Translations under genes and position numbers: made by a program | In this document: piece after piece, positions 1 through 64,000 of the stretch | Layout of the letters: the number at the start of each line of letters is the position of its first letter | Position numbering within the stretch: position 1 is the stretch's first letter | Notes under the pieces: model-generated | Databases searched by the model: none | What the model saw: the letters and a program-made list of their open reading frames with translations, nothing else | What the model was told of the DNA's origin: nothing | NCBI GenBank assembly: GCA_903919315.1 | Contig: CAIXHP010000020.1 | Location: 1-64,000 of the forward strand | Reading direction: 5' to 3' | Source of the DNA: an uncultured Pseudomonadota bacterium | Lineage (GTDB): Bacteria; Pseudomonadota; Alphaproteobacteria; UBA9219 | Length of the DNA stretch: 64,000 nt

Positions 1-113
1 AGGCCTCGAAACTCTCGCAAGGCTCCTCGCCGGAGCAGAAAACGAAGCCCAAAAAATATTCTTTACCGCCCCCTCAGCCCCCAAAAGACAACCTAACATG
101 CTGATATTACAGG

Positions 114-998
114 GTGTTCAAAAATGAGTCCGGTACTATGTGTTGCGCCTACAGTAGGACTATCGCCAGACATTTTTTTAACGCCAGTCCCGATATAAAT
201 TTATACACGGCAACGGCGGTCGAAGGCCCCAAGGCCATGGAACCGATTGGAAACCCTAACGCTCATACCTACCTGCTCGTTACAGATGGTCGGCAAGGAT
301 ATATCGTTGACGGCACAATCTCACAATTTTTCAGCCAATTTGAAGATTTAAGCGCCGAGGTTCTTGGCATTAGACAGTCCTACTTCGTCGGAACGCGCGA
401 CGAACTCAGACGGTTAACGGCAAAGGCATCGGAAAACACGCTTCGCTATGCTCGAGAATATGGATCCGCTTTTGGCATTGATGCCAGCAAGATCAGGTCG
501 CTATCGGATTTAGATGTAAAAACCCCGGCGGACAGGGATATTCTGAATAAACTGTTTGCCTACAATCTCGTGCCAAGAGATGGGACTTCGGCACCACCGA
601 TATGGAACGGAATATGCTCCGTCCACCCCGATTATGTGCCCCAACCAAAAACCAACCCCGGCTATCCCATCATTATAGGCGGACATGTGAAATCCCAAAT
701 CTTTGAACGTTCATGGGGAACAAAATCTCGGCTGCAATTCCAGCATGAAGGGCAAGAAATACACATTGATTTGCTCCGCAACGTATTTGCGGGTGAAGTT
801 GCAATCTCACTGATCGGCGTTATAAGCCCACACGAACCCAATAAAGCCAAAAAACGCTGGCGAAACATCGCCATGATTGCCTATCGCAGTAGGCAGAATG
901 AACCAAGCACCATTCCTCTCCTGCCACGCGGTGAAGCAGAAGGTCATCACCCTCGCGCCGTGATCCACCCGCCGCCCAGAACCCGCGAGCCGTCATAG
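114..998 (+). CDS. Hypothetical protein, possible papain-like/transglutaminase-like fold
   Basis: ORF with GTG start at 114 or ATG at 138. N-terminal Cys (CCAYSR) followed by [23 protein letters not shown], which resembles the His/Asp segment of papain-like enzymes. 3' end overlaps mnmA on the other strand by about 50 nt. Confidence 0.5.
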
Positions 999-2065
999 AC
1001 CACACCCGCTTGCCCCGGAGCCACGCCATAACAAGGCGCAGCCAGTTCAACCGTTCCCGAACCATTGGGGCGAAGCCAAAACCGGGCCTCCTGCGGCGGC
1101 TGGGATGAACGGAGGCGCACTTGCACCGCCAGTCCATCAGCCGGGACCGGATCGCCCAGCCAGTTCATATCGACCAGCCGCACCTCCGACTGCGCCAACG
1201 CCTCGCGCGGCCCGACGATCACGCGATGGTTGGCGGCATCGAGCTTGATGACATAGAGCGGTTCATTGCTGTCGCCGTCGCGCGCGCTGATGTTCAAACC
1301 GCGCCGTTGCCCGACCGTAAAATGAATGATGCCCTCATGCTGGCCCAAGACGCGCCCTTGCTGATCGACAATCGCCCCCGGCTCTATCGCGCCGGGACGC
1401 AGCCTGTTGACCACGCTGGCGTAATCGCCATCCGGCACAAAACAAATATCCTGACTGTCCGGCTTGGTCGCCACCGGGAGTCCGAACCGCTCGGCCAGCG
1501 CCCGTGTGGCGGTCTTGGGCATACCGCCAAGCGGGAAGCGCAAGAACGCCAGTTGCTCCTTCTTTGTGGCAAAAAGGAAATAACTCTGGTCGCGGCTGTC
1601 ATCGACGGCGCGATGGAGTTCCGCGCCGCTCGCGCCCTGAGCATGGCGAACATAGTGGCCTGTGGCCAGAGCGTCCGCGCCCAGATCACGCGCCGTCGCC
1701 AGCAAATCGCCGAACTTCACATTCTGGTTGCATCTCACGCAAGGGATGGGCGTTTCGCCGCGCAGGTAACTGTCGGCGAAATCGTCCATCACGCTTTGCG
1801 AGAACTTGCTTTCGTAATCGAGGATATAGTGCGGGAATCCGACCATCTCCGCCACGCGCCGCGCGTCGTAAATGTCCTGTCCCGCGCAACACGCGCCTTT
1901 CTTTGCCATGGCCAAGCCATGGTCATAGAGTTGCAGCGTGATGCCGACGACATCATAGCCTTCCTCGGCCAACAACGCCGCCGTGACCGAGCTGTCCACG
2001 CCCCCCGACATCGCCACGACCACCCGCGTTTCCTTGGGCGGCTTATCAAAGCCCAGACTGTTCAT
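947..2065 (-). CDS. mnmA: tRNA-specific 2-thiouridylase MnmA
   Basis: [36 protein letters not shown]-loop, [22 protein letters not shown] motifs. Confidence 0.96.
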
Positions 2066-2535
2066 GCCAACTGGCTGCGCAGCATCCAGATGATTTTGTC
2101 GTGAGCCTGCAAACGCTGCACCATCAAATCTTCCGTCCCCGCATCGTCGATGTCGTCGGCGTACTCGGCGGCCATAATGATGCGCGCGCGTACCAGTTGG
2201 TGCGACTGCAACAAATCCTTGACCATCGCCTCGGCCTTGAGCGGCTTGTCGTCCGCTTCCTTGATCGCCGTGTTTTGAAGAAAGGCTTCCATGCTGCCGT
2301 CCGGCATCAGGCCGAGAGCGCGAATGCGTTCGGCGATTTCGTCGGCGGCATCAAACAGAGCTTCGTACTGTTCGCCGAAAAGCTTGTGCAGCGGCGCGAA
2401 CAACGGCCCCATTACATTCCAGTGATAGCCGTGCGTCTTCACGCCCAGCACATAGGTATCGCTCAACACCTCGGCAAGGCGCTTGGCCATAGCGGTGTTG
2501 GAATCTTCTTTCCGTGCAGACTTTGATCGGGCCAT
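2062..2535 (-). CDS. dps: Dps/ferritin-like DNA starvation protein
   Basis: [52 protein letters not shown]; start chosen at MARSKSARK. Confidence 0.9.
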
Positions 2536-2735
2536 GAAAAACCTCCCAGCTGGAATGAAACAAACGCGCGGGCCGCAAGGCTGCCGCATGGTTCAACAAA
2601 GGCAGGCAATATAGCACCTGTTGAAGAAAGAGCCTATCCCCGACAAATTCAGTCCGAAAGCGCTAAATCCCTACAAAGATAAGGCGCAATTGACCCTCGG
2701 CTATAGCCGATGGTGACGGTTCCCAACAGGAGACT

Positions 2736-3653
2736 CTAAGCTATCCGCTGCGCCGTCTCGGCGTGCGGCACGTCCAGCAGCGCTTGCACCATCGCGTCCT
2801 TGACGAGCTTTTCGGTGTGTTTCAGCACCGGCACCAAAGGCAGACGCAGTTCGTTGCGGCATTTGCCGAGCAGCGAAGCAGCAAATTTCACGGGGCCGGG
2901 CGAGCTTTCGGCGAACAGGGCTTCGGCCAGCGGAGCCAACTGCGCGTTCGCGCGTTGCGCCGTTGCGATGTCGCCCGAACGCCACGCGTTCTGCATTTGC
3001 GCGCAAAGTGCAGGCGCGATGTTGGACACCACCGAGATGCACCCCGTCCCGCCCTGCGCCAGAAAGGGCAGCGCCGTGTCGTCGTTGCCGGAAAGCTGGA
3101 TGAACTTTTCACCGCAAAGCTGGCGGGTTTTCTGAATCCGGCCCAAATCGCCGGTTGCGTCCTTGATGCCGATGATTCGCGGCAACTCGGCCAGACGCGC
3201 CACGGTCTCGACGCTCAGGCTCACGACCGTACGCCCCGGAACGTTGTAAAGGATGATCGGCAAGCCGCTGCGGTCGTGGATGGTTTTGAAATGCTGGTAC
3301 AGGCCTTCCTGCGTCGGCTTATTGTAATAGGGGACGACATGCAGCGCGGCATCGGCACCGAGAAGCTCGGCGCGGCGCGTGGATTGGACGGCGAATTCGG
3401 TGGCGTTCGAGCCGCATCCGGCGATCACAGGAACCTTGCCCTTGGCGACTTCGAGGCAGAGGCGAATGACCTGATCGTCTTCTTCCTCGGTCAAAGTCGG
3501 GGTTTCGCCCGTCGTGCCGCAGGGCACCACCGCATGGGTGCCTTCATCAAGCTGCCATTGCACGAAGTCCTGAAAAGCTTTGCCGTCCACCGCGCCGTTC
3601 TTAAAAGGCGTAATCAGGGCCGTTATCGAACCGTGAAGCGGCGTGGTCATCAT
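2736..3653 (-). CDS. dapA: 4-hydroxy-tetrahydrodipicolinate synthase
   Basis: GSITALITPF, GTTGETPTL, YYNKPTQEGLYQHF, YNVPGRT, IKDATGD motifs. Confidence 0.95.
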   Translation of the reverse strand: MMTTPLHGSITALITPFKNGAVDGKAFQDFVQWQLDEGTHAVVPCGTTGETPTLTEEEDDQVIRLCLEVAKGKVPVIAGCGSNATEFAVQSTRRAELLGADAALHVVPYYNKPTQEGLYQHFKTIHDRSGLPIILYNVPGRTVVSLSVETVARLAELPRIIGIKDATGDLGRIQKTRQLCGEKFIQLSGNDDTALPFLAQGGTGCISVVSNIAPALCAQMQNAWRSGDIATAQRANAQLAPLAEALFAESSPGPVKFAASLLGKCRNELRLPLVPVLKHTEKLVKDAMVQALLDVPHAETAQRIA

Positions 3654-3838
3654 CGTATGTCTCCCAATGAATAATGGCTCCAGCATCTTAGGCTGCGCCT
3701 ACCCCATCAGGCAAGACACCGAGAATACAGTTCGCATTTTAGACAATTCCATCAAAAACGCCTTGTTTTTCGGGCTGTTATGATTTTCGCAACACCTTTC
3801 CGCTATAGTAACAACATTCAAACAAAGGAGCTATTTCC

Positions 3839-4003
3839 ATGGTATCAGCCGTCTCCGCCTCTGCGCCCCAAGGCGCGATCTCGACTCAGTTGGATCGCGT
3901 ACAGAACGACAGACCCACGGCGGCTGAACCGCCGCATCCGACCGCGCCTCCGCCTCCCCCCGTGGAAGAGTCGCGTGGAGCGAGCGTCGACACGACCGCC
4001 TGA
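3839..4003 (+). CDS. Small Pro-rich 54-aa protein (unannotated in ORF track)
   Basis: ATG preceded by AAGGAG; reads MVSAVSASAPQGAISTQLDRVQNDRPTAAEPPHPTAPPPPPVEESRGASVDTTA*; followed directly by a strong terminator. Confidence 0.55.
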   Translation: MVSAVSASAPQGAISTQLDRVQNDRPTAAEPPHPTAPPPPPVEESRGASVDTTA

Positions 4004-4021
4004 GGGGCTCTCGCGTCGACC

Positions 4022-4062
4022 AACCGGTCTTGCCTGACAGCGCGGCAAGGCCGGTTTTTTTT
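4022..4062 (+). terminator. Rho-independent terminator
   Basis: ACCGGTCTTGCC-tgacagcgc-GGCAAGGCCGGT followed by T8. Confidence 0.85.
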
Positions 4063-4160
4063 GTCTTCGGCGTGCGCGTTTTCAGGGCTGTTGCGGATGG
4101 GATTCGTACGTCCTAGGATGAAGGCCCGTTCCCCGCTGGCCCTGATCGAGTCCTCCCCCC

Positions 4161-4586
4161 ATGGTCGCCACCCAACCTACGCCTCCCGTCCGGCCCGAAA
4201 GGCCTTTGTCTCCCCATATTGATCTGTATCGTACGCAGTTCACGCCGATCGTGTCGATTTTGCATCGGCTGACGGGCCTCGCGCTGGCGGGCGGGATGGT
4301 CGTCTTTATCGCGTGGCTTGCCTGTCTGGCATCTGGCCCGACTTGCTACGAATGGATCATGGGGCTGCTGACCTCGCCGGTCGGTCTGTTCTGCCTGTTC
4401 GGGTGGACGTGGTCGCTTTTTTACCATCTAAGCACAGGAGTCCGTCATCTCGTGTGGGACACGGGGCTGTTTCTGGAAGCTTCGCGCGTTGCGCCTTCGG
4501 GACGCATTGTTATTGGCGTGTCCGTCCTGCTCACGCTGGCCGTTTGGCTGAAGTTCCTTGGTAGTGGAGTTTGCCCGTGGCTATAA
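4161..4586 (+). CDS. sdhC: Succinate dehydrogenase cytochrome b556 subunit
   Basis: RPLSPHIDLYRTQFTPIVSILHRLTGLAL and HLSTGVRHLVWD; upstream of sdhDAB. Confidence 0.93.
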   Translation: MVATQPTPPVRPERPLSPHIDLYRTQFTPIVSILHRLTGLALAGGMVVFIAWLACLASGPTCYEWIMGLLTSPVGLFCLFGWTWSLFYHLSTGVRHLVWDTGLFLEASRVAPSGRIVIGVSVLLTLAVWLKFLGSGVCPWL

Positions 4587-4972
4587 AATCCTTTCGCTCT
4601 CCGCTGGGCCGCGCGCGCGGCACCGGCTCTACCGGCCAAGGCACCGATCATTGGTGGCATCAGCGGCTTACTTCGCTCGCGCTCATCCCTCTGGCGCTCT
4701 ATCTCATCGGCACGTTTCTGGCCTATGTCGTTTGGGGCAGAAGCTATGCTTCGGCCAGAGCGTGGCTTCATTCGCCCGTGACGGCGGCGGCGGTGATCTT
4801 GTTGATCGGCGTCGGTTTCCACCACGGCGCGGCGGGACTGCAAGTCATCATCGAAGACTACCTTCATTGCGAAAAGCTGAAAATCGTCGCCCTGATCGCG
4901 GTCAAATTCGCGGCGGGCTTTCTGGCGTTGATCGGCATTCTCGCCGTCTTGAAAATTTTGTTGGGAGCTTAA
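4577..4972 (+). CDS. sdhD: Succinate dehydrogenase membrane anchor subunit
   Basis: Position between sdhC and sdhA; GSTGQGTDHWWHQRLTSLALIPL, HHGAAGLQVIIEDYLH; GTG 4577 or TTG 4571 start. Confidence 0.9.
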   Translation: MAIKSFRSPLGRARGTGSTGQGTDHWWHQRLTSLALIPLALYLIGTFLAYVVWGRSYASARAWLHSPVTAAAVILLIGVGFHHGAAGLQVIIEDYLHCEKLKIVALIAVKFAAGFLALIGILAVLKILLGA

Positions 4973-4978
4973 TTCACA

Positions 4979-6769
4979 ATGCCCAAAGCCTATGAATTCA
5001 TCGACCATACCTATGACGTGATCGTCGTCGGCGCGGGCGGCGCGGGTTTGCGCGCCACGTTCGGCATGGCGGAAAAAGGCCTCAAGACCGCCTGCATCAC
5101 CAAAGTCTTTCCCACGCGCAGCCACACCGTCGCCGCGCAAGGCGGCATCAGCGCCGCGCTCGGCAACATGGGCGAAGACGACTGGCGCTGGCACATGTAC
5201 GACACGATCAAAGGCTCGGACTGGCTGGGCGATCAAGACGCCATCGAATACATGTGCCGCGAGGCCATGCCCGCCGTGATCGAGCTGGAGCATTACGGCG
5301 TTCCTTTCAGCCGCACGCCCGACGGCAAAATCTATCAGCGCCCCTTTGGCGGCATGACGACGCACTTCGGCGAGGGCATCGCGCAACGCACCTGCGCCGC
5401 CGCCGACCGCACGGGGCACGCCATTCTGCACACGCTGTACCAGCAATCGCTCAAGCATCAGGCCGAGTTCTTCATCGAGTATTTCGCCATTGACCTGATG
5501 ATGGACGACAAGGGCGTTTGCCGGGGTGTCGTCGCGTGGAATCTCGACGATGGGACGCTCCACCGTTTCCGCGCTCATCAGGTGGTGATGGCGACCGGCG
5601 GTTATGGCCGCACCTATTTCTCATGCACCTCGGCGCATACTTGCACAGGTGACGGTAACGCGATGGCGCTTCGTGCGGGACTGCCGTTACAGGATATGGA
5701 ATTCATCCAGTTCCACCCCACGGGTGTTTACGGCGCGGGCTGCCTCATCACCGAAGGCGTGCGCGGCGAAGGCGGCTATGTCACCAACGGCAACGGCGAG
5801 CGGTTCATGGAGCGCTACGCCCCGCATGCCAAAGACCTCGCCAGCCGCGATGTCGTCAGCCGTTCGATGACCATCGAAATCCGCGAGGGACGCGGTTGCG
5901 GGCCGCTCAAGGATCACATCCATCTGCATCTGGAACATCTCGACCCCAAGGTTATTCACGAACGTCTGCCCGGCATCGCCGAAACCGCGCGCGTGTTTGC
6001 GGGCGTGGACGTGACGAAAGCGCCCATCCCCGTTTTGCCCACCGCGCATTACAATATGGGCGGCATCCCCACCAATTTCCGCGCTGAAGTCATCAATCCG
6101 ACGGCCAGCGACCCTGATGCCACTGTGCAAGGCCTTATGGCCATCGGCGAAGCGGCTTGCGTTTCGGTGCATGGCGCGAACCGGCTGGGTTCCAACTCGT
6201 TGCTCGATCTGGTGGTGTTTGGCCGCGCCGCCGCGCAGCGTGCCGCCGAACTGGTCAGGCCGGACAGCCCGCACCGCGAGCTGCCGCCCGACATGGGCGA
6301 CCTCGCGCTGGCGCGGCTCGACCGTTTCCGCCACGCCAAAGGCGATGTCCGCACCGCCGACCTGCGGCTTGAAATGCAAAAGATTATGCAGAGCGAATGC
6401 ACCGTGTTCCGCACCGGCGAGTCACTGGCCGAAGGTCAGAGGAAAATCCGCGCGGCGTGGGCGAAGCGCGACCGGCTCAACGTCACCGATACGTCGTTGG
6501 TGTGGAATTCCGATCTTGTCGAAACGCTGGAACTCGACAATTTGATGTATCAGGCCGTGGCCGCCCTCGATTGCGCCGCCAACCGCACGGAATCGCGCGG
6601 TGCGCATGCCCGCGAGGACTATCCGCAGCGCGACGACGTGAACTGGCTGAAGCACTCCACCGTCTGGATCGATGAAAAGGGCGCCACCAAACTCGGCACC
6701 CGCCCCGTCCACCTGCACACCCTCACCGACGAAGTCAAAGCCGTGCCGCCGAAGGCGCGGGTGTATTGA
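4979..6769 (+). CDS. sdhA: Succinate dehydrogenase flavoprotein subunit
   Basis: [70 protein letters not shown]. Confidence 0.98.
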
Positions 6770-6780
6770 GGAGTTATTGA

Positions 6781-7562
6781 TGGTCGAACTCACCCTTCCC
6801 CCGAATTCCCGTGTTCAGCCCGGCGTGACGCATCCTGCGCCTGAGGGGGCGACGCGGACGAAGACGTTTAAAATTTATCGCTGGTCGCCGGACGACGGAC
6901 AGAACCCGCGCATGGACGAATACACCATCGACCTCGACAAGTGCGGGCCGATGGTGCTGGATGCCATGATCCACATCAAGAACGACATCGACAGCACGCT
7001 GACCTTTCGCCGTTCCTGCCGCGAAGGCATCTGCGGTTCGTGCGCGGCGAACATCGACGGCACCAACACGCTGTCTTGCCTCAAGCCCATCGACGAGATT
7101 AAAGGCGACGTGAAAATTTACCCGCTGCCGCACATGAAAGTGGTCAAAGACCTCGTGCCGGATTTAACGCTGGCCTATGCGCAACTCGCCTCCATCAAGC
7201 CGTGGCTGCAAAGCCAGACCCCGCCGCCGCCCGACCGCGAGCGGTTGCAGTCGCCGGAGGAGCGCGCGAAGCTGGATGGGCTTTATGAATGCATTCTCTG
7301 CTTTTGCTGCTCGACCAGTTGCCCCAGCTATTGGTGGAACACCGAACGCTACCTCGGCCCCGCCGTCCTGTTGCAAGCCTATCGCTGGATCGTGGACAGC
7401 CGCGACGAGATGACGGGCGAGAGGCTCGACAATCTCGAAGACCCGTTCCGGCTGTATCGCTGCCACACCATCATGAACTGCACGCGCACCTGCCCCAAAG
7501 GCCTGAACCCGGCCAAAGCCATTGCGGAAATCAAGAAAATGATGGTCACGCGGCGTGTCTGA
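6781..7562 (+). CDS. sdhB: Succinate dehydrogenase iron-sulfur subunit
   Basis: [62 protein letters not shown] 6781. Confidence 0.97.
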
Positions 7563-7566
7563 GTCC

Positions 7567-8436
7567 ATGAACCCATCCCAAGGCTTCCTCCGCCACATCA
7601 CAGCCTGCACGCGCCATGACCTCAGCCGCTTTACGCCGCTGCGGATCGGTGGGCAGGACATGGGGTGGATCGCACCGGAACTCGCCGACTTGCTAAGCAT
7701 GACCAAGTGGTTCACGCGCCAGCCGCAGGGCGTGGAGCTGCAAGCCTACCCCGAAGATTTCCACCATCGCAGCGCCACGCTTGCCGTGGCGGCGCTTTGG
7801 GTCGCGGAATGTTTCAGTTCTCGCCTGCGCGGCGAAATGTACCCGGTCATTAAGAACTGGGGGGATACGCCTCTGGCCGAAATCGACCGCGCCGCCGTGC
7901 CGTGGTTCGGCGTGCGGGGCTATGGCGTGCATGTGAACGGTTTTGTGCGCCGCGACGACGGCCTCTATATGTGGATCGCCGAGCGCGCCGCCGACCGTCT
8001 GGTTGACCCCGGCAAGCTCGACAACATGATCGGCGGCGGGTTGCCCATCGGTCTGACCGTTGAGGAAAATCTGGCCAAGGAAGCTTGGGAAGAAGCCGCC
8101 GTCCCCGCCAAGCTGGCCGCTACCGCCATCGCCGTCGGGTCGCTCAGTTATAAGGTCGAGATGATGGGCGGTCTGCGCAACGACACGCTCTTTGTTTATG
8201 ACCTTGAACTGCCTGAAGACTTCACGCCCCGCAACACCGATGGCGAGGTTGAGAGATTCACGCTCATGCCGCTGGCGGATGTCGCCGCGATCATCCACGA
8301 CACCGACCGGTTCAAATTCAACTGCAATCTGGTGTTGATCGACTTCATGCTGCGGCACAACTTTATCGGCCCTGACCATCCCGAATACGCCGCCCTCATC
8401 GCCGCCCTCAAACCGCTCCGCGAGCAGCAAGCCTAA
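7567..8436 (+). CDS. NUDIX hydrolase with DUF4743-type N-terminal domain
   Basis: GGGLPIGLTVEENLAKEAWEEAAVPAKLA NUDIX box; GYGVHVNGFVRRDDGLYMWIAERA. Confidence 0.85.
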   Translation: MNPSQGFLRHITACTRHDLSRFTPLRIGGQDMGWIAPELADLLSMTKWFTRQPQGVELQAYPEDFHHRSATLAVAALWVAECFSSRLRGEMYPVIKNWGDTPLAEIDRAAVPWFGVRGYGVHVNGFVRRDDGLYMWIAERAADRLVDPGKLDNMIGGGLPIGLTVEENLAKEAWEEAAVPAKLAATAIAVGSLSYKVEMMGGLRNDTLFVYDLELPEDFTPRNTDGEVERFTLMPLADVAAIIHDTDRFKFNCNLVLIDFMLRHNFIGPDHPEYAALIAALKPLREQQA

Positions 8437-9273
8437 CTATAGGCCGATGGTGCGCCGGACTTCCTCCGCCGTCATGCCTTCGGATCGCAGATGGCGCAAA
8501 GTCACGGCATGGTCGCGTTTGGCGTAGCGATGGCCGGAGGCATCGACCAGCAATTTGTGGTGATGATAGTCCGGCACGGCGTAGCCGAGCAACGCTTGCA
8601 GCAAGCGGTGGAGGTCGGTGGCGCGGAACAAATCCTCGCCGCGCGTTACAAGCGTCACGCCTTGCAGGTGATCGTCCACGGTGACGCTAAGGTGATAGCT
8701 GGTCGGCACGTCGCGACGCGCCAGCACGACATCGCCGAAATCCTGAGGCGTGGCCACGACCTCGCCACGCTCCAAGTCGTGCCAGACGAGCGGGCCCGCC
8801 AGCGCCGTCGCCTTGGCCATATCTAGCCGCCAGTTGGGCGCGGCGCGTTCGTTTCGCAAATGCTCCTGGTCCTCCGACGACAAATGACGGCATGTTCCGG
8901 GGTAAATCGGGCCATCAGGTCCGGCATGAGGGGCCTGCCCCGATGCAGCCGCCTCAGCAGTTACCTCGCGGCGGGTGCAAAAGCAGGGATACAGCAAACC
9001 CATGCTGCGTAGCCGCGCCAGTGCATCCTGATAATCCGTCAGATGTTGTGACTGCCTGCGCACCGGCTCTTCCCAACGCAGTCCCAGCCAGCGCAGGTCT
9101 TCCATCAGATCAGACGTGAACGCGGGCTTGCAACGCACAGGGTCGATGTCTTCGATGCGCAGCAGAAAACGCCCGCCTTCCGTTCGCGCCGCTTGTTCGG
9201 CGAACAGCGCCGAATAAGCGTGTCCTAAATGCAGATGCCCCGTGGGGCTGGGCGCGAAGCGGGTGACAATCAT
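8437..9273 (-). CDS. gluQ: Glutamyl-Q tRNA(Asp) synthetase
   Basis: [51 protein letters not shown]; length about 278 aa. Confidence 0.93.
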   Translation of the reverse strand: MIVTRFAPSPTGHLHLGHAYSALFAEQAARTEGGRFLLRIEDIDPVRCKPAFTSDLMEDLRWLGLRWEEPVRRQSQHLTDYQDALARLRSMGLLYPCFCTRREVTAEAAASGQAPHAGPDGPIYPGTCRHLSSEDQEHLRNERAAPNWRLDMAKATALAGPLVWHDLERGEVVATPQDFGDVVLARRDVPTSYHLSVTVDDHLQGVTLVTRGEDLFRATDLHRLLQALLGYAVPDYHHHKLLVDASGHRYAKRDHAVTLRHLRSEGMTAEEVRRTIGL

Positions 9274-9922
9274 GGGGGTGACGGCGTTACGCCTTCCGCC
9301 GCTTCCAGCATCGCGGCGCGTTCGAAGTCGGCTCGCGCTTTGCTCTCCTGCCCCAGCTTCGTCCACGCCTGGCCGCGCAAGCGCAAGGCGTCGATCATGT
9401 CCGGCATGATGTCCAAGGCGCGGTTGAGGTCGTCGATAGCGTCCCAAAAGCGTTCGACGGCGGCGCGTTCGGTCGCGCGATCCAGCCACATTTCAGGATC
9501 TTGCGGTTCCAGAATGAGAGCCTTGCCGTACGCCACTTCGGCATTTTTGTGATCGTTGGCGCGCATGTAGGCAAGACCGGCCTGCGTGTACAACGAAGCC
9601 GCGTGTTTGCGGTCCGTCTTGTCACGCGCCGCCGCGAGCGCCGCGAACTCCTGCGCCGCGAAGATCGTGTCGCCGCCATGAAATTGCGCGAATGCGCGGC
9701 ACAGACGCGCACGGTCGCCGCCGCCCTGCTTGAGCCATTGTTCGGCCTGCGCCAGTGTCTCGTCCGGTGTCCGCTCGGCGCGGTGAAGACATTGCGCCAA
9801 CATTTGCTCCGCTAGGCCCGCATCTTCGGCGTGGAGCGTATGGAGGGGGCTATTCGCGCAGAAGAACGCCAAAACGGACAGAAAACAAGCCGCTTGAGCG
9901 CGGCGTTTTCCTGCCGTCACGA

Positions 9923-9926
<4 letters not shown>
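9270..9926 (-). CDS. Tetratricopeptide-repeat protein with signal peptide
   Basis: TPR-like helices [43 protein letters not shown]-terminal hydrophobic segment. Confidence 0.7.
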
Positions 9927-11725
<1,799 letters not shown>

Positions 11726-11862
11726 GGGTTCTCATTTCTCAATTTCACTGCACAAAGACCAGAAAAGCGGCCTGATGACAAGGGGCAGCCCTTGAAACAC
11801 CGCCTGTTTGCGCCTACCACAGCCAGCCCCGTATTAAATGATCCCATAAAAGAAACCAAACG

Positions 11863-11888
11863 GGATGCCCGCCTGCGCGGGCATGACG
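11863..11888. repeat. Short palindromic repeat of the GCCCGC..GCGGGC type
   Basis: GGATGCCCGCCTGCGCGGGCATGACG palindrome, related to ends of the larger repeat at 11918. Confidence 0.6.
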
Positions 11889-11917
11889 GGATTTTTGTTT
11901 GAATTCAATCCTCTATC

Positions 11918-12030
11918 GTCATCCCCGCGAAGGCGGGGAACCATCACCTGTAGTACGAAAAGCGCCGGTCTGGAAAAATTGTACTCTACCCTATCACCGG
12001 GTGATGGATCCCCGCCTTCGCGGGGATGAC
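11918..12030 (+). repeat. 113 bp palindromic repeat element, copy 1
   Basis: Terminal inverted repeats GTCATCCCCGCGAAGGCGGGGA / TCCCCGCCTTCGCGGGGATGAC; core matches the reverse complement of 24345-24454. Confidence 0.9.
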
Positions 12031-12196
12031 CTTGTTTTAATGGTTGTTCTTTGCTTTTTGAGTTTCCGGACGGACACTAAGAGGTAAGTCTTTTAGGTCC
12101 TTTGGCCGAAGAATAGCCCTCTCTGTTCCTCCTGTTCCACTCCGTATATTATGTAAAAGTTAGTCAGAAAACAAAAAAGCCAACCGAAGGTGGATC

Positions 12197-12257
12197 TAAT
12201 ACATTGATTTAATTGGCGTCCCCTACGGGATTCGAACCCGTGTTACTACTGTGAAAG
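12197..12257. repeat. Island attachment site with displaced tRNA-Glu 3' fragment
   Basis: 61 bp direct repeat with 24036-24096, 3 mismatches; 12214-12257 is the 3' part of tRNA-Glu (-). Confidence 0.9.
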
Positions 12258-12414
12258 AGTTGTATATGGCACTTTGGGGGACATGGCGAAACATGGCAAC
12301 GCCTAGAAAAACCTTATTAACAGCCGTTTTCTGTTTCCTCTTGTTCCCCTGAATCCCTCCCCGTATATTACCCAAAACTTACCCAAAAATTCCTAGGGCC
12401 AAATGGAGGGATAA

Positions 12415-13701
12415 ATGGCGAGGCAAGTGCGGGATGCCGTTTTGGACACCAGAAACGCACGAAGGAAGCTAAAGACCCAAGCGGAACCCCATTGGCGGGC
12501 GCTGGATAGGGGGTTGCATCTGGGCTATCGCAAGAGGGCTAGTGGTGGTTCATGGATTGTGCGGCGCTTTACGGAGTCCGGCGCGTACAAAAAACACAAG
12601 ATTGGCCTTGCCGATGATTTTCAGGATGCCGATGGCGTCAAGACACTGGATTATCGGCAGGCTCAGGAAGCCGCCCGCAAGTGGTATCACCATGAAACCA
12701 GAAAAGAGGCTGGGCTAGAGGAATCGCACGAAGGTCATTACGCCGTCGCTGACGCCATGCGCGATTATCTGGCGCACTATGCGGTGGAGGGGAAGGGGCT
12801 GTCTGTCGCCAACGCCATAACCAAAGCCCATATCCTGCCAGTGCTGGGGGAAGTCCGGCTGGACAGGCTGACCACGAAAAGAATTACCGACTGGTTGCAA
12901 GACACGGCGGCAAGCGCGGCACGGCTTCGCACAGGCAAGACTGCCCGCAAGCGCAATCTGCGCCAGTTGTCCGCCGACGCCAACGCAGTTCGTCGCCGAC
13001 GCGCAACCGCGAACCGGGTTCTGACCGTCCTTAAAGCCTCTCTTAATCATGCTTGGCGGCAGGGGAAGGTTGCCAGCGACATTCCTTGGCGCAAGGTAAA
13101 GCCGTTCAAGAACACCTGTGCGCCGGTTGTGCGGTATTTGACTGAGGCGGAATGCGTCCGGCTTGTGAACACCTGTCCGCCTGACCTTCGCCGTATGGCT
13201 CAAGCGGCACTGTTTACCGGATGCCGCTATAGCGAGTTGGCGAACCTAATAGCCAGCGACTTTAATCCGGACGCTGGCACGGTCGCCGTTCGCGTAAGCA
13301 AGAGCGGCAAACCGCGCCATGTGGTTCTGACCGACGAAGGGCAGGAGTTTTTTGCGCAAGTGGTGGTTGGCAAAAATGGGGCTGACCTGATTTTCACGCA
13401 TGACAACGGCAATGCATGGGGCAAATCGCACCAAAGCCGCCCGCTTTTGGAGGCTTGCGCCCGCGCCGAGATTATACCAGCAATATCATTTCACGTTTTG
13501 CGGCACACGCATGGTAGTATTTTAGCCATGAAGGGCGTTCCCATGCCTGTGATAGCCAAACAGTTGGGGCATGCCGACACCCGCATGACGGAACGGCACT
13601 ATGCCCACCTATCACCCAGCTATGTTGCGGACACCATACGAGAGAATTTCCCGACGCTGGGGATTGTTGAAAAGAGCAATATCAAGCAATTAACGAGGTA
13701 G
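12415..13701 (+). CDS. int: Tyrosine recombinase/integrase
   Basis: TGCRYSELANL (catalytic Arg), SFHVLRHTHGSILAMKGVPMPVIAKQLGHADTRMTERHYAHL (HxxR..H..Y). Confidence 0.95.
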   Translation: MARQVRDAVLDTRNARRKLKTQAEPHWRALDRGLHLGYRKRASGGSWIVRRFTESGAYKKHKIGLADDFQDADGVKTLDYRQAQEAARKWYHHETRKEAGLEESHEGHYAVADAMRDYLAHYAVEGKGLSVANAITKAHILPVLGEVRLDRLTTKRITDWLQDTAASAARLRTGKTARKRNLRQLSADANAVRRRRATANRVLTVLKASLNHAWRQGKVASDIPWRKVKPFKNTCAPVVRYLTEAECVRLVNTCPPDLRRMAQAALFTGCRYSELANLIASDFNPDAGTVAVRVSKSGKPRHVVLTDEGQEFFAQVVVGKNGADLIFTHDNGNAWGKSHQSRPLLEACARAEIIPAISFHVLRHTHGSILAMKGVPMPVIAKQLGHADTRMTERHYAHLSPSYVADTIRENFPTLGIVEKSNIKQLTR

Positions 13702-13840
13702 ACGATCAAGACGCATGACCAATACAACAGAATGCAGTATTCTTGCCCTTGGCGCGGCTAGGTTTGGCCGCTGAAAAATCCGTCCGCACGGAACTGCCGC
13801 GCCCTTCCTGTCTTTGCGGATACCCGTTGCGGGAGGGGAT

Positions 13841-14773
13841 ATGAGTTATTGGCAATTCTATGACTTTACCTGTCTGCCTGTTGCAGTCGCGTTCCTTTTT
13901 CGTGAAGTAATATCAATAAACTCTGAAGATTTTGACGAGCTTACCTTAAGGGAGAGCGCAGAGATTTATGAAAGGCTCAAGTCTTCCGAAGAAGCCTTGG
14001 AGTTTCTAGATTTTGCAATCGTGGCGGTGAGAAAAAAGAAGATTGAGACAGAGCGGGTGTACAAGCTCCCGAAAAGCCTTTCAGATAAGGATATTCTTAA
14101 TATTTTTGTTGAATCGGCTGGTTTTTTTAGGTGGGCAGAAAAAGAGGGGGTGGAATTCGATTATTTTTTGCAAAGTTCGGTTAAACAGCATGAAAAAAAG
14201 CTGCTAAAGAAGAATTATTCCAAAAACAAAATTACTCAGCAAGAAACAGTTCTGCATATGAAAGAGCCGCTTTGGAATCTAGGCAAGGCCATTCTTTATC
14301 TGCATGGGTATGATGCAACTGAAGATGAAGAAATTGATCTTGATATTGTAAATTCCGACAAAAAATTGAAGAGAATTTATATCTACGCTCAAGACAGTTC
14401 AAAATTAAATAGGCTCAAAATTATTGGCGTGGACGAACACGCAAAAGTTTTGCCACATGAATTTATGGAGTGGGCAGAGACACTGGACATGGGGTTTCCA
14501 AATTTAGTTGGCAATGCGCGAGCACAAGAAAATGGAACGAATAAGTTAACTTATGAGTCTGCGCCGTATCTGCAACTTATGTTGGACGCGATGCTTCATT
14601 TTAAGGGGCGCTTGAAGGACAGAAAAGAGAAAAAGCAAACCTTTGAAGAATGGATATACATCCAAGGCGTAAAGAAGTTTGGTTCCGGCTTTAGCAAAAG
14701 CAAAGCCGAGTCTATGGCAACGTTCATTAGACCCCCTGAGTTTGAGCGGGGCGGAAATAAGCGCATTAATTGA
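13841..14773 (+). CDS. Hypothetical AT-rich island cargo protein, about 310 aa
   Basis: ORF with GGGAGGGG RBS before ATG 13841; Lys/Glu-rich; C-terminus KAESMATFIRPPEFERGGNKRIN; no family recognised with certainty. Confidence 0.75.
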   Translation: MSYWQFYDFTCLPVAVAFLFREVISINSEDFDELTLRESAEIYERLKSSEEALEFLDFAIVAVRKKKIETERVYKLPKSLSDKDILNIFVESAGFFRWAEKEGVEFDYFLQSSVKQHEKKLLKKNYSKNKITQQETVLHMKEPLWNLGKAILYLHGYDATEDEEIDLDIVNSDKKLKRIYIYAQDSSKLNRLKIIGVDEHAKVLPHEFMEWAETLDMGFPNLVGNARAQENGTNKLTYESAPYLQLMLDAMLHFKGRLKDRKEKKQTFEEWIYIQGVKKFGSGFSKSKAESMATFIRPPEFERGGNKRIN

Positions 14774-14841
14774 TGTGTATGGAACCTTCGGAGGTTCCTT
14801 CGAGGCTTCCAAGGTAGAAGTTTCCTTGCAACTTTATAGGT

Positions 14842-14885
14842 TGTCCCCATGAACGCCGGGCTGTCCGGCGTAAACAAAGGGGACA
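14842..14885 (+). promoter_or_regulatory. Nested hairpin covering the RBS of the HTH gene
   Basis: Outer stem TGTCCCC (14842-14848)/GGGGACA (14879-14885); inner stem CGCCGG (14854-14859)/CCGGCG (14865-14870); start codon at 14890. Confidence 0.55.
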
Positions 14886-14889
14886 TGCC

Positions 14890-15093
14890 ATGCAGCCGCA
14901 CCAATTCAACTTAACCAAAGCCGCCTATTCCGTGGGCGAGTTATTGGCGATCCTGCCTATAAGCCGCACCACGCTTTATAGGGCCGTCCAAGCCGAACAG
15001 TTGAAGGCCACGAAGCTTGGTTCGCGAACAATGTTTCTTGCGCCCCATGTCGCCGAGTTTCTGGCCGCTCTGGCCCTACCCCCTAATGCTTAA
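14890..15093 (+). CDS. AlpA/excisionase-like helix-turn-helix protein
   Basis: YSVGELLAILPISRTTLYRAVQAEQLKATKLGSRTMFLAPHVAEFLAAL (HTH_17-like). Confidence 0.85.
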   Translation: MQPHQFNLTKAAYSVGELLAILPISRTTLYRAVQAEQLKATKLGSRTMFLAPHVAEFLAALALPPNA

Positions 15094-15125
15094 AAAGCGA
15101 CAATTACAACGGATAGGGTTGAGCC

Positions 15126-17633
15126 ATGTACGATGAAACACAGTTCGCTGATACGCCGACAGTTTTACCCTATGGGTTTGAGCGAACCGAAGAAACCGAC
15201 AAAACCGATGCGCCAAACGTTACCAATGGATTTTCTGTGGTTTCCAACGGCGCGTTTCTGGCGGCGCTCTTCGGCAGTCAACCTTCTGACCTTTGCCCGG
15301 TAGTGGTCAGCTTCAAAGGCAATCCGGCGAAGGTGGCAAAGGCGGCGTGGTGGGGCGTGGCTTGGTGTTATGGAACCGCAGCGCCCGCCCCAGAGGCCAA
15401 CAACTATTTCAGCCTTGCGGCGTTCCGCCCGGATGAATCGGGACAGTATCGGCGGCGCAAAGCGCAATTCAATGCCTTGCATGCTGTGATGTTGGATGAT
15501 GTCGGTACGAAAGTTGCGCTGGATCGTCTGACCTTGCCGCCTTCATGGCTCTTGGAAACGTCGCCCGATAATTTTCAAGCCGGATATATTTTGAAAGAAC
15601 CGATACAAGAAACGGTGGTGGCGGATCGTCTTGTGAACGCGATTGTTGCGGCGGGGTTATGTGATCCGGGCGCTAACGGGCCAACGGCGCGGCTGGCGCG
15701 ATTGCCGGAAGCGGTAAACGGCAAGCATGATCCGGCCTTTCATTGCCGGATGCGGGAGTGGGAATCTAACCGGCGCTATACCATCCAAGAATTGATTGAC
15801 GGGTTGCAATTGGATATGCGCCCGCTGGGCCGTCCCCAAGTGAACGCGGACAATCGACACGCGGAAGACTCGGACTGTGACGGCCCTGTGCTAATCCCCA
15901 GTCCGACAGAGAATGCCGTAGTGGCGGCGCTGCGCGTGAAGAATCTATATAAAGCCCCGCTTGGCGACGGAAAGCATGACGTGACCTGTCCGTGGGTGGC
16001 GGAACATGGCGGCGCGAGCGATGGCGGAACGGCCTATTTTGAACCAGACGCTAAATGGCCGCTGGGTGGGTTTAAATGTTTGCATGGGCATTGCGCCCAC
16101 AGGCATATCTGCGACTTGTTGCAGTTTCTATGCGTGGCGGTGAGCGCGGCGCGGATGAAGCCGATCATCCGTGTGGTGTCCGGAGAGATTCCGCGAATTG
16201 TCGATGCAGCCGAACAAGAATTGGCGAAAATGGGCAGGTACTATCAACGCGGCAGTCTGATTGTGACCGTTGGCACAGACCCCGGCACAAAAGAAACCAG
16301 TGTTCGCGATATTAACCCGCCCGCGCTGATTGCAGCGTTGGCAGGCGCGGCCACATGGGAACGTTTTGACGGGCGCAGCAAGCAATGGGTTCGCACTGAC
16401 CCGTCGCAGCGGCACGTTTCTGTGTTGTTTGATGCAATAGCCTATCCCCATTTGCCGGTGCTGAATGGGCTGACCCGGCAACCCTATTTCCGGCCCGATG
16501 GTACGCTGGTGACGCGGGCGGGCTATGATGCGTCAACCGGCATGTTTGGCGTGTTTGCAGAAAAAGATTTTTCCGTCCCTTCCCAGCCTTCAAAAGCAGA
16601 CGCTGAGGCTGCTTTGCATTTGCTGGTTGGTCTGCTGGCGGAATTTCGTTTTGCCAAACCGGCGGATAAGGCGGCGACTTTGGCGGCATTCCTTACGGCA
16701 ACGATCCGGCCAACATTGGCGCATGCCCCAATGTTTCATGTCAGAGCGCCACAAATTGCTTCGGGAAAGTCCCATTTATGCCGTGTCATAATTGCTTTTG
16801 CGACGCCTCAGCGCGGAACGCCGACAACCTTTCCACATGACGATGAAGAGTGCCGCAAAATGCTTTTGGCGGAATTGCTACGCGTTCCGGCAGTAATCGA
16901 ATTTGATAATTTAACTGGCGATCTTGTCCCGCATAAAAGTCTGTGCATTGCCCTGACCTCGGAACATTTTAGCGGGCGCATTTTGGGCATATCCAAAACA
17001 GCGACGGTCAGCACGCGCACATTGTTTCTTTCCAGCGGCAACAATGTTGGGCCGGTGCAGGATATGGCGCGGCGATGCGTGACCATAAATCTTGATCCGG
17101 CCTGTGAAACGCCCGCCAGCCGCACTTTCAGCCGCCCCGATTTGGTGCAGGACGTGCAGCGCGAACGCGGGCGCTATGTTTCGGCGGCGTTGACGATAAT
17201 GCGGGCTTGGATTGTCGCCGGACGCCCCAAGTCGCCATGCAGGGCAATGGCTGGGTTTGAGGATTGGTCAGACATGTGCCGCCAGTCGCTGTTATGGCTG
17301 GGGCAAACAGACCCCGCCGACGCTGTGTTTGAAGCCATGTCGGATGATCCAGACCGCGAGATGCTGGCGCGTTTGTTGGCGGCATGGAAGGCCTGCTTTG
17401 ACCGCAAACCAACGATGGTGCGTCAAGCTGTGGATTTTGAGGGCTTCTCTGACCTAGGCATGGAACTGCGCGAGGTCTTGTATGACATTGCCGGGGAACG
17501 TGAAATGATTAACCGCCGTGTGTTGGGGCGCTGGATCAAGCGCCATGCGGGGAGGATCGTTAACGGCATTCGTTTTGTTCGCGCTGGAGGCAGTCGTTCG
17601 GCAGAGGCTTGGGTTGTGGAATCGGTTTCATAG
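15126..17633 (+). CDS. Primase/helicase-type replication protein
   Basis: RepB-primase-like PPSWLLETSPDNFQAGYILKEPI; Walker A-like APQIASGKSHLCRVI; EFDNLTGDLVPHKSLCIALTSEHFSGRILG helicase-like region. Confidence 0.8.
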   Translation: MYDETQFADTPTVLPYGFERTEETDKTDAPNVTNGFSVVSNGAFLAALFGSQPSDLCPVVVSFKGNPAKVAKAAWWGVAWCYGTAAPAPEANNYFSLAAFRPDESGQYRRRKAQFNALHAVMLDDVGTKVALDRLTLPPSWLLETSPDNFQAGYILKEPIQETVVADRLVNAIVAAGLCDPGANGPTARLARLPEAVNGKHDPAFHCRMREWESNRRYTIQELIDGLQLDMRPLGRPQVNADNRHAEDSDCDGPVLIPSPTENAVVAALRVKNLYKAPLGDGKHDVTCPWVAEHGGASDGGTAYFEPDAKWPLGGFKCLHGHCAHRHICDLLQFLCVAVSAARMKPIIRVVSGEIPRIVDAAEQELAKMGRYYQRGSLIVTVGTDPGTKETSVRDINPPALIAALAGAATWERFDGRSKQWVRTDPSQRHVSVLFDAIAYPHLPVLNGLTRQPYFRPDGTLVTRAGYDASTGMFGVFAEKDFSVPSQPSKADAEAALHLLVGLLAEFRFAKPADKAATLAAFLTATIRPTLAHAPMFHVRAPQIASGKSHLCRVIIAFATPQRGTPTTFPHDDEECRKMLLAELLRVPAVIEFDNLTGDLVPHKSLCIALTSEHFSGRILGISKTATVSTRTLFLSSGNNVGPVQDMARRCVTINLDPACETPASRTFSRPDLVQDVQRERGRYVSAALTIMRAWIVAGRPKSPCRAMAGFEDWSDMCRQSLLWLGQTDPADAVFEAMSDDPDREMLARLLAAWKACFDRKPTMVRQAVDFEGFSDLGMELREVLYDIAGEREMINRRVLGRWIKRHAGRIVNGIRFVRAGGSRSAEAWVVESVS

Positions 17634-17687
17634 GTTTTGTCGGGTTGGAAGCGCGACAGAAAGCAAAGTGTCACAGGGAGAGAGAAC

Positions 17688-18368
17688 ATGGCCAACGGAT
17701 CAAAAAGCACAAAGACTGACAAGTCCAGAGCCTTGATCATGACCAATTCATCCGGCAAATCGCGCGACGTGGTTTTGGCCGAAGTGGCGTTTGGCGGTAT
17801 CGTCAATAGCGCCACGGTTACGGCGGACTTTTCCAAGAGCAATTTTGGCGAATTGAGCCTTGTTGAATGTGTGCAGGTCTTAAAGGACAAGACTGTGTCG
17901 GTGCATAAGGGCAAGTTGGACGATGCGGAAAAACTGCTGATTGGCCAAGCTTTCGCGTTGGACGCCATTTTTTGTTCGCTGGCGCGGCGGGCGCAGTTGA
18001 ACATGGGCGAGTATATCAATGCCGCAGACCGCTATATGCGCCTAGCCCTGAAAGCACAGGGGCAATGCCGAGCGACGTTGGAAACGCTGGCGGCGATCAA
18101 GAATCCGCCGATGGTGTTCGCCAAGCAAGCCAATATCGCGCAAGGGCCGCAACAGATAAACAACACGGTTAATGCGCCGGACAGGGGGAGTCTTAGCAAT
18201 CCGCACGCGCCCGCGCCCGCGTGCGCGGGAAATTCAAATTCTGTGCAAAACAAACTATTGGAGGACAGGCATGAAACGGGGTTGGACATTGGAACGGCGG
18301 GCGAGGCAGGCCGAGGCGATCCGGCGTTGGCAGCCGTGGGCGCGATCAACTGGCCCCCGGACGCATGA
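17688..18368 (+). CDS. Conserved-type accessory hypothetical protein
   Basis: GGGAGAGAGAAC before ATG 17688; FAKQANIAQGPQQINN...LLEDRHETGLDIGTAGEAGRGDPALAAVG. Confidence 0.7.
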   Translation: MANGSKSTKTDKSRALIMTNSSGKSRDVVLAEVAFGGIVNSATVTADFSKSNFGELSLVECVQVLKDKTVSVHKGKLDDAEKLLIGQAFALDAIFCSLARRAQLNMGEYINAADRYMRLALKAQGQCRATLETLAAIKNPPMVFAKQANIAQGPQQINNTVNAPDRGSLSNPHAPAPACAGNSNSVQNKLLEDRHETGLDIGTAGEAGRGDPALAAVGAINWPPDA

Positions 18369-18498
18369 CGGCAAGGCGCGTTCGGCGCGTAACGCCGATA
18401 AGGGCGGCGCATGGCGCGAAACGCGGGAATTTATGAGGGTCATACGACAGGCGATGTGGCAGCAACAAGAAACGCTGGACGATAGAAACGGAGGTTAA
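18271..18498 (+). CDS. Small accessory hypothetical protein (75 aa), overlaps preceding CDS
   Basis: GGAGG RBS before ATG 18271; MKRGWTLERRARQAEAIRRWQPWARSTGPRTHDGKARSARNADKGG. Confidence 0.7.
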   Translation: MKRGWTLERRARQAEAIRRWQPWARSTGPRTHDGKARSARNADKGGAWRETREFMRVIRQAMWQQQETLDDRNGG

Positions 18499-18642
18499 CG
18501 GGCGGAATCGGTTTTCTTGGTTTCATAGGTTTTTGGGGGGCTTTTCCGTGAATATGTCAGTCCTCTCTTTCGCCGGAGGCTGGAAAAGATTATGTGTTTT
18601 GGGGCAACGGGTTGTTGCTGATTCTGGTTTGGAAAGAAACGA

Positions 18643-20160
18643 ATGCCGCTATTGGATTGGTTGAACCGGGGGGAGACGGTCACGGTTGCTGACCATGTGC
18701 CTTATCGCTTGCTGGAGGCGGCGGATGATTTGTCGTTTGGCGACAAAGACAGCCCCAACATGCTTATCCATGGCGACAATCTGGAGGCGTTGAAGGCGCT
18801 GCTTCCCTACTACGCGGGGAAGGTGAAATGCATTTTCATTGATCCGCCCTACAACACAAAAAGCGCGTTTGAGCATTACGACGATAATCTGGAGCATAGC
18901 CAGTGGCTTGCCATGATGTATCCGCGCCTTGAAATGCTGCGTGCGTTGCTGGCGGAAGACGGCAGCATCTGGGTGACGATTGACGATAATGAAGCGCATT
19001 ATTTGAAAGTGATTATGGATGAGATTTTTGGGCGAAATAATTTTGCTGCGAACGTTGTCTGGCGTTCATCCGATGCTTCAAATAACGATGCAAAAAGTTT
19101 TTCACTCGATCACAATCAAGTCCTTGTATATGGCAAGGCAACGGACTGGCTAGCAAAACCTTTGGCACGAACAGAGGCGGCCAACGCACATTACAAAAAT
19201 CCCGATAATGATCCCAAAGGGGCTTGGTTTTCAGGAAATTTATCCTCGCCGAAACCAAGGCCAAATCTTAGGTTTCCGATAGCATCACCGACGGGACATG
19301 AGATTCAGCCTCCAAGTAACGGCTGGCGTTGGAAGAAAGAAACCCTGTTTGAGATGATAAAAACAGGTGAGATTATATTCTCCAAGAACGGAACGCGTTT
19401 AATAAAGAAAACTTATCTTGTGGATCAAGGTGGGTTGGCCCCTTCGACATTATGGGATGATATTGAAGAAACAGGACACAATAGACAGGCTAAATACGAG
19501 CTTAAAAAGTTGTTTCCAGAAACCACAACAGCAGAACTTTTTGCAACGCCTAAACCTGAGCGATTAATGCAGCGAATACTTCATATTGCTACAGAAGTAG
19601 ATGATCTGGTTCTCGACTCCTTCCTTGGTTCCGGTACCACCGCCGCCGTCGCGCACAAAATGGGCCGTCGCTATATCGGCATTGAAATGGGCGATCATGC
19701 CAAGACGCATTGCGCCCCGCGCCTGCAAAAAGTGATCGAAGGCGAACAGGGCGGCATATCGGAAGCGGTGGAGTGGAAGGGCGGCGGCGGGTTCCGGTTT
19801 TATCAACTGGGGGCAACAATCTTTGACGCGGACGGCAACATCAATCCGGCCATTCGCTTTCCGCATTTGGCCGCGCATGTCTGGTTTTGCGAAACCAAGA
19901 CCGCCTATCGCCAGCCAAAGAAAAAATCCCCTTTGTTGGGGCTGCATGACGGTACGGCCTATTATCTGCTCTATAACGGCATTCTGGGCGACAAGAGCGT
20001 AAGCGGCGGCAATGTGCTGACCATGCCCATCCTCAAATCCCTGCCGCCCCATGACGGGCCACGGGTGATCTATGGCGAAACCTCCCGCCTGTCGCCGGAA
20101 CGCCTCAAGACGTTAAACATCGTCTTCAAACAAACGCCCTACGACATTAAGGCCCGCTAA
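18643..20160 (+). CDS. mod: Type III restriction-modification methyltransferase (Mod)
   Basis: IDPPYNTKSAFEHYDDNLEHSQWLAMMYPRL (motif IV) and DSFLGSGTTAAVAHKMGRRYIGIEM (motif I), beta-class order. Confidence 0.92.
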   Translation: MPLLDWLNRGETVTVADHVPYRLLEAADDLSFGDKDSPNMLIHGDNLEALKALLPYYAGKVKCIFIDPPYNTKSAFEHYDDNLEHSQWLAMMYPRLEMLRALLAEDGSIWVTIDDNEAHYLKVIMDEIFGRNNFAANVVWRSSDASNNDAKSFSLDHNQVLVYGKATDWLAKPLARTEAANAHYKNPDNDPKGAWFSGNLSSPKPRPNLRFPIASPTGHEIQPPSNGWRWKKETLFEMIKTGEIIFSKNGTRLIKKTYLVDQGGLAPSTLWDDIEETGHNRQAKYELKKLFPETTTAELFATPKPERLMQRILHIATEVDDLVLDSFLGSGTTAAVAHKMGRRYIGIEMGDHAKTHCAPRLQKVIEGEQGGISEAVEWKGGGGFRFYQLGATIFDADGNINPAIRFPHLAAHVWFCETKTAYRQPKKKSPLLGLHDGTAYYLLYNGILGDKSVSGGNVLTMPILKSLPPHDGPRVIYGETSRLSPERLKTLNIVFKQTPYDIKAR

Positions 20161-21179
20161 TGCCTCAGCAATCCGATATTCTGATCTACCAGACCGAAGA
20201 CGGCCAAACCCGGATTCAAACCGTGTTGCAGGATCAAAGCGTTTGGTTAAGCCAAGCGCAGATGGCCGAGCTTTTTCAGAAAGATGTTCGCACGATCAAC
20301 GAGCATATTCAGAATATCCTTGCCGAGGGGGAATTGCAGCCTGAAGCAACTATCCGGAATTTCCGGATAGTTCAAACTGAGGGAAAGCGCGAGGTTGCCC
20401 GCGATATTAACTATTACAGTTTGGATGCCATCATAGCCGTGGGCTATCGCGTTAAATCCCATCGCGGCACGCAGTTCCGGCAATGGGCCACGGCGCGGTT
20501 GAAAGAATATTTGATTAAGGGCTTCGCGCTGGACGATGTGCGGCTGGAGCGCGGCACCGACGACGATTATTTTGACGATTTGGTTGAACGGGTTCGGGCC
20601 ATACGGGTTTCCGAGCGCCGCTTTTATCAGAAAATCACCGACATTTACGCCACAAGCTTGGATTATGACGTAAACCATTCGTTGACCCATGACTTTTTTG
20701 CGACGGTGCAAAACAAGTTTCATTACGCCATTCACGGCATGACGGCGGCGGAGGTCATCAACCGCCGCGCCGATGCTACCAAACCCTTCATGGGGCTAAC
20801 CAGTTTCAAGGGCGCAAGCGTAAAGCGCGGCGACGTGGCGGTGGCCAAGAACTATCTGACCGAAGATGAACTGGCGTCCATGAACCGGATCGTTGACCAG
20901 TATCTGTCCTTTGCCGAAGAGCAAGCTTCCCGCCGCCGTCCCATGATGATGAAGGACTGGATCGAAAAGCTGCATGGTTTTCTGACCCTGAATGACCGCG
21001 ACATTTTGCAGCACAAGGGCAAAGTGTCCGCCGGTGCCGCCGAGCAAAAGGCGTTTGGCGAGTTTGAGAAATACCGGAAAATTCAGGATGCCGCGCTGGT
21101 CAGCGATTTTGACAAAGCGGTGCAGAAACTGCCTAAGCCCGCCAAGCGCGTTAACAAACCGGCCAAGAAAGACGAATGA
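20160..21179 (+). CDS. RhuM-family protein
   Basis: VWLSQAQMAELFQKDVRTINEHIQNILAEGEL...INYYSLDAIIAVGYRVKSHRGTQFRQWATARLKEYLIKGFALDDVRL. Confidence 0.88.
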   Translation: MPQQSDILIYQTEDGQTRIQTVLQDQSVWLSQAQMAELFQKDVRTINEHIQNILAEGELQPEATIRNFRIVQTEGKREVARDINYYSLDAIIAVGYRVKSHRGTQFRQWATARLKEYLIKGFALDDVRLERGTDDDYFDDLVERVRAIRVSERRFYQKITDIYATSLDYDVNHSLTHDFFATVQNKFHYAIHGMTAAEVINRRADATKPFMGLTSFKGASVKRGDVAVAKNYLTEDELASMNRIVDQYLSFAEEQASRRRPMMMKDWIEKLHGFLTLNDRDILQHKGKVSAGAAEQKAFGEFEKYRKIQDAALVSDFDKAVQKLPKPAKRVNKPAKKDE

Positions 21180-23809
21180 TGCAGCTTAAAACCTATCAGA
21201 CGCAAACGCTGGACAGTCTGAAAGACTACCTGACCGAGGCCCGCTTTGCCGGAGCGAAGGCGGCCTATGACGCGCATGACAAGCCGGGGGTGGCGAAGCG
21301 ACGCGATTATGTGCCATTGCCTGCGCCGTTGGACAATGTCCCCTATGTCTGTTTACGCCTGCCCACCGGCGGCGGCAAAACCCTGTTGGCGGCGCATACG
21401 GTGCGGATTGCTGCGGAAACTTATCTGGAACGCGATTATCCCGTGGCGTTGTGGTTGGTGCCAAGCAACACGATCCGAACGCAGACGCTTGAGACTCTTA
21501 AAACGCCCGGCCATGCCAACTATGAAGCCTTGCGGGCGGCGTTTGACGGCAATTTCATCGTTCTGGATATTGCCGACTTCACACAACTTCGCGCCCATGA
21601 TTTAGCCAGCAAGGCCGTGATCCTTGTCGGCACGGTGCAGACGATCAAGACCGAAGAGGCCAACACGGATTCCCGCAAGGTCTATGCCCATAACGAATAC
21701 CTTGAATCCCTATTCAGCAAAGTACCGGCTGGCGTTGCCGGTCTGGATACGATCAAAGACGGCGCGGACAAAGGGAAAATCCGCTTTTCCTTCGTCAACC
21801 TGCTGCGCCTGCATAGGCCGCTGGTGCTGGTGGACGAAGCCCACAACAACGCTACCCGTTTAGGCTTTGAAGTCTTTGAGCGCGTTAATGCCTCCTGTGT
21901 GGTGGAATTTACCGCCACGCCCGCCGCCAACAGCAATATCCTTCACAGCGTTTCGGCTATGGCGCTGAAAGCCGAAGAGATGGTCAAGCTTCCCATCGTA
22001 CTGACCGAACACCCAACATGGGCCGAAGCGGTGCGGGACAGTATCATCCGGCGGCAACAGCTTGAAACGCACTGTCGCGACGAAGCCCAATATATCCGGC
22101 CCATCGTTCTGTTTCAGGCAGAAAGCCAAGGTCGCGATACGACGTGGCAAATCCTGAAAAATCACTTGGTCACAAACGAAAACATTCCTGAAAACAAAAT
22201 TGCCGTAGTCACAGGCGATCAAAGGGAGTTGGACGGGATCAATCTGTTTGATCCGGCTTGCCCAATCGATTTTGTCATTACGGTGCAGGCATTGAAGGAA
22301 GGGTGGGACTGTTCCTTCGCCTATGTGTTCTGTTCCGTTGCCAACATCAATTCCGCCAAGGACGTTGAACAGCTTTTGGGCCGCGTGTTGCGGATGCCTT
22401 ATGCCAAGCGGCGCAGGCATGAAGATTTGAACAGGGCTTATGCCTTTGTGGCGTCTGACACTTGGCCCAATGCGGTCAAGCTGCTGAGTGACCGCATGGT
22501 GCAGAATATGGGCTTTGAGGAAGATGAACTGGATGAAAGCCTTGAAACCCGCCAGCCGCGATTGAACCTTGCCGAACAAGCGGCAGAGGCGTTTTGCCAG
22601 CCTGATCCGTTGGTCTTGTATTTGCGCGAAAACGCCGACTTGGGCGATTTATCCGATATGGATAAGCAAGGTTTGGTGATTGAAAAAGCGGAAAGAGGGG
22701 GCTTGGTTGCCACTATTACCGGCTTGGTCAGCCGCGACACGGTTGAAAAGTTGGTGGCGAACGTGACGCCTGAAACCAAAGCCGAAGCGAAAATCAATTT
22801 GCAGTTGCATCAAGCGACGATGCACCGCGCCATCGCCCCGGCTAATTGTGGCGAGAGCTTTGTTGTGCCGCAACTGTGTCTGCGGATTGATGGCGAATTG
22901 GAACTGCCGGACGAAAACGTTTTCCTTTATGCCGGAGGCTGGAAACTCACCGGCCAGGCGCAACTGACCGAAACGGAATTTTCGTTGCAGTCGGACGGCA
23001 AAACGTTTGCGATTGATATTCTGGAAGGCCATATCCGGCATTCCTTCGTCGCGCCCGCCGAACAGTTGAACCTTGACTTGGTGGATACGGGCTGGTCGGT
23101 CAACGCCTTAGCTCAATGGCTTGATAAGCGGTTGCGGCAGCCTGATATTTCTCAGCCACAGCTGTTGGAATTTGCCCGCAGTACGGTTGCTTGGCTAGAA
23201 GTCCAGCGCCACATTCCGCTGACCGCTCTGTCACGCGGACGCTTTCTTTTGCAAAAGGTTATGGACGGTAAAATCAGGCAGTTGCGTGGACAGGCCAAGC
23301 AACGTGGTTATCAGTCGCTTCTGTTTGGGCCTATGGCTGCGGCGGAAGTCTCTTTTGACGAAAGCTTTGCCTTTGCGCCGAACAGCTATTTCCCGCAACG
23401 GCTCTATCGCGGATCATTCAGCCCTCAGAAGCATTTCTATCCCGTCGTGGGCGATATGAACGGGGAAGAGGTGGAATGCGCCAAGGCGCTGGAAATGATA
23501 GCGGGGCGGCTAAAATACTGGGTGCGTAACCTTGAACGTGATCCGCTGGCCTTCCGTCTGCCAACGTCCACCGACTATTTTTACCCCGACTTTGTCGCCA
23601 TGCTGACCGATGGCCGGATTCTAGTTGTTGAATACAAAGGCGCGTTTCTGGACAACGCGGACACAGACGAAAAAGAGAATGTCGGCCAGCTTTGGGAAAA
23701 ACTTAGCGGCGGGAAGGGGCTGTTCCTTATGGCTTGGAAGAAAGACGGCCAAGGGCGGAATGTTCATCAACAGGTGCAGGCGAAGGTGGGGGCGGGCAGC
23801 AACGCGTAG
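21176..23809 (+). CDS. res: Type III restriction endonuclease subunit (Res), DEAD/DEAH helicase
   Basis: LRLPTGGGKTLLAAHTV, LVDEAHN, FTATPA, VEQLLGRVLRMPYA, nuclease-like YFYPDFVAMLTDGRILVVEYKG. Confidence 0.92.
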   Translation: MMQLKTYQTQTLDSLKDYLTEARFAGAKAAYDAHDKPGVAKRRDYVPLPAPLDNVPYVCLRLPTGGGKTLLAAHTVRIAAETYLERDYPVALWLVPSNTIRTQTLETLKTPGHANYEALRAAFDGNFIVLDIADFTQLRAHDLASKAVILVGTVQTIKTEEANTDSRKVYAHNEYLESLFSKVPAGVAGLDTIKDGADKGKIRFSFVNLLRLHRPLVLVDEAHNNATRLGFEVFERVNASCVVEFTATPAANSNILHSVSAMALKAEEMVKLPIVLTEHPTWAEAVRDSIIRRQQLETHCRDEAQYIRPIVLFQAESQGRDTTWQILKNHLVTNENIPENKIAVVTGDQRELDGINLFDPACPIDFVITVQALKEGWDCSFAYVFCSVANINSAKDVEQLLGRVLRMPYAKRRRHEDLNRAYAFVASDTWPNAVKLLSDRMVQNMGFEEDELDESLETRQPRLNLAEQAAEAFCQPDPLVLYLRENADLGDLSDMDKQGLVIEKAERGGLVATITGLVSRDTVEKLVANVTPETKAEAKINLQLHQATMHRAIAPANCGESFVVPQLCLRIDGELELPDENVFLYAGGWKLTGQAQLTETEFSLQSDGKTFAIDILEGHIRHSFVAPAEQLNLDLVDTGWSVNALAQWLDKRLRQPDISQPQLLEFARSTVAWLEVQRHIPLTALSRGRFLLQKVMDGKIRQLRGQAKQRGYQSLLFGPMAAAEVSFDESFAFAPNSYFPQRLYRGSFSPQKHFYPVVGDMNGEEVECAKALEMIAGRLKYWVRNLERDPLAFRLPTSTDYFYPDFVAMLTDGRILVVEYKGAFLDNADTDEKENVGQLWEKLSGGKGLFLMAWKKDGQGRNVHQQVQAKVGAGSNA

Positions 23810-24012
23810 CCTTAGAGCCGCACATGGTGCGGTGCTGTGATGTCGAAGTCGTGCTGGGTGGCCCGCTGTATAAGGAAGTGCGGCACTAGGGCTTCAAGCC
23901 ATAGGAACCTCTGATAAATCATAACATCCAGTTCGCGATGTTGCGCCGACTTGTGCCTCTCTGTGCGCCCGTGTTTCACACCGCTTATTCCCCAAAACTT
24001 ACCCAGAAAATG

Positions 24013-24034
24013 AAAAAGCCGCCCTGCGGCGGCT
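24013..24034 (-). terminator. Rho-independent terminator for tRNA-Glu, on the island side
   Basis: Minus strand reads AGCCGCC-GCAG-GGCGGCT-TTTT directly downstream of the tRNA 3' end. Confidence 0.75.
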
Positions 24035-24035
24035 G

Positions 24036-24096
24036 TAACACATTGATTTGATTGGCGTCCCCTACGGGATTCGAACCCGTGTTACTACCGTGAAAG
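24036..24096. repeat. Island attachment site (intact tRNA side)
   Basis: 61 bp imperfect direct repeat of 12197-12257. Confidence 0.9.
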
Positions 24097-24128
24097 GGTA
24101 ATGTCCTAGGCCTCTAGACGAAGGGGAC
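24053..24128 (-). tRNA. tRNA-Glu (TTC)
   Basis: Minus strand GTCCCCTTCGTCTAGAGGCCTAGGACATTACCCTTTCACGGTAGTAACACGGGTTCGAATCCCGTAGGGGACGCCA; anticodon TTC; encoded CCA. Confidence 0.97.
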
Positions 24129-24344
24129 TGAGGCGCGCTTTTTGGGCGTGGGGGAGAGTTAGACGAGACGGGCGGCGAAATCAACCGGAAATCGTGGGGC
24201 GGGCGGATTATATGTGGGTTTGGGGCGATTTTCTTGTCCGGCTTGGGCTTTGGGGCGGCGGGATTGGTAAAAATCCGCTGTTTCTGGGATTAAGCGTCTG
24301 TCCGGAGACTTGTCGTTTGTTCACAACAAGTTATTAAAGGAATG

Positions 24345-24454
24345 GTCATCCCCGCGAAGGCGGATCCATCTCCCGGTGATAGGGTAGAGTACAATTTTTC
24401 CAGACCGGCGCTTTTCGTACTACAGGTGATGGATCCCCGCCTCGCGGGCATGAC
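24345..24454 (-). repeat. 110 bp palindromic repeat element, copy 2 (inverted)
   Basis: CCGGTGATAGGGTAGAGTACAATTTTTCCAGACCGGCGCTTTTCGTACTACAGG is the exact reverse complement of 11947-12000. Confidence 0.9.
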
Positions 24455-24522
24455 CACTTATTATATAAACCGTCGCATCTCACCATTCCCCAACAAGCCT
24501 CGCCCCTCTATAATCCCACCCC

Positions 24523-25254
24523 ATGCCCACCCTACGACAAATCAAAACCCCCTTCGGCACTATCCGCATCACGCGCTCGGCGGATGGGGGGATGGCTTAT
24601 TATCAGAATGGGTGTTTTCATAGTCAGGCGAACAAGAATGGCGTGAGCGTTTGCGCTTATATTCATGTGATTTATGAGCTGGTGTTGCAGTCTTTGGCGC
24701 GGGATGTGTTGATCATCGGGTGCGCGGGGGGGACTCTGGCGACGATGTTGCGGCGCATGAAGTGCAAGGTCACGGTGGTCGACATCAACGAAGCGGCGTT
24801 CACGATAGCCCGCGACTATTTCCAATTGCCAAAGGATGTCCACTGCGTCACGCAGGACGGGATCGTCTATTTGCGCACGGCGCAAAAAAAGTATGACGCG
24901 GTCGTGATCGACGTGTTCGATTCCGACAACACCGTGCCGCCCGACTTTACGACCACAGCGCTTTTCCAATCGATCCGGCAGGTTTTGTCGCCTGAAGGCA
25001 TCATGGTAATGAATTTCATCACCAAAGACGATGACGACAAACGCGCCGAAGCCGTCGCGGGCGAAGCTCTGTCCGCCGGAATGCCGATCCGCCTGTTCGA
25101 CTGGCCGGGCGAAACAGATCGCAACACGCTCATTCTCGGCGGCGGCCCCGCCACCCTCCAAATCCCCTCAGGCCGCGAGCCGGAGGACGTGGAAAACGAC
25201 ATGAAGGGGCTTGTTTGCCGGAGCCTGTCCGATCACTCCAACGGCGCGGTCTGA
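24523..25254 (+). CDS. Spermidine synthase-like methyltransferase-fold protein
   Basis: VLIIGCAGGTLATMLRRMKCKVTVVDINEAAFTIARDYFQL, YDAVVIDVFDSDNTVPPDF. Confidence 0.8.
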   Translation: MPTLRQIKTPFGTIRITRSADGGMAYYQNGCFHSQANKNGVSVCAYIHVIYELVLQSLARDVLIIGCAGGTLATMLRRMKCKVTVVDINEAAFTIARDYFQLPKDVHCVTQDGIVYLRTAQKKYDAVVIDVFDSDNTVPPDFTTTALFQSIRQVLSPEGIMVMNFITKDDDDKRAEAVAGEALSAGMPIRLFDWPGETDRNTLILGGGPATLQIPSGREPEDVENDMKGLVCRSLSDHSNGAV

Positions 25255-26348
25255 TACAGCGTCACCCGCAAGCCCCCATGCTGAACCGGCGCAGTGGTGG
25301 GGAGGAACGCGAGTTCGGTGGCGTGCGCCAAGGTCGGGTCGGTGGTGATGATGGCGGCCCGCCAACCCTTGAAGCGCGTCTTGAGCGTCTGGCCGAGGGC
25401 GCGATAGAGCGCAAACAGCTTCTTCTTATCGCCGATGCGCGTGCCATAGGGCGGATTGACGATCACGAGGCCCGGAGCTTCACACGGGGCGACAGCATCG
25501 CTGATCGTGGCTTGTTGGAATGTCGTGAAGGCGGAAACGCCCGCACGCTCGGCGTTGGCGCGGCTCATGTCGATGGCGCCTGCGTCGCGGTCGCTGCCGT
25601 AAAAACGGGCGCTGGGCGTACGTGCGCTTTTAACCTCGCGCATGCGCTGCCATGCCTCTGCGTCAAAATTCGCAAAACGCTCGAACGCAAAATGGCGCGA
25701 ACGACCGGGATTGAGCCGCGCCGCGATTTCCGCCGCCTCAATGACAAACGTGCCGGAGCCACACATCGGATCAAACACCGGCTCGGTGCCGTCATAGCCG
25801 CATTGGCGTAGAAAGAGCGCCGCCATCGTCTCGCGCATCGGAGCCTTGTTGACGTTTTCCTTAAAACCGCGCTTGTGCAAAAGCTCGCCGGACGTGTCCA
25901 CGCTGATGGTGCAGAGGTCGTGGTCGAGTCGTGCCATGACGAGAATTTCAGCGTCAGACGCTTGGGGAGCGCCGAGAGTCTCGCGGATCGCGGTTTCGAT
26001 CCGCTCCGCCGCCGCGCCAGAATGATAAATGCGCGACTTGGCGCACGTCACTTCGACGCAAAACGGCTCGTCGGGGCGCAACACTTCAGCCCACGGCACG
26101 CGCCGCGCGCGGCTGTCCAGCTGCGCGAGGTGCAGCGCGCGAAACGAGTCGAGCCGCGCCAACACGCGCCCCGCGCCGCGAATCCACAAATTCGCGCGCC
26201 AGACTTCCGGCCACCCGCCCTTGACGATCACGCCGCCCGGCACGGTCTTGGGTTGTTTAAACCCCTTCGTGCGCACTTCCTCAGCCAGCACGGCTTCCAG
26301 CCCCGGCGCAGTCGCTAGAAAAATCTCAAAGTTTTTGTCTGTGGTCAT
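25233..26348 (-). CDS. THUMP-domain class I SAM-dependent RNA methyltransferase (RlmL/RlmKL-N like)
   Basis: FDPMCGSGTFVIEAAEIAARLNPG, FYGSDRDAGAIDMSRANAERAG, IVNPPYGTRIGD. Confidence 0.88.
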   Translation of the reverse strand: MTTDKNFEIFLATAPGLEAVLAEEVRTKGFKQPKTVPGGVIVKGGWPEVWRANLWIRGAGRVLARLDSFRALHLAQLDSRARRVPWAEVLRPDEPFCVEVTCAKSRIYHSGAAAERIETAIRETLGAPQASDAEILVMARLDHDLCTISVDTSGELLHKRGFKENVNKAPMRETMAALFLRQCGYDGTEPVFDPMCGSGTFVIEAAEIAARLNPGRSRHFAFERFANFDAEAWQRMREVKSARTPSARFYGSDRDAGAIDMSRANAERAGVSAFTTFQQATISDAVAPCEAPGLVIVNPPYGTRIGDKKKLFALYRALGQTLKTRFKGWRAAIITTDPTLAHATELAFLPTTAPVQHGGLRVTLYQTAPLE

Positions 26349-26375
26349 ATTCTCTATATAGCGTGAACAGACGGG

Positions 26376-27863
26376 TCACGGCGACCGCTTTTCCACGCGC
26401 TGGACATGCTGCACAGGGTCTGCCGGGCGATGGCATTCGATGCCTTTCGGAACATGACGGAGATTATTACGCGGAAACCAGCAAAATCCTCCCGCCTCAA
26501 GATGATGGTGCAAATAATGATCACTCTGCGCAGCTGACATCGAAGGGACTGGCGCAAAAACAGGGATAGATTGCACTGCGGGCTGCCTTGCTTCCGGTTC
26601 GTCCTGAGTTGCCGTTTGCGCCGGAGCGGGACGATCCCGTGCGGCTAGAATTTGCCGCACTTGATCGAGTCGCCGCGTCACCGCTGCGGACATTCGTTGG
26701 TACGGCGACGAGGCGCGAAGGGCTTGCAGGCCTCTGCCGATCCGTTCAAACACAGGCTCAGTCGCGAAACCTATGGCTCCAACGACCGCACCAAGCGCGA
26801 CAGGCCCCAACGTACCCGCCACCGTTGATGCCCAACCCGACATCGCAGGTAGGCTGGCCTGTGCCGACTCCCATGCCGCCGGAAACATGTGTTCGAGCCC
26901 GTGGGTCACAATGCCGCCACCTACCACAAAAATAGCCGCCGTGCCGATCACGGAAACCGCTGAAAGAACATGCGGCGCAGCGCGCAATATCGCCAGACCT
27001 ACGCGACGATTGGCTTCGGTAACGACGTCGCGAGTCGTGTTAATTGATCCCAACACCCGATCGCGCCGTTTTAAGTCCTTTGGATGGACGTGAAGTTCGC
27101 TTGTTGCGGGTTTAGCTTCAAGCCTCGGAGCCAAAAGCACTTGAAGCCCCAACCGCGCGGCCAAGGCGCGAGCCCGCTTTTCGCTTGTCGCCAACCGCAG
27201 TCCCAGATCATCCATTTTAACAATCGCGGCCACGCCACCATACACCAGCGCTGTCATAAAAATGCCTGTGCCGCTCAGCACGGCAGCCTGCCACACAACG
27301 GATTTTGTTGCGACGACGCCCAATGCCAATGCCGTAATTTCGGCGGACAGAACAGCATCCGTCCTGATGGCCTCACTGATACGCTCTTGTTCTGATGGTG
27401 GTTCTATCACTGCCAACTGCGATGCAGCGCCGTGGCCATCGACCGCCGAATTCTGCTGCTTGCGATGCCTTACGGCATGAATGACCTTTTCCACACCCTC
27501 TGTGCAAAGATACGCGCCCGCCACGGTTAGCGAAGGGATCAACAGCTGCGGCATCAACGCGTTCGCGGTGATCATCCCGACCGAGAGCCAAAGCTTGTTG
27601 CGCAACGAACCCTTAGCCACAGCCCAAACAACAGGAAGTTCGCGCTCAGGCTTCAAGCCGACCAAATTGGCCGAACCGACGGCGAGATCGTCCACCGATG
27701 CTCCTGTGGTCGTTACAGATGCCGCTGCCGCGTCTCTCGCCATGCTCACGGTCACTACCTTTGCGTTTGACGACGCGTTTCGCGCCATGAGGGCGAGATC
27801 GCGAACGTTGCCGAACAATCCCGAAAAGCCGCTAAGAACCGCGCCTAACCCGCCAACAGCCAT
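26376..27863 (-). CDS. Hypothetical membrane protein
   Basis: Long ORF with several hydrophobic segments; start at MAVGGLGAVLSGFSG. Confidence 0.6.
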   Translation of the reverse strand: MAVGGLGAVLSGFSGLFGNVRDLALMARNASSNAKVVTVSMARDAAAASVTTTGASVDDLAVGSANLVGLKPERELPVVWAVAKGSLRNKLWLSVGMITANALMPQLLIPSLTVAGAYLCTEGVEKVIHAVRHRKQQNSAVDGHGAASQLAVIEPPSEQERISEAIRTDAVLSAEITALALGVVATKSVVWQAAVLSGTGIFMTALVYGGVAAIVKMDDLGLRLATSEKRARALAARLGLQVLLAPRLEAKPATSELHVHPKDLKRRDRVLGSINTTRDVVTEANRRVGLAILRAAPHVLSAVSVIGTAAIFVVGGGIVTHGLEHMFPAAWESAQASLPAMSGWASTVAGTLGPVALGAVVGAIGFATEPVFERIGRGLQALRASSPYQRMSAAVTRRLDQVRQILAARDRPAPAQTATQDEPEARQPAVQSIPVFAPVPSMSAAQSDHYLHHHLEAGGFCWFPRNNLRHVPKGIECHRPADPVQHVQRVEKRSP

Positions 27864-28020
27864 GATGTATCCTTTCAATATTGCTTAAAAAATCCCACGT
27901 CGTTTTAGCATAAATCCGGCGAAAGCATAAACGGATTTGGCGCACGCCAATAGAGTTAATTCATTGTCAATCAAGCAGTTAGAATTAACCAACCTCGCCT
28001 TATCGGAATATCTTCCTAAA

Positions 28021-28713
28021 TTATTCTATCTTTACACTGGCGATTAACTTGATGTTGCCAAAGGCTGACGACCATAACTTCACGACTGGGAGCCCTGCTG
28101 CTTCGGCAAGCTGTTTGAGATCGTTCGCTCGATACAAACACTGGTGCGAATAAATTTCACATTTCTTCGCGGCGGCGGGGGAGAGGCGCTCAAAGCGGCC
28201 CTCTACAGGCTTATCAGCATCAGGATAATCAACACCCAATTCCGTATCCAAACCGCCCACGGAAATAAAGAACTGCGCACAGGGAACGGCCCGATCTCTG
28301 AGCGTAACCAAAAGCTGCAGCGCGTCCGCATAGGGAAGAAAACTCAGCATGCGTTGCGAATAGACACAACAAACAGTTTGTGGCCAGTCATCAACCTTGA
28401 TCTCGCGAACATCGCGCCGCATAAAGCGGATGGCCTGTCGCCCAAGCGCGTTATTGAACTTCATGATCGCTTCGGCTTGATCCGTCAGATCGACCATCAG
28501 GACAGAAGCGCCAAGTTCAGCTATTCTCTTGCTCTGCGCACCCGATCCGCCCCCTATATCAATGACCTGAGATTCCGGCGCTAGCGTTCTGACGAAATCG
28601 AGACAACCCTGATCAAGCTCGTCGACACGTTGTTCAGAAATATTGACGCCATGCCGACCCGTAGTCGGAATCAGCGTGTCCCCATATTGATTGATCGGTT
28701 GCGACGACATTCG
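28021..28713 (-). CDS. Class I SAM-dependent methyltransferase
   Basis: SQVIDIGGGSGAQSKRIAELGASVLMVDLTDQAEAIMKF. Confidence 0.7.
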   Translation of the reverse strand, partial: RMSSQPINQYGDTLIPTTGRHGVNISEQRVDELDQGCLDFVRTLAPESQVIDIGGGSGAQSKRIAELGASVLMVDLTDQAEAIMKFNNALGRQAIRFMRRDVREIKVDDWPQTVCCVYSQRMLSFLPYADALQLLVTLRDRAVPCAQFFISVGGLDTELGVDYPDADKPVEGRFERLSPAAAKKCEIYSHQCLYRANDLKQLAEAAGLPVVKLWSSAFGNIKLIASVKIE

Positions 28714-28896
28714 ACACCTCATGTAAAGCGCAGGCTTCGATGTTGTACCTCCGTCGAAAATCGCATTGAATCACGGCAATAGCAACCGCCGCTCCGGGCA
28801 TAGGGACATTGTCCGTCCGTGAGGCTTGCCCTTCTTGGTAAAATGGGGGATTTAGGGTAAACATTTTTCATCCATTCTTATTGCGAGTCCGCTCTC

Positions 28897-30444
28897 TTGA
28901 CTGAAACCAAATCTCTCACCGACACGGCCCTTGATCGTCTGCGCAAGCTTGGCGAGGGGAACGGGCTGACGGCGGATTCCCTACAACTGATCGACAAAAA
29001 CGAAGCCGTTTACACCCTTCGCGCCCATATCCGCTTGGTCCCGAAGTTCGACACGCAAGCGCGAAGCTATCCCGGCCCGGCCAAAGGCAAAAACCTACGC
29101 ACTCAACCGACCTTTGCCGCGATGGAGGCCGAGGCGGCGAAACTCAAACAGGCGTTTCTGGAGTCGAAGGACTGGCTAAGCGCGGCGCAAAAGGAGATTC
29201 AGGACACTCCCGGCCACGGCTGGGGCTTGGATGGGGCCAAAGTCACGCTGCCCGGCCAAAGTTACACATTGGCGGCCACCGAAAACTGCCCCACCTGTCG
29301 CGGCAATCAATTGGTTACCTGCACCCAGTGCTTCGGCGAACGCTACGTCGTGTGCGTGCAATGCCACGGCAAGGGGCAAGAGGTTTGCTACAACTGCTTT
29401 GGGCGCGGCGAGGATCCCGTCAACCCGCAACAACCCTGCCCCATCTGTCGCGGGACGAGGTTAGCGCCGTGCCGCTACTGTCAGGCGACCGGAAAACTGC
29501 CCTGCCCCACTTGTCAGGCCAAAGGCGGCACGCCCTGCCCTCAGTGTCAGGGCACAGGCCGCCTCACGCAGGAAATCGTCGTGGATGGCCATGCGGAAGT
29601 CGAGTTCCGTCTTGGCGAAGGCAAAGACCTGCCGAGCGGACTGCTACGCGCCATCGAACGCCTCGGCATCGACAAAATGGCGAACGGACATGCCGACATT
29701 GCTTTGCTGCCTCCGGATCCCAACGAGCCGCAGCCCAATCCGCACCTGCAAAGCCTGAGCGCCAGCCTCCCCTATGCCGAGATGAAACTTCGGATTCTCG
29801 GACGCGCGGCGCTGGTGTCGTCGTTTGGGAAAAAGGGACTGATGTCGGGGCTTCCGGCCTTTCTCGACGAGTCGCTGCGCCCGTGGCGCGAGCATCTCGC
29901 GCGCGCCGCCAAGGGAACCGAGCCGCTGGACAAGGCGCTCGAAGCGCGCGCTCTGCGTGAGGCTCTGGCGCTGGAGCTAGAGGGCAAAGGCGATCCCAAG
30001 GCGCTGCGGCGGCTTTACCCCATCGGACTCTCGCCCGATGCCGCCAAGGACATCTTGCGCCAAACAAGTCTGGCCGTGCGGCATATCACCGTTCTGGCGC
30101 GCGGGACGGCAGCCGCGCTCAGCGTTATGTGCGCCGCCGGTTTGTTTGCCGCGCTGTTCCTGACTCCGTGGCGCGCCCAACTGGTGCAAATGGTGGAGTC
30201 GTCCAACCTTATCGCCGCGTTCGACCTGTTGTTGCCGCTCGGTGTGTTGGGGCTGAGCTGGTTCGGCCTGACGCACGCCACCCGATGGACTCTGCGACGG
30301 CGCTATCCGCGCACCAATGTCGCGCTAGGGCAAAAAATCGGATGGATAGGGTATAGTGCGCTTACCGTTATTCTGTTGAGCTACGCGGTCGTCCTCGCTA
30401 TGGCTCCGGCCAAACCGGCGTGGTTGCTGCGCTTGCTGGGATAG
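28897..30444 (+). CDS. Membrane protein with DnaJ-type cysteine-rich zinc finger, no J domain
   Basis: Eight CxxC motifs CPTCRGN..CTQCFGE..CVQCHGKG..CYNCFGRG..CPICRGT..CRYCQATG..CPTCQAKG..CPQCQGTG; C-terminal hydrophobic segments; TTG start. Confidence 0.75.
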   Translation: MTETKSLTDTALDRLRKLGEGNGLTADSLQLIDKNEAVYTLRAHIRLVPKFDTQARSYPGPAKGKNLRTQPTFAAMEAEAAKLKQAFLESKDWLSAAQKEIQDTPGHGWGLDGAKVTLPGQSYTLAATENCPTCRGNQLVTCTQCFGERYVVCVQCHGKGQEVCYNCFGRGEDPVNPQQPCPICRGTRLAPCRYCQATGKLPCPTCQAKGGTPCPQCQGTGRLTQEIVVDGHAEVEFRLGEGKDLPSGLLRAIERLGIDKMANGHADIALLPPDPNEPQPNPHLQSLSASLPYAEMKLRILGRAALVSSFGKKGLMSGLPAFLDESLRPWREHLARAAKGTEPLDKALEARALREALALELEGKGDPKALRRLYPIGLSPDAAKDILRQTSLAVRHITVLARGTAAALSVMCAAGLFAALFLTPWRAQLVQMVESSNLIAAFDLLLPLGVLGLSWFGLTHATRWTLRRRYPRTNVALGQKIGWIGYSALTVILLSYAVVLAMAPAKPAWLLRLLG

Positions 30445-30457
30445 ACGGCGCTGGCGG

Positions 30458-31219
30458 TTACGCCGCCGCCCCGTTCTCCACCGCGCGGCGGTAAAAATCG
30501 GCCAGTCTTTGGCGGGCGGGGGGCAGTTCGTCCGTTTGCGCGGGCTGCATGCGGCTGTGCGCGTGGGCGAAGACGTGGCGGGCGAGAAAATGGCCAGTCA
30601 AGTCTAGCCCTTGCAGAACATCTTCCGCCGTCCATGTACCGGAGCCGAGCAGAAACGCGGGCAGCGTCAACAACCGGTTGCGATAAGGCTGCGCCGCGCC
30701 GATTGAAACCGCGCGGCCCGTGCGTGGGCTGACATGCGACAGATTTTCGGATTCACCGCTGACAGCGCAACGGCTGAGATCAAGGCCATAACCGAGCGCC
30801 TTGAGCAACCCCAACTCCCACTTCACATACAACGGCCCCCAAAGGTCGGCATCCGACAAGCTGAACAAGGCGCTCAATCCCGCGTAGACTCCCGGCATCG
30901 GCTGGCGCTCCGGCAAGGCGGCCTCCGTCACCGCACAAGCGGCAGCCATGATGTTAAGAACTTCGGGATGATCCAGCCACGGCGCGGCATGGGCCGTCAC
31001 GACTTCCAGCGTATAGGTGCCAAGGTGATCGAGCAGCCGCGCGCGCCATGCGGCTTGCACATGATTGCCGGGCTGCAAGGAAACCTGACCGCGTCGCCCC
31101 TGCCCGCCCGGCACCATTCCGGCATGGCAGCCATGCTCGGCGGTCAACAGCGTGACAATCGCCGCCGTCTCGCCGTGCGGACGCGCCGAAAGCAGAATCG
31201 CTTCATCCATCCATTCCAT
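30458..31219 (-). CDS. recO: DNA repair protein RecO
   Basis: MEWMDEAILLSARPHGETAAIVTLLTAEHGCHAGMVPGGQ. Confidence 0.93.
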   Translation of the reverse strand: MEWMDEAILLSARPHGETAAIVTLLTAEHGCHAGMVPGGQGRRGQVSLQPGNHVQAAWRARLLDHLGTYTLEVVTAHAAPWLDHPEVLNIMAAACAVTEAALPERQPMPGVYAGLSALFSLSDADLWGPLYVKWELGLLKALGYGLDLSRCAVSGESENLSHVSPRTGRAVSIGAAQPYRNRLLTLPAFLLGSGTWTAEDVLQGLDLTGHFLARHVFAHAHSRMQPAQTDELPPARQRLADFYRRAVENGAAA

Positions 31220-31273
31220 AGCGCGAGTTTAGACGAAACCCAGCCACCTTGACCAGACGCGCGTTCCGGCGCG

Positions 31274-33403
31274 TCAGATGCGGCTTACGATTCGGCTGGC
31301 GGGAAGGGTGATGGTTATGATCGTCCCCTGTCCGACATGGCTTTCCAAATCGAGTTCGCCGTCATGCAATTCGACGAGCGCCCGCGTCAGCGGCAGTCCG
31401 AGGCCTGTTCCCTGATTTTTTCGGCTGAGCGCGCTTTCGATCTGGCCAAAGGGTGCCATCGCCACGGGGATGTCCTCAGGAGCCATACCAATTCCTGTAT
31501 CTTCAACCTCGATCACCATGCGTCCGGCTTCGTCCATGCCCGCCGTGAGCGTGACGCTGCCGCCTTCGGGTGTGAATTTGATGGCGTTGGTGAGAAGATT
31601 CGTCAGAATCTGCTTGATGGCGCGTTCTTCGCCGCGCAGGGACGGCAGGTCGTGCGGCACCTTAACGTTCAGATGCAGCTTGCCCATCTTGGCGCGCGCC
31701 ATCACAAGGCGGATGACCGACTGCACGACATGCTCGACATCGATCACGCTTTCCGCCAGCACGCGCTTTCCGGCTTCGATCTTCGACATATCGAGAATAT
31801 CGTTGATCAGCGACAAAAGCAGCGCACCGCTATCGTAAATATCCTGCGCGTATTCGACATATTGCGCCTGCCCCACCGGGCCGAACATCTGACCTTTGAT
31901 GATTTCCGAAAAGCCGATGATGGCGTTGAGCGGCGTACGCAACTCATGGCTCATGTTGGCCAGAAATTCGGATTTGCTGCGGTTGGCGAGGTCCGCTTGC
32001 TCCTTCGCGGTCACCAGCCCCATTTCGGCGATGCGCCGCTCGGTCACATCGTACATCGTGCATTCAAAGTGCAGCAGGTTGCCTTCGGCATCGCGCACGG
32101 CGTGGCCGCTCATGTTCACCCAAACGGTGCGGCCCAATTTGGTGTAAAGCTCGGCTTCGTACTCGCGCTGGCTGACGATCAGCAAGCGGTCGAACCAATC
32201 GCGCCGCAGCCGTGGATCAACGAACAGCTGCCCATGCAAATCAGGCTGAACCAACAAGAGTTCCTGCGGACTGTCGTATTCCAAGATCTGCGCCATGGCG
32301 CGGTTGGTGTTCAACCACTCGCCGGAGGCGGCGATTTGGCTAATGCCGATGCCCGCGTTTTCGAATATAGCGCGGTACTTTTGTTCGCTGTCGCGCAAAG
32401 CCCGCGCCATGCGCTCCTCGTCGCTGATCTTGCGACTGAGATCGTCGTTGGCACGCCGCAGGGACAGGGTCATATCCGCGATTTCCCTGCCGCGCAGACG
32501 CGCTATGCGCAGGTACGCGACCAGAACCCAGACCAACAGAACGCCTCCGCCCAGAATGATATAGGGCAAGGACATGATCAGGATCGTGTCGCGGCGCGGT
32601 TCGCTGGCAAAGCTGATCAGCCAGACACAGTCTTCCAGCAACACCTTCTCCTGCGCCTCGCGGGGCGCAAAGAACCCTGATGCCGTGTTCGCTAAAACAA
32701 GAAACGGCAACGCGGGCGATTTTGGCGCGTTCTTGTTAACAAGACTGCGCTCTTCCGTCACCGACATCTGCGTCAATTCGCCGATCGACCAGAGATTATA
32801 GAAACCCGCCATAAGGCGCGACATCGGTGTGAAACCTACAACGACCCCGGTTTCTCCCTTTTGACCGTGAACGGGACGCACAATCGCCAGCCATTGATTG
32901 TCCGGCTGCCGCGCATGCCCCAACACAGCCGAGGCGGGCTGCCCGCTTGAACTGCCATAGCGAACAAGATCGTTAAGCCCCGACAGGTCATCAAGCGCCA
33001 ATTCCGGTGTCGAGCGGCCCCCGAGATAGAGCATCAGTTTTTTATCCAGCGTTCCGTCGTCCATCGGTGTCAAAAAATAGAGATAGGCGACCGTGCTGAA
33101 CCCACGGCTTGTCGTGGCGACGAAGTGTTGCAGCGCTTCGGGCGTGACCCCCGGATCGATGGGCAGCATGCCCGCGACCGAAGTCACAAGATACTGATCT
33201 TGGCTGACTTGCGTTTGGAGGCGGCCTATCGTCTGCTCGACCGATTGCTGCAACTGCTGCGTGAGAAAACTCCCTACCTGAGCGCGCACCAGAAAGAATT
33301 GCACCAAGACAACCGAAAGCCCCGCCAGCGTCACGAGAGCAAGAAACCTCTTCGTCGTGCCCGCGAGCGGAAACAAGTTGAGATGGTCTGGTTTCTTCGT
33401 CAT
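31274..33403 (-). CDS. Membrane-bound PAS-domain sensor histidine kinase
   Basis: [56 protein letters not shown]; start at MTKKPDHLN. Confidence 0.88.
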
Positions 33404-33556
33404 ACGGTCGCAGTCCCGAACACGGCTCACCGGAGGCGCTCCGATGTCACGCACAGACGGTTCTCGTAGCATTCCGGTCGCTAAAATCGGGTTAATCTTC
33501 GGGAAAGCCGGAGTAAAACGATCCTCCACGGCATAAAAACACACAATAACAATTAT

Positions 33557-34405
33557 TTAATTGTGGGTTCCTGACGAGATAGCGCCCTGCTGGGGCCTAT
33601 CATTCTTCCATCCATGCAAAAACAACATGTCAAAAGTAGCTTTGATTCCCCCCTCCCCGCCCGAATAACGCGCCTCATACAGACGGGCTGCTCCGCGCAG
33701 AATACGGCGGCGGGTGAAGTGTTTGGGCCTTTGAGCGTGGGCGTTGGTTTCGCCCATGCCACGCAAGTCGAGCAAGAGAGATTTCGTGTCGGCATATTCC
33801 ATTATCACCCGCTCCTGATCCGCCACCGGCAAATGGAACCCGGCGCGTAGCAAAAGGCGACTGGCGGTTTGCAACTCAATCGTGGGCGCGAGGCGCGGAC
33901 TGACCCCGCCCGTAACGTTGATCTCGGCTTCCATCAGGCAATCACGCAATTCATACAGCGTCGCGCCGCCCAACAGCGCCGCCAGAAACAGCCCCCCCGG
34001 CCGCAGCGACTGACGGATCTGCGCCAAGGCTCCGGGCAAATCGTTGACCCAATGCAGGCTGAGGTTGCTAACGATCAGATCAAAGCTCTCGGCGGCAAAG
34101 GGCAGTCCTTCTTCGTCGGCGACGACAGCCAGAGCGGAGGCCTGCCGCGCCATTCCGATCGACATGTCCGCCGCAACGACGAAAGGAACGCCGTGCGTCG
34201 TCAATCGCGAAGCCATGCCGCCAGTGTGTGCCCCCAAATCCAGCGCCGTCCCGAATGCCCGTTTTACATCCCGAAGGCGTTCGGCTAAAGCCTCGCCGGA
34301 CTCGTCAAACAAAGGGCGATGCGCCGCAAAGCCGCGCGCGGCGCGGTCGCGCTGGCGGCGCACTTGCGAACGGTCAAAGACGAGTATTTGGCTGGAATCG
34401 GACAT
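33557..34405 (-). CDS. SAM-dependent methyltransferase-fold protein (BioC/NDUFAF5-like)
   Basis: ALDLGAHTGGMASRLTTHGVPFVVAADMS, FDLIVSNLSLHWVNDLPGALAQIRQSLRPGGLFLAALLGG. Confidence 0.82.
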   Translation of the reverse strand: MSDSSQILVFDRSQVRRQRDRAARGFAAHRPLFDESGEALAERLRDVKRAFGTALDLGAHTGGMASRLTTHGVPFVVAADMSIGMARQASALAVVADEEGLPFAAESFDLIVSNLSLHWVNDLPGALAQIRQSLRPGGLFLAALLGGATLYELRDCLMEAEINVTGGVSPRLAPTIELQTASRLLLRAGFHLPVADQERVIMEYADTKSLLLDLRGMGETNAHAQRPKHFTRRRILRGAARLYEARYSGGEGGIKATFDMLFLHGWKNDRPQQGAISSGTHN

Positions 34406-34422
34406 GAGGCTACTATGCCTCC

Positions 34423-35178
34423 ATGTCTCTTGCCCCACCAGCCCCCGCCCGCCGCGCCAGCCTGTTTGAACGGGCGCTGGATTTTCTGCTTCCCCCCCTC
34501 TGCCTCAAATGCGACACGCCGGTGGGCGGTGACCAAACGCTATGCCCGGACTGCTGGAAGGCCATCCACTTTATCACCGCCCCCTACTGCGCCCGATGCG
34601 GCACGCCGTTTGATATGCCGGTGGACGCGGGAACCCTCTGCGGCGCTTGTTTCGAGGAGCCGCCGGTCTTCGCGATGGCGCGTTCGGCCATGGTCTATGA
34701 CGATGCCAGCAAACCCCTTGTGCTAAGCTTCAAACACGGCGATCGGCTGCATTATGTTCAAGCGCTGGCCGCGTGGATGCTCCGCACGGGAACGGAAATC
34801 TGGACTAAACCCGACATCGTGATCGTGCCTGTGCCGCTTCATCGCTGGCGGCTGTTCCGCCGCCGCTACAATCAGGCCGCCTTGCTGGCCCAAGAGTTGG
34901 GGCGACAGACCGGCCTTCCCACCAGCGTCGATGTTTTGCACCGTATCCGCGCCACGCCGACGCAAGGGCATTTAAACCGGCAGCAACGCCGCCAGAACAT
35001 CGCCGGAGCCTTTCAGGTCATGCGCCGCGCTGCGGTTGCGGGCAAAGTCGTCGTCCTCGTCGACGATGTGATGACCACAGGCGCAACCGTCAACGAATGC
35101 GCCCGAGTCCTTTGCGCTGCAGGCGCAACCGAAGTGCATATCTTAACGCTGGCGCGTCCCAAAAAGGATCAAAGCTGA
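34423..35178 (+). CDS. comF: ComF-family phosphoribosyltransferase
   Basis: N-terminal CxxC zinc sites; RRRYNQAALLAQELGRQTG; VVLVDDVMTTGATVNECARVL. Confidence 0.92.
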   Translation: MSLAPPAPARRASLFERALDFLLPPLCLKCDTPVGGDQTLCPDCWKAIHFITAPYCARCGTPFDMPVDAGTLCGACFEEPPVFAMARSAMVYDDASKPLVLSFKHGDRLHYVQALAAWMLRTGTEIWTKPDIVIVPVPLHRWRLFRRRYNQAALLAQELGRQTGLPTSVDVLHRIRATPTQGHLNRQQRRQNIAGAFQVMRRAAVAGKVVVLVDDVMTTGATVNECARVLCAAGATEVHILTLARPKKDQS

Positions 35179-35441
35179 TGACCGCCCCCCACGTTACCGT
35201 CTATTCCGGCCCCAACTGTCCCTATTGCCTCCGCGCCAAGCTGTTGCTGCAGAAAAAGGGCATCGTCTTCGAAACATTCGACGTACGAGCCGACACGGCG
35301 CGATTTGCCGAAATGCTGCAGCGCTCAGAAGGCCGTAAGACCATCCCGCAAATCTTCATCAACGGCCAACACATCGGCGGCTGCGACGACCTGTATGCGC
35401 TTGAGGCCGAGGGAAAGCTGGATATTCTGTTAGCGTTGTAA
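35178..35441 (+). CDS. grxC: Glutaredoxin 3
   Basis: VTVYSGPNCPYCLRAKLLLQKKG (CPYC), TIPQIFINGQHIGGCDDLYAL. Confidence 0.93.
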   Translation: MTAPHVTVYSGPNCPYCLRAKLLLQKKGIVFETFDVRADTARFAEMLQRSEGRKTIPQIFINGQHIGGCDDLYALEAEGKLDILLAL

Positions 35442-35458
35442 CGAATCCAAACCACACA

Positions 35459-36349
35459 TCACGCAGGCACCACCAAAGGCTTCCGCGCCTGATTGGCGAT
35501 GTAGAGGCCCGATGCGATAATGACAGCCGCGCCAACCATCAGATGCCAATCGGGAATATCGCTCCAGATCAGGTAGCCCATTAAGGCTCCCGTGATAATT
35601 TGCGAATAGTTGAAAGGGGTCACCATCGCCATGGGGGCATGCTTGATCGCCGCCGAGACCAACAACCAACCCGTCGCCGAGGTGAGGCCCAGCGCGACGA
35701 TGGTCAGCCACCCCGTCCACTGCATCGGCTCATAGAGCCATAGGCAGATGGGCAGTAAAACGATGCTGCGCGCAAATTGGGGAATGAACGCAAGGCTCAC
35801 GCTGCTCGCGCCGCGCGAAGACAGCCGCGTCATCAGAACAAAGGCCACATTCAGCAACAGAAAGAACGGCAAGGCGATATAGCCTGCCGCAGCGCCACCG
35901 TGCAGATCAATCCCCGCAGGATTAACCGCCAACAGAACGCCCAAAAATCCCGCCACAATCGCCAATCCATGTTTCCATGAAATCAACTCGCCCATGAACA
36001 GCGCCGCGCCCAGCGAAACCAGCATGGGCGACAGAAAAATCCCCACATAAACCGTCGTCAACGGCAAATGCGTAAAGGCCATAACATTGGCGAAGGAACT
36101 CATCAGATAAACGGCAAAGCGCATCGCTTCGATACGAAAATGCTTCGGCGCGAGTTCGCGTCTTTGCCCGCGCAGGGCGCAAACCAGAAAAATCGTCCCC
36201 GCGCTGAACAGACTGGAGAAACCAAGAATCTGCACAAGCGGCACATGCGCCTGCCCCGCCAGCTTGCTGCAACAATCCGTCAACACCCAAACCGTATAAC
36301 CCAAAACGGCATAGGCGACCGCGCGCAAGTGAGAAATCTTTTGTGTCAT
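35459..36349 (-). CDS. EamA/DMT-family transporter
   Basis: Repeated hydrophobic helices; LTTVYVGIFLSPMLVSLGAALFMGELISWKHGLAIVAGFLGVLL. Confidence 0.82.
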   Translation of the reverse strand: MTQKISHLRAVAYAVLGYTVWVLTDCCSKLAGQAHVPLVQILGFSSLFSAGTIFLVCALRGQRRELAPKHFRIEAMRFAVYLMSSFANVMAFTHLPLTTVYVGIFLSPMLVSLGAALFMGELISWKHGLAIVAGFLGVLLAVNPAGIDLHGGAAAGYIALPFFLLLNVAFVLMTRLSSRGASSVSLAFIPQFARSIVLLPICLWLYEPMQWTGWLTIVALGLTSATGWLLVSAAIKHAPMAMVTPFNYSQIITGALMGYLIWSDIPDWHLMVGAAVIIASGLYIANQARKPLVVPA

Positions 36350-37656
36350 TCTATGCTTTCAACCCGGTTACGACCGCTCCGCTTGGCGCCGAACATCGCC
36401 TCGTCGGCACGGAGAAGAATATCATCGACGGAATTGTCCGATTCCGCCATTTGCGCCACGCCGACGCTGACCGTGCAGGGCACCGCCGCCTTAACAGTGA
36501 CGATGGGGCGTTCGGCAATATGCTGGCACAAGCGGTCGGCGACTTCGACCGCCGCCGCCTGTTCGGTTTCGGGCAACAGAACAGCGAATTCTTCGCCGCC
36601 CAGCCGCCCCATGATGTCCGACTGACGCAGACTTTCCAGAGCTGCCTTCACCACGCCCTGAAGCACAGCATCGCCCGCCGCATGCCCCAAGGTATCGTTG
36701 ATAGGCTTGAAGTGGTCAAGATCGATCATCATCACCGACAAGGCGCGGCCAAAACGCCGCGCGCGCCGCATTTCCTGCTCCGCCTGTTCGAGGAAATGGC
36801 GGCGGTTGCTGATACCCGTCAAGACATCGACGTTGGCTTGATGAAACAGCTCCTGCTCCAGCTGCTTGCGCTGGGAAATGTCGTTAAGCGCCACGAGAAT
36901 CGCCGGTTCGCCGCCGTAATCCAGCAAAATAGCGGCCACTTCGGCGGTAAATATCCGGCCCTGCGCCGTACGCATGTTGACTTCGACCTCGCGGATGTCC
37001 GGAACGGTGTCAAGCAACATCCTCAGGTTGGCACGGTCTTGCGGGTCAATAAAGAAGTCGATGGAGCGGCTGCGCAACAACGGCCCGGTGCTTTGCTGGA
37101 ACAGCAGGCAGGTCTTGCGGTTGACGAACAGGAATTTTCCGTCATCGCGCCGCACGATATAGATCGGCACCGGTAGAATTTCGAGCATGGCCCGCAAGCG
37201 CTGTTCGCTGTCGAGCATCGAATTTTCGGCGATCATATAGTCGGTGATGTCAAAGGCGTTGACCTGCACCGCCGCCGCGCCGTGCCAGTCGAGGACGCGC
37301 ATGGTGATCGACAGCCATATCTCGCGCCCGTCCTTGCGCACGCCACGCAAGCGCAGCGCTGGCGGCATTTCGCCGCCTCGGATCAGATCGTCATAGTCCG
37401 CTTCCGCCTGCGCCCAAAGTTCAGCAGGAAGCAACGGTCGGATCAAAGGCAGCGCGAGAATCTCCTCCGGCGAGTCATAACCGAACAACCGCGCAAAGGC
37501 GGCGTTGGCGTAGAGCGGGCGAAAATTGGCGTGGACGAGAATGCCCTGCACGGCATGGTCGACCATGTCCTTATAGTCCGGCGCTTCCACGTCCGCCGAC
37601 CGCCGCGATTGATGACGACGCGCCGGGGCTGACGCATGATCCGAGGCCTTTTTCAT
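36346..37656 (-). CDS. PAS-domain diguanylate cyclase (GGDEF)
   Basis: VDVLTGISNRRHFLEQAEQEMRRARRFGRALSVMMIDLDHFKPINDTLGHAAGD, GRLGGEEFAVLLPET. Confidence 0.9.
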   Translation of the reverse strand: MKKASDHASAPARRHQSRRSADVEAPDYKDMVDHAVQGILVHANFRPLYANAAFARLFGYDSPEEILALPLIRPLLPAELWAQAEADYDDLIRGGEMPPALRLRGVRKDGREIWLSITMRVLDWHGAAAVQVNAFDITDYMIAENSMLDSEQRLRAMLEILPVPIYIVRRDDGKFLFVNRKTCLLFQQSTGPLLRSRSIDFFIDPQDRANLRMLLDTVPDIREVEVNMRTAQGRIFTAEVAAILLDYGGEPAILVALNDISQRKQLEQELFHQANVDVLTGISNRRHFLEQAEQEMRRARRFGRALSVMMIDLDHFKPINDTLGHAAGDAVLQGVVKAALESLRQSDIMGRLGGEEFAVLLPETEQAAAVEVADRLCQHIAERPIVTVKAAVPCTVSVGVAQMAESDNSVDDILLRADEAMFGAKRSGRNRVESIE

Positions 37657-37725
37657 GCGCCCAATTCTACTCCGCCAGCCCCCGCGAACCAGCGGAAAGT
37701 GGCGGCCTGCCCATCAAGGTTTGAC

Positions 37726-38052
37726 TTAGATGTTTTCTTGCAACCAAGCCTGCAGCGCTTGTTTCGGTACCGCGCCGATCTTGGTCGCGGCGAGTTGGCC
37801 GTCCTTGAACAGCATCAGGGTCGGAATGCTGCGCACGCCGAACTTGCTCGGCGACAAGGGGTTGTCGTCGATGTTCACCTTGGCGATGGTCACCTTGCCC
37901 GTCATTTCAGCGGCCAGATCCTCCAGCGACGGCCCGATCATCTTGCACGGCCCGCACCACTCCGCCCAGAAATCCACGAGAACCGGGCCAGTGGCCTTCA
38001 GCACCTCGTCTTCAAACGTCGCGTCGGTAACGGCTTTTGTGTTCTGCCCCAT
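37726..38052 (-). CDS. trxA: Thioredoxin
   Basis: [40 protein letters not shown]. Confidence 0.95.
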
Positions 38053-38220
38053 ACGGAATCTCCTTGGGTGTGAAATCGTGTGTCTCTTATTTAGGCATAA
38101 CATAGCCTTATATCAAGGGTTTGGCAAAAATAGACCTCAGACGGCCCGATTTTTGGATTGGCGAGGCACGGGAAAGCTGCGACCATAGACGGATTCCAAC
38201 GCTTTTTCAGGGACAACACG

Positions 38221-38949
38221 ATGACTGCGCTCCGTATTGGCATTATTGGCTACGCTGGCCGCATGGGACAAGCGATTGGCCACGCCGTTTCAACCCACCC
38301 GCGCGCGACGCTGGCCGGAGGCGTGGTGATCGAGACGCCGCCTGAGCCGATCCACGGCGAACCGATGATTACGAACGATGCCGAGAAACTGTTCCCACGC
38401 TGCGACGTGATGATCGACTTTTCCTCTCCGGCCGCTACACCGGACTATGCCCGCATGGCCGCTCGGCATGGGGTTCCCTTTATGTCCGGCACCACGGGAT
38501 TGAGCGACAAGGACAAGGACGCTCTTTCTGAGGTGGCGCGGCACATCCCCTTGCTCTATGCGGCCAACACCAGTCTATCGCTCGTGGTGATGAAACAACT
38601 GACCACGCTGGCGGCCCGGCTGCTGCGCGATGACGACTATGACATCACGATCCTCGACCGGCACCACCGCCTGAAGAAAGACGCGCCCTCCGGCACGGCC
38701 AAGAGCCTCGCCGAGGCGGTAACGGCAGGCAACGGCGGCCATAAGGAGCCTTCGCTCGCAGCTTTTCGCGCCGGATTCATCGTCGGCGAGCACGAAGTCA
38801 GCTTTGTCGGAGAAGGCGAAACCATCACCCTCACCCACACCGTCACCGACCGCGCCATCTTCGCCCGCGGTGCGCTTCAAGCCGCCCTCTGGTTGCATGG
38901 CCGCGAGCCGGGGTTGTATGGCATGAATGACGTTTTGGGGATTGATTAA
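38221..38949 (+). CDS. dapB: 4-hydroxy-tetrahydrodipicolinate reductase
   Basis: LRIGIIGYAGRMGQAI, MSGTTGLS, ILDRHHRLKKDAPSGTAKSLAE. Confidence 0.95.
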   Translation: MTALRIGIIGYAGRMGQAIGHAVSTHPRATLAGGVVIETPPEPIHGEPMITNDAEKLFPRCDVMIDFSSPAATPDYARMAARHGVPFMSGTTGLSDKDKDALSEVARHIPLLYAANTSLSLVVMKQLTTLAARLLRDDDYDITILDRHHRLKKDAPSGTAKSLAEAVTAGNGGHKEPSLAAFRAGFIVGEHEVSFVGEGETITLTHTVTDRAIFARGALQAALWLHGREPGLYGMNDVLGID

Positions 38950-39093
38950 GCAAGATCATGACCTTTGGGCGTAAAGGGCCGCCCGTTTAACCTATTCTCC
39001 GTCAAATTTTCGCCCGAAAAGTCTATGAAAGTAATTGCATGAAGCGGTACAATGCCGTTGCTGATTTTATGATCAATTCCGTCGGAGAGTTAT

Positions 39094-39978
39094 ATGAGCA
39101 CAGTGATTCATCCTGCCCCTAGCGCTTTAGCTGGAAAATCCGGCCCGATGGATTGGCATGACTTGAACGCGCTGCAAACACCGGATGCGCTCTTGGTTCA
39201 AAGCTACCTGCAAATGCATTTTAACGGCGAAATTGGCGGCGTTCTTGCGCGAACCGGGAAAAACGGATTCCCCGAATACGTGGCCCTCGTTCCTCTCAAG
39301 TTCTCCCGCAAGAACTTTAACCGTGCGGAAATTTCCGGAGATTCGCTGGAACACGAACCTGCGAGCGAAATCATGAAGCAAATACCCATTCCGGCAGATA
39401 AACTCCCGGAAGACCTGCGCAAAAACGCCGCTTTTCTGCACAATCTGCACCAAGCGGGCATTCCCACCCAATGGGCGCATCGCACGAATGACGCGTATAT
39501 CGTCGTTGTTCCGGCCACCTATAGCCGCAAGAATTTTGATCAGCTCGGCGTTGACTCCCGGAACTTGCGGCGCGAGGAATTCGGCGAAGAAGTTCATGTG
39601 ATCGAACTCCCGGTTGTCATCGCTGATGCCGCAAAGATCACATCTTTTACCCCAGCGCCGCAGACGCGAAGCCAGACCATCGCACCAGCCGCGCGACCCC
39701 CTGCGGCTGAACGGATCGCTGTGTACCTCAACATTCATCCTCAAACCGGGGCATACGAACTGAGTGCCAGGGCCAGTTCGCGCGATGCGGCTATAGCCAG
39801 CGAGAATGCCTTAAAAAGGTTTGGTCTTCTTACGTTCAGAATTAAACCTAGAGAAAGTTATTTCGTCGTGATTTCCACGCCCCCTTTGCACGGGCGGCAA
39901 GTGCCCACGCCAGTTCAACCAGCCCAGGCCAACGCTAGCCGCTATGCCTCACGGGGACGAGGCCACGACCCCAAATAG
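39094..39978 (+). CDS. Hypothetical protein with internal duplication
   Basis: Two related segments ALVPLKFSRKNFNRAEISGDSL and VVVPATYSRKNFDQLGVDSRNL. Confidence 0.65.
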   Translation: MSTVIHPAPSALAGKSGPMDWHDLNALQTPDALLVQSYLQMHFNGEIGGVLARTGKNGFPEYVALVPLKFSRKNFNRAEISGDSLEHEPASEIMKQIPIPADKLPEDLRKNAAFLHNLHQAGIPTQWAHRTNDAYIVVVPATYSRKNFDQLGVDSRNLRREEFGEEVHVIELPVVIADAAKITSFTPAPQTRSQTIAPAARPPAAERIAVYLNIHPQTGAYELSARASSRDAAIASENALKRFGLLTFRIKPRESYFVVISTPPLHGRQVPTPVQPAQANASRYASRGRGHDPK

Positions 39979-40050
39979 CGGATTTGGTTTCACACCGACA
40001 CCGTAGCAGGGGGGACGACCTCCGGCCAAAACCGAGGGCATCCAGAACAG

Positions 40051-40076
40051 TTCCCTCCCCACACGGGGGGAGGGAA
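40051..40076. repeat. Short intergenic palindrome
   Basis: TTCCCTCCCCACACGGGGGGAGGGAA, related to the sequence inside yejF at 41420-41460. Confidence 0.65.
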
Positions 40077-40142
40077 TCCTACGGCCCCACTTGCATATAG
40101 AAATGCAACATGGTCTATCCTGTCTTGCCAGAGAGGATAGCG

Positions 40143-41192
40143 ATGATTCTTTCCCCCCGCACATGGGCTCCCATCAACCAACGCCGCTGGGCCAATTTTA
40201 ACGCGAACCGGCGCGGCTTTTGGTCGTTTTGGATATTCTTGTTGCTGTTCTTTGTGGCGCTGGGGGCCGAGTTTGTGGCCAACGACAACCCCCTGCTGAT
40301 CAAGTTCAAGGGGCATTATTACGTTCCCATCGTCGCCAGCTATCCCGAAACCGCCTTTGGGGGCGAGTTTGAGACCGAAACGCGCTACCGCGATCCCTAT
40401 GTCAAAAAACTGATCGAAGCCGACGGATGGATGATCTGGCCGCTCATTCCCTTTTCCTACAACACCATCAACTACGCGTTGCAACAACCGGCTCCCTCGC
40501 CGCCTTCGTCGGAAAACTGGCTCGGCACCGACGATCAGGGGCGCGATGTGCTGGCGCGGATGATCTATGGCTTTCGCATATCCGTGCTGTTCGGCCTGAC
40601 GCTCACGCTCCTGTCCTCGCTGATCGGCATTGCCGCCGGAGCGATACAGGGCTACTTCGGCGGCCTTACCGACCTGATATTCCAACGCTTTATCGAAATA
40701 TGGGGCGGCATGCCGGTGCTGTACCTGCTGATCATCATGGCCAGCCTCGTGCAACCGAATTTCTGGTGGCTGCTGATCCTCATGCTGATGTTTTCGTGGA
40801 TGTCGTTGGTCCATGTCGTCCGCGCCGAGTTCCTACGCGCCCGCAATCTGGATTATGTCCGCGCCGCCCGTGCGCTGGGAGCATCCAACCGTCTGATCAT
40901 GTTCCGCCACATGCTGCCCAACGCGATGGTCGCAACGCTGACCTTTCTGCCGTTCGTCCTCAACCATTCGATCACGACACTGACGGCGCTGGATTTCCTC
41001 GGCTTCGGCCTCCCGCCCGGTTCGCCATCATTGGGCGAGCTGCTCAATCAGGGCAAGAACAACCTGCAAGCCCCATGGCTGGGCCTCAGCGCGTTCGGCA
41101 TTCTGGCCTTTATGCTGACCCTGCTCATCTTCGTCGGCGAAGCCGTCCGCGACGCTTTTGACCCACGCAAAGTCTATGGGTCGCGTTCATGA
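40143..41192 (+). CDS. yejE: Peptide ABC transporter permease YejE-like
   Basis: MILSPRTWAPINQRRWANFNANRRGFWSFWIFLLLFFVALGAEFVANDNPLLIKFKG, NWLGTDDQGRDVLARMIYGFRISVLFGL. Confidence 0.92.
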   Translation: MILSPRTWAPINQRRWANFNANRRGFWSFWIFLLLFFVALGAEFVANDNPLLIKFKGHYYVPIVASYPETAFGGEFETETRYRDPYVKKLIEADGWMIWPLIPFSYNTINYALQQPAPSPPSSENWLGTDDQGRDVLARMIYGFRISVLFGLTLTLLSSLIGIAAGAIQGYFGGLTDLIFQRFIEIWGGMPVLYLLIIMASLVQPNFWWLLILMLMFSWMSLVHVVRAEFLRARNLDYVRAARALGASNRLIMFRHMLPNAMVATLTFLPFVLNHSITTLTALDFLGFGLPPGSPSLGELLNQGKNNLQAPWLGLSAFGILAFMLTLLIFVGEAVRDAFDPRKVYGSRS

Positions 41193-42835
41193 CGCTCCTA
41201 GCCATCGACAATCTCAGCGTCGCATTTGGCCGGGGTGAAAAGGCCGTTACCGTCGTGCGCGGTGTGTCCTTTGCCATCGAGCGCGGCGAGACGGTCGCGC
41301 TGGTGGGCGAATCCGGCTCCGGCAAGTCGGTGACGGCATTGTCGATCTTGCAACTCCTCCCCTACCCCAACGCCTCGCACCCCACCGGCACCATCACCTT
41401 TGACGGCCAGCAACTCCTCCATCCCCTCCCCCTCGTGGGGAGGGCTAGGGAGGGGGGAGCGCCGCTATCCTCTGGGATGAGTGACGACAGCCTTCTCCAA
41501 AGAATCCGAGGCGACCGGATCGCGATGGTGTTTCAAGAGCCGATGACCTCGCTGAACCCGCTGCACACGATTGAAAAGCAAATCAGCGAAGTGCTGTTCC
41601 TGCACAAACGCATGAACAAGGATCAGGCGCGAGCGCGTACGCTGGAGTTGCTGAAACTGGTGGCCTTGCCCAAAGCGGAACAGCGCCTCGCCTCGTACCC
41701 TCATGAACTATCCGGAGGACAGCGGCAGCGTGTGATGATCGCGATGGCGCTGGCCAACGATCCCGACCTGCTGATCGCGGACGAGCCGACGACGGCGCTG
41801 GACGTAACGATCCAAGCGCAGATTCTTGCGCTGTTGAAGGATTTGCAAAAAAAGCTCGGCATGGCGCTGCTGCTCATCACCCACGACCTCGGCATCGTGC
41901 GCAAGATGGCGGACAAGGTCTGCGTCATGAAGCACGGCGAACTGGTCGAGCAAGGCGCGGCGCACGACATCTTTACCCGCCCCCAACATCCCTACACACG
42001 CCTGTTGCTGGCGGCGGAACCAAAGGGCCAAGCCCTGCCCGTGGCGAACGACGCGCCCGCGATTCTGACCGCACATGACGTGAAGGTCTATTTCCCAGTC
42101 AAAAAAGGCCTGTTGCGCCGCACCGTCGACACCATTCGGGCGGTGGACGGCGTTTCGCTGACTGTTCGCGCGGGCGAAACGGTGGGAGTCGTCGGCGAAT
42201 CCGGCTCCGGCAAGACCACGCTGGGACTGGCGTTGCTGCGGCTTATCGCGGCGCAGGGCGAAGTCGCCTTCCTTGGCCGTTCGCTTATGGCGTTGAACCG
42301 CATCGAGCTGCGCCAAACCCGACGCTCCATGCAAATGGTGTTTCAAGACCCCTACGGCAGCCTCAGCCCCCGCATGATGATCGGCGACATTGTGACCGAG
42401 GGGTTGGATATTCACCGCCTCGTCGCCAACCGCGCCGAACGCGACGCGCGGGTCGCCGAAGCTTTAGAAGAAGTCGGGCTTGATCCCGCCGTGCGCACCC
42501 GTTACCCGCATGAATTCTCAGGCGGCCAGCGTCAGCGCATCGCCATCGCCCGCGCCATGATCCTGAAACCGAAATTCGTGGTACTTGATGAACCGACTTC
42601 GGCGCTGGATATGTCGGTGCAGGCGCAAATCGTTGACCTGCTGCGCGACCTGCAACGCAAAAACGGCCTTGCCTATCTATTCATCAGCCACGATTTGCGC
42701 GTCGTCCGCGCGCTGTCCAACCACGTCATCGTCATGAAAGACGGCCGCATGGTCGAGCAAGGCCCCGCCGAACAAATCTTCGCCGCCCCCCAACAAGACT
42801 ACACGCGCACGCTGTTGGCAGCGGCATTGAGCTGA
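41189..42835 (+). CDS. yejF: Peptide ABC transporter, fused double ATP-binding protein YejF-like
   Basis: Two Walker A ([24 protein letters not shown]) and two [16 protein letters not shown] signatures. Confidence 0.93.
41420..41479 (+). repeat. Palindromic repeat inserted in frame within yejF
   Basis: ATCCCCTCCCCCTCGTGGGGAGGGCTAGGGAGGGGGGA, translated as [20 protein letters not shown]. Confidence 0.65.
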
Positions 42836-42881
42836 AGGCCCGCATTACTCCAGCCGCAAATAAATAGTTTCTCCAAGCACG

Positions 42882-42912
42882 AAAAAACCGCCGTGGCGAT
42901 GCCTCGGCGGTT
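42882..42912 (-). terminator. Rho-independent terminator after rpmG
   Basis: Minus strand AACCGCCG-aggcatcgcca-CGGCGGTTTTTTC. Confidence 0.8.
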
Positions 42913-42939
42913 GTCCGTTGGTCAAGAAAGTCGCTGAAA

Positions 42940-43119
42940 TTACGACTTTTTGCCTTCCTTGATCTTGCCTTCCTTGAAGACGACATGCTTGCGCACGCGC
43001 GGGTCGTACTTCTTCAGCTCAAGCTTCTTGGTGTTGTTCTTGGGGTTTTTCTTGGTTACATAGAAAACGCCGGTACCGGCGGAGCTAACCAGTTTAATGT
43101 CGTTCTTTGTCTTTGCCAT
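42940..43119 (-). CDS. rpmG: 50S ribosomal protein L33 (not in ORF track)
   Basis: Minus strand translates to [59 protein letters not shown]. Confidence 0.95.
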
Positions 43120-43210
43120 CGTCGTAACCTGTTTTCCATGATGTCGGTGAGGCAGCCCTCAAAAAAAGGCCCCCCGAAGGAGCGCAATGTCGGGGAAGCC
43201 GAGGGATTTG

Positions 43211-44638
43211 TCAAGTTTTCCCGCTATAGCCCAGCGCCGCCAAGGCCCGAACCCTCGCCGCGCCGTGATCGACAATGGGGCGGGGGTAATTTTGGCCCAA
43301 AACAACGCCTGCAGCGGCCAAAGCCGCAGCAGGGGCTTTCCACGGTTCATGGATCCATTCCGGCCCCAACCGAGCCAGTTCCGGCACATAAAACCGCACA
43401 TAGTCGCCTAGGGGATCAAATTTTTTTCCCTGCAGTACCGGATTAAAGATGCGAAAGAAGGGCGCGGCATCGGCCCCACACCCGGCCACCCACTGCCAAC
43501 TGGCGGCGTTGCTGGCAGGGTCGGCATCGACCAGCGTATCCATAAACCACGCCGCCCCCTCCTGCCACGGCAGCAGCAAATCTTTGACCAAAAACGAGGC
43601 CGCAACCATCCGCACCCTGTTGTGCATCCACCCCGTCCGCCACAGCTGGCGCATGCCCGCATCAACGATAGGGTAACCGGTTAGCCCCCTCTGCCACGCC
43701 CGCAAGGCTTCGGAATCCTGCCGCCAAGCAACGTCGCCAAAACGAGCATTGAGAGGCTTGTGCGACAGGTCGGGAAAATGGAACAGCAGATGATACGAAA
43801 ACTCGCGCCACAACAATTCGCGCAGAAAGACCTCGGCATCGGAAGCCACCTCCGGCCTAACCACCATGACATGCTGCGTGGCATGCCATACCTGACGCGG
43901 CCCAATCTGCCCGCCGCGTAAGTAAGGGGAAAGCCTCGACGTTGCCTCTCGGTCCGGCCGGTCGCGCCCCTCACGGTAACCTCGCAGCGTCGTGGTCAAA
44001 AAGTCATGCAACCGTTCCTGCCCCGCCGCCTCGCCGACCGGCCACGTCTCACGCAATCCACCAGCCCAATCCGGCCTTACGGGACACAAGCCCCAGTCGC
44101 CAAGCGCCTCTGAAGCCACCTCCGCCACCGCCGAAATTCGTTGCGGCGCTGCAAGAGGAGCAGGAGGCGTCGGTGCCTTCAAGCAAGCCTTGGAGAAAGG
44201 CGTAAACACCTTATAGGGCGCGTCCGCCCCCGTCTTGATCCGCCACGGCTCGAACAGAAGCGAAGCGTTGTGGCTGGAAACCACAATCCCGTCCTCCTGC
44301 AACGCCTGCTTGATCGTCTTATCCCGCGTGATGGCGGAAGGGTCATAGCAGCGGTTCCAGCAAACGGTGTCCGCTCCCGTCTCGGCCACAAGCGCGCGCA
44401 AGACCGCCAAAGGCTCACCGCACCGAAGCACAAGCGTCGCGCCAAACTCGCGCAAGCTCCGCCCCAAATCCTCCAGCCCCTGATGCAACCACCAGTCCGC
44501 CGCCCGCGCCCCGCCCGCAGCGTCCTCATGAATATAAAGCGGCACCACCGCCCCACGCGCCATCGCTTCGATCAACGCCGGGTTGTCGGACAGGCGCAAA
44601 TCATGGCGAAACCAGAGAATTGTCGGAGCGGAAGTCAT
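43211..44638 (-). CDS. phrB: Deoxyribodipyrimidine photolyase
   Basis: ILWFRHDLRLSDNPAL, LLWREFSYHLLFHFPDL, GYPIVDAGMRQLWRTGWMHNRVRMVAASFLVKDLLLPW. Confidence 0.95.
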   Translation of the reverse strand: MTSAPTILWFRHDLRLSDNPALIEAMARGAVVPLYIHEDAAGGARAADWWLHQGLEDLGRSLREFGATLVLRCGEPLAVLRALVAETGADTVCWNRCYDPSAITRDKTIKQALQEDGIVVSSHNASLLFEPWRIKTGADAPYKVFTPFSKACLKAPTPPAPLAAPQRISAVAEVASEALGDWGLCPVRPDWAGGLRETWPVGEAAGQERLHDFLTTTLRGYREGRDRPDREATSRLSPYLRGGQIGPRQVWHATQHVMVVRPEVASDAEVFLRELLWREFSYHLLFHFPDLSHKPLNARFGDVAWRQDSEALRAWQRGLTGYPIVDAGMRQLWRTGWMHNRVRMVAASFLVKDLLLPWQEGAAWFMDTLVDADPASNAASWQWVAGCGADAAPFFRIFNPVLQGKKFDPLGDYVRFYVPELARLGPEWIHEPWKAPAAALAAAGVVLGQNYPRPIVDHGAARVRALAALGYSGKT

Positions 44639-44730
44639 CCCCCAAAATACGGCCCTGCCTCCCCCAAAAGCAAGCAACCCTCAACAAGGCATCATTGTCA
44701 CCAAGCCAAATCCTGCGATAGGCTGGGGCC

Positions 44731-45069
44731 ATGACGACGAATCAGTCTCCACCACCGCCCTACAAACCCCTGAATTCCCAGACGGGGCGTTCGGTGGCCG
44801 TGGCGATACAATCCGACCCGCTGAACCCCGACGCGCCATCCATCATCACCGCCGCCGGACGCGGCAAACTGGCCGAGCAGATTCGGGAACTGGCCTACGC
44901 CCAAGGCATCAAGGTGCGCGAAGATGCCGATCTTGCCGAATTGCTCGCGCGGTTGGAACTTGATACACCTATCCCCAGTGAAGCCATCGTCGCTGTCGCG
45001 GAAATTCTCGCCAAAGTCTATGAAGCCAACGCCGCAGCGGCCTTACCCGCCCCCGATCCGAAAGGTTGA
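44731..45069 (+). CDS. FlhB C-terminal domain-like protein
   Basis: AVAIQSDPLNPDAPSIITAAGRGKLAEQIRELAYAQGIKVREDADLAELLARLELDTPIPSEAIVAVAEIL. Confidence 0.85.
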   Translation: MTTNQSPPPPYKPLNSQTGRSVAVAIQSDPLNPDAPSIITAAGRGKLAEQIRELAYAQGIKVREDADLAELLARLELDTPIPSEAIVAVAEILAKVYEANAAAALPAPDPKG

Positions 45070-45072
45070 GCC

Positions 45073-45381
45073 ATGACGACCGAACAGCAGACGCAAGGCT
45101 CTCCGTTGGAGCCGTTAGCCGAATTGAAAAAACTGCAGGACTATTTCTCCGAAGCGGAAGCCAAGCTGCAGGATGGAGTCGTCGTGAACATGACGGGTGT
45201 CGATCAGCATATCGCCGCCGTGTGTCAGATCGTGCAGCAATCCGATCCGGCGCAGCAAATGACCTATCTGCCCGAATTGACCGCTTTGATCGACCGGCTG
45301 GGCCGTTACGAAAACGAACTGCGCCGCGTTCAAGCGCTCGTCGCCGCCGAAGGAGCAAAGGACGGCCATGCCGAATCCTGA
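45073..45381 (+). CDS. Hypothetical flagellar-cluster protein
   Basis: Coupled between FlhB-like gene and fliO; helical 102 aa. Confidence 0.6.
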   Translation: MTTEQQTQGSPLEPLAELKKLQDYFSEAEAKLQDGVVVNMTGVDQHIAAVCQIVQQSDPAQQMTYLPELTALIDRLGRYENELRRVQALVAAEGAKDGHAES

Positions 45382-45685
45382 TCCCGACAGCGTCTCATGG
45401 CTCCGCTTTTTCCTCGCCTCCGTCACCGTCATCGGACTGATGGGCTTGCTGGCCTTCGGATTGAAGTACACAGCGACGCGCGGCTGGATCGTCGCTCGCG
45501 CCAAGCCCAACCGGCGGCTTAAGATGGTCGAGAACCTGCCGCTCGACGCGCGGCGGCGGCTGGTGATCGTGCAGTGCGACGGGGCGCAACATTTGCTGCT
45601 CCTCGGCGTGAATCAGGATATTGTGGTCACGACGAATCTGGCCGCCCCTCCGGCCACCGCGACCAACACGGCGGAGTCTGCATGA
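45368..45685 (+). CDS. fliO: Flagellar biosynthetic protein FliO
   Basis: Single TM then RRLKMVENLPLDARRRLVIVQCDGAQHLLLLGVNQDIVV; precedes fliP. Confidence 0.85.
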   Translation: MPNPDPDSVSWLRFFLASVTVIGLMGLLAFGLKYTATRGWIVARAKPNRRLKMVENLPLDARRRLVIVQCDGAQHLLLLGVNQDIVVTTNLAAPPATATNTAESA

Positions 45686-46467
45686 CCGAGAATAAATTGT
45701 CCGACAGGATCAAGCGCTGGTTGCCCGCTTCGCTGGGCGCGTTGGCTCTTATCCTTGTTCTATGCCCCATCACCGCCTATGCGCAGAGCATCAACTTTGA
45801 CCTCGGCCAAGGGCCGACGACGACGGCGCGGTTGATCCAACTAACTCTGTTGATGACGGTTCTGACGCTAGCGCCGTCCATCCTGATGATGGTCACCTGC
45901 TTTACGCGCATTGTGGTGGTCTTGTCCTTTGTCCGCAGCGCCATCGGCGTGCAGCAGACTCCACCCAACATCGTGTTGATCAGCCTCGCGCTGTTTCTGA
46001 CATTGTTCGTGATGCAGCCGGTGTTCGAAAAAGCATGGGACGACGGCGTGAAACCGCTGATGAACAACGAAATTGACGAAGAAACCTCTTTCAACCGCAT
46101 GGTCGAGCCGTTCCACGCCTTCATGCTCAAGCATACACGCCAAAAAGACCTCGACCTGTTCCTGCAGATGGCCAAGGTCGATACAAAGGACGCTTCGGGC
46201 AAAGTACTAAAGGATAAGGACATCCCCCTGCGCGCGCTCACACCCGCCTTCATGATCTCCGAACTGCGCCGCGCCTTTGAAATCGGCTTTCTGGTCTTCC
46301 TGCCGTTCCTCATCATCGACATGGTGGTCGCGTCCATCCTGATGTCGATGGGCATGATGATGCTCCCGCCATCCGTCATATCCATGCCGTTCAAGATTAT
46401 CTTCTTCGTCCTCGTGGACGGCTGGTACCTGATCGCGGGCAGTCTGGTGCAAAGTTACGGCGGTTAA
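45682..46467 (+). CDS. fliP: Flagellar biosynthetic protein FliP
   Basis: LTLAPSILMMVTCFTRIVVVLSFVRSAIGVQQTPPNIVLISLALFLTLFVM, MGMMMLPPSVISMPFKIIFFVLVDGWYL. Confidence 0.97.
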   Translation: MTENKLSDRIKRWLPASLGALALILVLCPITAYAQSINFDLGQGPTTTARLIQLTLLMTVLTLAPSILMMVTCFTRIVVVLSFVRSAIGVQQTPPNIVLISLALFLTLFVMQPVFEKAWDDGVKPLMNNEIDEETSFNRMVEPFHAFMLKHTRQKDLDLFLQMAKVDTKDASGKVLKDKDIPLRALTPAFMISELRRAFEIGFLVFLPFLIIDMVVASILMSMGMMMLPPSVISMPFKIIFFVLVDGWYLIAGSLVQSYGG

Positions 46468-46587
46468 CCATAAACGGGGGATGTGCTGAGCAGCTTTTTC
46501 AGCCGCAAAAAAACTTGCGTCCTCCGTCGCCGATGTGTAGGTCTTGATGGGTCATTTATCGCAAACGCATAAAATAAGGAGATTATT

Positions 46588-46881
46588 ATGGTTCGCCGTC
46601 CCCTTTTTCACTACCTGCCGCTAATGACCGCCCTCGCAACAGCGTTTGGCCCCACAGTTGCGGGCGAACAAACACTGGCCCAGAAGGCCGCCGCCTCGTG
46701 CGTTTCAGCCGTGGAAGGCAACGGCACCACGGGCGAAAACCTGTTGACCCAACTTATGAACCGGACGCGCGACGGCGACATCCAAATTATGGTGTCGGAT
46801 CAGAAAGGCCATACTCCTGTGGCCGTGTGCGTGACCGACCCCACGGGAAAATTGCCGAAGATTACATCACTCAAGCGCTAA
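46588..46881 (+). CDS. Small hypothetical protein with signal peptide
   Basis: AAGGAG before ATG; MVRRPLFHYLPLMTALATAFGPTVAGEQ. Confidence 0.6.
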   Translation: MVRRPLFHYLPLMTALATAFGPTVAGEQTLAQKAAASCVSAVEGNGTTGENLLTQLMNRTRDGDIQIMVSDQKGHTPVAVCVTDPTGKLPKITSLKR

Positions 46882-46894
46882 CCAATCAAACGCC

Positions 46895-46921
46895 GCGCGA
46901 GGCGGACACTCCGCCTCGCGC
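46895..46921. terminator. Stem-loop between convergent genes
   Basis: GCGCGAGGCGGA-CAC-TCCGCCTCGCGC perfect 12 bp stem; no clear T tract. Confidence 0.5.
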
Positions 46922-46932
46922 CATACAACGGA

Positions 46933-47496
46933 TCAATCGGGGCGGCTTATAGCCTTCTCCACCCGTTCGTCCTCCGTCTTGCGCGTCGCTTCGATCTGGT
47001 CTTTCGTCAGTTGGAAGCCCATCAAAACTTGATAGCCCGCAACATCGGCTCCCTTGGTCAAGGGAATCGCCACCCGCAGCGCCTCGGTGCGTTCGGCATC
47101 CTTCGAGTCGCCACGGAAGGAAAACGCCGCCGTCATAAACTCCTTGGTCAGAATTTTCTGATCAGGCGCTACGACCGTGACGAAAAACGGAAATCCGATC
47201 TCATCCCCACCCAAGCGCGGTCCCTTCCTGGCGGTCATGCTAAGAGTATAGGAAACCTCGACGCTGTCGCCCGCGCTCTCGTCGCTGTCGATATGACACG
47301 CGCCTTCGACGCGCAGCAGGCTGGCCGTCGCCACCAAAGCTTTAGCGTCCGGCGTGTCACCGCCGTAATCGCTCACATGGCTCAGCTCGCGCACAATGGC
47401 CACCTGCGGGCAAATCGGAGTCGTCGGCGCATCCGAAGCACATGCGGCCAAAGCCAGAGGAACGAGACATAAAGCGGCGGTCTGGATTTTCATCAT
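46933..47496 (-). CDS. Hypothetical lipoprotein
   Basis: Lipobox MMKIQTAALCLVPLALAACASDAPTTP. Confidence 0.7.
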   Translation of the reverse strand: MMKIQTAALCLVPLALAACASDAPTTPICPQVAIVRELSHVSDYGGDTPDAKALVATASLLRVEGACHIDSDESAGDSVEVSYTLSMTARKGPRLGGDEIGFPFFVTVVAPDQKILTKEFMTAAFSFRGDSKDAERTEALRVAIPLTKGADVAGYQVLMGFQLTKDQIEATRKTEDERVEKAISRPD

Positions 47497-48678
47497 TCAA
47501 GCTCCCGTCCATTTCAAAGCGACGCGGTCGATAATCTCCACGGCCTCGTCGATCTGCGCTTCGGTCACAATCAGCGGCGGCAGCATGCGTACGACGTTTT
47601 CCCCCGCCGACAGCACGAGCAACTTTTCCGCCCGCAAAGCCTCCACCACATCCGTGTTCGTCGGCACGCAGCGCAACCCCTGCATCAAACCTTTACCACG
47701 ATGCTCAGTAAAAACCTTGGGATGCCGCGCGATCAGTTCGTCCAACTTGCGCCACAGATACGCGCCACGCCTCTGCGCCGTTTCAAAAAAGCCCGGCTCT
47801 TCCATCACATCCAGAACGGCATTACCCACCGCCGTCGCCAGCGGATTGCCGCCATAGGTCGAACCGTGCGTCCCCATCGTCATACCCTGCGCCGCCTTGG
47901 CCGTCGCGAGGCACGCGCCGATCGGATAACCATTGCCAAGCGCCTTGGCGATGCACATCACGTCCGGAGTCACGCCCGCCCAGTCATGCGCGAACAGCTT
48001 GCCGGTGCGCCCCATCCCGCACTGGATTTCATCAAAGAACAGCAACAAGCCCTCGGCATCGCAAAGCGCCCGCAACGCGCGCAGAAACTCCGGCGAGGCA
48101 GGTTTCATGCCGCCTTCGCCCAAAACCGGCTCAATGCCGATCGCGGCGGTCTCCGGCGTAATCGCGGCGCGCAGCGCGTCCAAATCGCCCCAAGGCACCT
48201 GATCGAACCCATTCATCGGCGGGCCGAAACCGCCGACCATCTTCTCCGCCTTCGAAGCCGCGATCCCCGCGAGCGTGCGGCCATGAAAACAGCCCTGAAA
48301 AGTGATAACCCTGTAACGCTGCGGCTGGCCGATGGCGCTGAAGTATTTGCGAATGAGCTTAACGCAACACTCCCAAGCCTCCGCGCCGGAGTTCTGGAAA
48401 AAAACCGTATCCGCAAACGTCAGATCAACAAGGCGCTGCGCCAGTCGTTCGGTGCCGTGAACGCGAAACACGTTGCCGACGATCCAGAGCTTCTCCGCCT
48501 GATCCTTCAACGCCTGCACGAGGCGCGGGTGGGCGTGGCCAAGCGCGGCGACCGCAATGCCGCCCACAAAATCGAGATAACGCTGCCCCTTGTCGTCGAA
48601 CAGATAAGCGCCCTCGCCGCGCTCAAAACAAATATCGGCTCGGTTATAGACGGGCATCAAGGCCGGAAACGCAGCATT
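47497..48678 (-). CDS. argD: Acetylornithine aminotransferase
   Basis: FERGEGAYLFDDKGQRYLDFVGGIAVAALGHAHP, LLFFDEIQCGMGRTGKLFAHDWAGVTPDVMCIAKALGNGYPIGACLA. Confidence 0.94.
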   Translation of the reverse strand, partial: NAAFPALMPVYNRADICFERGEGAYLFDDKGQRYLDFVGGIAVAALGHAHPRLVQALKDQAEKLWIVGNVFRVHGTERLAQRLVDLTFADTVFFQNSGAEAWECCVKLIRKYFSAIGQPQRYRVITFQGCFHGRTLAGIAASKAEKMVGGFGPPMNGFDQVPWGDLDALRAAITPETAAIGIEPVLGEGGMKPASPEFLRALRALCDAEGLLLFFDEIQCGMGRTGKLFAHDWAGVTPDVMCIAKALGNGYPIGACLATAKAAQGMTMGTHGSTYGGNPLATAVGNAVLDVMEEPGFFETAQRRGAYLWRKLDELIARHPKVFTEHRGKGLMQGLRCVPTNTDVVEALRAEKLLVLSAGENVVRMLPPLIVTEAQIDEAVEIIDRVALKWTGA

Positions 48679-48694
48679 CATAACAGTCTTCCCA

Positions 48695-49501
48695 TTAGGT
48701 TTTAAGTTTGTAACCGCTGGCAATCAGCTTATAGGCCGCCCAGAACAACAGCGCGTTGACTCCCAGCATCACACCAATGCCAACCCCCAACGTACCGTCC
48801 GAAACGCCGGTGAACCCATAGCGAAAGCCGTCGGTCATATAGAAAAACGGATTCAGATGGCAAACAATTCGCCACGCCTCCGGCAACTGGCTCGATGTGT
48901 AAAAGGTTCCCGACAAAAAGGTGGCGGGCAGAACGATAAAATTCTGGAACGCGGCCAGATGATCGAACTTGTCCGACCAAATGCCGCCGATCACGCCCAT
49001 CAGCGACAGCATCATTGAGCCCATCAGCGCATGATAGAGAACATAGCCGATGTCCACAATCTCAACGGGAGCGACCAGCGCCAAGACCGGTACCGAAACC
49101 GCCCCAACGACAACCCCGCGTGCGACACCGCCCAGCGTGTAGCCCAAAGTCAGTTCCAGCGGCGAAAGCGGCGGCATCAGAACATCGACGATATTGCCCT
49201 GCACCTTGGATATGACAAACGAGCTGGACGTGTTGGCAAAGGCGTTTTGAGCCATCGACATCATGATCAGGCCGGGTGCCAGAAAGGCCATATAGGAAAT
49301 GCCGTCCACCTCGCGCCCCGTGCCGCCCAGCGCGGTGGCGAACACAATGTAAAAAAGCAGCGTCGTGATGACCGGCGCGCCAATAGTCTGAGCATGAACG
49401 ATCACAAAACGGCGAACCTCTTTGCCCGTGAGCGTCCAAAGTCCAAGCCAATTGACCGCCCCCAACGCGCGCGGATGCGGCAGCCTCGAAACATCACTCA
49501 T
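48695..49501 (-). CDS. ABC-2 type transporter permease
   Basis: YMAFLAPGLIMMSMAQNAFANTSSSFVISKVQGNIVDVLMPPLSPLELTLGY; start at MSDVSRLPHP. Confidence 0.85.
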   Translation of the reverse strand: MSDVSRLPHPRALGAVNWLGLWTLTGKEVRRFVIVHAQTIGAPVITTLLFYIVFATALGGTGREVDGISYMAFLAPGLIMMSMAQNAFANTSSSFVISKVQGNIVDVLMPPLSPLELTLGYTLGGVARGVVVGAVSVPVLALVAPVEIVDIGYVLYHALMGSMMLSLMGVIGGIWSDKFDHLAAFQNFIVLPATFLSGTFYTSSQLPEAWRIVCHLNPFFYMTDGFRYGFTGVSDGTLGVGIGVMLGVNALLFWAAYKLIASGYKLKT

Positions 49502-50426
49502 GAACGCCCTCCGTACCGACGCCAAGACACCAGCACATAATCGCCTTTTGCACATGCAGCCGATTCTCGGCCTCGTCCCAAACGGCGGATTGCGGCCCGT
49601 CGATCACCTCGTCCGTCACCTCCTCGCCGCGATGCGCGGGCAGACAGTGAAGGAATATAGCTTCCGGCTTGGCGCGGCGCATCACGGCGGCATCCACCTG
49701 ATAGGGTGTCAACAATGTCTGCCGCGCCGCTACATCGCTGTTGTGCATCGAAGCCCAACAATCGGTGAGAACGACATCCGCGTCCGCGACCTCGGCCACG
49801 TCCGCCGACACCGTAACCTCTGCGCCCGCCTTCTGCGCCGCGATGAGGAGTTCGGCGCGAGGCGGAAATTCCGGAGGACACACAATCCGCAGCGTAAAGC
49901 CGAAGACCCCAGCGGCGTGAATCCAGCTGTTCAGAACATTGTTGTCGCCATCGCCGACCCATGCAACCGTTTTGCTTTCGATAGCCCCCAAACGCTCTTC
50001 GACCGTCATGATGTCGGCCATGACCTGACAGGGATGCGACTGGTTGGTCAAGCCGTTGATGACCGGCACGTCGGCTCCGGCGGCCAGCTCAAGCAGCTTG
50101 GACTCCTCGAACGTGCGGATCATGATGAGATCGACATAGCGCGACAGGACGCGCCCGGTGTCCGCCACTGTCTCGCCGCGTCCGAGCTGAATCTCCGCGC
50201 CGCTGAGCGTCGTGACCGCGCCGCCCAACTGCCGCATACCGACTTCAAAGGACACGCGCGTGCGGGTGGACGGCTTTTCAAAGATAAGGGCCAGCGTCTT
50301 GCCCGCCATCGGCTGAATGGCCAAAGGCGCGCGCTTCAATCGGTGCGCCAACGTCAAAATGCCGCGCAAAACCGAACCATCGACCTTGCCGATGTCTAAA
50401 AAATCCCGCCCCGACTTCATAGCCAA
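49494..50426 (-). CDS. argF: Ornithine carbamoyltransferase
   Basis: FEKPSTRTRVSFEVGMRQLGG, NGLTNQSHPCQVMADIMT, FLHCLPAHRGEEV. Confidence 0.96.
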   Translation of the reverse strand: MAMKSGRDFLDIGKVDGSVLRGILTLAHRLKRAPLAIQPMAGKTLALIFEKPSTRTRVSFEVGMRQLGGAVTTLSGAEIQLGRGETVADTGRVLSRYVDLIMIRTFEESKLLELAAGADVPVINGLTNQSHPCQVMADIMTVEERLGAIESKTVAWVGDGDNNVLNSWIHAAGVFGFTLRIVCPPEFPPRAELLIAAQKAGAEVTVSADVAEVADADVVLTDCWASMHNSDVAARQTLLTPYQVDAAVMRRAKPEAIFLHCLPAHRGEEVTDEVIDGPQSAVWDEAENRLHVQKAIMCWCLGVGTEGVHE

Positions 50427-50446
50427 CCCCTGCTGGAAAACAGGAG

Positions 50447-51766
50447 TTAAGCTTGCTTGGTTGCCGCCAGCCAGTCAAGCTTGTTCGGGTTGTTTTCCAT
50501 ATAGTGGCTGAGAGCAATCAAAACCCTCTGGTCATAGATTTTCTCGGCCTCGGCCATCATGCAGCGCATGGCGTCCTTAAAAGGCAAACCGTCACGGTGA
50601 GCGCGGGGACTAACCAGCGCGACAAAGGCGTTGGCAACCGTCACGATCCGCGCCGTGACCATGATGTCGTCGCCTTTCAAACCGTCGGGTACGCCCGTGC
50701 CGTCATAGCGCTCCAACACCTGCCGCAAAGTCGGCACCACCGGCCCCTCGAAACCGATGATGGAGAGAATATCCGCCGAGGTTAAAATGCTGTCGCGTAC
50801 ACGTTGCAACTCTTCAGCCGTCAAGGGCGCGGTCTTGGTCAGAACCGAGCGCGACACCAGAACCTTGCCGAAGTTCATCAGCGAACCGGCGATTTCCGCC
50901 GTTTCAATCTGCCGATCATCAAGGCGCATTTCTTTGGCGAGCGCTCCGGCCAACTGACCGACGCGCGACGAATGGCCCGAAGCGTAGGGATCGCGACGAT
51001 CCACGACCGCCACCAACGTCTCAATCACTTGCCGCAACATGCGTTCACGCCGTTCGCGCTCAACGATCAGAGTCGTCAGATCGTCTTCGCTGACCAAAAC
51101 GCCGCCGATCAACTCGGCGAACGGCGCGATGGCCTCGTAATGCGTTTGGATAAAGCGGGTGTAGCCCTTTTCGTCCATGCGGTCGACGTACTCCATCGGC
51201 GCTTCGGCGGCACGAGCCTCGGCAAGCCGCACTTCCAGCCGCTTGGCCAGATCGTTGCCCAGAACCTTGATCGGCGGCTTGCCGATGATGTCCGCCGCCC
51301 GCTTGCCGATATGATCCGCCGCCCGCTGGTTGACGAACCAATAGCGGTTGTGACGATCGAAAATCGCAATGGCGCCGGGTTGATGGTCCGCCACAAGGTG
51401 AAGCAAATTCTCTCGATAATTCAAACGGCGGCTGATCTGGTCGATGCGAAGCTGGTATTCCGACTCCAACCTCAACCGCTCAAAATACCGCGCCGAAACC
51501 CACACCAGACAGGCCAAAAGAAGCAACGGAGCGAGGATCATCGCCAACGCAAGGAAGTACCCCAACAGCGAATCGCCTTGAGACTCCGCGCCGCTAAAAT
51601 TGTGCGCCAACTGCCATACGCCGCCGAAAGCAACAAGGATCAAAACCGCGCTCGCCAGAAAAAGCAGCGCCTTTCCCAAGCGCACCTTGGCGCGTCTTTT
51701 TTTGGGACTCAGCTCCCGGTCGGGCGGCGTGAGCAAATCTTCATCGTGGGCAGAAGTCGATTCCAT
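50447..51766 (-). CDS. Membrane PAS protein with degenerate HD-GYP domain
   Basis: DPYASGHSSRVGQLAGALAKEMRLDDRQIETAEIAGSLMNFGKVLVS and VLERYDGTGVPDGLKGDDIMVTARIVTVANAFVALVSPRA. Confidence 0.8.
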   Translation of the reverse strand: MESTSAHDEDLLTPPDRELSPKKRRAKVRLGKALLFLASAVLILVAFGGVWQLAHNFSGAESQGDSLLGYFLALAMILAPLLLLACLVWVSARYFERLRLESEYQLRIDQISRRLNYRENLLHLVADHQPGAIAIFDRHNRYWFVNQRAADHIGKRAADIIGKPPIKVLGNDLAKRLEVRLAEARAAEAPMEYVDRMDEKGYTRFIQTHYEAIAPFAELIGGVLVSEDDLTTLIVERERRERMLRQVIETLVAVVDRRDPYASGHSSRVGQLAGALAKEMRLDDRQIETAEIAGSLMNFGKVLVSRSVLTKTAPLTAEELQRVRDSILTSADILSIIGFEGPVVPTLRQVLERYDGTGVPDGLKGDDIMVTARIVTVANAFVALVSPRAHRDGLPFKDAMRCMMAEAEKIYDQRVLIALSHYMENNPNKLDWLAATKQA

Positions 51767-51957
51767 GGGGACGACACATGTTGAGCGTGAAACGGGAAGG
51801 AGTCGTAAATACGCGGCTGAGATTACAGGGAGAATTATAAATCAGAGGTTAAGGCGCACTTCGTCCCGGTCGCGTTACGAAAATATTAACCGGAACGGTC
51901 AGATTCTATCAATCTTTGTCGTTTAAAGTAAGCCACCCTGCTAACTAGACGGACAAA

Positions 51958-53148
51958 ATGTTTAAACCGCCGCTCAATCGCCAACCGACCCAAGAAATCC
52001 TGTTGCTGGATCTCGTCGAAAGACTGGGGCGGCTCCGGACGGGACGTGTAGCTGTCCGACTGCACCTGTCAACGCTCCCGGCGACGTTTCGCCGCGCCCC
52101 CTACCTCAACGTGGCGCAAACCACCTTTGCCGCAAGCGTAAGACACTGCGAAGGCCAGCTTTTTGCGCTTGGAAACGCCGATCTTGTCTTCGTAGGCAAA
52201 AAGAGCGATGCGAGCCTGCTGGACACCGCCGTGAACCGCCTGCGGGTCATTTTTGGCGAACCGGAGCAAGCCGAATTCTGCACATGGTACGACCTCGAAA
52301 CGGCCTATGACGCGCTGCTCGCGCTGGCTCAAGACCTGCTCGGCCAAGCGGAAAAAAGCCGCCTCGACCAAGAGCTTCACCCCAGCATTGATCCCAACCA
52401 GCTGCTCACCCCCATGCAACCCGACCTTTTGGTCAAATTGGAGCAAGCCCTCGCGAAAACCGACGTTACGAGCATCGCCCGCCGCCAGACCGTATGCTCG
52501 ATCATCGAGGACCAACCGCCTCAACCACTGTTCGAAGAGTATTATATCTCCATAGAAGACCTCCAAAGCATCGCCACGCCGGGTTCCGACTTGCTGGGCG
52601 ACAGGTGGTTGTTCCAACGCCTGACGCAAACGCTGGATCGGCGCATGATGGCCATGATGGCCCGCGACGGCATCAACCCCGAACGGCCGTTCAGCCTCAA
52701 CCTCAACATCGCGACCGTCCTCTCGCCCGATTTTGCCCGTTTTGAAGCGACGATTACCAGAAAGACTCAAAGCCGTCTGGTGATTGAATTGGACAAGCTC
52801 GATGTTTTTTCCGATATGGATGCCTTCCTCTTCGCCCGCGACTATCTGCACGAGCTTGGGTTCCGCGTCTGCCTCGATGGACTGACGCACCGCACGTTGC
52901 CCTATTACGACCGCGCGCGGCTTGGGTTTGACCTTATCAAAATCTACTGGACTCCGGACAGCCTCGACACGATGCCCGAAGCCATGTTTTCGACCATCCG
53001 GAGCATCGTCATGGAAACCGGGCAGTCCCGCACGATCCTGTGCCGCTGCGAGAACGAGCAGGCCGTCGCCATCGGACAAGATCTCGGCATCGTGATGTTC
53101 CAGGGACGGCATGTCGACCGCCTTTTAACCCTTGGCCGCGCCGCCTGA
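51958..53148 (+). CDS. Degenerate EAL-like domain protein
   Basis: RLVIELDKLDVFSDMDAFLFARDYLHELGFRVCLDGLTHRTLPYYDRARLGFDLIKIYW...QDLGIVMFQGRHVDRLL; no EAL motif. Confidence 0.65.
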   Translation: MFKPPLNRQPTQEILLLDLVERLGRLRTGRVAVRLHLSTLPATFRRAPYLNVAQTTFAASVRHCEGQLFALGNADLVFVGKKSDASLLDTAVNRLRVIFGEPEQAEFCTWYDLETAYDALLALAQDLLGQAEKSRLDQELHPSIDPNQLLTPMQPDLLVKLEQALAKTDVTSIARRQTVCSIIEDQPPQPLFEEYYISIEDLQSIATPGSDLLGDRWLFQRLTQTLDRRMMAMMARDGINPERPFSLNLNIATVLSPDFARFEATITRKTQSRLVIELDKLDVFSDMDAFLFARDYLHELGFRVCLDGLTHRTLPYYDRARLGFDLIKIYWTPDSLDTMPEAMFSTIRSIVMETGQSRTILCRCENEQAVAIGQDLGIVMFQGRHVDRLLTLGRAA

Positions 53149-53242
53149 TCGACAACCCCCTTCATGCGCTCGCCGCAGTCTGATACACCTATCGCATCGC
53201 AAAAAAACCGCTGCGCCAACGCCGCCAAGTTAGGATATTGCA

Positions 53243-54280
53243 ATGACACAAAACATCGCCATTTTGGGCGCAAGCGGCTACACCGGAGCCGAGCTTCTGC
53301 GCTTTTTGCTGCGCCACCCCGCCGCGCGCATCGCGGCGCTGACGGCGGAACGGAATGCGGGCCAACCGGCACGCGCTCTCTTGCCGCATCTGACAGACCA
53401 CGACCTGCCCGACCTGTGCAAAATCGAAGCGGTGGACTTCGGCAAAATCGACTTTGTTTTCTGCGCCCTGCCCCACGGCACGACGCAGGAGGTCATCGCC
53501 GCTCTGCCGCCATCCGTTCGAATCGTCGATCTGTCGGCGGACTTCCGCCTCACCGACACAAATGTCTATCAAGAATGGTACGACCACGCTCACCGCGCCC
53601 CGCAGTTGCAGCACGAAGCGGTTTACGGCTTGACCGAAATCAACCGCGACGCGATCCGCAAAGCGCGGATCGTCGCCAACCCCGGCTGTTACCCCACCGC
53701 CTCGCAACTGCCGCTCATCCCCCTGCTCCGTGCGGGCGTGATCGAAGCGGACGACATCATCATCGATGCCAAATCCGGTGTCAGCGGCGCAGGCCGTGAA
53801 TTAAAGCTCGGCAACCTCTATTGCGAAGTGAACGAAGGCATGCAGGCGTACGGAGTCGCCCAACACCGCCACGCCCCCGAAATCGAGCAAGGCCTTAGCG
53901 CGGCAGCAGGTCGCCCCGTCACGATCACCTTCACGCCGCACCTCGTGCCCATGAGTCGCGGCATGTACGCCAGCACCTATGTGCGCCTCGCAGCAGGCAA
54001 AACCGTCGCCGACATCGAACACGTCTGGAGGCAAACCTACGCGAACGAACCGTTCGTGAAAATCCTCGCCGTCGGCCAACCGCCCGTCACGCGCCATGTG
54101 CGCGGGACCAACCTGTGCCACATGAACGCCACCACCGACCGAGCCCCCAACCGCGCCATCCTCCTCAGCGCCATCGACAATCTGGTCAAAGGCGCGTCCG
54201 GCCAAGCCATCCAAAACATGAATGTCATGCTGGGACTGCCGGAAACAACGGGGTTGGAGCAAACGGCGCTGATCCCCTAA
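53243..54280 (+). CDS. argC: N-acetyl-gamma-glutamyl-phosphate reductase
   Basis: IAILGASGYTGAELLRFLLRHP, VYGLTEINRDAIRKARIVANPGCYPTASQLPL, DAKSGVSGAGRE. Confidence 0.97.
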   Translation: MTQNIAILGASGYTGAELLRFLLRHPAARIAALTAERNAGQPARALLPHLTDHDLPDLCKIEAVDFGKIDFVFCALPHGTTQEVIAALPPSVRIVDLSADFRLTDTNVYQEWYDHAHRAPQLQHEAVYGLTEINRDAIRKARIVANPGCYPTASQLPLIPLLRAGVIEADDIIIDAKSGVSGAGRELKLGNLYCEVNEGMQAYGVAQHRHAPEIEQGLSAAAGRPVTITFTPHLVPMSRGMYASTYVRLAAGKTVADIEHVWRQTYANEPFVKILAVGQPPVTRHVRGTNLCHMNATTDRAPNRAILLSAIDNLVKGASGQAIQNMNVMLGLPETTGLEQTALIP

Positions 54281-54358
54281 CCATGGCTAAGAACGCCTCC
54301 TGAATTCGCGCCTCAGCATGGGGAGAGGCAGAGGGCCACCGCAACAATCAGTTCAACT

Positions 54359-55792
54359 TTATCCTACCGCCGCGCCGCCGACTGTCATCTGCTCCAAGCG
54401 TACCGTAGGTTGGCCAATGCCGACGGGAACACTCTGGCCATTTTTGCCGCAAGTGCCGACACCACCGTCCAGTTCACAGTCGTTGCCGATCATCGTCATG
54501 TGCTTGAGCGCCTCGAAGCCGGTGCCGACCAGCGACGCGCCCTTGATGGGACGACCAATCTTGCCGTTGCCGATCTCATAGGCCTCCGTCGCCGAAAACA
54601 CGAATTTGCCGGAGGTGATATCCACCTGTCCGCCCCCGAAATCGGCGGCATAGATGCCCTTCTTCACCGAAGCGATAATCTCGTCCTTGCTATGCGAACC
54701 GTTGCGCATCACGGTGTTGGTCATGCGCGGATACGGCTGGCACGCAAAGCTCTCGCGCCGCCCATTACCGGTGGACTTCACGCCCATCAGGCGAGCGTTG
54801 AGCCGATCCTGCATATACCGGACCAGAACGCCGTCTTCGATCAGCGTCGTGCATTGCGAAGGCGTGCCTTCGTCGTCAATCGTCAACGAGCCGCGCCGCT
54901 TGTCCATCGCGCCGTCATCGACAATCGTCACGCCCTGGGCCGCGATCTGTTGCCCCATCAGGCCGGAGAACGCCGAAGTCTTCTTGCGGTTAAAGTCGCC
55001 CTCCAGCCCATGCCCCACGGCCTCGTGCAGCATGACGGCGGGCCAGCCCGGCCCCAACACCACGGTCATCTCCCCCGCAGGCGAGTCGATAGCGTCAAGA
55101 TTAACGAGCGCCTTGCGCAGAGCTTCGTCGGCCATCCGCCCCCACTGCGCCGGATCAAAATAACGCGCATAGTCCAAACGCCCGCCGCCGCCGCAAGCGC
55201 CGCTTTCCATGCGATCCCCCTGCCGCGCCACCACAGCGACATGCAAGCGCACCAAGGGCCGAATGTCCGCCGCACGCCAACCGCCCGCGCCGATGATCTG
55301 CACCGCCTGCCACGTCGCGCCCAGCGACACGCTCACCTGATGCACGCGCGGATCGCGCGAACGGATATAAGCGTCGATAGCTTGCAGCAGTTGGACTTTG
55401 TCCTCAAAGCTCTTGCTCGGCAGCGGATTGGTGTCGTCGTACAAATGCCGATTGGTTCCCTGCGGCGGCAGGGCCAGCGTCCCCGCATAGCCGCCCCGTA
55501 CGGCCTGCACCGTTTCGGCGGCGCGTTTGATCGCGGCCTCGCTCAGATCGACGGCATGGGCATACCCCACCGTCTCGCCCGCCACGGCGCGAAGGCCAAA
55601 GCCCTGCGTGGTGTTAAAACTGGCGCTCTTCAGCTTGCCGTCGTCCCACACCATGCTTTCGGATTGATTGTACTCCAAAAACAACTCACCATCATCCGCC
55701 CCCACCAAAGCCCGCCCCACAAGCCGCTCCACCAAAGCCCGATCCATGCCGGTTTGATCGAAAAACAGTTTATCGGTTTGGGGGAGTGACAT
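54359..55792 (-). CDS. tldD: Metalloprotease TldD
   Basis: VVLGPGWPAVMLHEAVGHGLEGDFNRKKTSAFSGLMGQQIAAQGVTIVDDGAMDKRRGSLTIDDEGTPSQ. Confidence 0.95.
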   Translation of the reverse strand: MSLPQTDKLFFDQTGMDRALVERLVGRALVGADDGELFLEYNQSESMVWDDGKLKSASFNTTQGFGLRAVAGETVGYAHAVDLSEAAIKRAAETVQAVRGGYAGTLALPPQGTNRHLYDDTNPLPSKSFEDKVQLLQAIDAYIRSRDPRVHQVSVSLGATWQAVQIIGAGGWRAADIRPLVRLHVAVVARQGDRMESGACGGGGRLDYARYFDPAQWGRMADEALRKALVNLDAIDSPAGEMTVVLGPGWPAVMLHEAVGHGLEGDFNRKKTSAFSGLMGQQIAAQGVTIVDDGAMDKRRGSLTIDDEGTPSQCTTLIEDGVLVRYMQDRLNARLMGVKSTGNGRRESFACQPYPRMTNTVMRNGSHSKDEIIASVKKGIYAADFGGGQVDITSGKFVFSATEAYEIGNGKIGRPIKGASLVGTGFEALKHMTMIGNDCELDGGVGTCGKNGQSVPVGIGQPTVRLEQMTVGGAAVG

Positions 55793-55843
55793 TTAAATAG
55801 CTCTCATATTGGGACAGAACGAAAACATCATCCGTTCACAATT

Positions 55844-56680
55844 TTAATTCCGTACAGGCGATTTCACGCGAACAAGACTGTGAGGAATTTGTTCGTATTT
55901 GTCGAGAATCTGGTCAATAACACCGCTGTTACGCATCTCATCAAGAACAATATTGAAAGTCGACATCAGCTTCTGCTCACCCTTTCCGAACGCCAAGGCA
56001 TGGGCATAGGCCCGGATGGGATTGTGGCCTTCCACGCGCTTAACTGCGCCCGGTCGTGCCAGCAAGTATGGCATGGCCATCAACGGATTGGCGAATGTTA
56101 CATCAGCTTTCTTGGTCGTCACCGCCTCCAGCAGCATGCTCATATCGGTATCCTGCGGCATGGAATAGACTTTGGCCGACGGAAAGTCTTCCGTTCTTAT
56201 TGTCTCAGCCCCTTCGCCGTCAATCGTAGCGATGGTAATTTTCCCATCGTTAATTACCTTCAAATCCTTATCAAAACGATTATCGTTTGCGCGAACATAG
56301 GCATCAACTGTGCTGTAGAAAATCGGGTCGGTATAATCAAAAACCCGCGCCATCGGTGCCCATCTGTAGGTCGTTAAGCAAAAAGCATCGTATCGCCCCG
56401 TTTGGATGCCTTCGGCCATCGTCGCGAAAGTCACCTGTTCCGTCCACTCGACCTTGAGATGAAGCCGCTTCGCCACTTCAGTGATTATGTCATACGTGAT
56501 ACCCGAGAACTGGCCCGTTTTGGGATCCAGCGTAAACTGCGGAGGGATGACGACATAGCCGCAACGCAACGTATTGGTACGCATAACGCGATCAAACGCG
56601 CTCTCCTTTTCGGCAGCTTGTAGAACTTGCGGCAGAGCAAGCCCAAACAAGACAGCAAACACGACAATCAACCAGCGCAT
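55844..56680 (-). CDS. Periplasmic amino-acid-type substrate-binding protein
   Basis: Signal peptide; LRCGYVVIPPQFTLDPKTGQFSGITYDIITEVAKRLHLKVEWTEQVTFATMAEGIQTGRYDAFCL. Confidence 0.82.
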   Translation of the reverse strand: MRWLIVVFAVLFGLALPQVLQAAEKESAFDRVMRTNTLRCGYVVIPPQFTLDPKTGQFSGITYDIITEVAKRLHLKVEWTEQVTFATMAEGIQTGRYDAFCLTTYRWAPMARVFDYTDPIFYSTVDAYVRANDNRFDKDLKVINDGKITIATIDGEGAETIRTEDFPSAKVYSMPQDTDMSMLLEAVTTKKADVTFANPLMAMPYLLARPGAVKRVEGHNPIRAYAHALAFGKGEQKLMSTFNIVLDEMRNSGVIDQILDKYEQIPHSLVRVKSPVRN

Positions 56681-56720
56681 GCGAATCTCCAAACGGTAGC
56701 ACATAGGTCACAGGATCGTA

Positions 56721-59267
56721 TCACTTATCCTCCAACAACTCCTTCACCTTACTCGCCAATTGCTTCAGCGTGAAGGGCTTGCCGAGGAAGTGGATCGTTT
56801 CGCCGGATTTGAACTGTTCGCGCAGGCGGTCTTCGGTATAGCCGGACACGAACACCACCTTCATATTCGGCCAACGCCCGCGAATATGCTTGTACAGCGT
56901 CGGGCCATCCATCTGCGGCATAACCACGTCCGTGATGGTGAGATCGATCTTGTCGCCGTCCTTGTCAAGAACCGCCAAGGCCTCTTCGCCGCTACGCGCC
57001 TCGAACACGTTGTAGCCCTTGTTCTTAAGCGCGCGGGTCGAGAACACGCGCACGGCATCTTCGTCTTCCACCAAAAGGATGGTTCCCGCGCCTGTGAGAT
57101 CGGGGCCGGGCTTGTCTTCGCGCAAATCTTCAACAACGCGCGTGTCCTGCACCGCATCGTTAGCGCCGAGCGCGGGCAGATAAACCTGAAACGCCGTCCC
57201 TTGCCCAACCTTGCTTTCGACGCCGATAAAACCGCCCGTCTGGCGCACGATGCCATAGACGGTGGACAGGCCAAGTCCGGTGCCGGAACCGACTTCCTTC
57301 GTCGAGAAGAAAGGCTCAAAGATGCGCTGCAAATTCTCGCGCGGAATCCCCACGCCGGTGTCCTTCACCGAAATCACGACGTAATTACCTGCGGGCATTT
57401 CGTCCTGACCGCGCAAAACAGAGGTCGTCTGATTCAGATTGGACGTGGTGATCGTGACCGTTCCGCCGTTGGGCATAGCGTCGCGCGCGTTGACGACGAG
57501 GTTGATGATGACTTGCTCAAGCTGTCCCTGATCGACCTTGACGAGGCCAAGATCGCGCCCATGCACCATATCCAGCTTCACCTGCGCCCCGATCAAGCGG
57601 CGCAGCAGGTTGGTCAGTTCCGACAACACATCGACAAGACTCAGAACCTTGGGCTGCAAAGTCTGTTGGCGCGAGAAGGCCAACAACTGCCGCACCAGAT
57701 TGGCGGCGCGGTTGCCGTTCTGCTTGATCTGCATAATGTCGGAAAAGCTCTGGTCGCCCGGCTTGTGCCGCTGCAACAGCAGATCGCAGAATCCGATCAT
57801 CGCGGTGAGAAGGTTGTTAAAGTCATGCGCCACGCCGCCCGCCAACTGGCCGATGGCCTGCATCTTCTGCGACTGAGCAAACTGGACTTCGAGCCGCTTT
57901 TGCTCGGTGACGTCGATAAAATACAGCATCAAGCCCGGCTCGGAGCCAGCTTCGCCTTTGCCGTTCGCCGCGCCGAAACGCTTGGCAAACACATGCGCGG
58001 TGACTTCGCGGTCGGAGTCCATCCGAACTTCCAACGGCTTGGTGAGATCGGCTCCGGCCAACACATGCGCCAACTGCGCGAGCGCCGAAGACCTGTCCGA
58101 CGAGGCCAGCAATTCGACGATGGGCAGATTGATCACGGCCTCGCGCGCGCGATGAACGATGGAATGAAACGCATGATTGCATTCCATGATCATGAAGCGG
58201 GAGTCGAGCAACAAAATGCCGATCGGCGCTTCGGCGAACAGGCGTTGGAAACGATATTCCGACAGCGACAACGCCATCTGCCATTCGCGTTCCGGCGACA
58301 GATCGCGCACAATAGAGCGGGTCCGCAATGTCTTGCCGTCCTCGCCAGCGACGATGGTCTGCGCGATCGCGACCGGAAACAACTGTCCGTCGCGGCGGCG
58401 CATCACGACCTCGCCGCGCAATTCCCCCTGCGGCCCATTGGCGAGCGCATAGGCGGCCACGCCGGGTGGCGCTTCGTTCAGGACATCGTGCAGCCGCACC
58501 TCGCCCTTGACGAGATCGTCCGGCGTCACCTGCAACCAGTCGGCCAGCGTGTTGTTGACAAACTTAAAGCGCCCATGCTGATCGACCGAATAAATGCCGA
58601 CCGGCGCATAGGCCATGAAATCGAGCAATTTATTCTGCTCGTCGCGCATGGCTTTTTCCATGCGGCGACGGTCGCTGATGTCTTCAAAACGCCAATGATA
58701 GAAACGCGCGTCGGCGTCGATAGGACGTGCGACAATGCGCCGCCACTCAATGACGCGGCTGCCGCGCACGACGGGCAGATCGGCGATAACGGACTGCCCC
58801 TTGTACAAATTCTCCTGCAAACGCTTGAATTCGGCGTCCCCGTCGGCGGTGGCGCCGAAACGCGACGCCAGCGCCTGCTGCGCGTTCTGCGCCCCGAGAT
58901 CAATCCAACCCTGAAACGCGCGGTTGGCCATCACCACGCCGCCGGACGGATCGGTGATCAATTGCGGCGTCAGCACGCTATGGAAAGCCTCGCGCAGCAG
59001 AAATTCCTCCGCCGCGCCGTTGTGCATGTGCCGCAGCTGCCACCAGATAGCCCCCGCCATTCCCAGCAACGCCAACGCCACCAGCGAACTGACGATCACG
59101 CCCGTCGTATCGCCCGCAAAATACGGAGCCAAAACGGCAACCAACCCCAGCCCGGTCATCACGCCAAGGCTGCTCAACATCCGCCGCACCCACGACATCT
59201 GGCGATCAGCCGCCGTAATCGGCGACACCGGCGCAACGGGCTTCTTGAGTGTAGGCACTTCGGGCAT
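56721..59267 (-). CDS. cckA: Hybrid sensor histidine kinase CckA
   Basis: AIGQLAGGVAHDFNNLLTAMIGFCDLLLQRH, GSGTGLGLSTVYGIVRQTGG, C-terminal receiver TILLVEDEDAVRVFSTRALKNKGY. Confidence 0.93.
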   Translation of the reverse strand: MPEVPTLKKPVAPVSPITAADRQMSWVRRMLSSLGVMTGLGLVAVLAPYFAGDTTGVIVSSLVALALLGMAGAIWWQLRHMHNGAAEEFLLREAFHSVLTPQLITDPSGGVVMANRAFQGWIDLGAQNAQQALASRFGATADGDAEFKRLQENLYKGQSVIADLPVVRGSRVIEWRRIVARPIDADARFYHWRFEDISDRRRMEKAMRDEQNKLLDFMAYAPVGIYSVDQHGRFKFVNNTLADWLQVTPDDLVKGEVRLHDVLNEAPPGVAAYALANGPQGELRGEVVMRRRDGQLFPVAIAQTIVAGEDGKTLRTRSIVRDLSPEREWQMALSLSEYRFQRLFAEAPIGILLLDSRFMIMECNHAFHSIVHRAREAVINLPIVELLASSDRSSALAQLAHVLAGADLTKPLEVRMDSDREVTAHVFAKRFGAANGKGEAGSEPGLMLYFIDVTEQKRLEVQFAQSQKMQAIGQLAGGVAHDFNNLLTAMIGFCDLLLQRHKPGDQSFSDIMQIKQNGNRAANLVRQLLAFSRQQTLQPKVLSLVDVLSELTNLLRRLIGAQVKLDMVHGRDLGLVKVDQGQLEQVIINLVVNARDAMPNGGTVTITTSNLNQTTSVLRGQDEMPAGNYVVISVKDTGVGIPRENLQRIFEPFFSTKEVGSGTGLGLSTVYGIVRQTGGFIGVESKVGQGTAFQVYLPALGANDAVQDTRVVEDLREDKPGPDLTGAGTILLVEDEDAVRVFSTRALKNKGYNVFEARSGEEALAVLDKDGDKIDLTITDVVMPQMDGPTLYKHIRGRWPNMKVVFVSGYTEDRLREQFKSGETIHFLGKPFTLKQLASKVKELLEDK

Positions 59268-59472
59268 AAGACGAAATCCTGCGCTTAGTTAATAGGCTAG
59301 AGTACACCTCGGACGGCACTATCCACGAATCGCGCCTCGCCAAGCGAAACGCAACCACCAACTCATGCAACATGAAAGGTATTCAACAGGTTAACGGCAC
59401 TTCCGCTACCTTAAAAACCACAAAAACGAAGTCAAAAGCGACTAATTAAGCCTTGATCGGATCAATAGTGTC

Positions 59473-60714
59473 ATGCAAGAAACCAAAGATAAATACAGCG
59501 TCGATTTTGGAAAGATCATGAGCGATAAAGAGTATGCCCCCATTAAGGCTTTACTGTTCGACCTTGGCGATGTCCTTATCGAAGTGGACACAGCCCGCAC
59601 CTTCGCACTCTGGGCACGCCATTCGGGCGTTCGGGCAGCGGTTCTCAAAGAACGGTACACGTTCGATGAGCCCTATTATCAACACGAGCGCGGCGAGATT
59701 TCGGCACCGGAATATTTCCGTCAATTGCGCTTGTCTCTCAGAATCAACATTACGGATGATCAATTTGCTGAAGGGTTTAACGCTATGCTGGGGCAGGAAA
59801 AGCCCGCCGTAGCCCAGCTCCTGATAATTGCCGCTCAACACATGCCGCTTTACCTATTCAGCAACACCAACCGCATGCACTACGCCATTTGGAGCACTAA
59901 GTATGCCGACATCCTAAGTCATTTTACCGGGATTTTTACATCTCCAGAACTTGGCCTACGCAAACCAGACCCACAGGCATTTACTGCCGTCGCAGCAAGG
60001 ATAGACCTGCCACCCGACCAGATTCTCTTTTTCGACGACCTCATTGATAACGTCGAAGGTGCCCGGAGCATCGGCATGCCCAGCATTCACATCACCCCCA
60101 ACTACGGAGTCCATTTGGCGCTGCAATCCTGCCTGCCCTCTATATTCGGAAACGCTGTTCGAAACGTGGCTTCTCCAGATGTTTTCCTGTTTTACAGCCC
60201 AAGACTGCATTGCGATAGTCCCACCTATGTGCGCACCTTTGGCGATTCCGCACCAAGCACCGAAGCAGTCTGCAGCGGCCCACCCCCACGCGAAGCCTTG
60301 GCAAACATATGGTGGAGAGGCACGGCGGAGGAAACGCTCCGACAAGTCAAAAGGCAGTTCCCCGATGCCGTCTTGAAAGGCCCCCTGACCGCCGACGGAA
60401 AACTCCAACTTCCCCCGCTAAGCGGGCTGGATGCCATCTTGCACAGAACCCTGAATGACTTGGCGACCGAGCTTGGCCCCCACGGCGATTTATCGGAGTG
60501 TACGCTCAACACGCCGCCCATCCCGCCACGAGGCGGCCCGCTCCCAGCCTTCAGCAAAAACGGCCCCATCCCGCGCGTGACTCTGGTCAGCCTAGCCCCG
60601 TCGCAGCCAGAGGCAAGAAGCCCTACAGCCCCCGAACCAGAACGCCCGAAGCCAGAACAGAAAACCCAACCTACACTGACAATCATAAGGGGCAGAGGAC
60701 CGAGGCCATTTTAA
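59473..60714 (+). CDS. HAD-family hydrolase with Pro-rich C-terminal extension
   Basis: IKALLFDLGDVLIEVDTA, YLFSNTN, SPELGLRKPDPQAFTAVAARIDLPPDQILFFDDLIDNVEGARSIGM; an internal start at 59518 is possible. Confidence 0.8.
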   Translation: MQETKDKYSVDFGKIMSDKEYAPIKALLFDLGDVLIEVDTARTFALWARHSGVRAAVLKERYTFDEPYYQHERGEISAPEYFRQLRLSLRINITDDQFAEGFNAMLGQEKPAVAQLLIIAAQHMPLYLFSNTNRMHYAIWSTKYADILSHFTGIFTSPELGLRKPDPQAFTAVAARIDLPPDQILFFDDLIDNVEGARSIGMPSIHITPNYGVHLALQSCLPSIFGNAVRNVASPDVFLFYSPRLHCDSPTYVRTFGDSAPSTEAVCSGPPPREALANIWWRGTAEETLRQVKRQFPDAVLKGPLTADGKLQLPPLSGLDAILHRTLNDLATELGPHGDLSECTLNTPPIPPRGGPLPAFSKNGPIPRVTLVSLAPSQPEARSPTAPEPERPKPEQKTQPTLTIIRGRGPRPF

Positions 60715-60726
60715 GCCTGCCCCAAC

Positions 60727-61818
60727 CTACGCGTCGCGTTTATTCCCAATACGTCGCACCCAGCCGTGGGTGTCGGTTGTGCGGCCATATTGCAGGTCGG
60801 TGATGTCCTTGAAAAACTGCTCGGCCAACGGAAACGCACGGCCTGAGCCGATGGTATAATCGCGGTCGCGCCAACCCAGCGTCGAAACCGGCGACACCAC
60901 CGCCGCCGTGCCGGAGCCAAAGCATTCCTTGAGCGAGCCGTTTTCAATAGAGCGGATCACTTCTTCGATGCTGAGGTCGCGTTCATCGACCGCCAACCCC
61001 TTTTCCCGCGCCAACGTCAGGATGGAATCGCGCGTGATGCCGGGCAGGATCGAACCGTTGAGCCTTGGCGTGACCAATCTGTCGTTGATGTGGAAGAAGA
61101 CATTCATCATGCCGACTTCCTCGACCATCTTCTTGGTGGCGCTGTCGAGCCACAGCACTTGCGAATAGCCCTTGCTATGAGCCATCTCGGCAGCCAGAAG
61201 GCTGGCCGCGTAATTGCCGATAACCTTGCACGCCCCCGTGCCGCCCAAAGCCGCGCGCGCATAGTCTTCGGTCACCAGAATCTTCGTCGGCCCAAAGCCT
61301 TCGCGGTAATAAGCGCCGACAGGACAAAGCAAGACGTTGAACAGATATTCGCTCGCGGCCTTGACACCGATATAATTGTCCACGCCCATGATAAAGGGGC
61401 GAATATACAACGCCGTGCCGACCGTTTCCGGCATCCAATCCTTATCGAGCATCACCAACGTTTGGATAGCCTTCAGCACGAAATCAGGATCGAGCGGCGG
61501 AATGCACAACCGCTGGGCGGAAACATTCAGGCGACGAATATGGCTTTCGGGACGGTACAAATAGAGGTCTTTGTCCGCGCCGCAAAAAGCCTTCATGCCC
61601 TCGAAAACGCCTTGCCCGTAATGAAGGATCGTCGATGCCGGATCAAGCGCGAGCGCCGCATAGGGCCGGATGGCCGCGTCATGCCATCCCTTTCCCGCCG
61701 CGTACTTCATGCTGAAGACATGGTCGGTGAAAATTTTTCCAAAGGGGAGATCGGAGTCGCTGGCAGGCCGGGCACGGCGTTCGCCGGGCTGGGCCAAAGT
61801 CACGGCTATATCAGGCAC
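60727..61818 (-). CDS. ilvE: Branched-chain amino acid aminotransferase
   Basis: ILHYGQGVFEGMKAF, YIRPFIMGVDNYIGVKAASEYLFNVLLCPVGAYY, NGSILPGITRDSILTLARE. Confidence 0.95.
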   Translation of the reverse strand: MPDIAVTLAQPGERRARPASDSDLPFGKIFTDHVFSMKYAAGKGWHDAAIRPYAALALDPASTILHYGQGVFEGMKAFCGADKDLYLYRPESHIRRLNVSAQRLCIPPLDPDFVLKAIQTLVMLDKDWMPETVGTALYIRPFIMGVDNYIGVKAASEYLFNVLLCPVGAYYREGFGPTKILVTEDYARAALGGTGACKVIGNYAASLLAAEMAHSKGYSQVLWLDSATKKMVEEVGMMNVFFHINDRLVTPRLNGSILPGITRDSILTLAREKGLAVDERDLSIEEVIRSIENGSLKECFGSGTAAVVSPVSTLGWRDRDYTIGSGRAFPLAEQFFKDITDLQYGRTTDTHGWVRRIGNKRDA

Positions 61819-61842
61819 GATCCCTCCGCAGCAAAAAATCGT

Positions 61843-62061
61843 TTATTTATGACGGAACGTAATGCGCCCCTTGGTCAGATCATAAGGGGTCATCTCGACG
61901 TTGACCTTATCGCCCACGAGGACGCGAATGCGGTTTTTGCGCATCTTGCCCGACGTGTGGGTCAAAACCTCGTGCCCGTTGTCGAGCTTGACGCGGAACA
62001 TGGCGTTCGGCAAAAGCTCGGTGACGGTACCTTCGAATTCAAGCAGGTCTTCTTTGGCCAT
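61843..62061 (-). CDS. infA: Translation initiation factor IF-1
   Basis: [72 protein letters not shown]. Confidence 0.98.
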
Positions 62062-62117
62062 AAAGGTCCCTATCTCTGTGTTGCAGCGGGGAAAAATGGC
62101 TCTTTCCCGCCCAAACG

Positions 62118-62537
62118 TCAAGTCGCATGACACGGCTGGTGCTGGGTAGGCCAAGGTTCGCCGAAATCCTCCAGCTGAAGCCGCCAATCGGCCAGCTTGA
62201 GCTTTAACCGCACACCCCCGGCAAAAACGAGGTGCAAACAGCCGTTTTCCAGCACCAACGTCAGCAAATCGAGCATCCGGGCATGGTCGGATTGCTCAAA
62301 CCCCTGCCGCTGCACTGCCTCGACACCGCGCACATCCAACGCGCAGCAGACGCGCTCGAAACACGCCTCGCCCGGCGACGCATCCCAGCGGAAGCGATGC
62401 ACGACCATGACAAAATTCTTCGCCGCCGCGTCATACATCATGTCGCAAACGGGCGCGATAGCGTCCTGCAACACGGTGGCGACCACCTGCACGTCCTCAG
62501 CGTCTTGGGCGCGAAGCTTGAGAGGCTGCGTATCCAT
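62118..62537 (-). CDS. DUF2948 family protein
   Basis: [52 protein letters not shown]; position between murA and infA. Confidence 0.85.
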
Positions 62538-62541
62538 GCCC

Positions 62542-63816
62542 TCAGCCCCGAATGCGCTCAATCTCCGCCCCACAGGCGCGAAGTTTTTCTTCCAGCCGTT
62601 CGTACCCGCGATCCAGATGATAGATGCGGCTGAGCGTCGTTTCGCCCTCGGCGGCAAGCCCCGCCAGCACCAACGATCCCGAAGCCCGCAGATCCGTAGC
62701 CATGACCGGAGCGCCCTTCAGCTTCGGCACGCCGCGCACCATCGCCGACGAGCCATGCACAGTTATGTCGGCCCCCATACGCGCCAGTTCCGGCACATGC
62801 ATAAAGCGGTTCTCAAAGATCGTCTCGGTGATCATCGAAGCGCCCTCGGCGACGCACATCAGCGTCATCATCTGAGCCTGCAAATCGGTGGGAAAACCGG
62901 GGAACGGCTCGGTCGTCACATCAACACCGCGCAAAACGCCGGAGCGGCAAACACGCAGACCCTGCCCGGTCTTCTCGACCGCAACCCCCGCGCGGGCCAG
63001 CACATCGCAGGCGCTTTGAATATGTTCCTGCCGCGCGCCGATCAACTCCACATCGCCGTCCGTCATGGCAACGGCCATCACGAACGTCCCGGCCTCAATG
63101 CGGTCGGGAATAATGGTGTGGCTCGCGCCATGCAGACGATCCTTGCCGACGATCCGCAACCGGTCGGTGCCGATGCCGTCAATCTCCGCGCCCATGGCGA
63201 CCAGACAATGCGCCAGATCGGCTACTTCCGGTTCACGCGCCGCGTTGACGATGAGAGTCTCACCTTTCGCCAACGTGGCCGCCATCATCGCGTTCTCGGT
63301 GCCCGTCACCGTCACGATGGGGAACACAATCTCGGCCCCGCGCAAACCCTTGGGCGCGGACGCGTTGATATAGCCGTCATCAAGCGTGATTTCAGCGCCC
63401 ATGCGCTCCAAGGCCGCGATATGCAAATCGACCGGCCGTGTGCCGATCGCGCAGCCGCCGGGGAGCGAAACCTTGGCGGCATGGCAACGGGCGACGAGCG
63501 GCCCCAACACCATGATGCTGGCCCGCATCTTACGCACCAGTTCATAGGGTGCTGTCACATTGGTGATCGTGGCGGCCCGAAGCTCCATGGTATGACCGGG
63601 AGTCGCATTGCTGCCGTTCAGCCCGATGCTCACGCCATGCTGGCCCAACAGATTGGCCATCGTCGCGATGTCAGCCAGTTGAGGCACATTCGAGAGCGCC
63701 AGAACTTCGTCGGTCAGCAAGCTGGCCGCCATCAGCTTCAACGCGGCGTTCTTCGCCCCGCTGATCGGAATTTTGCCCCGCAGCGGCCTGCCGCCCTTGA
63801 TGCGAATTTTGTCCAT
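62542..63816 (-). CDS. murA: UDP-N-acetylglucosamine 1-carboxyvinyltransferase
   Basis: [63 protein letters not shown]. Confidence 0.97.
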
Positions 63817-63840
63817 GATTGCCTGTTTCGTTTGTCGTTT

Positions 63841-64000
63841 CTAAAACTTGAACGGATTAAAGTCTGTGTGCCGATCATAATGATCTTCATGCTCTATGCG
63901 CTTGAGATAACGAACGAACGGGAGCGTCGCAGGCAGCGCAGCAATTTCCCATAAAATCTTTAATCCCCAGCTGGACAAAATGATCGACACCAAAGTCGCG
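63841..64000 (-). CDS. Queuosine precursor transporter (YhhQ-like), truncated by window edge
   Basis: Minus strand ends ...ATLVSIILSSWGLKILWEIAALPATLPFVRYLKRIEHEDHYDRHTDFNPFKF*. Confidence 0.75.
   Translation of the reverse strand, partial: ATLVSIILSSWGLKILWEIAALPATLPFVRYLKRIEHEDHYDRHTDFNPFKF

What the first reader, a model, noticed from the sequence alone, without database searches (positions are those of the whole stretch)
13841..14773. Uncharacterised AT-rich cargo protein in a P4-like satellite position
About 310 aa, Lys/Glu-rich, visibly more AT-rich than its neighbours, with its own strong RBS. It sits between int and the AlpA-like gene. In P4-like satellites and related tRNA islands, positions around int/alpA/primase commonly hold anti-phage or other defence cargo, and this island carries a type III RM operon at its other end. 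I recognise no catalytic motif. The C-terminus (SKSKAESMATFIRPPEFERGGNKRIN) looks like a DNA/RNA-contacting domain. A defence or island-control role is inferred from neighbourhood only.
Basis: partly seen in the sequence, partly recalled or inferred. Interest (0 to 1): 0.72.

Follow-up and report, generated by a model that had tools for sequence, protein, structure and literature searches.

The report
Swappable regulator controlling island excision
The gene between the integrase and alpA looks not like passenger cargo but like the island's own two-part switch: a DNA-binding tail matched to sites in front of alpA, and an interchangeable head that elsewhere is fused to bacterial immune toxins. 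This may show how such islands decide when to leave the chromosome.

Summary
The 310-aa gene is real and matches no curated library. It is not random cargo. Distant relatives occupy the same slot, int–X–alpA, in related elements; 17 of 20 loci found with AlpA alone have an integrase directly upstream of X. X is modular. Four N-terminal families pair freely with C-terminal types (i: the window; ii; iii). In types ii and iii the C-terminal type predicts a tandem palindrome in the X–alpA gap: CCGCAnnTGCGG twice, 21 bp apart, for iii (5/5, plus a blind sixth); CCGAATTCGG-like for ii. In 12 of 13 scored elements the first site lies 87–90 bp before the alpA start. So X is most likely a DNA-binding regulator of alpA, the excision switch. 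A type iii member occupies the position of ICEclc BisR, a proven alpA-promoter activator. The window has an 18-bp palindrome and an SD-sequestering hairpin there, but its operator is the least certain link. The window's N-module is also fused to a TIR and a HEPN-type domain in free-standing genes, the TIR one beside defence genes, so it may sense infection. That step is inferred.

The parts
12133..12260 (.). attL: copy of the direct repeat carrying the 3' fragment of tRNA-Glu
   Evidence: 128-nt direct repeat, 80% identical, 11,839 bp from its partner
12415..13701 (+). tyrosine integrase (int)
   Evidence: PF00589 9.1e-25, phrog_1 2.7e-56
13841..14773 (+). gene X: proposed two-domain regulator of alpA
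   Evidence: no library match; relatives in the same int-X-alpA slot
13841..14515 (+). N-terminal module (about residues 1-225), family A; shared with a HEPN-type fusion (L030) and a TIR fusion (L031)
   Evidence: blastp window vs L030 6e-15, vs L031 3e-10, vs L032 2e-38; Hypoth_Ymh and TIR_2 on the fusions
14516..14770 (+). C-terminal domain, type i (residues 226-310): three predicted helices, proposed DNA-binding
   Evidence: single-sequence AF2 model, helices 13-29, 43-58, 61-71 of the 85-aa piece, block-mean pLDDT 86-90 over residues 41-70; the same domain type lies upstream of alpA in G473, G494, G453
14781..14798 (.). palindrome GGAACCT-TCGG-AGGTTCC, candidate operator of X; weaker partial copy at 14805-14814
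   Evidence: two arm-7 inverted repeats in the gap (this and the leader stem); 0.75% of gap shuffles reach that number; a 20-bp lag gives 10/14 matching bases and a 12-bp lag 11/14
14835..14840 (+). TATAGG, candidate -10 of alpA
   Evidence: by eye from the start-anchored leaders; not found by the sigma-70 scan
14839..14889 (+). alpA leader hairpin that pairs the Shine-Dalgarno sequence (TGTCCCC...GGGGACA, inner ACGCCGG/CCGGCGT)
   Evidence: -31.1 kcal/mol, z -3.7, 5 of 6 SD bases paired; longer stretch z -2.8
14890..15093 (+). alpA-like gene (HTH_17): excisionase/regulator, proposed target of X
   Evidence: PF12728 1.6e-7, phrog_66
15126..17633 (+). primase/replication protein
   Evidence: phrog_29234 2e-86, phrog_4861 DNA primase 2e-13; related 844-aa gene in the Legionella element
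18643..20160 (+). type III methyltransferase (mod), cargo
   Evidence: PADLOC MTase_III 1.5e-190
20160..21179 (+). RhuM-family gene between mod and res, cargo
   Evidence: PF13310 1.2e-111; PADLOC PDC-S05 1e-145
21176..23809 (+). type III restriction subunit (res), cargo
   Evidence: PADLOC REase_III 7.8e-186
23972..24128 (-). attR repeat with the intact tRNA-Glu (24053-24128)

Best explanation
X is the element's own two-domain regulator of alpA. Its C-terminal domain binds sites just upstream of the alpA promoter. Its N-terminal module receives a signal, perhaps phage infection or another stress, and decides whether alpA is expressed, and so whether AlpA and Int excise the island. Shown here by sequence: the conserved int-X-alpA order, the free swapping of N and C modules, the strict association of C type iii with one tandem palindrome (and a looser one for type ii), and the fixed spacing of that palindrome to alpA. 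Taken from papers: AlpA triggers excision; BisR, in the same position in ICEclc, strongly activates the alpA promoter; and deletion of iolg, the analogous gene in PICMIs, abolishes helper-induced excision. Inferred: that the window's own X binds its palindrome, that the sign is activation (about 60:40 over repression), and that the N-module senses infection.
For: Slot: int-X-alpA in G168, G420, G487, G441, G466, G473, G504, G553 and the window; in a Legionella element of the same kind, int-FRG-X-alpA-primase; 17 of 20 loci found with AlpA alone have int directly upstream of X. Operator: lag 21 is the best lag for both type ii (11 elements) and type iii (5), 0/1000 shuffles; the tandem CCGCAnnTGCGG scores 19-20/20 in all type iii gaps and at most 12/20 in all 39 others, and 19/20 at 3 bp after the stop of a Paraburkholderia type iii gene found blind and not next to alpA. 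Swaps: in N families A-D the operator follows the C type, not the N family. Position: 12 of the 13 scored first sites lie 87-90 bp from the alpA start (P. veronii 99; sd 3.1 for all), against 5-73 bp from the X stop (sd 17.5). BisR: PMC7423338, P. veronii gene order and length. iolg: PMC10803314.
Against: The window's type i domain has few relatives, and hhalign did not show it homologous to types ii and iii. Its palindrome is single with a weak partial copy, not a clean 21-bp tandem, and could be an RNA stem. Two type ii gaps (G553, Rueg) match poorly and one (G420) only partly. The PDB sequence searches of the domain alignments and the fold searches gave no credible match. Sign and signal are untested. 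BisR's own sequence was not compared.
Confidence: 0.72

Rival explanations
1. X is a structural part of the excision complex: it works with Int and AlpA at att, as was proposed for PICMI IOLG, and the palindromes are Int or AlpA arm sites rather than X operators.
For: The PICMI authors propose this for iolg, a gene overlapping int (PMC10803314). X is tightly linked to int.
Against: The palindrome follows X's C type while int and alpA stay closely similar: G168/G487/G441 (iii) and G420/G504/G553 (ii) have AlpAs mostly 64-84% identical but different sites. The Paraburkholderia copy has no alpA or integrase recognised nearby and still has the site. The sites lie at the alpA promoter, not shown to be at att.
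Confidence: 0.12
2. X is a stand-alone anti-phage effector held in a defence hotspot between int and alpA.
For: Its N-module is fused to a TIR and a HEPN-type domain elsewhere, the TIR gene beside ApeA, HerA and Fic-like defence genes. The Legionella element carries an FRG gene in the same interval.
Against: X has no effector-domain match and no PADLOC match. In the int-linked members the effector domain is replaced by a small C-terminal domain that tracks an operator. It is present as a rule, not as variable cargo.
Confidence: 0.1
3. X is a repressor of alpA (Stl-like logic), relieved by a phage product, rather than an activator. This is a variant of the best explanation, so its confidence overlaps with it.
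For: The palindromes lie where a -35 region would be expected, so binding could block polymerase. SaPI Stl works this way (papers found).
Against: BisR in the same position activates PalpA, and deletion of bisR (PMC7423338) or iolg (PMC10803314) abolishes transfer or excision rather than releasing it.
Confidence: 0.28

Closest known systems
BisR of ICEclc (PMC7423338)
   Same: Protein of similar size (251 aa) with no Pfam domain, directly upstream of alpA and needed for element activation; the P. veronii protein in the same gene order (LysR-BisR-AlpA-ParA-small-ParB-DUF2857) has the type iii C-domain and the CCGCA tandem site
   Different: BisR is not next to int and is itself switched on by TciR; the window's N-module and C-type differ from the P. 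veronii protein; no BisR binding site was found in the passages read of the two ICEclc papers
IOLG of PICMI satellites (PMC10803314)
   Same: Gene abutting or overlapping int, between int and alpA; many unrelated families (13); required for helper-induced excision
   Different: Homology not tested (no sequence at hand); the authors propose an excision-complex role
Stl/Rpr master repressors of Gram-positive PICIs
   Same: Element-borne switch coupling a phage signal to excision, with a DNA-binding part and a variable sensor part (general knowledge; PMC6092414 for the role)
   Different: No HTH family match; DNA-binding part proposed C-terminal; AlpA intermediary; no sequence relationship seen
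TIR and HEPN (Hypoth_Ymh) defence effectors
   Same: Share the window's N-terminal module A
   Different: X has no TIR or HEPN domain

Membership tests
BisR-like alpA-promoter regulators | gene immediately upstream of alpA, same strand | tested here: met
   116-bp gap, same strand
BisR-like alpA-promoter regulators | sequence similarity to the BisR-position protein | tested here: not met
   no blastp match of the window X to P. veronii X at 1e-3; type iii relatives of X do match it by their C-domain (L035 5e-19, L029 3e-13). The window protein is a positional and architectural analogue, not a proven member
BisR-like alpA-promoter regulators | activates the alpA promoter | not testable with these tools
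   needs a reporter assay
IOLG (PICMI) | gene abutting or overlapping int, before alpA | tested here: inconclusive
   int-X gap 139 nt in the window; from -8 to 15 nt (9 nt in several) in most relatives; no IOLG sequence to compare
Stl/Rpr repressor | recognisable HTH repressor, divergent from the excision module | tested here: not met
   no Pfam, NCBIfam or PHROG HTH hit in X; X and alpA are co-directional
TIR/HEPN defence effector | TIR or HEPN catalytic domain | tested here: not met
   no Pfam or PADLOC match for X; present only in the L030 and L031 fusions
P4-like satellite | int, AlpA/Vis-like gene and primase, plus P4 capsid-size genes (sid/psu/delta) | tested here: inconclusive
   int, AlpA-like and primase matched; none of the named matches is a capsid-size gene, but the two small ORFs 17637-18498 are unassigned

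The most novel reading that the evidence does not exclude
The N-terminal modules are infection sensors shared between mobile-element switches and TIR/HEPN immune effectors. By changing the C-terminal output, evolution wires one sensor either to a toxin (defence) or to a DNA-binding domain that turns on alpA (escape or mobilisation). Each C type reads its own 21-bp-spaced tandem operator, forming a modular sensor-operator code across Proteobacteria.
Probability: 0.4. Interest if true: 0.9.

Novelty: new variant of a known kind. Interest (0 to 1): 0.72.

Why it matters
[quoted passage not shown] A modular protein in the int-alpA slot with a matching operator gives a concrete candidate, a predicted binding site for each C-domain type (including the P. 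veronii BisR-position protein), and natural domain swaps that can be tested directly. The shared module with TIR/HEPN proteins would link element mobilisation to bacterial immunity.

Tried and rejected
Single-sequence AF2 of the whole protein was poor (pLDDT 44) and its PDB matches were noise. The C-terminal piece alone gave three helices (pLDDT 71) with no significant PDB fold match; the top hit, the TEA DNA-binding domain, has E 1.8 and is not used as evidence. tblastn of the window protein against phages and plasmids found nothing. E. coli YfjH, between intA and alpA in CP4-57, is on the other strand and gave no blastp match. Profile comparison did not link C type i to ii or iii, and linked ii to iii only weakly. 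The int-alpA-as-defence-hotspot idea was dropped once the N/C swaps and the operator were seen. Rfam showed only tRNAs in the 16 alpA loci scanned. A BLAST of the P. veronii bisR-alpA-parA stretch against E. coli hit only parA and parB pieces in the rows shown.

Full report
What is there. The ORF 13841-14773 is a real 310-aa gene between an integrase and an AlpA-like gene, in an 11.8-kb island flanked by a duplicated tRNA-Glu 3' end, with a type III RM operon (and a RhuM gene) at the far end. It is AT-rich and passes no curated cut-off in Pfam, PHROGs, PADLOC, NCBIfam or the PDB sequence search.

Relatives and slot. Genome searches of the class found two partial relatives; a two-sequence profile found more in another order of the same class. 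Reading the neighbourhoods showed one arrangement again and again: integrase, X, a 64-76 aa AlpA, then usually an HTH_17-containing protein or a primase. A Legionella plasmid carries int-FRG-X-alpA-primase with a primase related to the window's, and Ruegeria carries int-ORF-X-alpA-HTH. To avoid circularity I searched with AlpA alone: of 20 strong AlpA loci, 17 have an integrase directly upstream of X; the int-X gap is about -8 to 15 nt in most of these, 49-96 nt in two and over 500 nt in two. X is therefore a backbone gene. A positional analogue, E. coli YfjH, gave no match.

Modules. BLAST between X proteins splits them at one point. N-terminal parts fall into at least four families; C-terminal parts into type i (window), type ii (...YGYDP...TIRxYLKKA) and type iii (...YLNIIGALLG...LSKRTLExKFA), and the pairing is free. 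In one pair (G168, G487) int is 85%, AlpA 81% and the X C-domain 60% identical while the N-parts are unrelated (DNA profile). N family A, the window's, is also the head of a 434-aa protein ending in Hypoth_Ymh (HEPN-type, 2.6e-34) and of a 699-aa protein with a TIR domain (4.4e-16). The second lies beside ApeA, HerA and SoFic-like defence genes. I read family A as a sensor or input module; this is inference.

Operator. The X-alpA gaps contain short palindromes. In type iii gaps two copies of CCGCAnnTGCGG lie 21 bp apart (19-20 of 20 positions in 5/5 elements; at most 12 of 20 in the 39 other alpA gaps; Fisher 9e-7 on the presence of the site). In type ii gaps two copies of a CCGAATTCGG-like site lie 21 bp apart in most elements; the lag is the best of all lags tested and no shuffle in 1000 reached it; two gaps (G553, Rueg) match poorly and G420 partly. 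A Paraburkholderia type iii gene found by its protein alone, not next to alpA, has the same tandem site 3 bp after its stop. In each of the four N families the site follows the C type. The site keeps an almost constant distance to the alpA start (12 of the 13 scored at 87-90 bp, P. veronii at 99) but not to the X stop (5-73 bp), which places it at the alpA promoter. This is a natural domain-swap experiment and is the strongest evidence that the C-domain binds DNA there.

The window's copy. The gap 14774-14889 holds GGAACCTTCGGAGGTTCC (14781-14798), a partial second copy 20 bp on, a candidate -10 TATAGG (14835-14840), and a leader hairpin that pairs the alpA Shine-Dalgarno sequence. Two type i elements found with AlpA, G494 and G453, have two GGGTGTCACCC-like sites about 44 bp apart instead. 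So the logic carries over to type i, but the exact window operator is a prediction. A single-sequence model of the C-terminal 85 residues shows three helices with a confident helix-turn-helix-like pair, with no significant fold match.

Mechanism. Papers give the rest. [quoted passage not shown] In ICEclc, BisR, a 251-aa protein with no Pfam domain encoded directly upstream of alpA, strongly activates the alpA promoter, and its deletion abolishes transfer (PMC7423338). The P. veronii protein in that gene order carries a type iii C-domain and the CCGCA tandem site. In PICMIs the int-overlapping gene iolg, 13 families of unknown function, is required for helper-induced excision (PMC10803314). I conclude that X most likely acts as a signal-dependent regulator, more likely an activator, of alpA. 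Shown: slot, modularity, C-type-to-operator association, position. Inferred: binding by the window protein, sign, signal.

A second layer. The alpA Shine-Dalgarno sequence is mostly paired (5 or 6 of 6 bases) in a short leader hairpin in 19 of the 23 elements folded, suggesting translational control as well.

Limits. BisR and IOLG sequences were not compared directly. Viral collections could not be searched.

Noticed in passing
window 14839-14889 and the alpA leaders of the related loci: A hairpin pairing the alpA Shine-Dalgarno sequence precedes alpA in most elements (SD mostly paired in 19 of 23 folded); no Rfam family matched in the 16 alpA loci scanned. A candidate common alpA leader RNA.
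   Followed up: partly
window 20160-21179: A RhuM-family gene (PF13310, PADLOC PDC-S05) sits between mod and res of the type III RM operon.
   Followed up: no
window 11931-12011 and 24362-24442: An 81-nt, 98% inverted repeat lies just outside each end of the island; it looks like a dispersed chromosomal repeat (gatccccgccttcgcggggatgac).
   Followed up: no
window 17637-18498: Two overlapping ORFs (243 and 108 aa) after the primase match nothing in Pfam, PHROGs, PADLOC or NCBIfam at a meaningful E-value.
   Followed up: no
L031:8324-10423 and L030:8220-9524: The window's N-module is fused to TIR and to Hypoth_Ymh (HEPN-type); the TIR gene lies beside ApeA, HerA and SoFic-like genes: a candidate defence protein with a new input domain.
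   Followed up: partly
L055:3450-9407: Legionella adelaidensis plasmid element int-FRG-X-alpA-primase, with a primase related to the window's.
   Followed up: partly
L033:11458-15827: The G487 element carries its own type III RM pair downstream of int-X-alpA-HTH, as the window does, but of different subfamilies.
   Followed up: no
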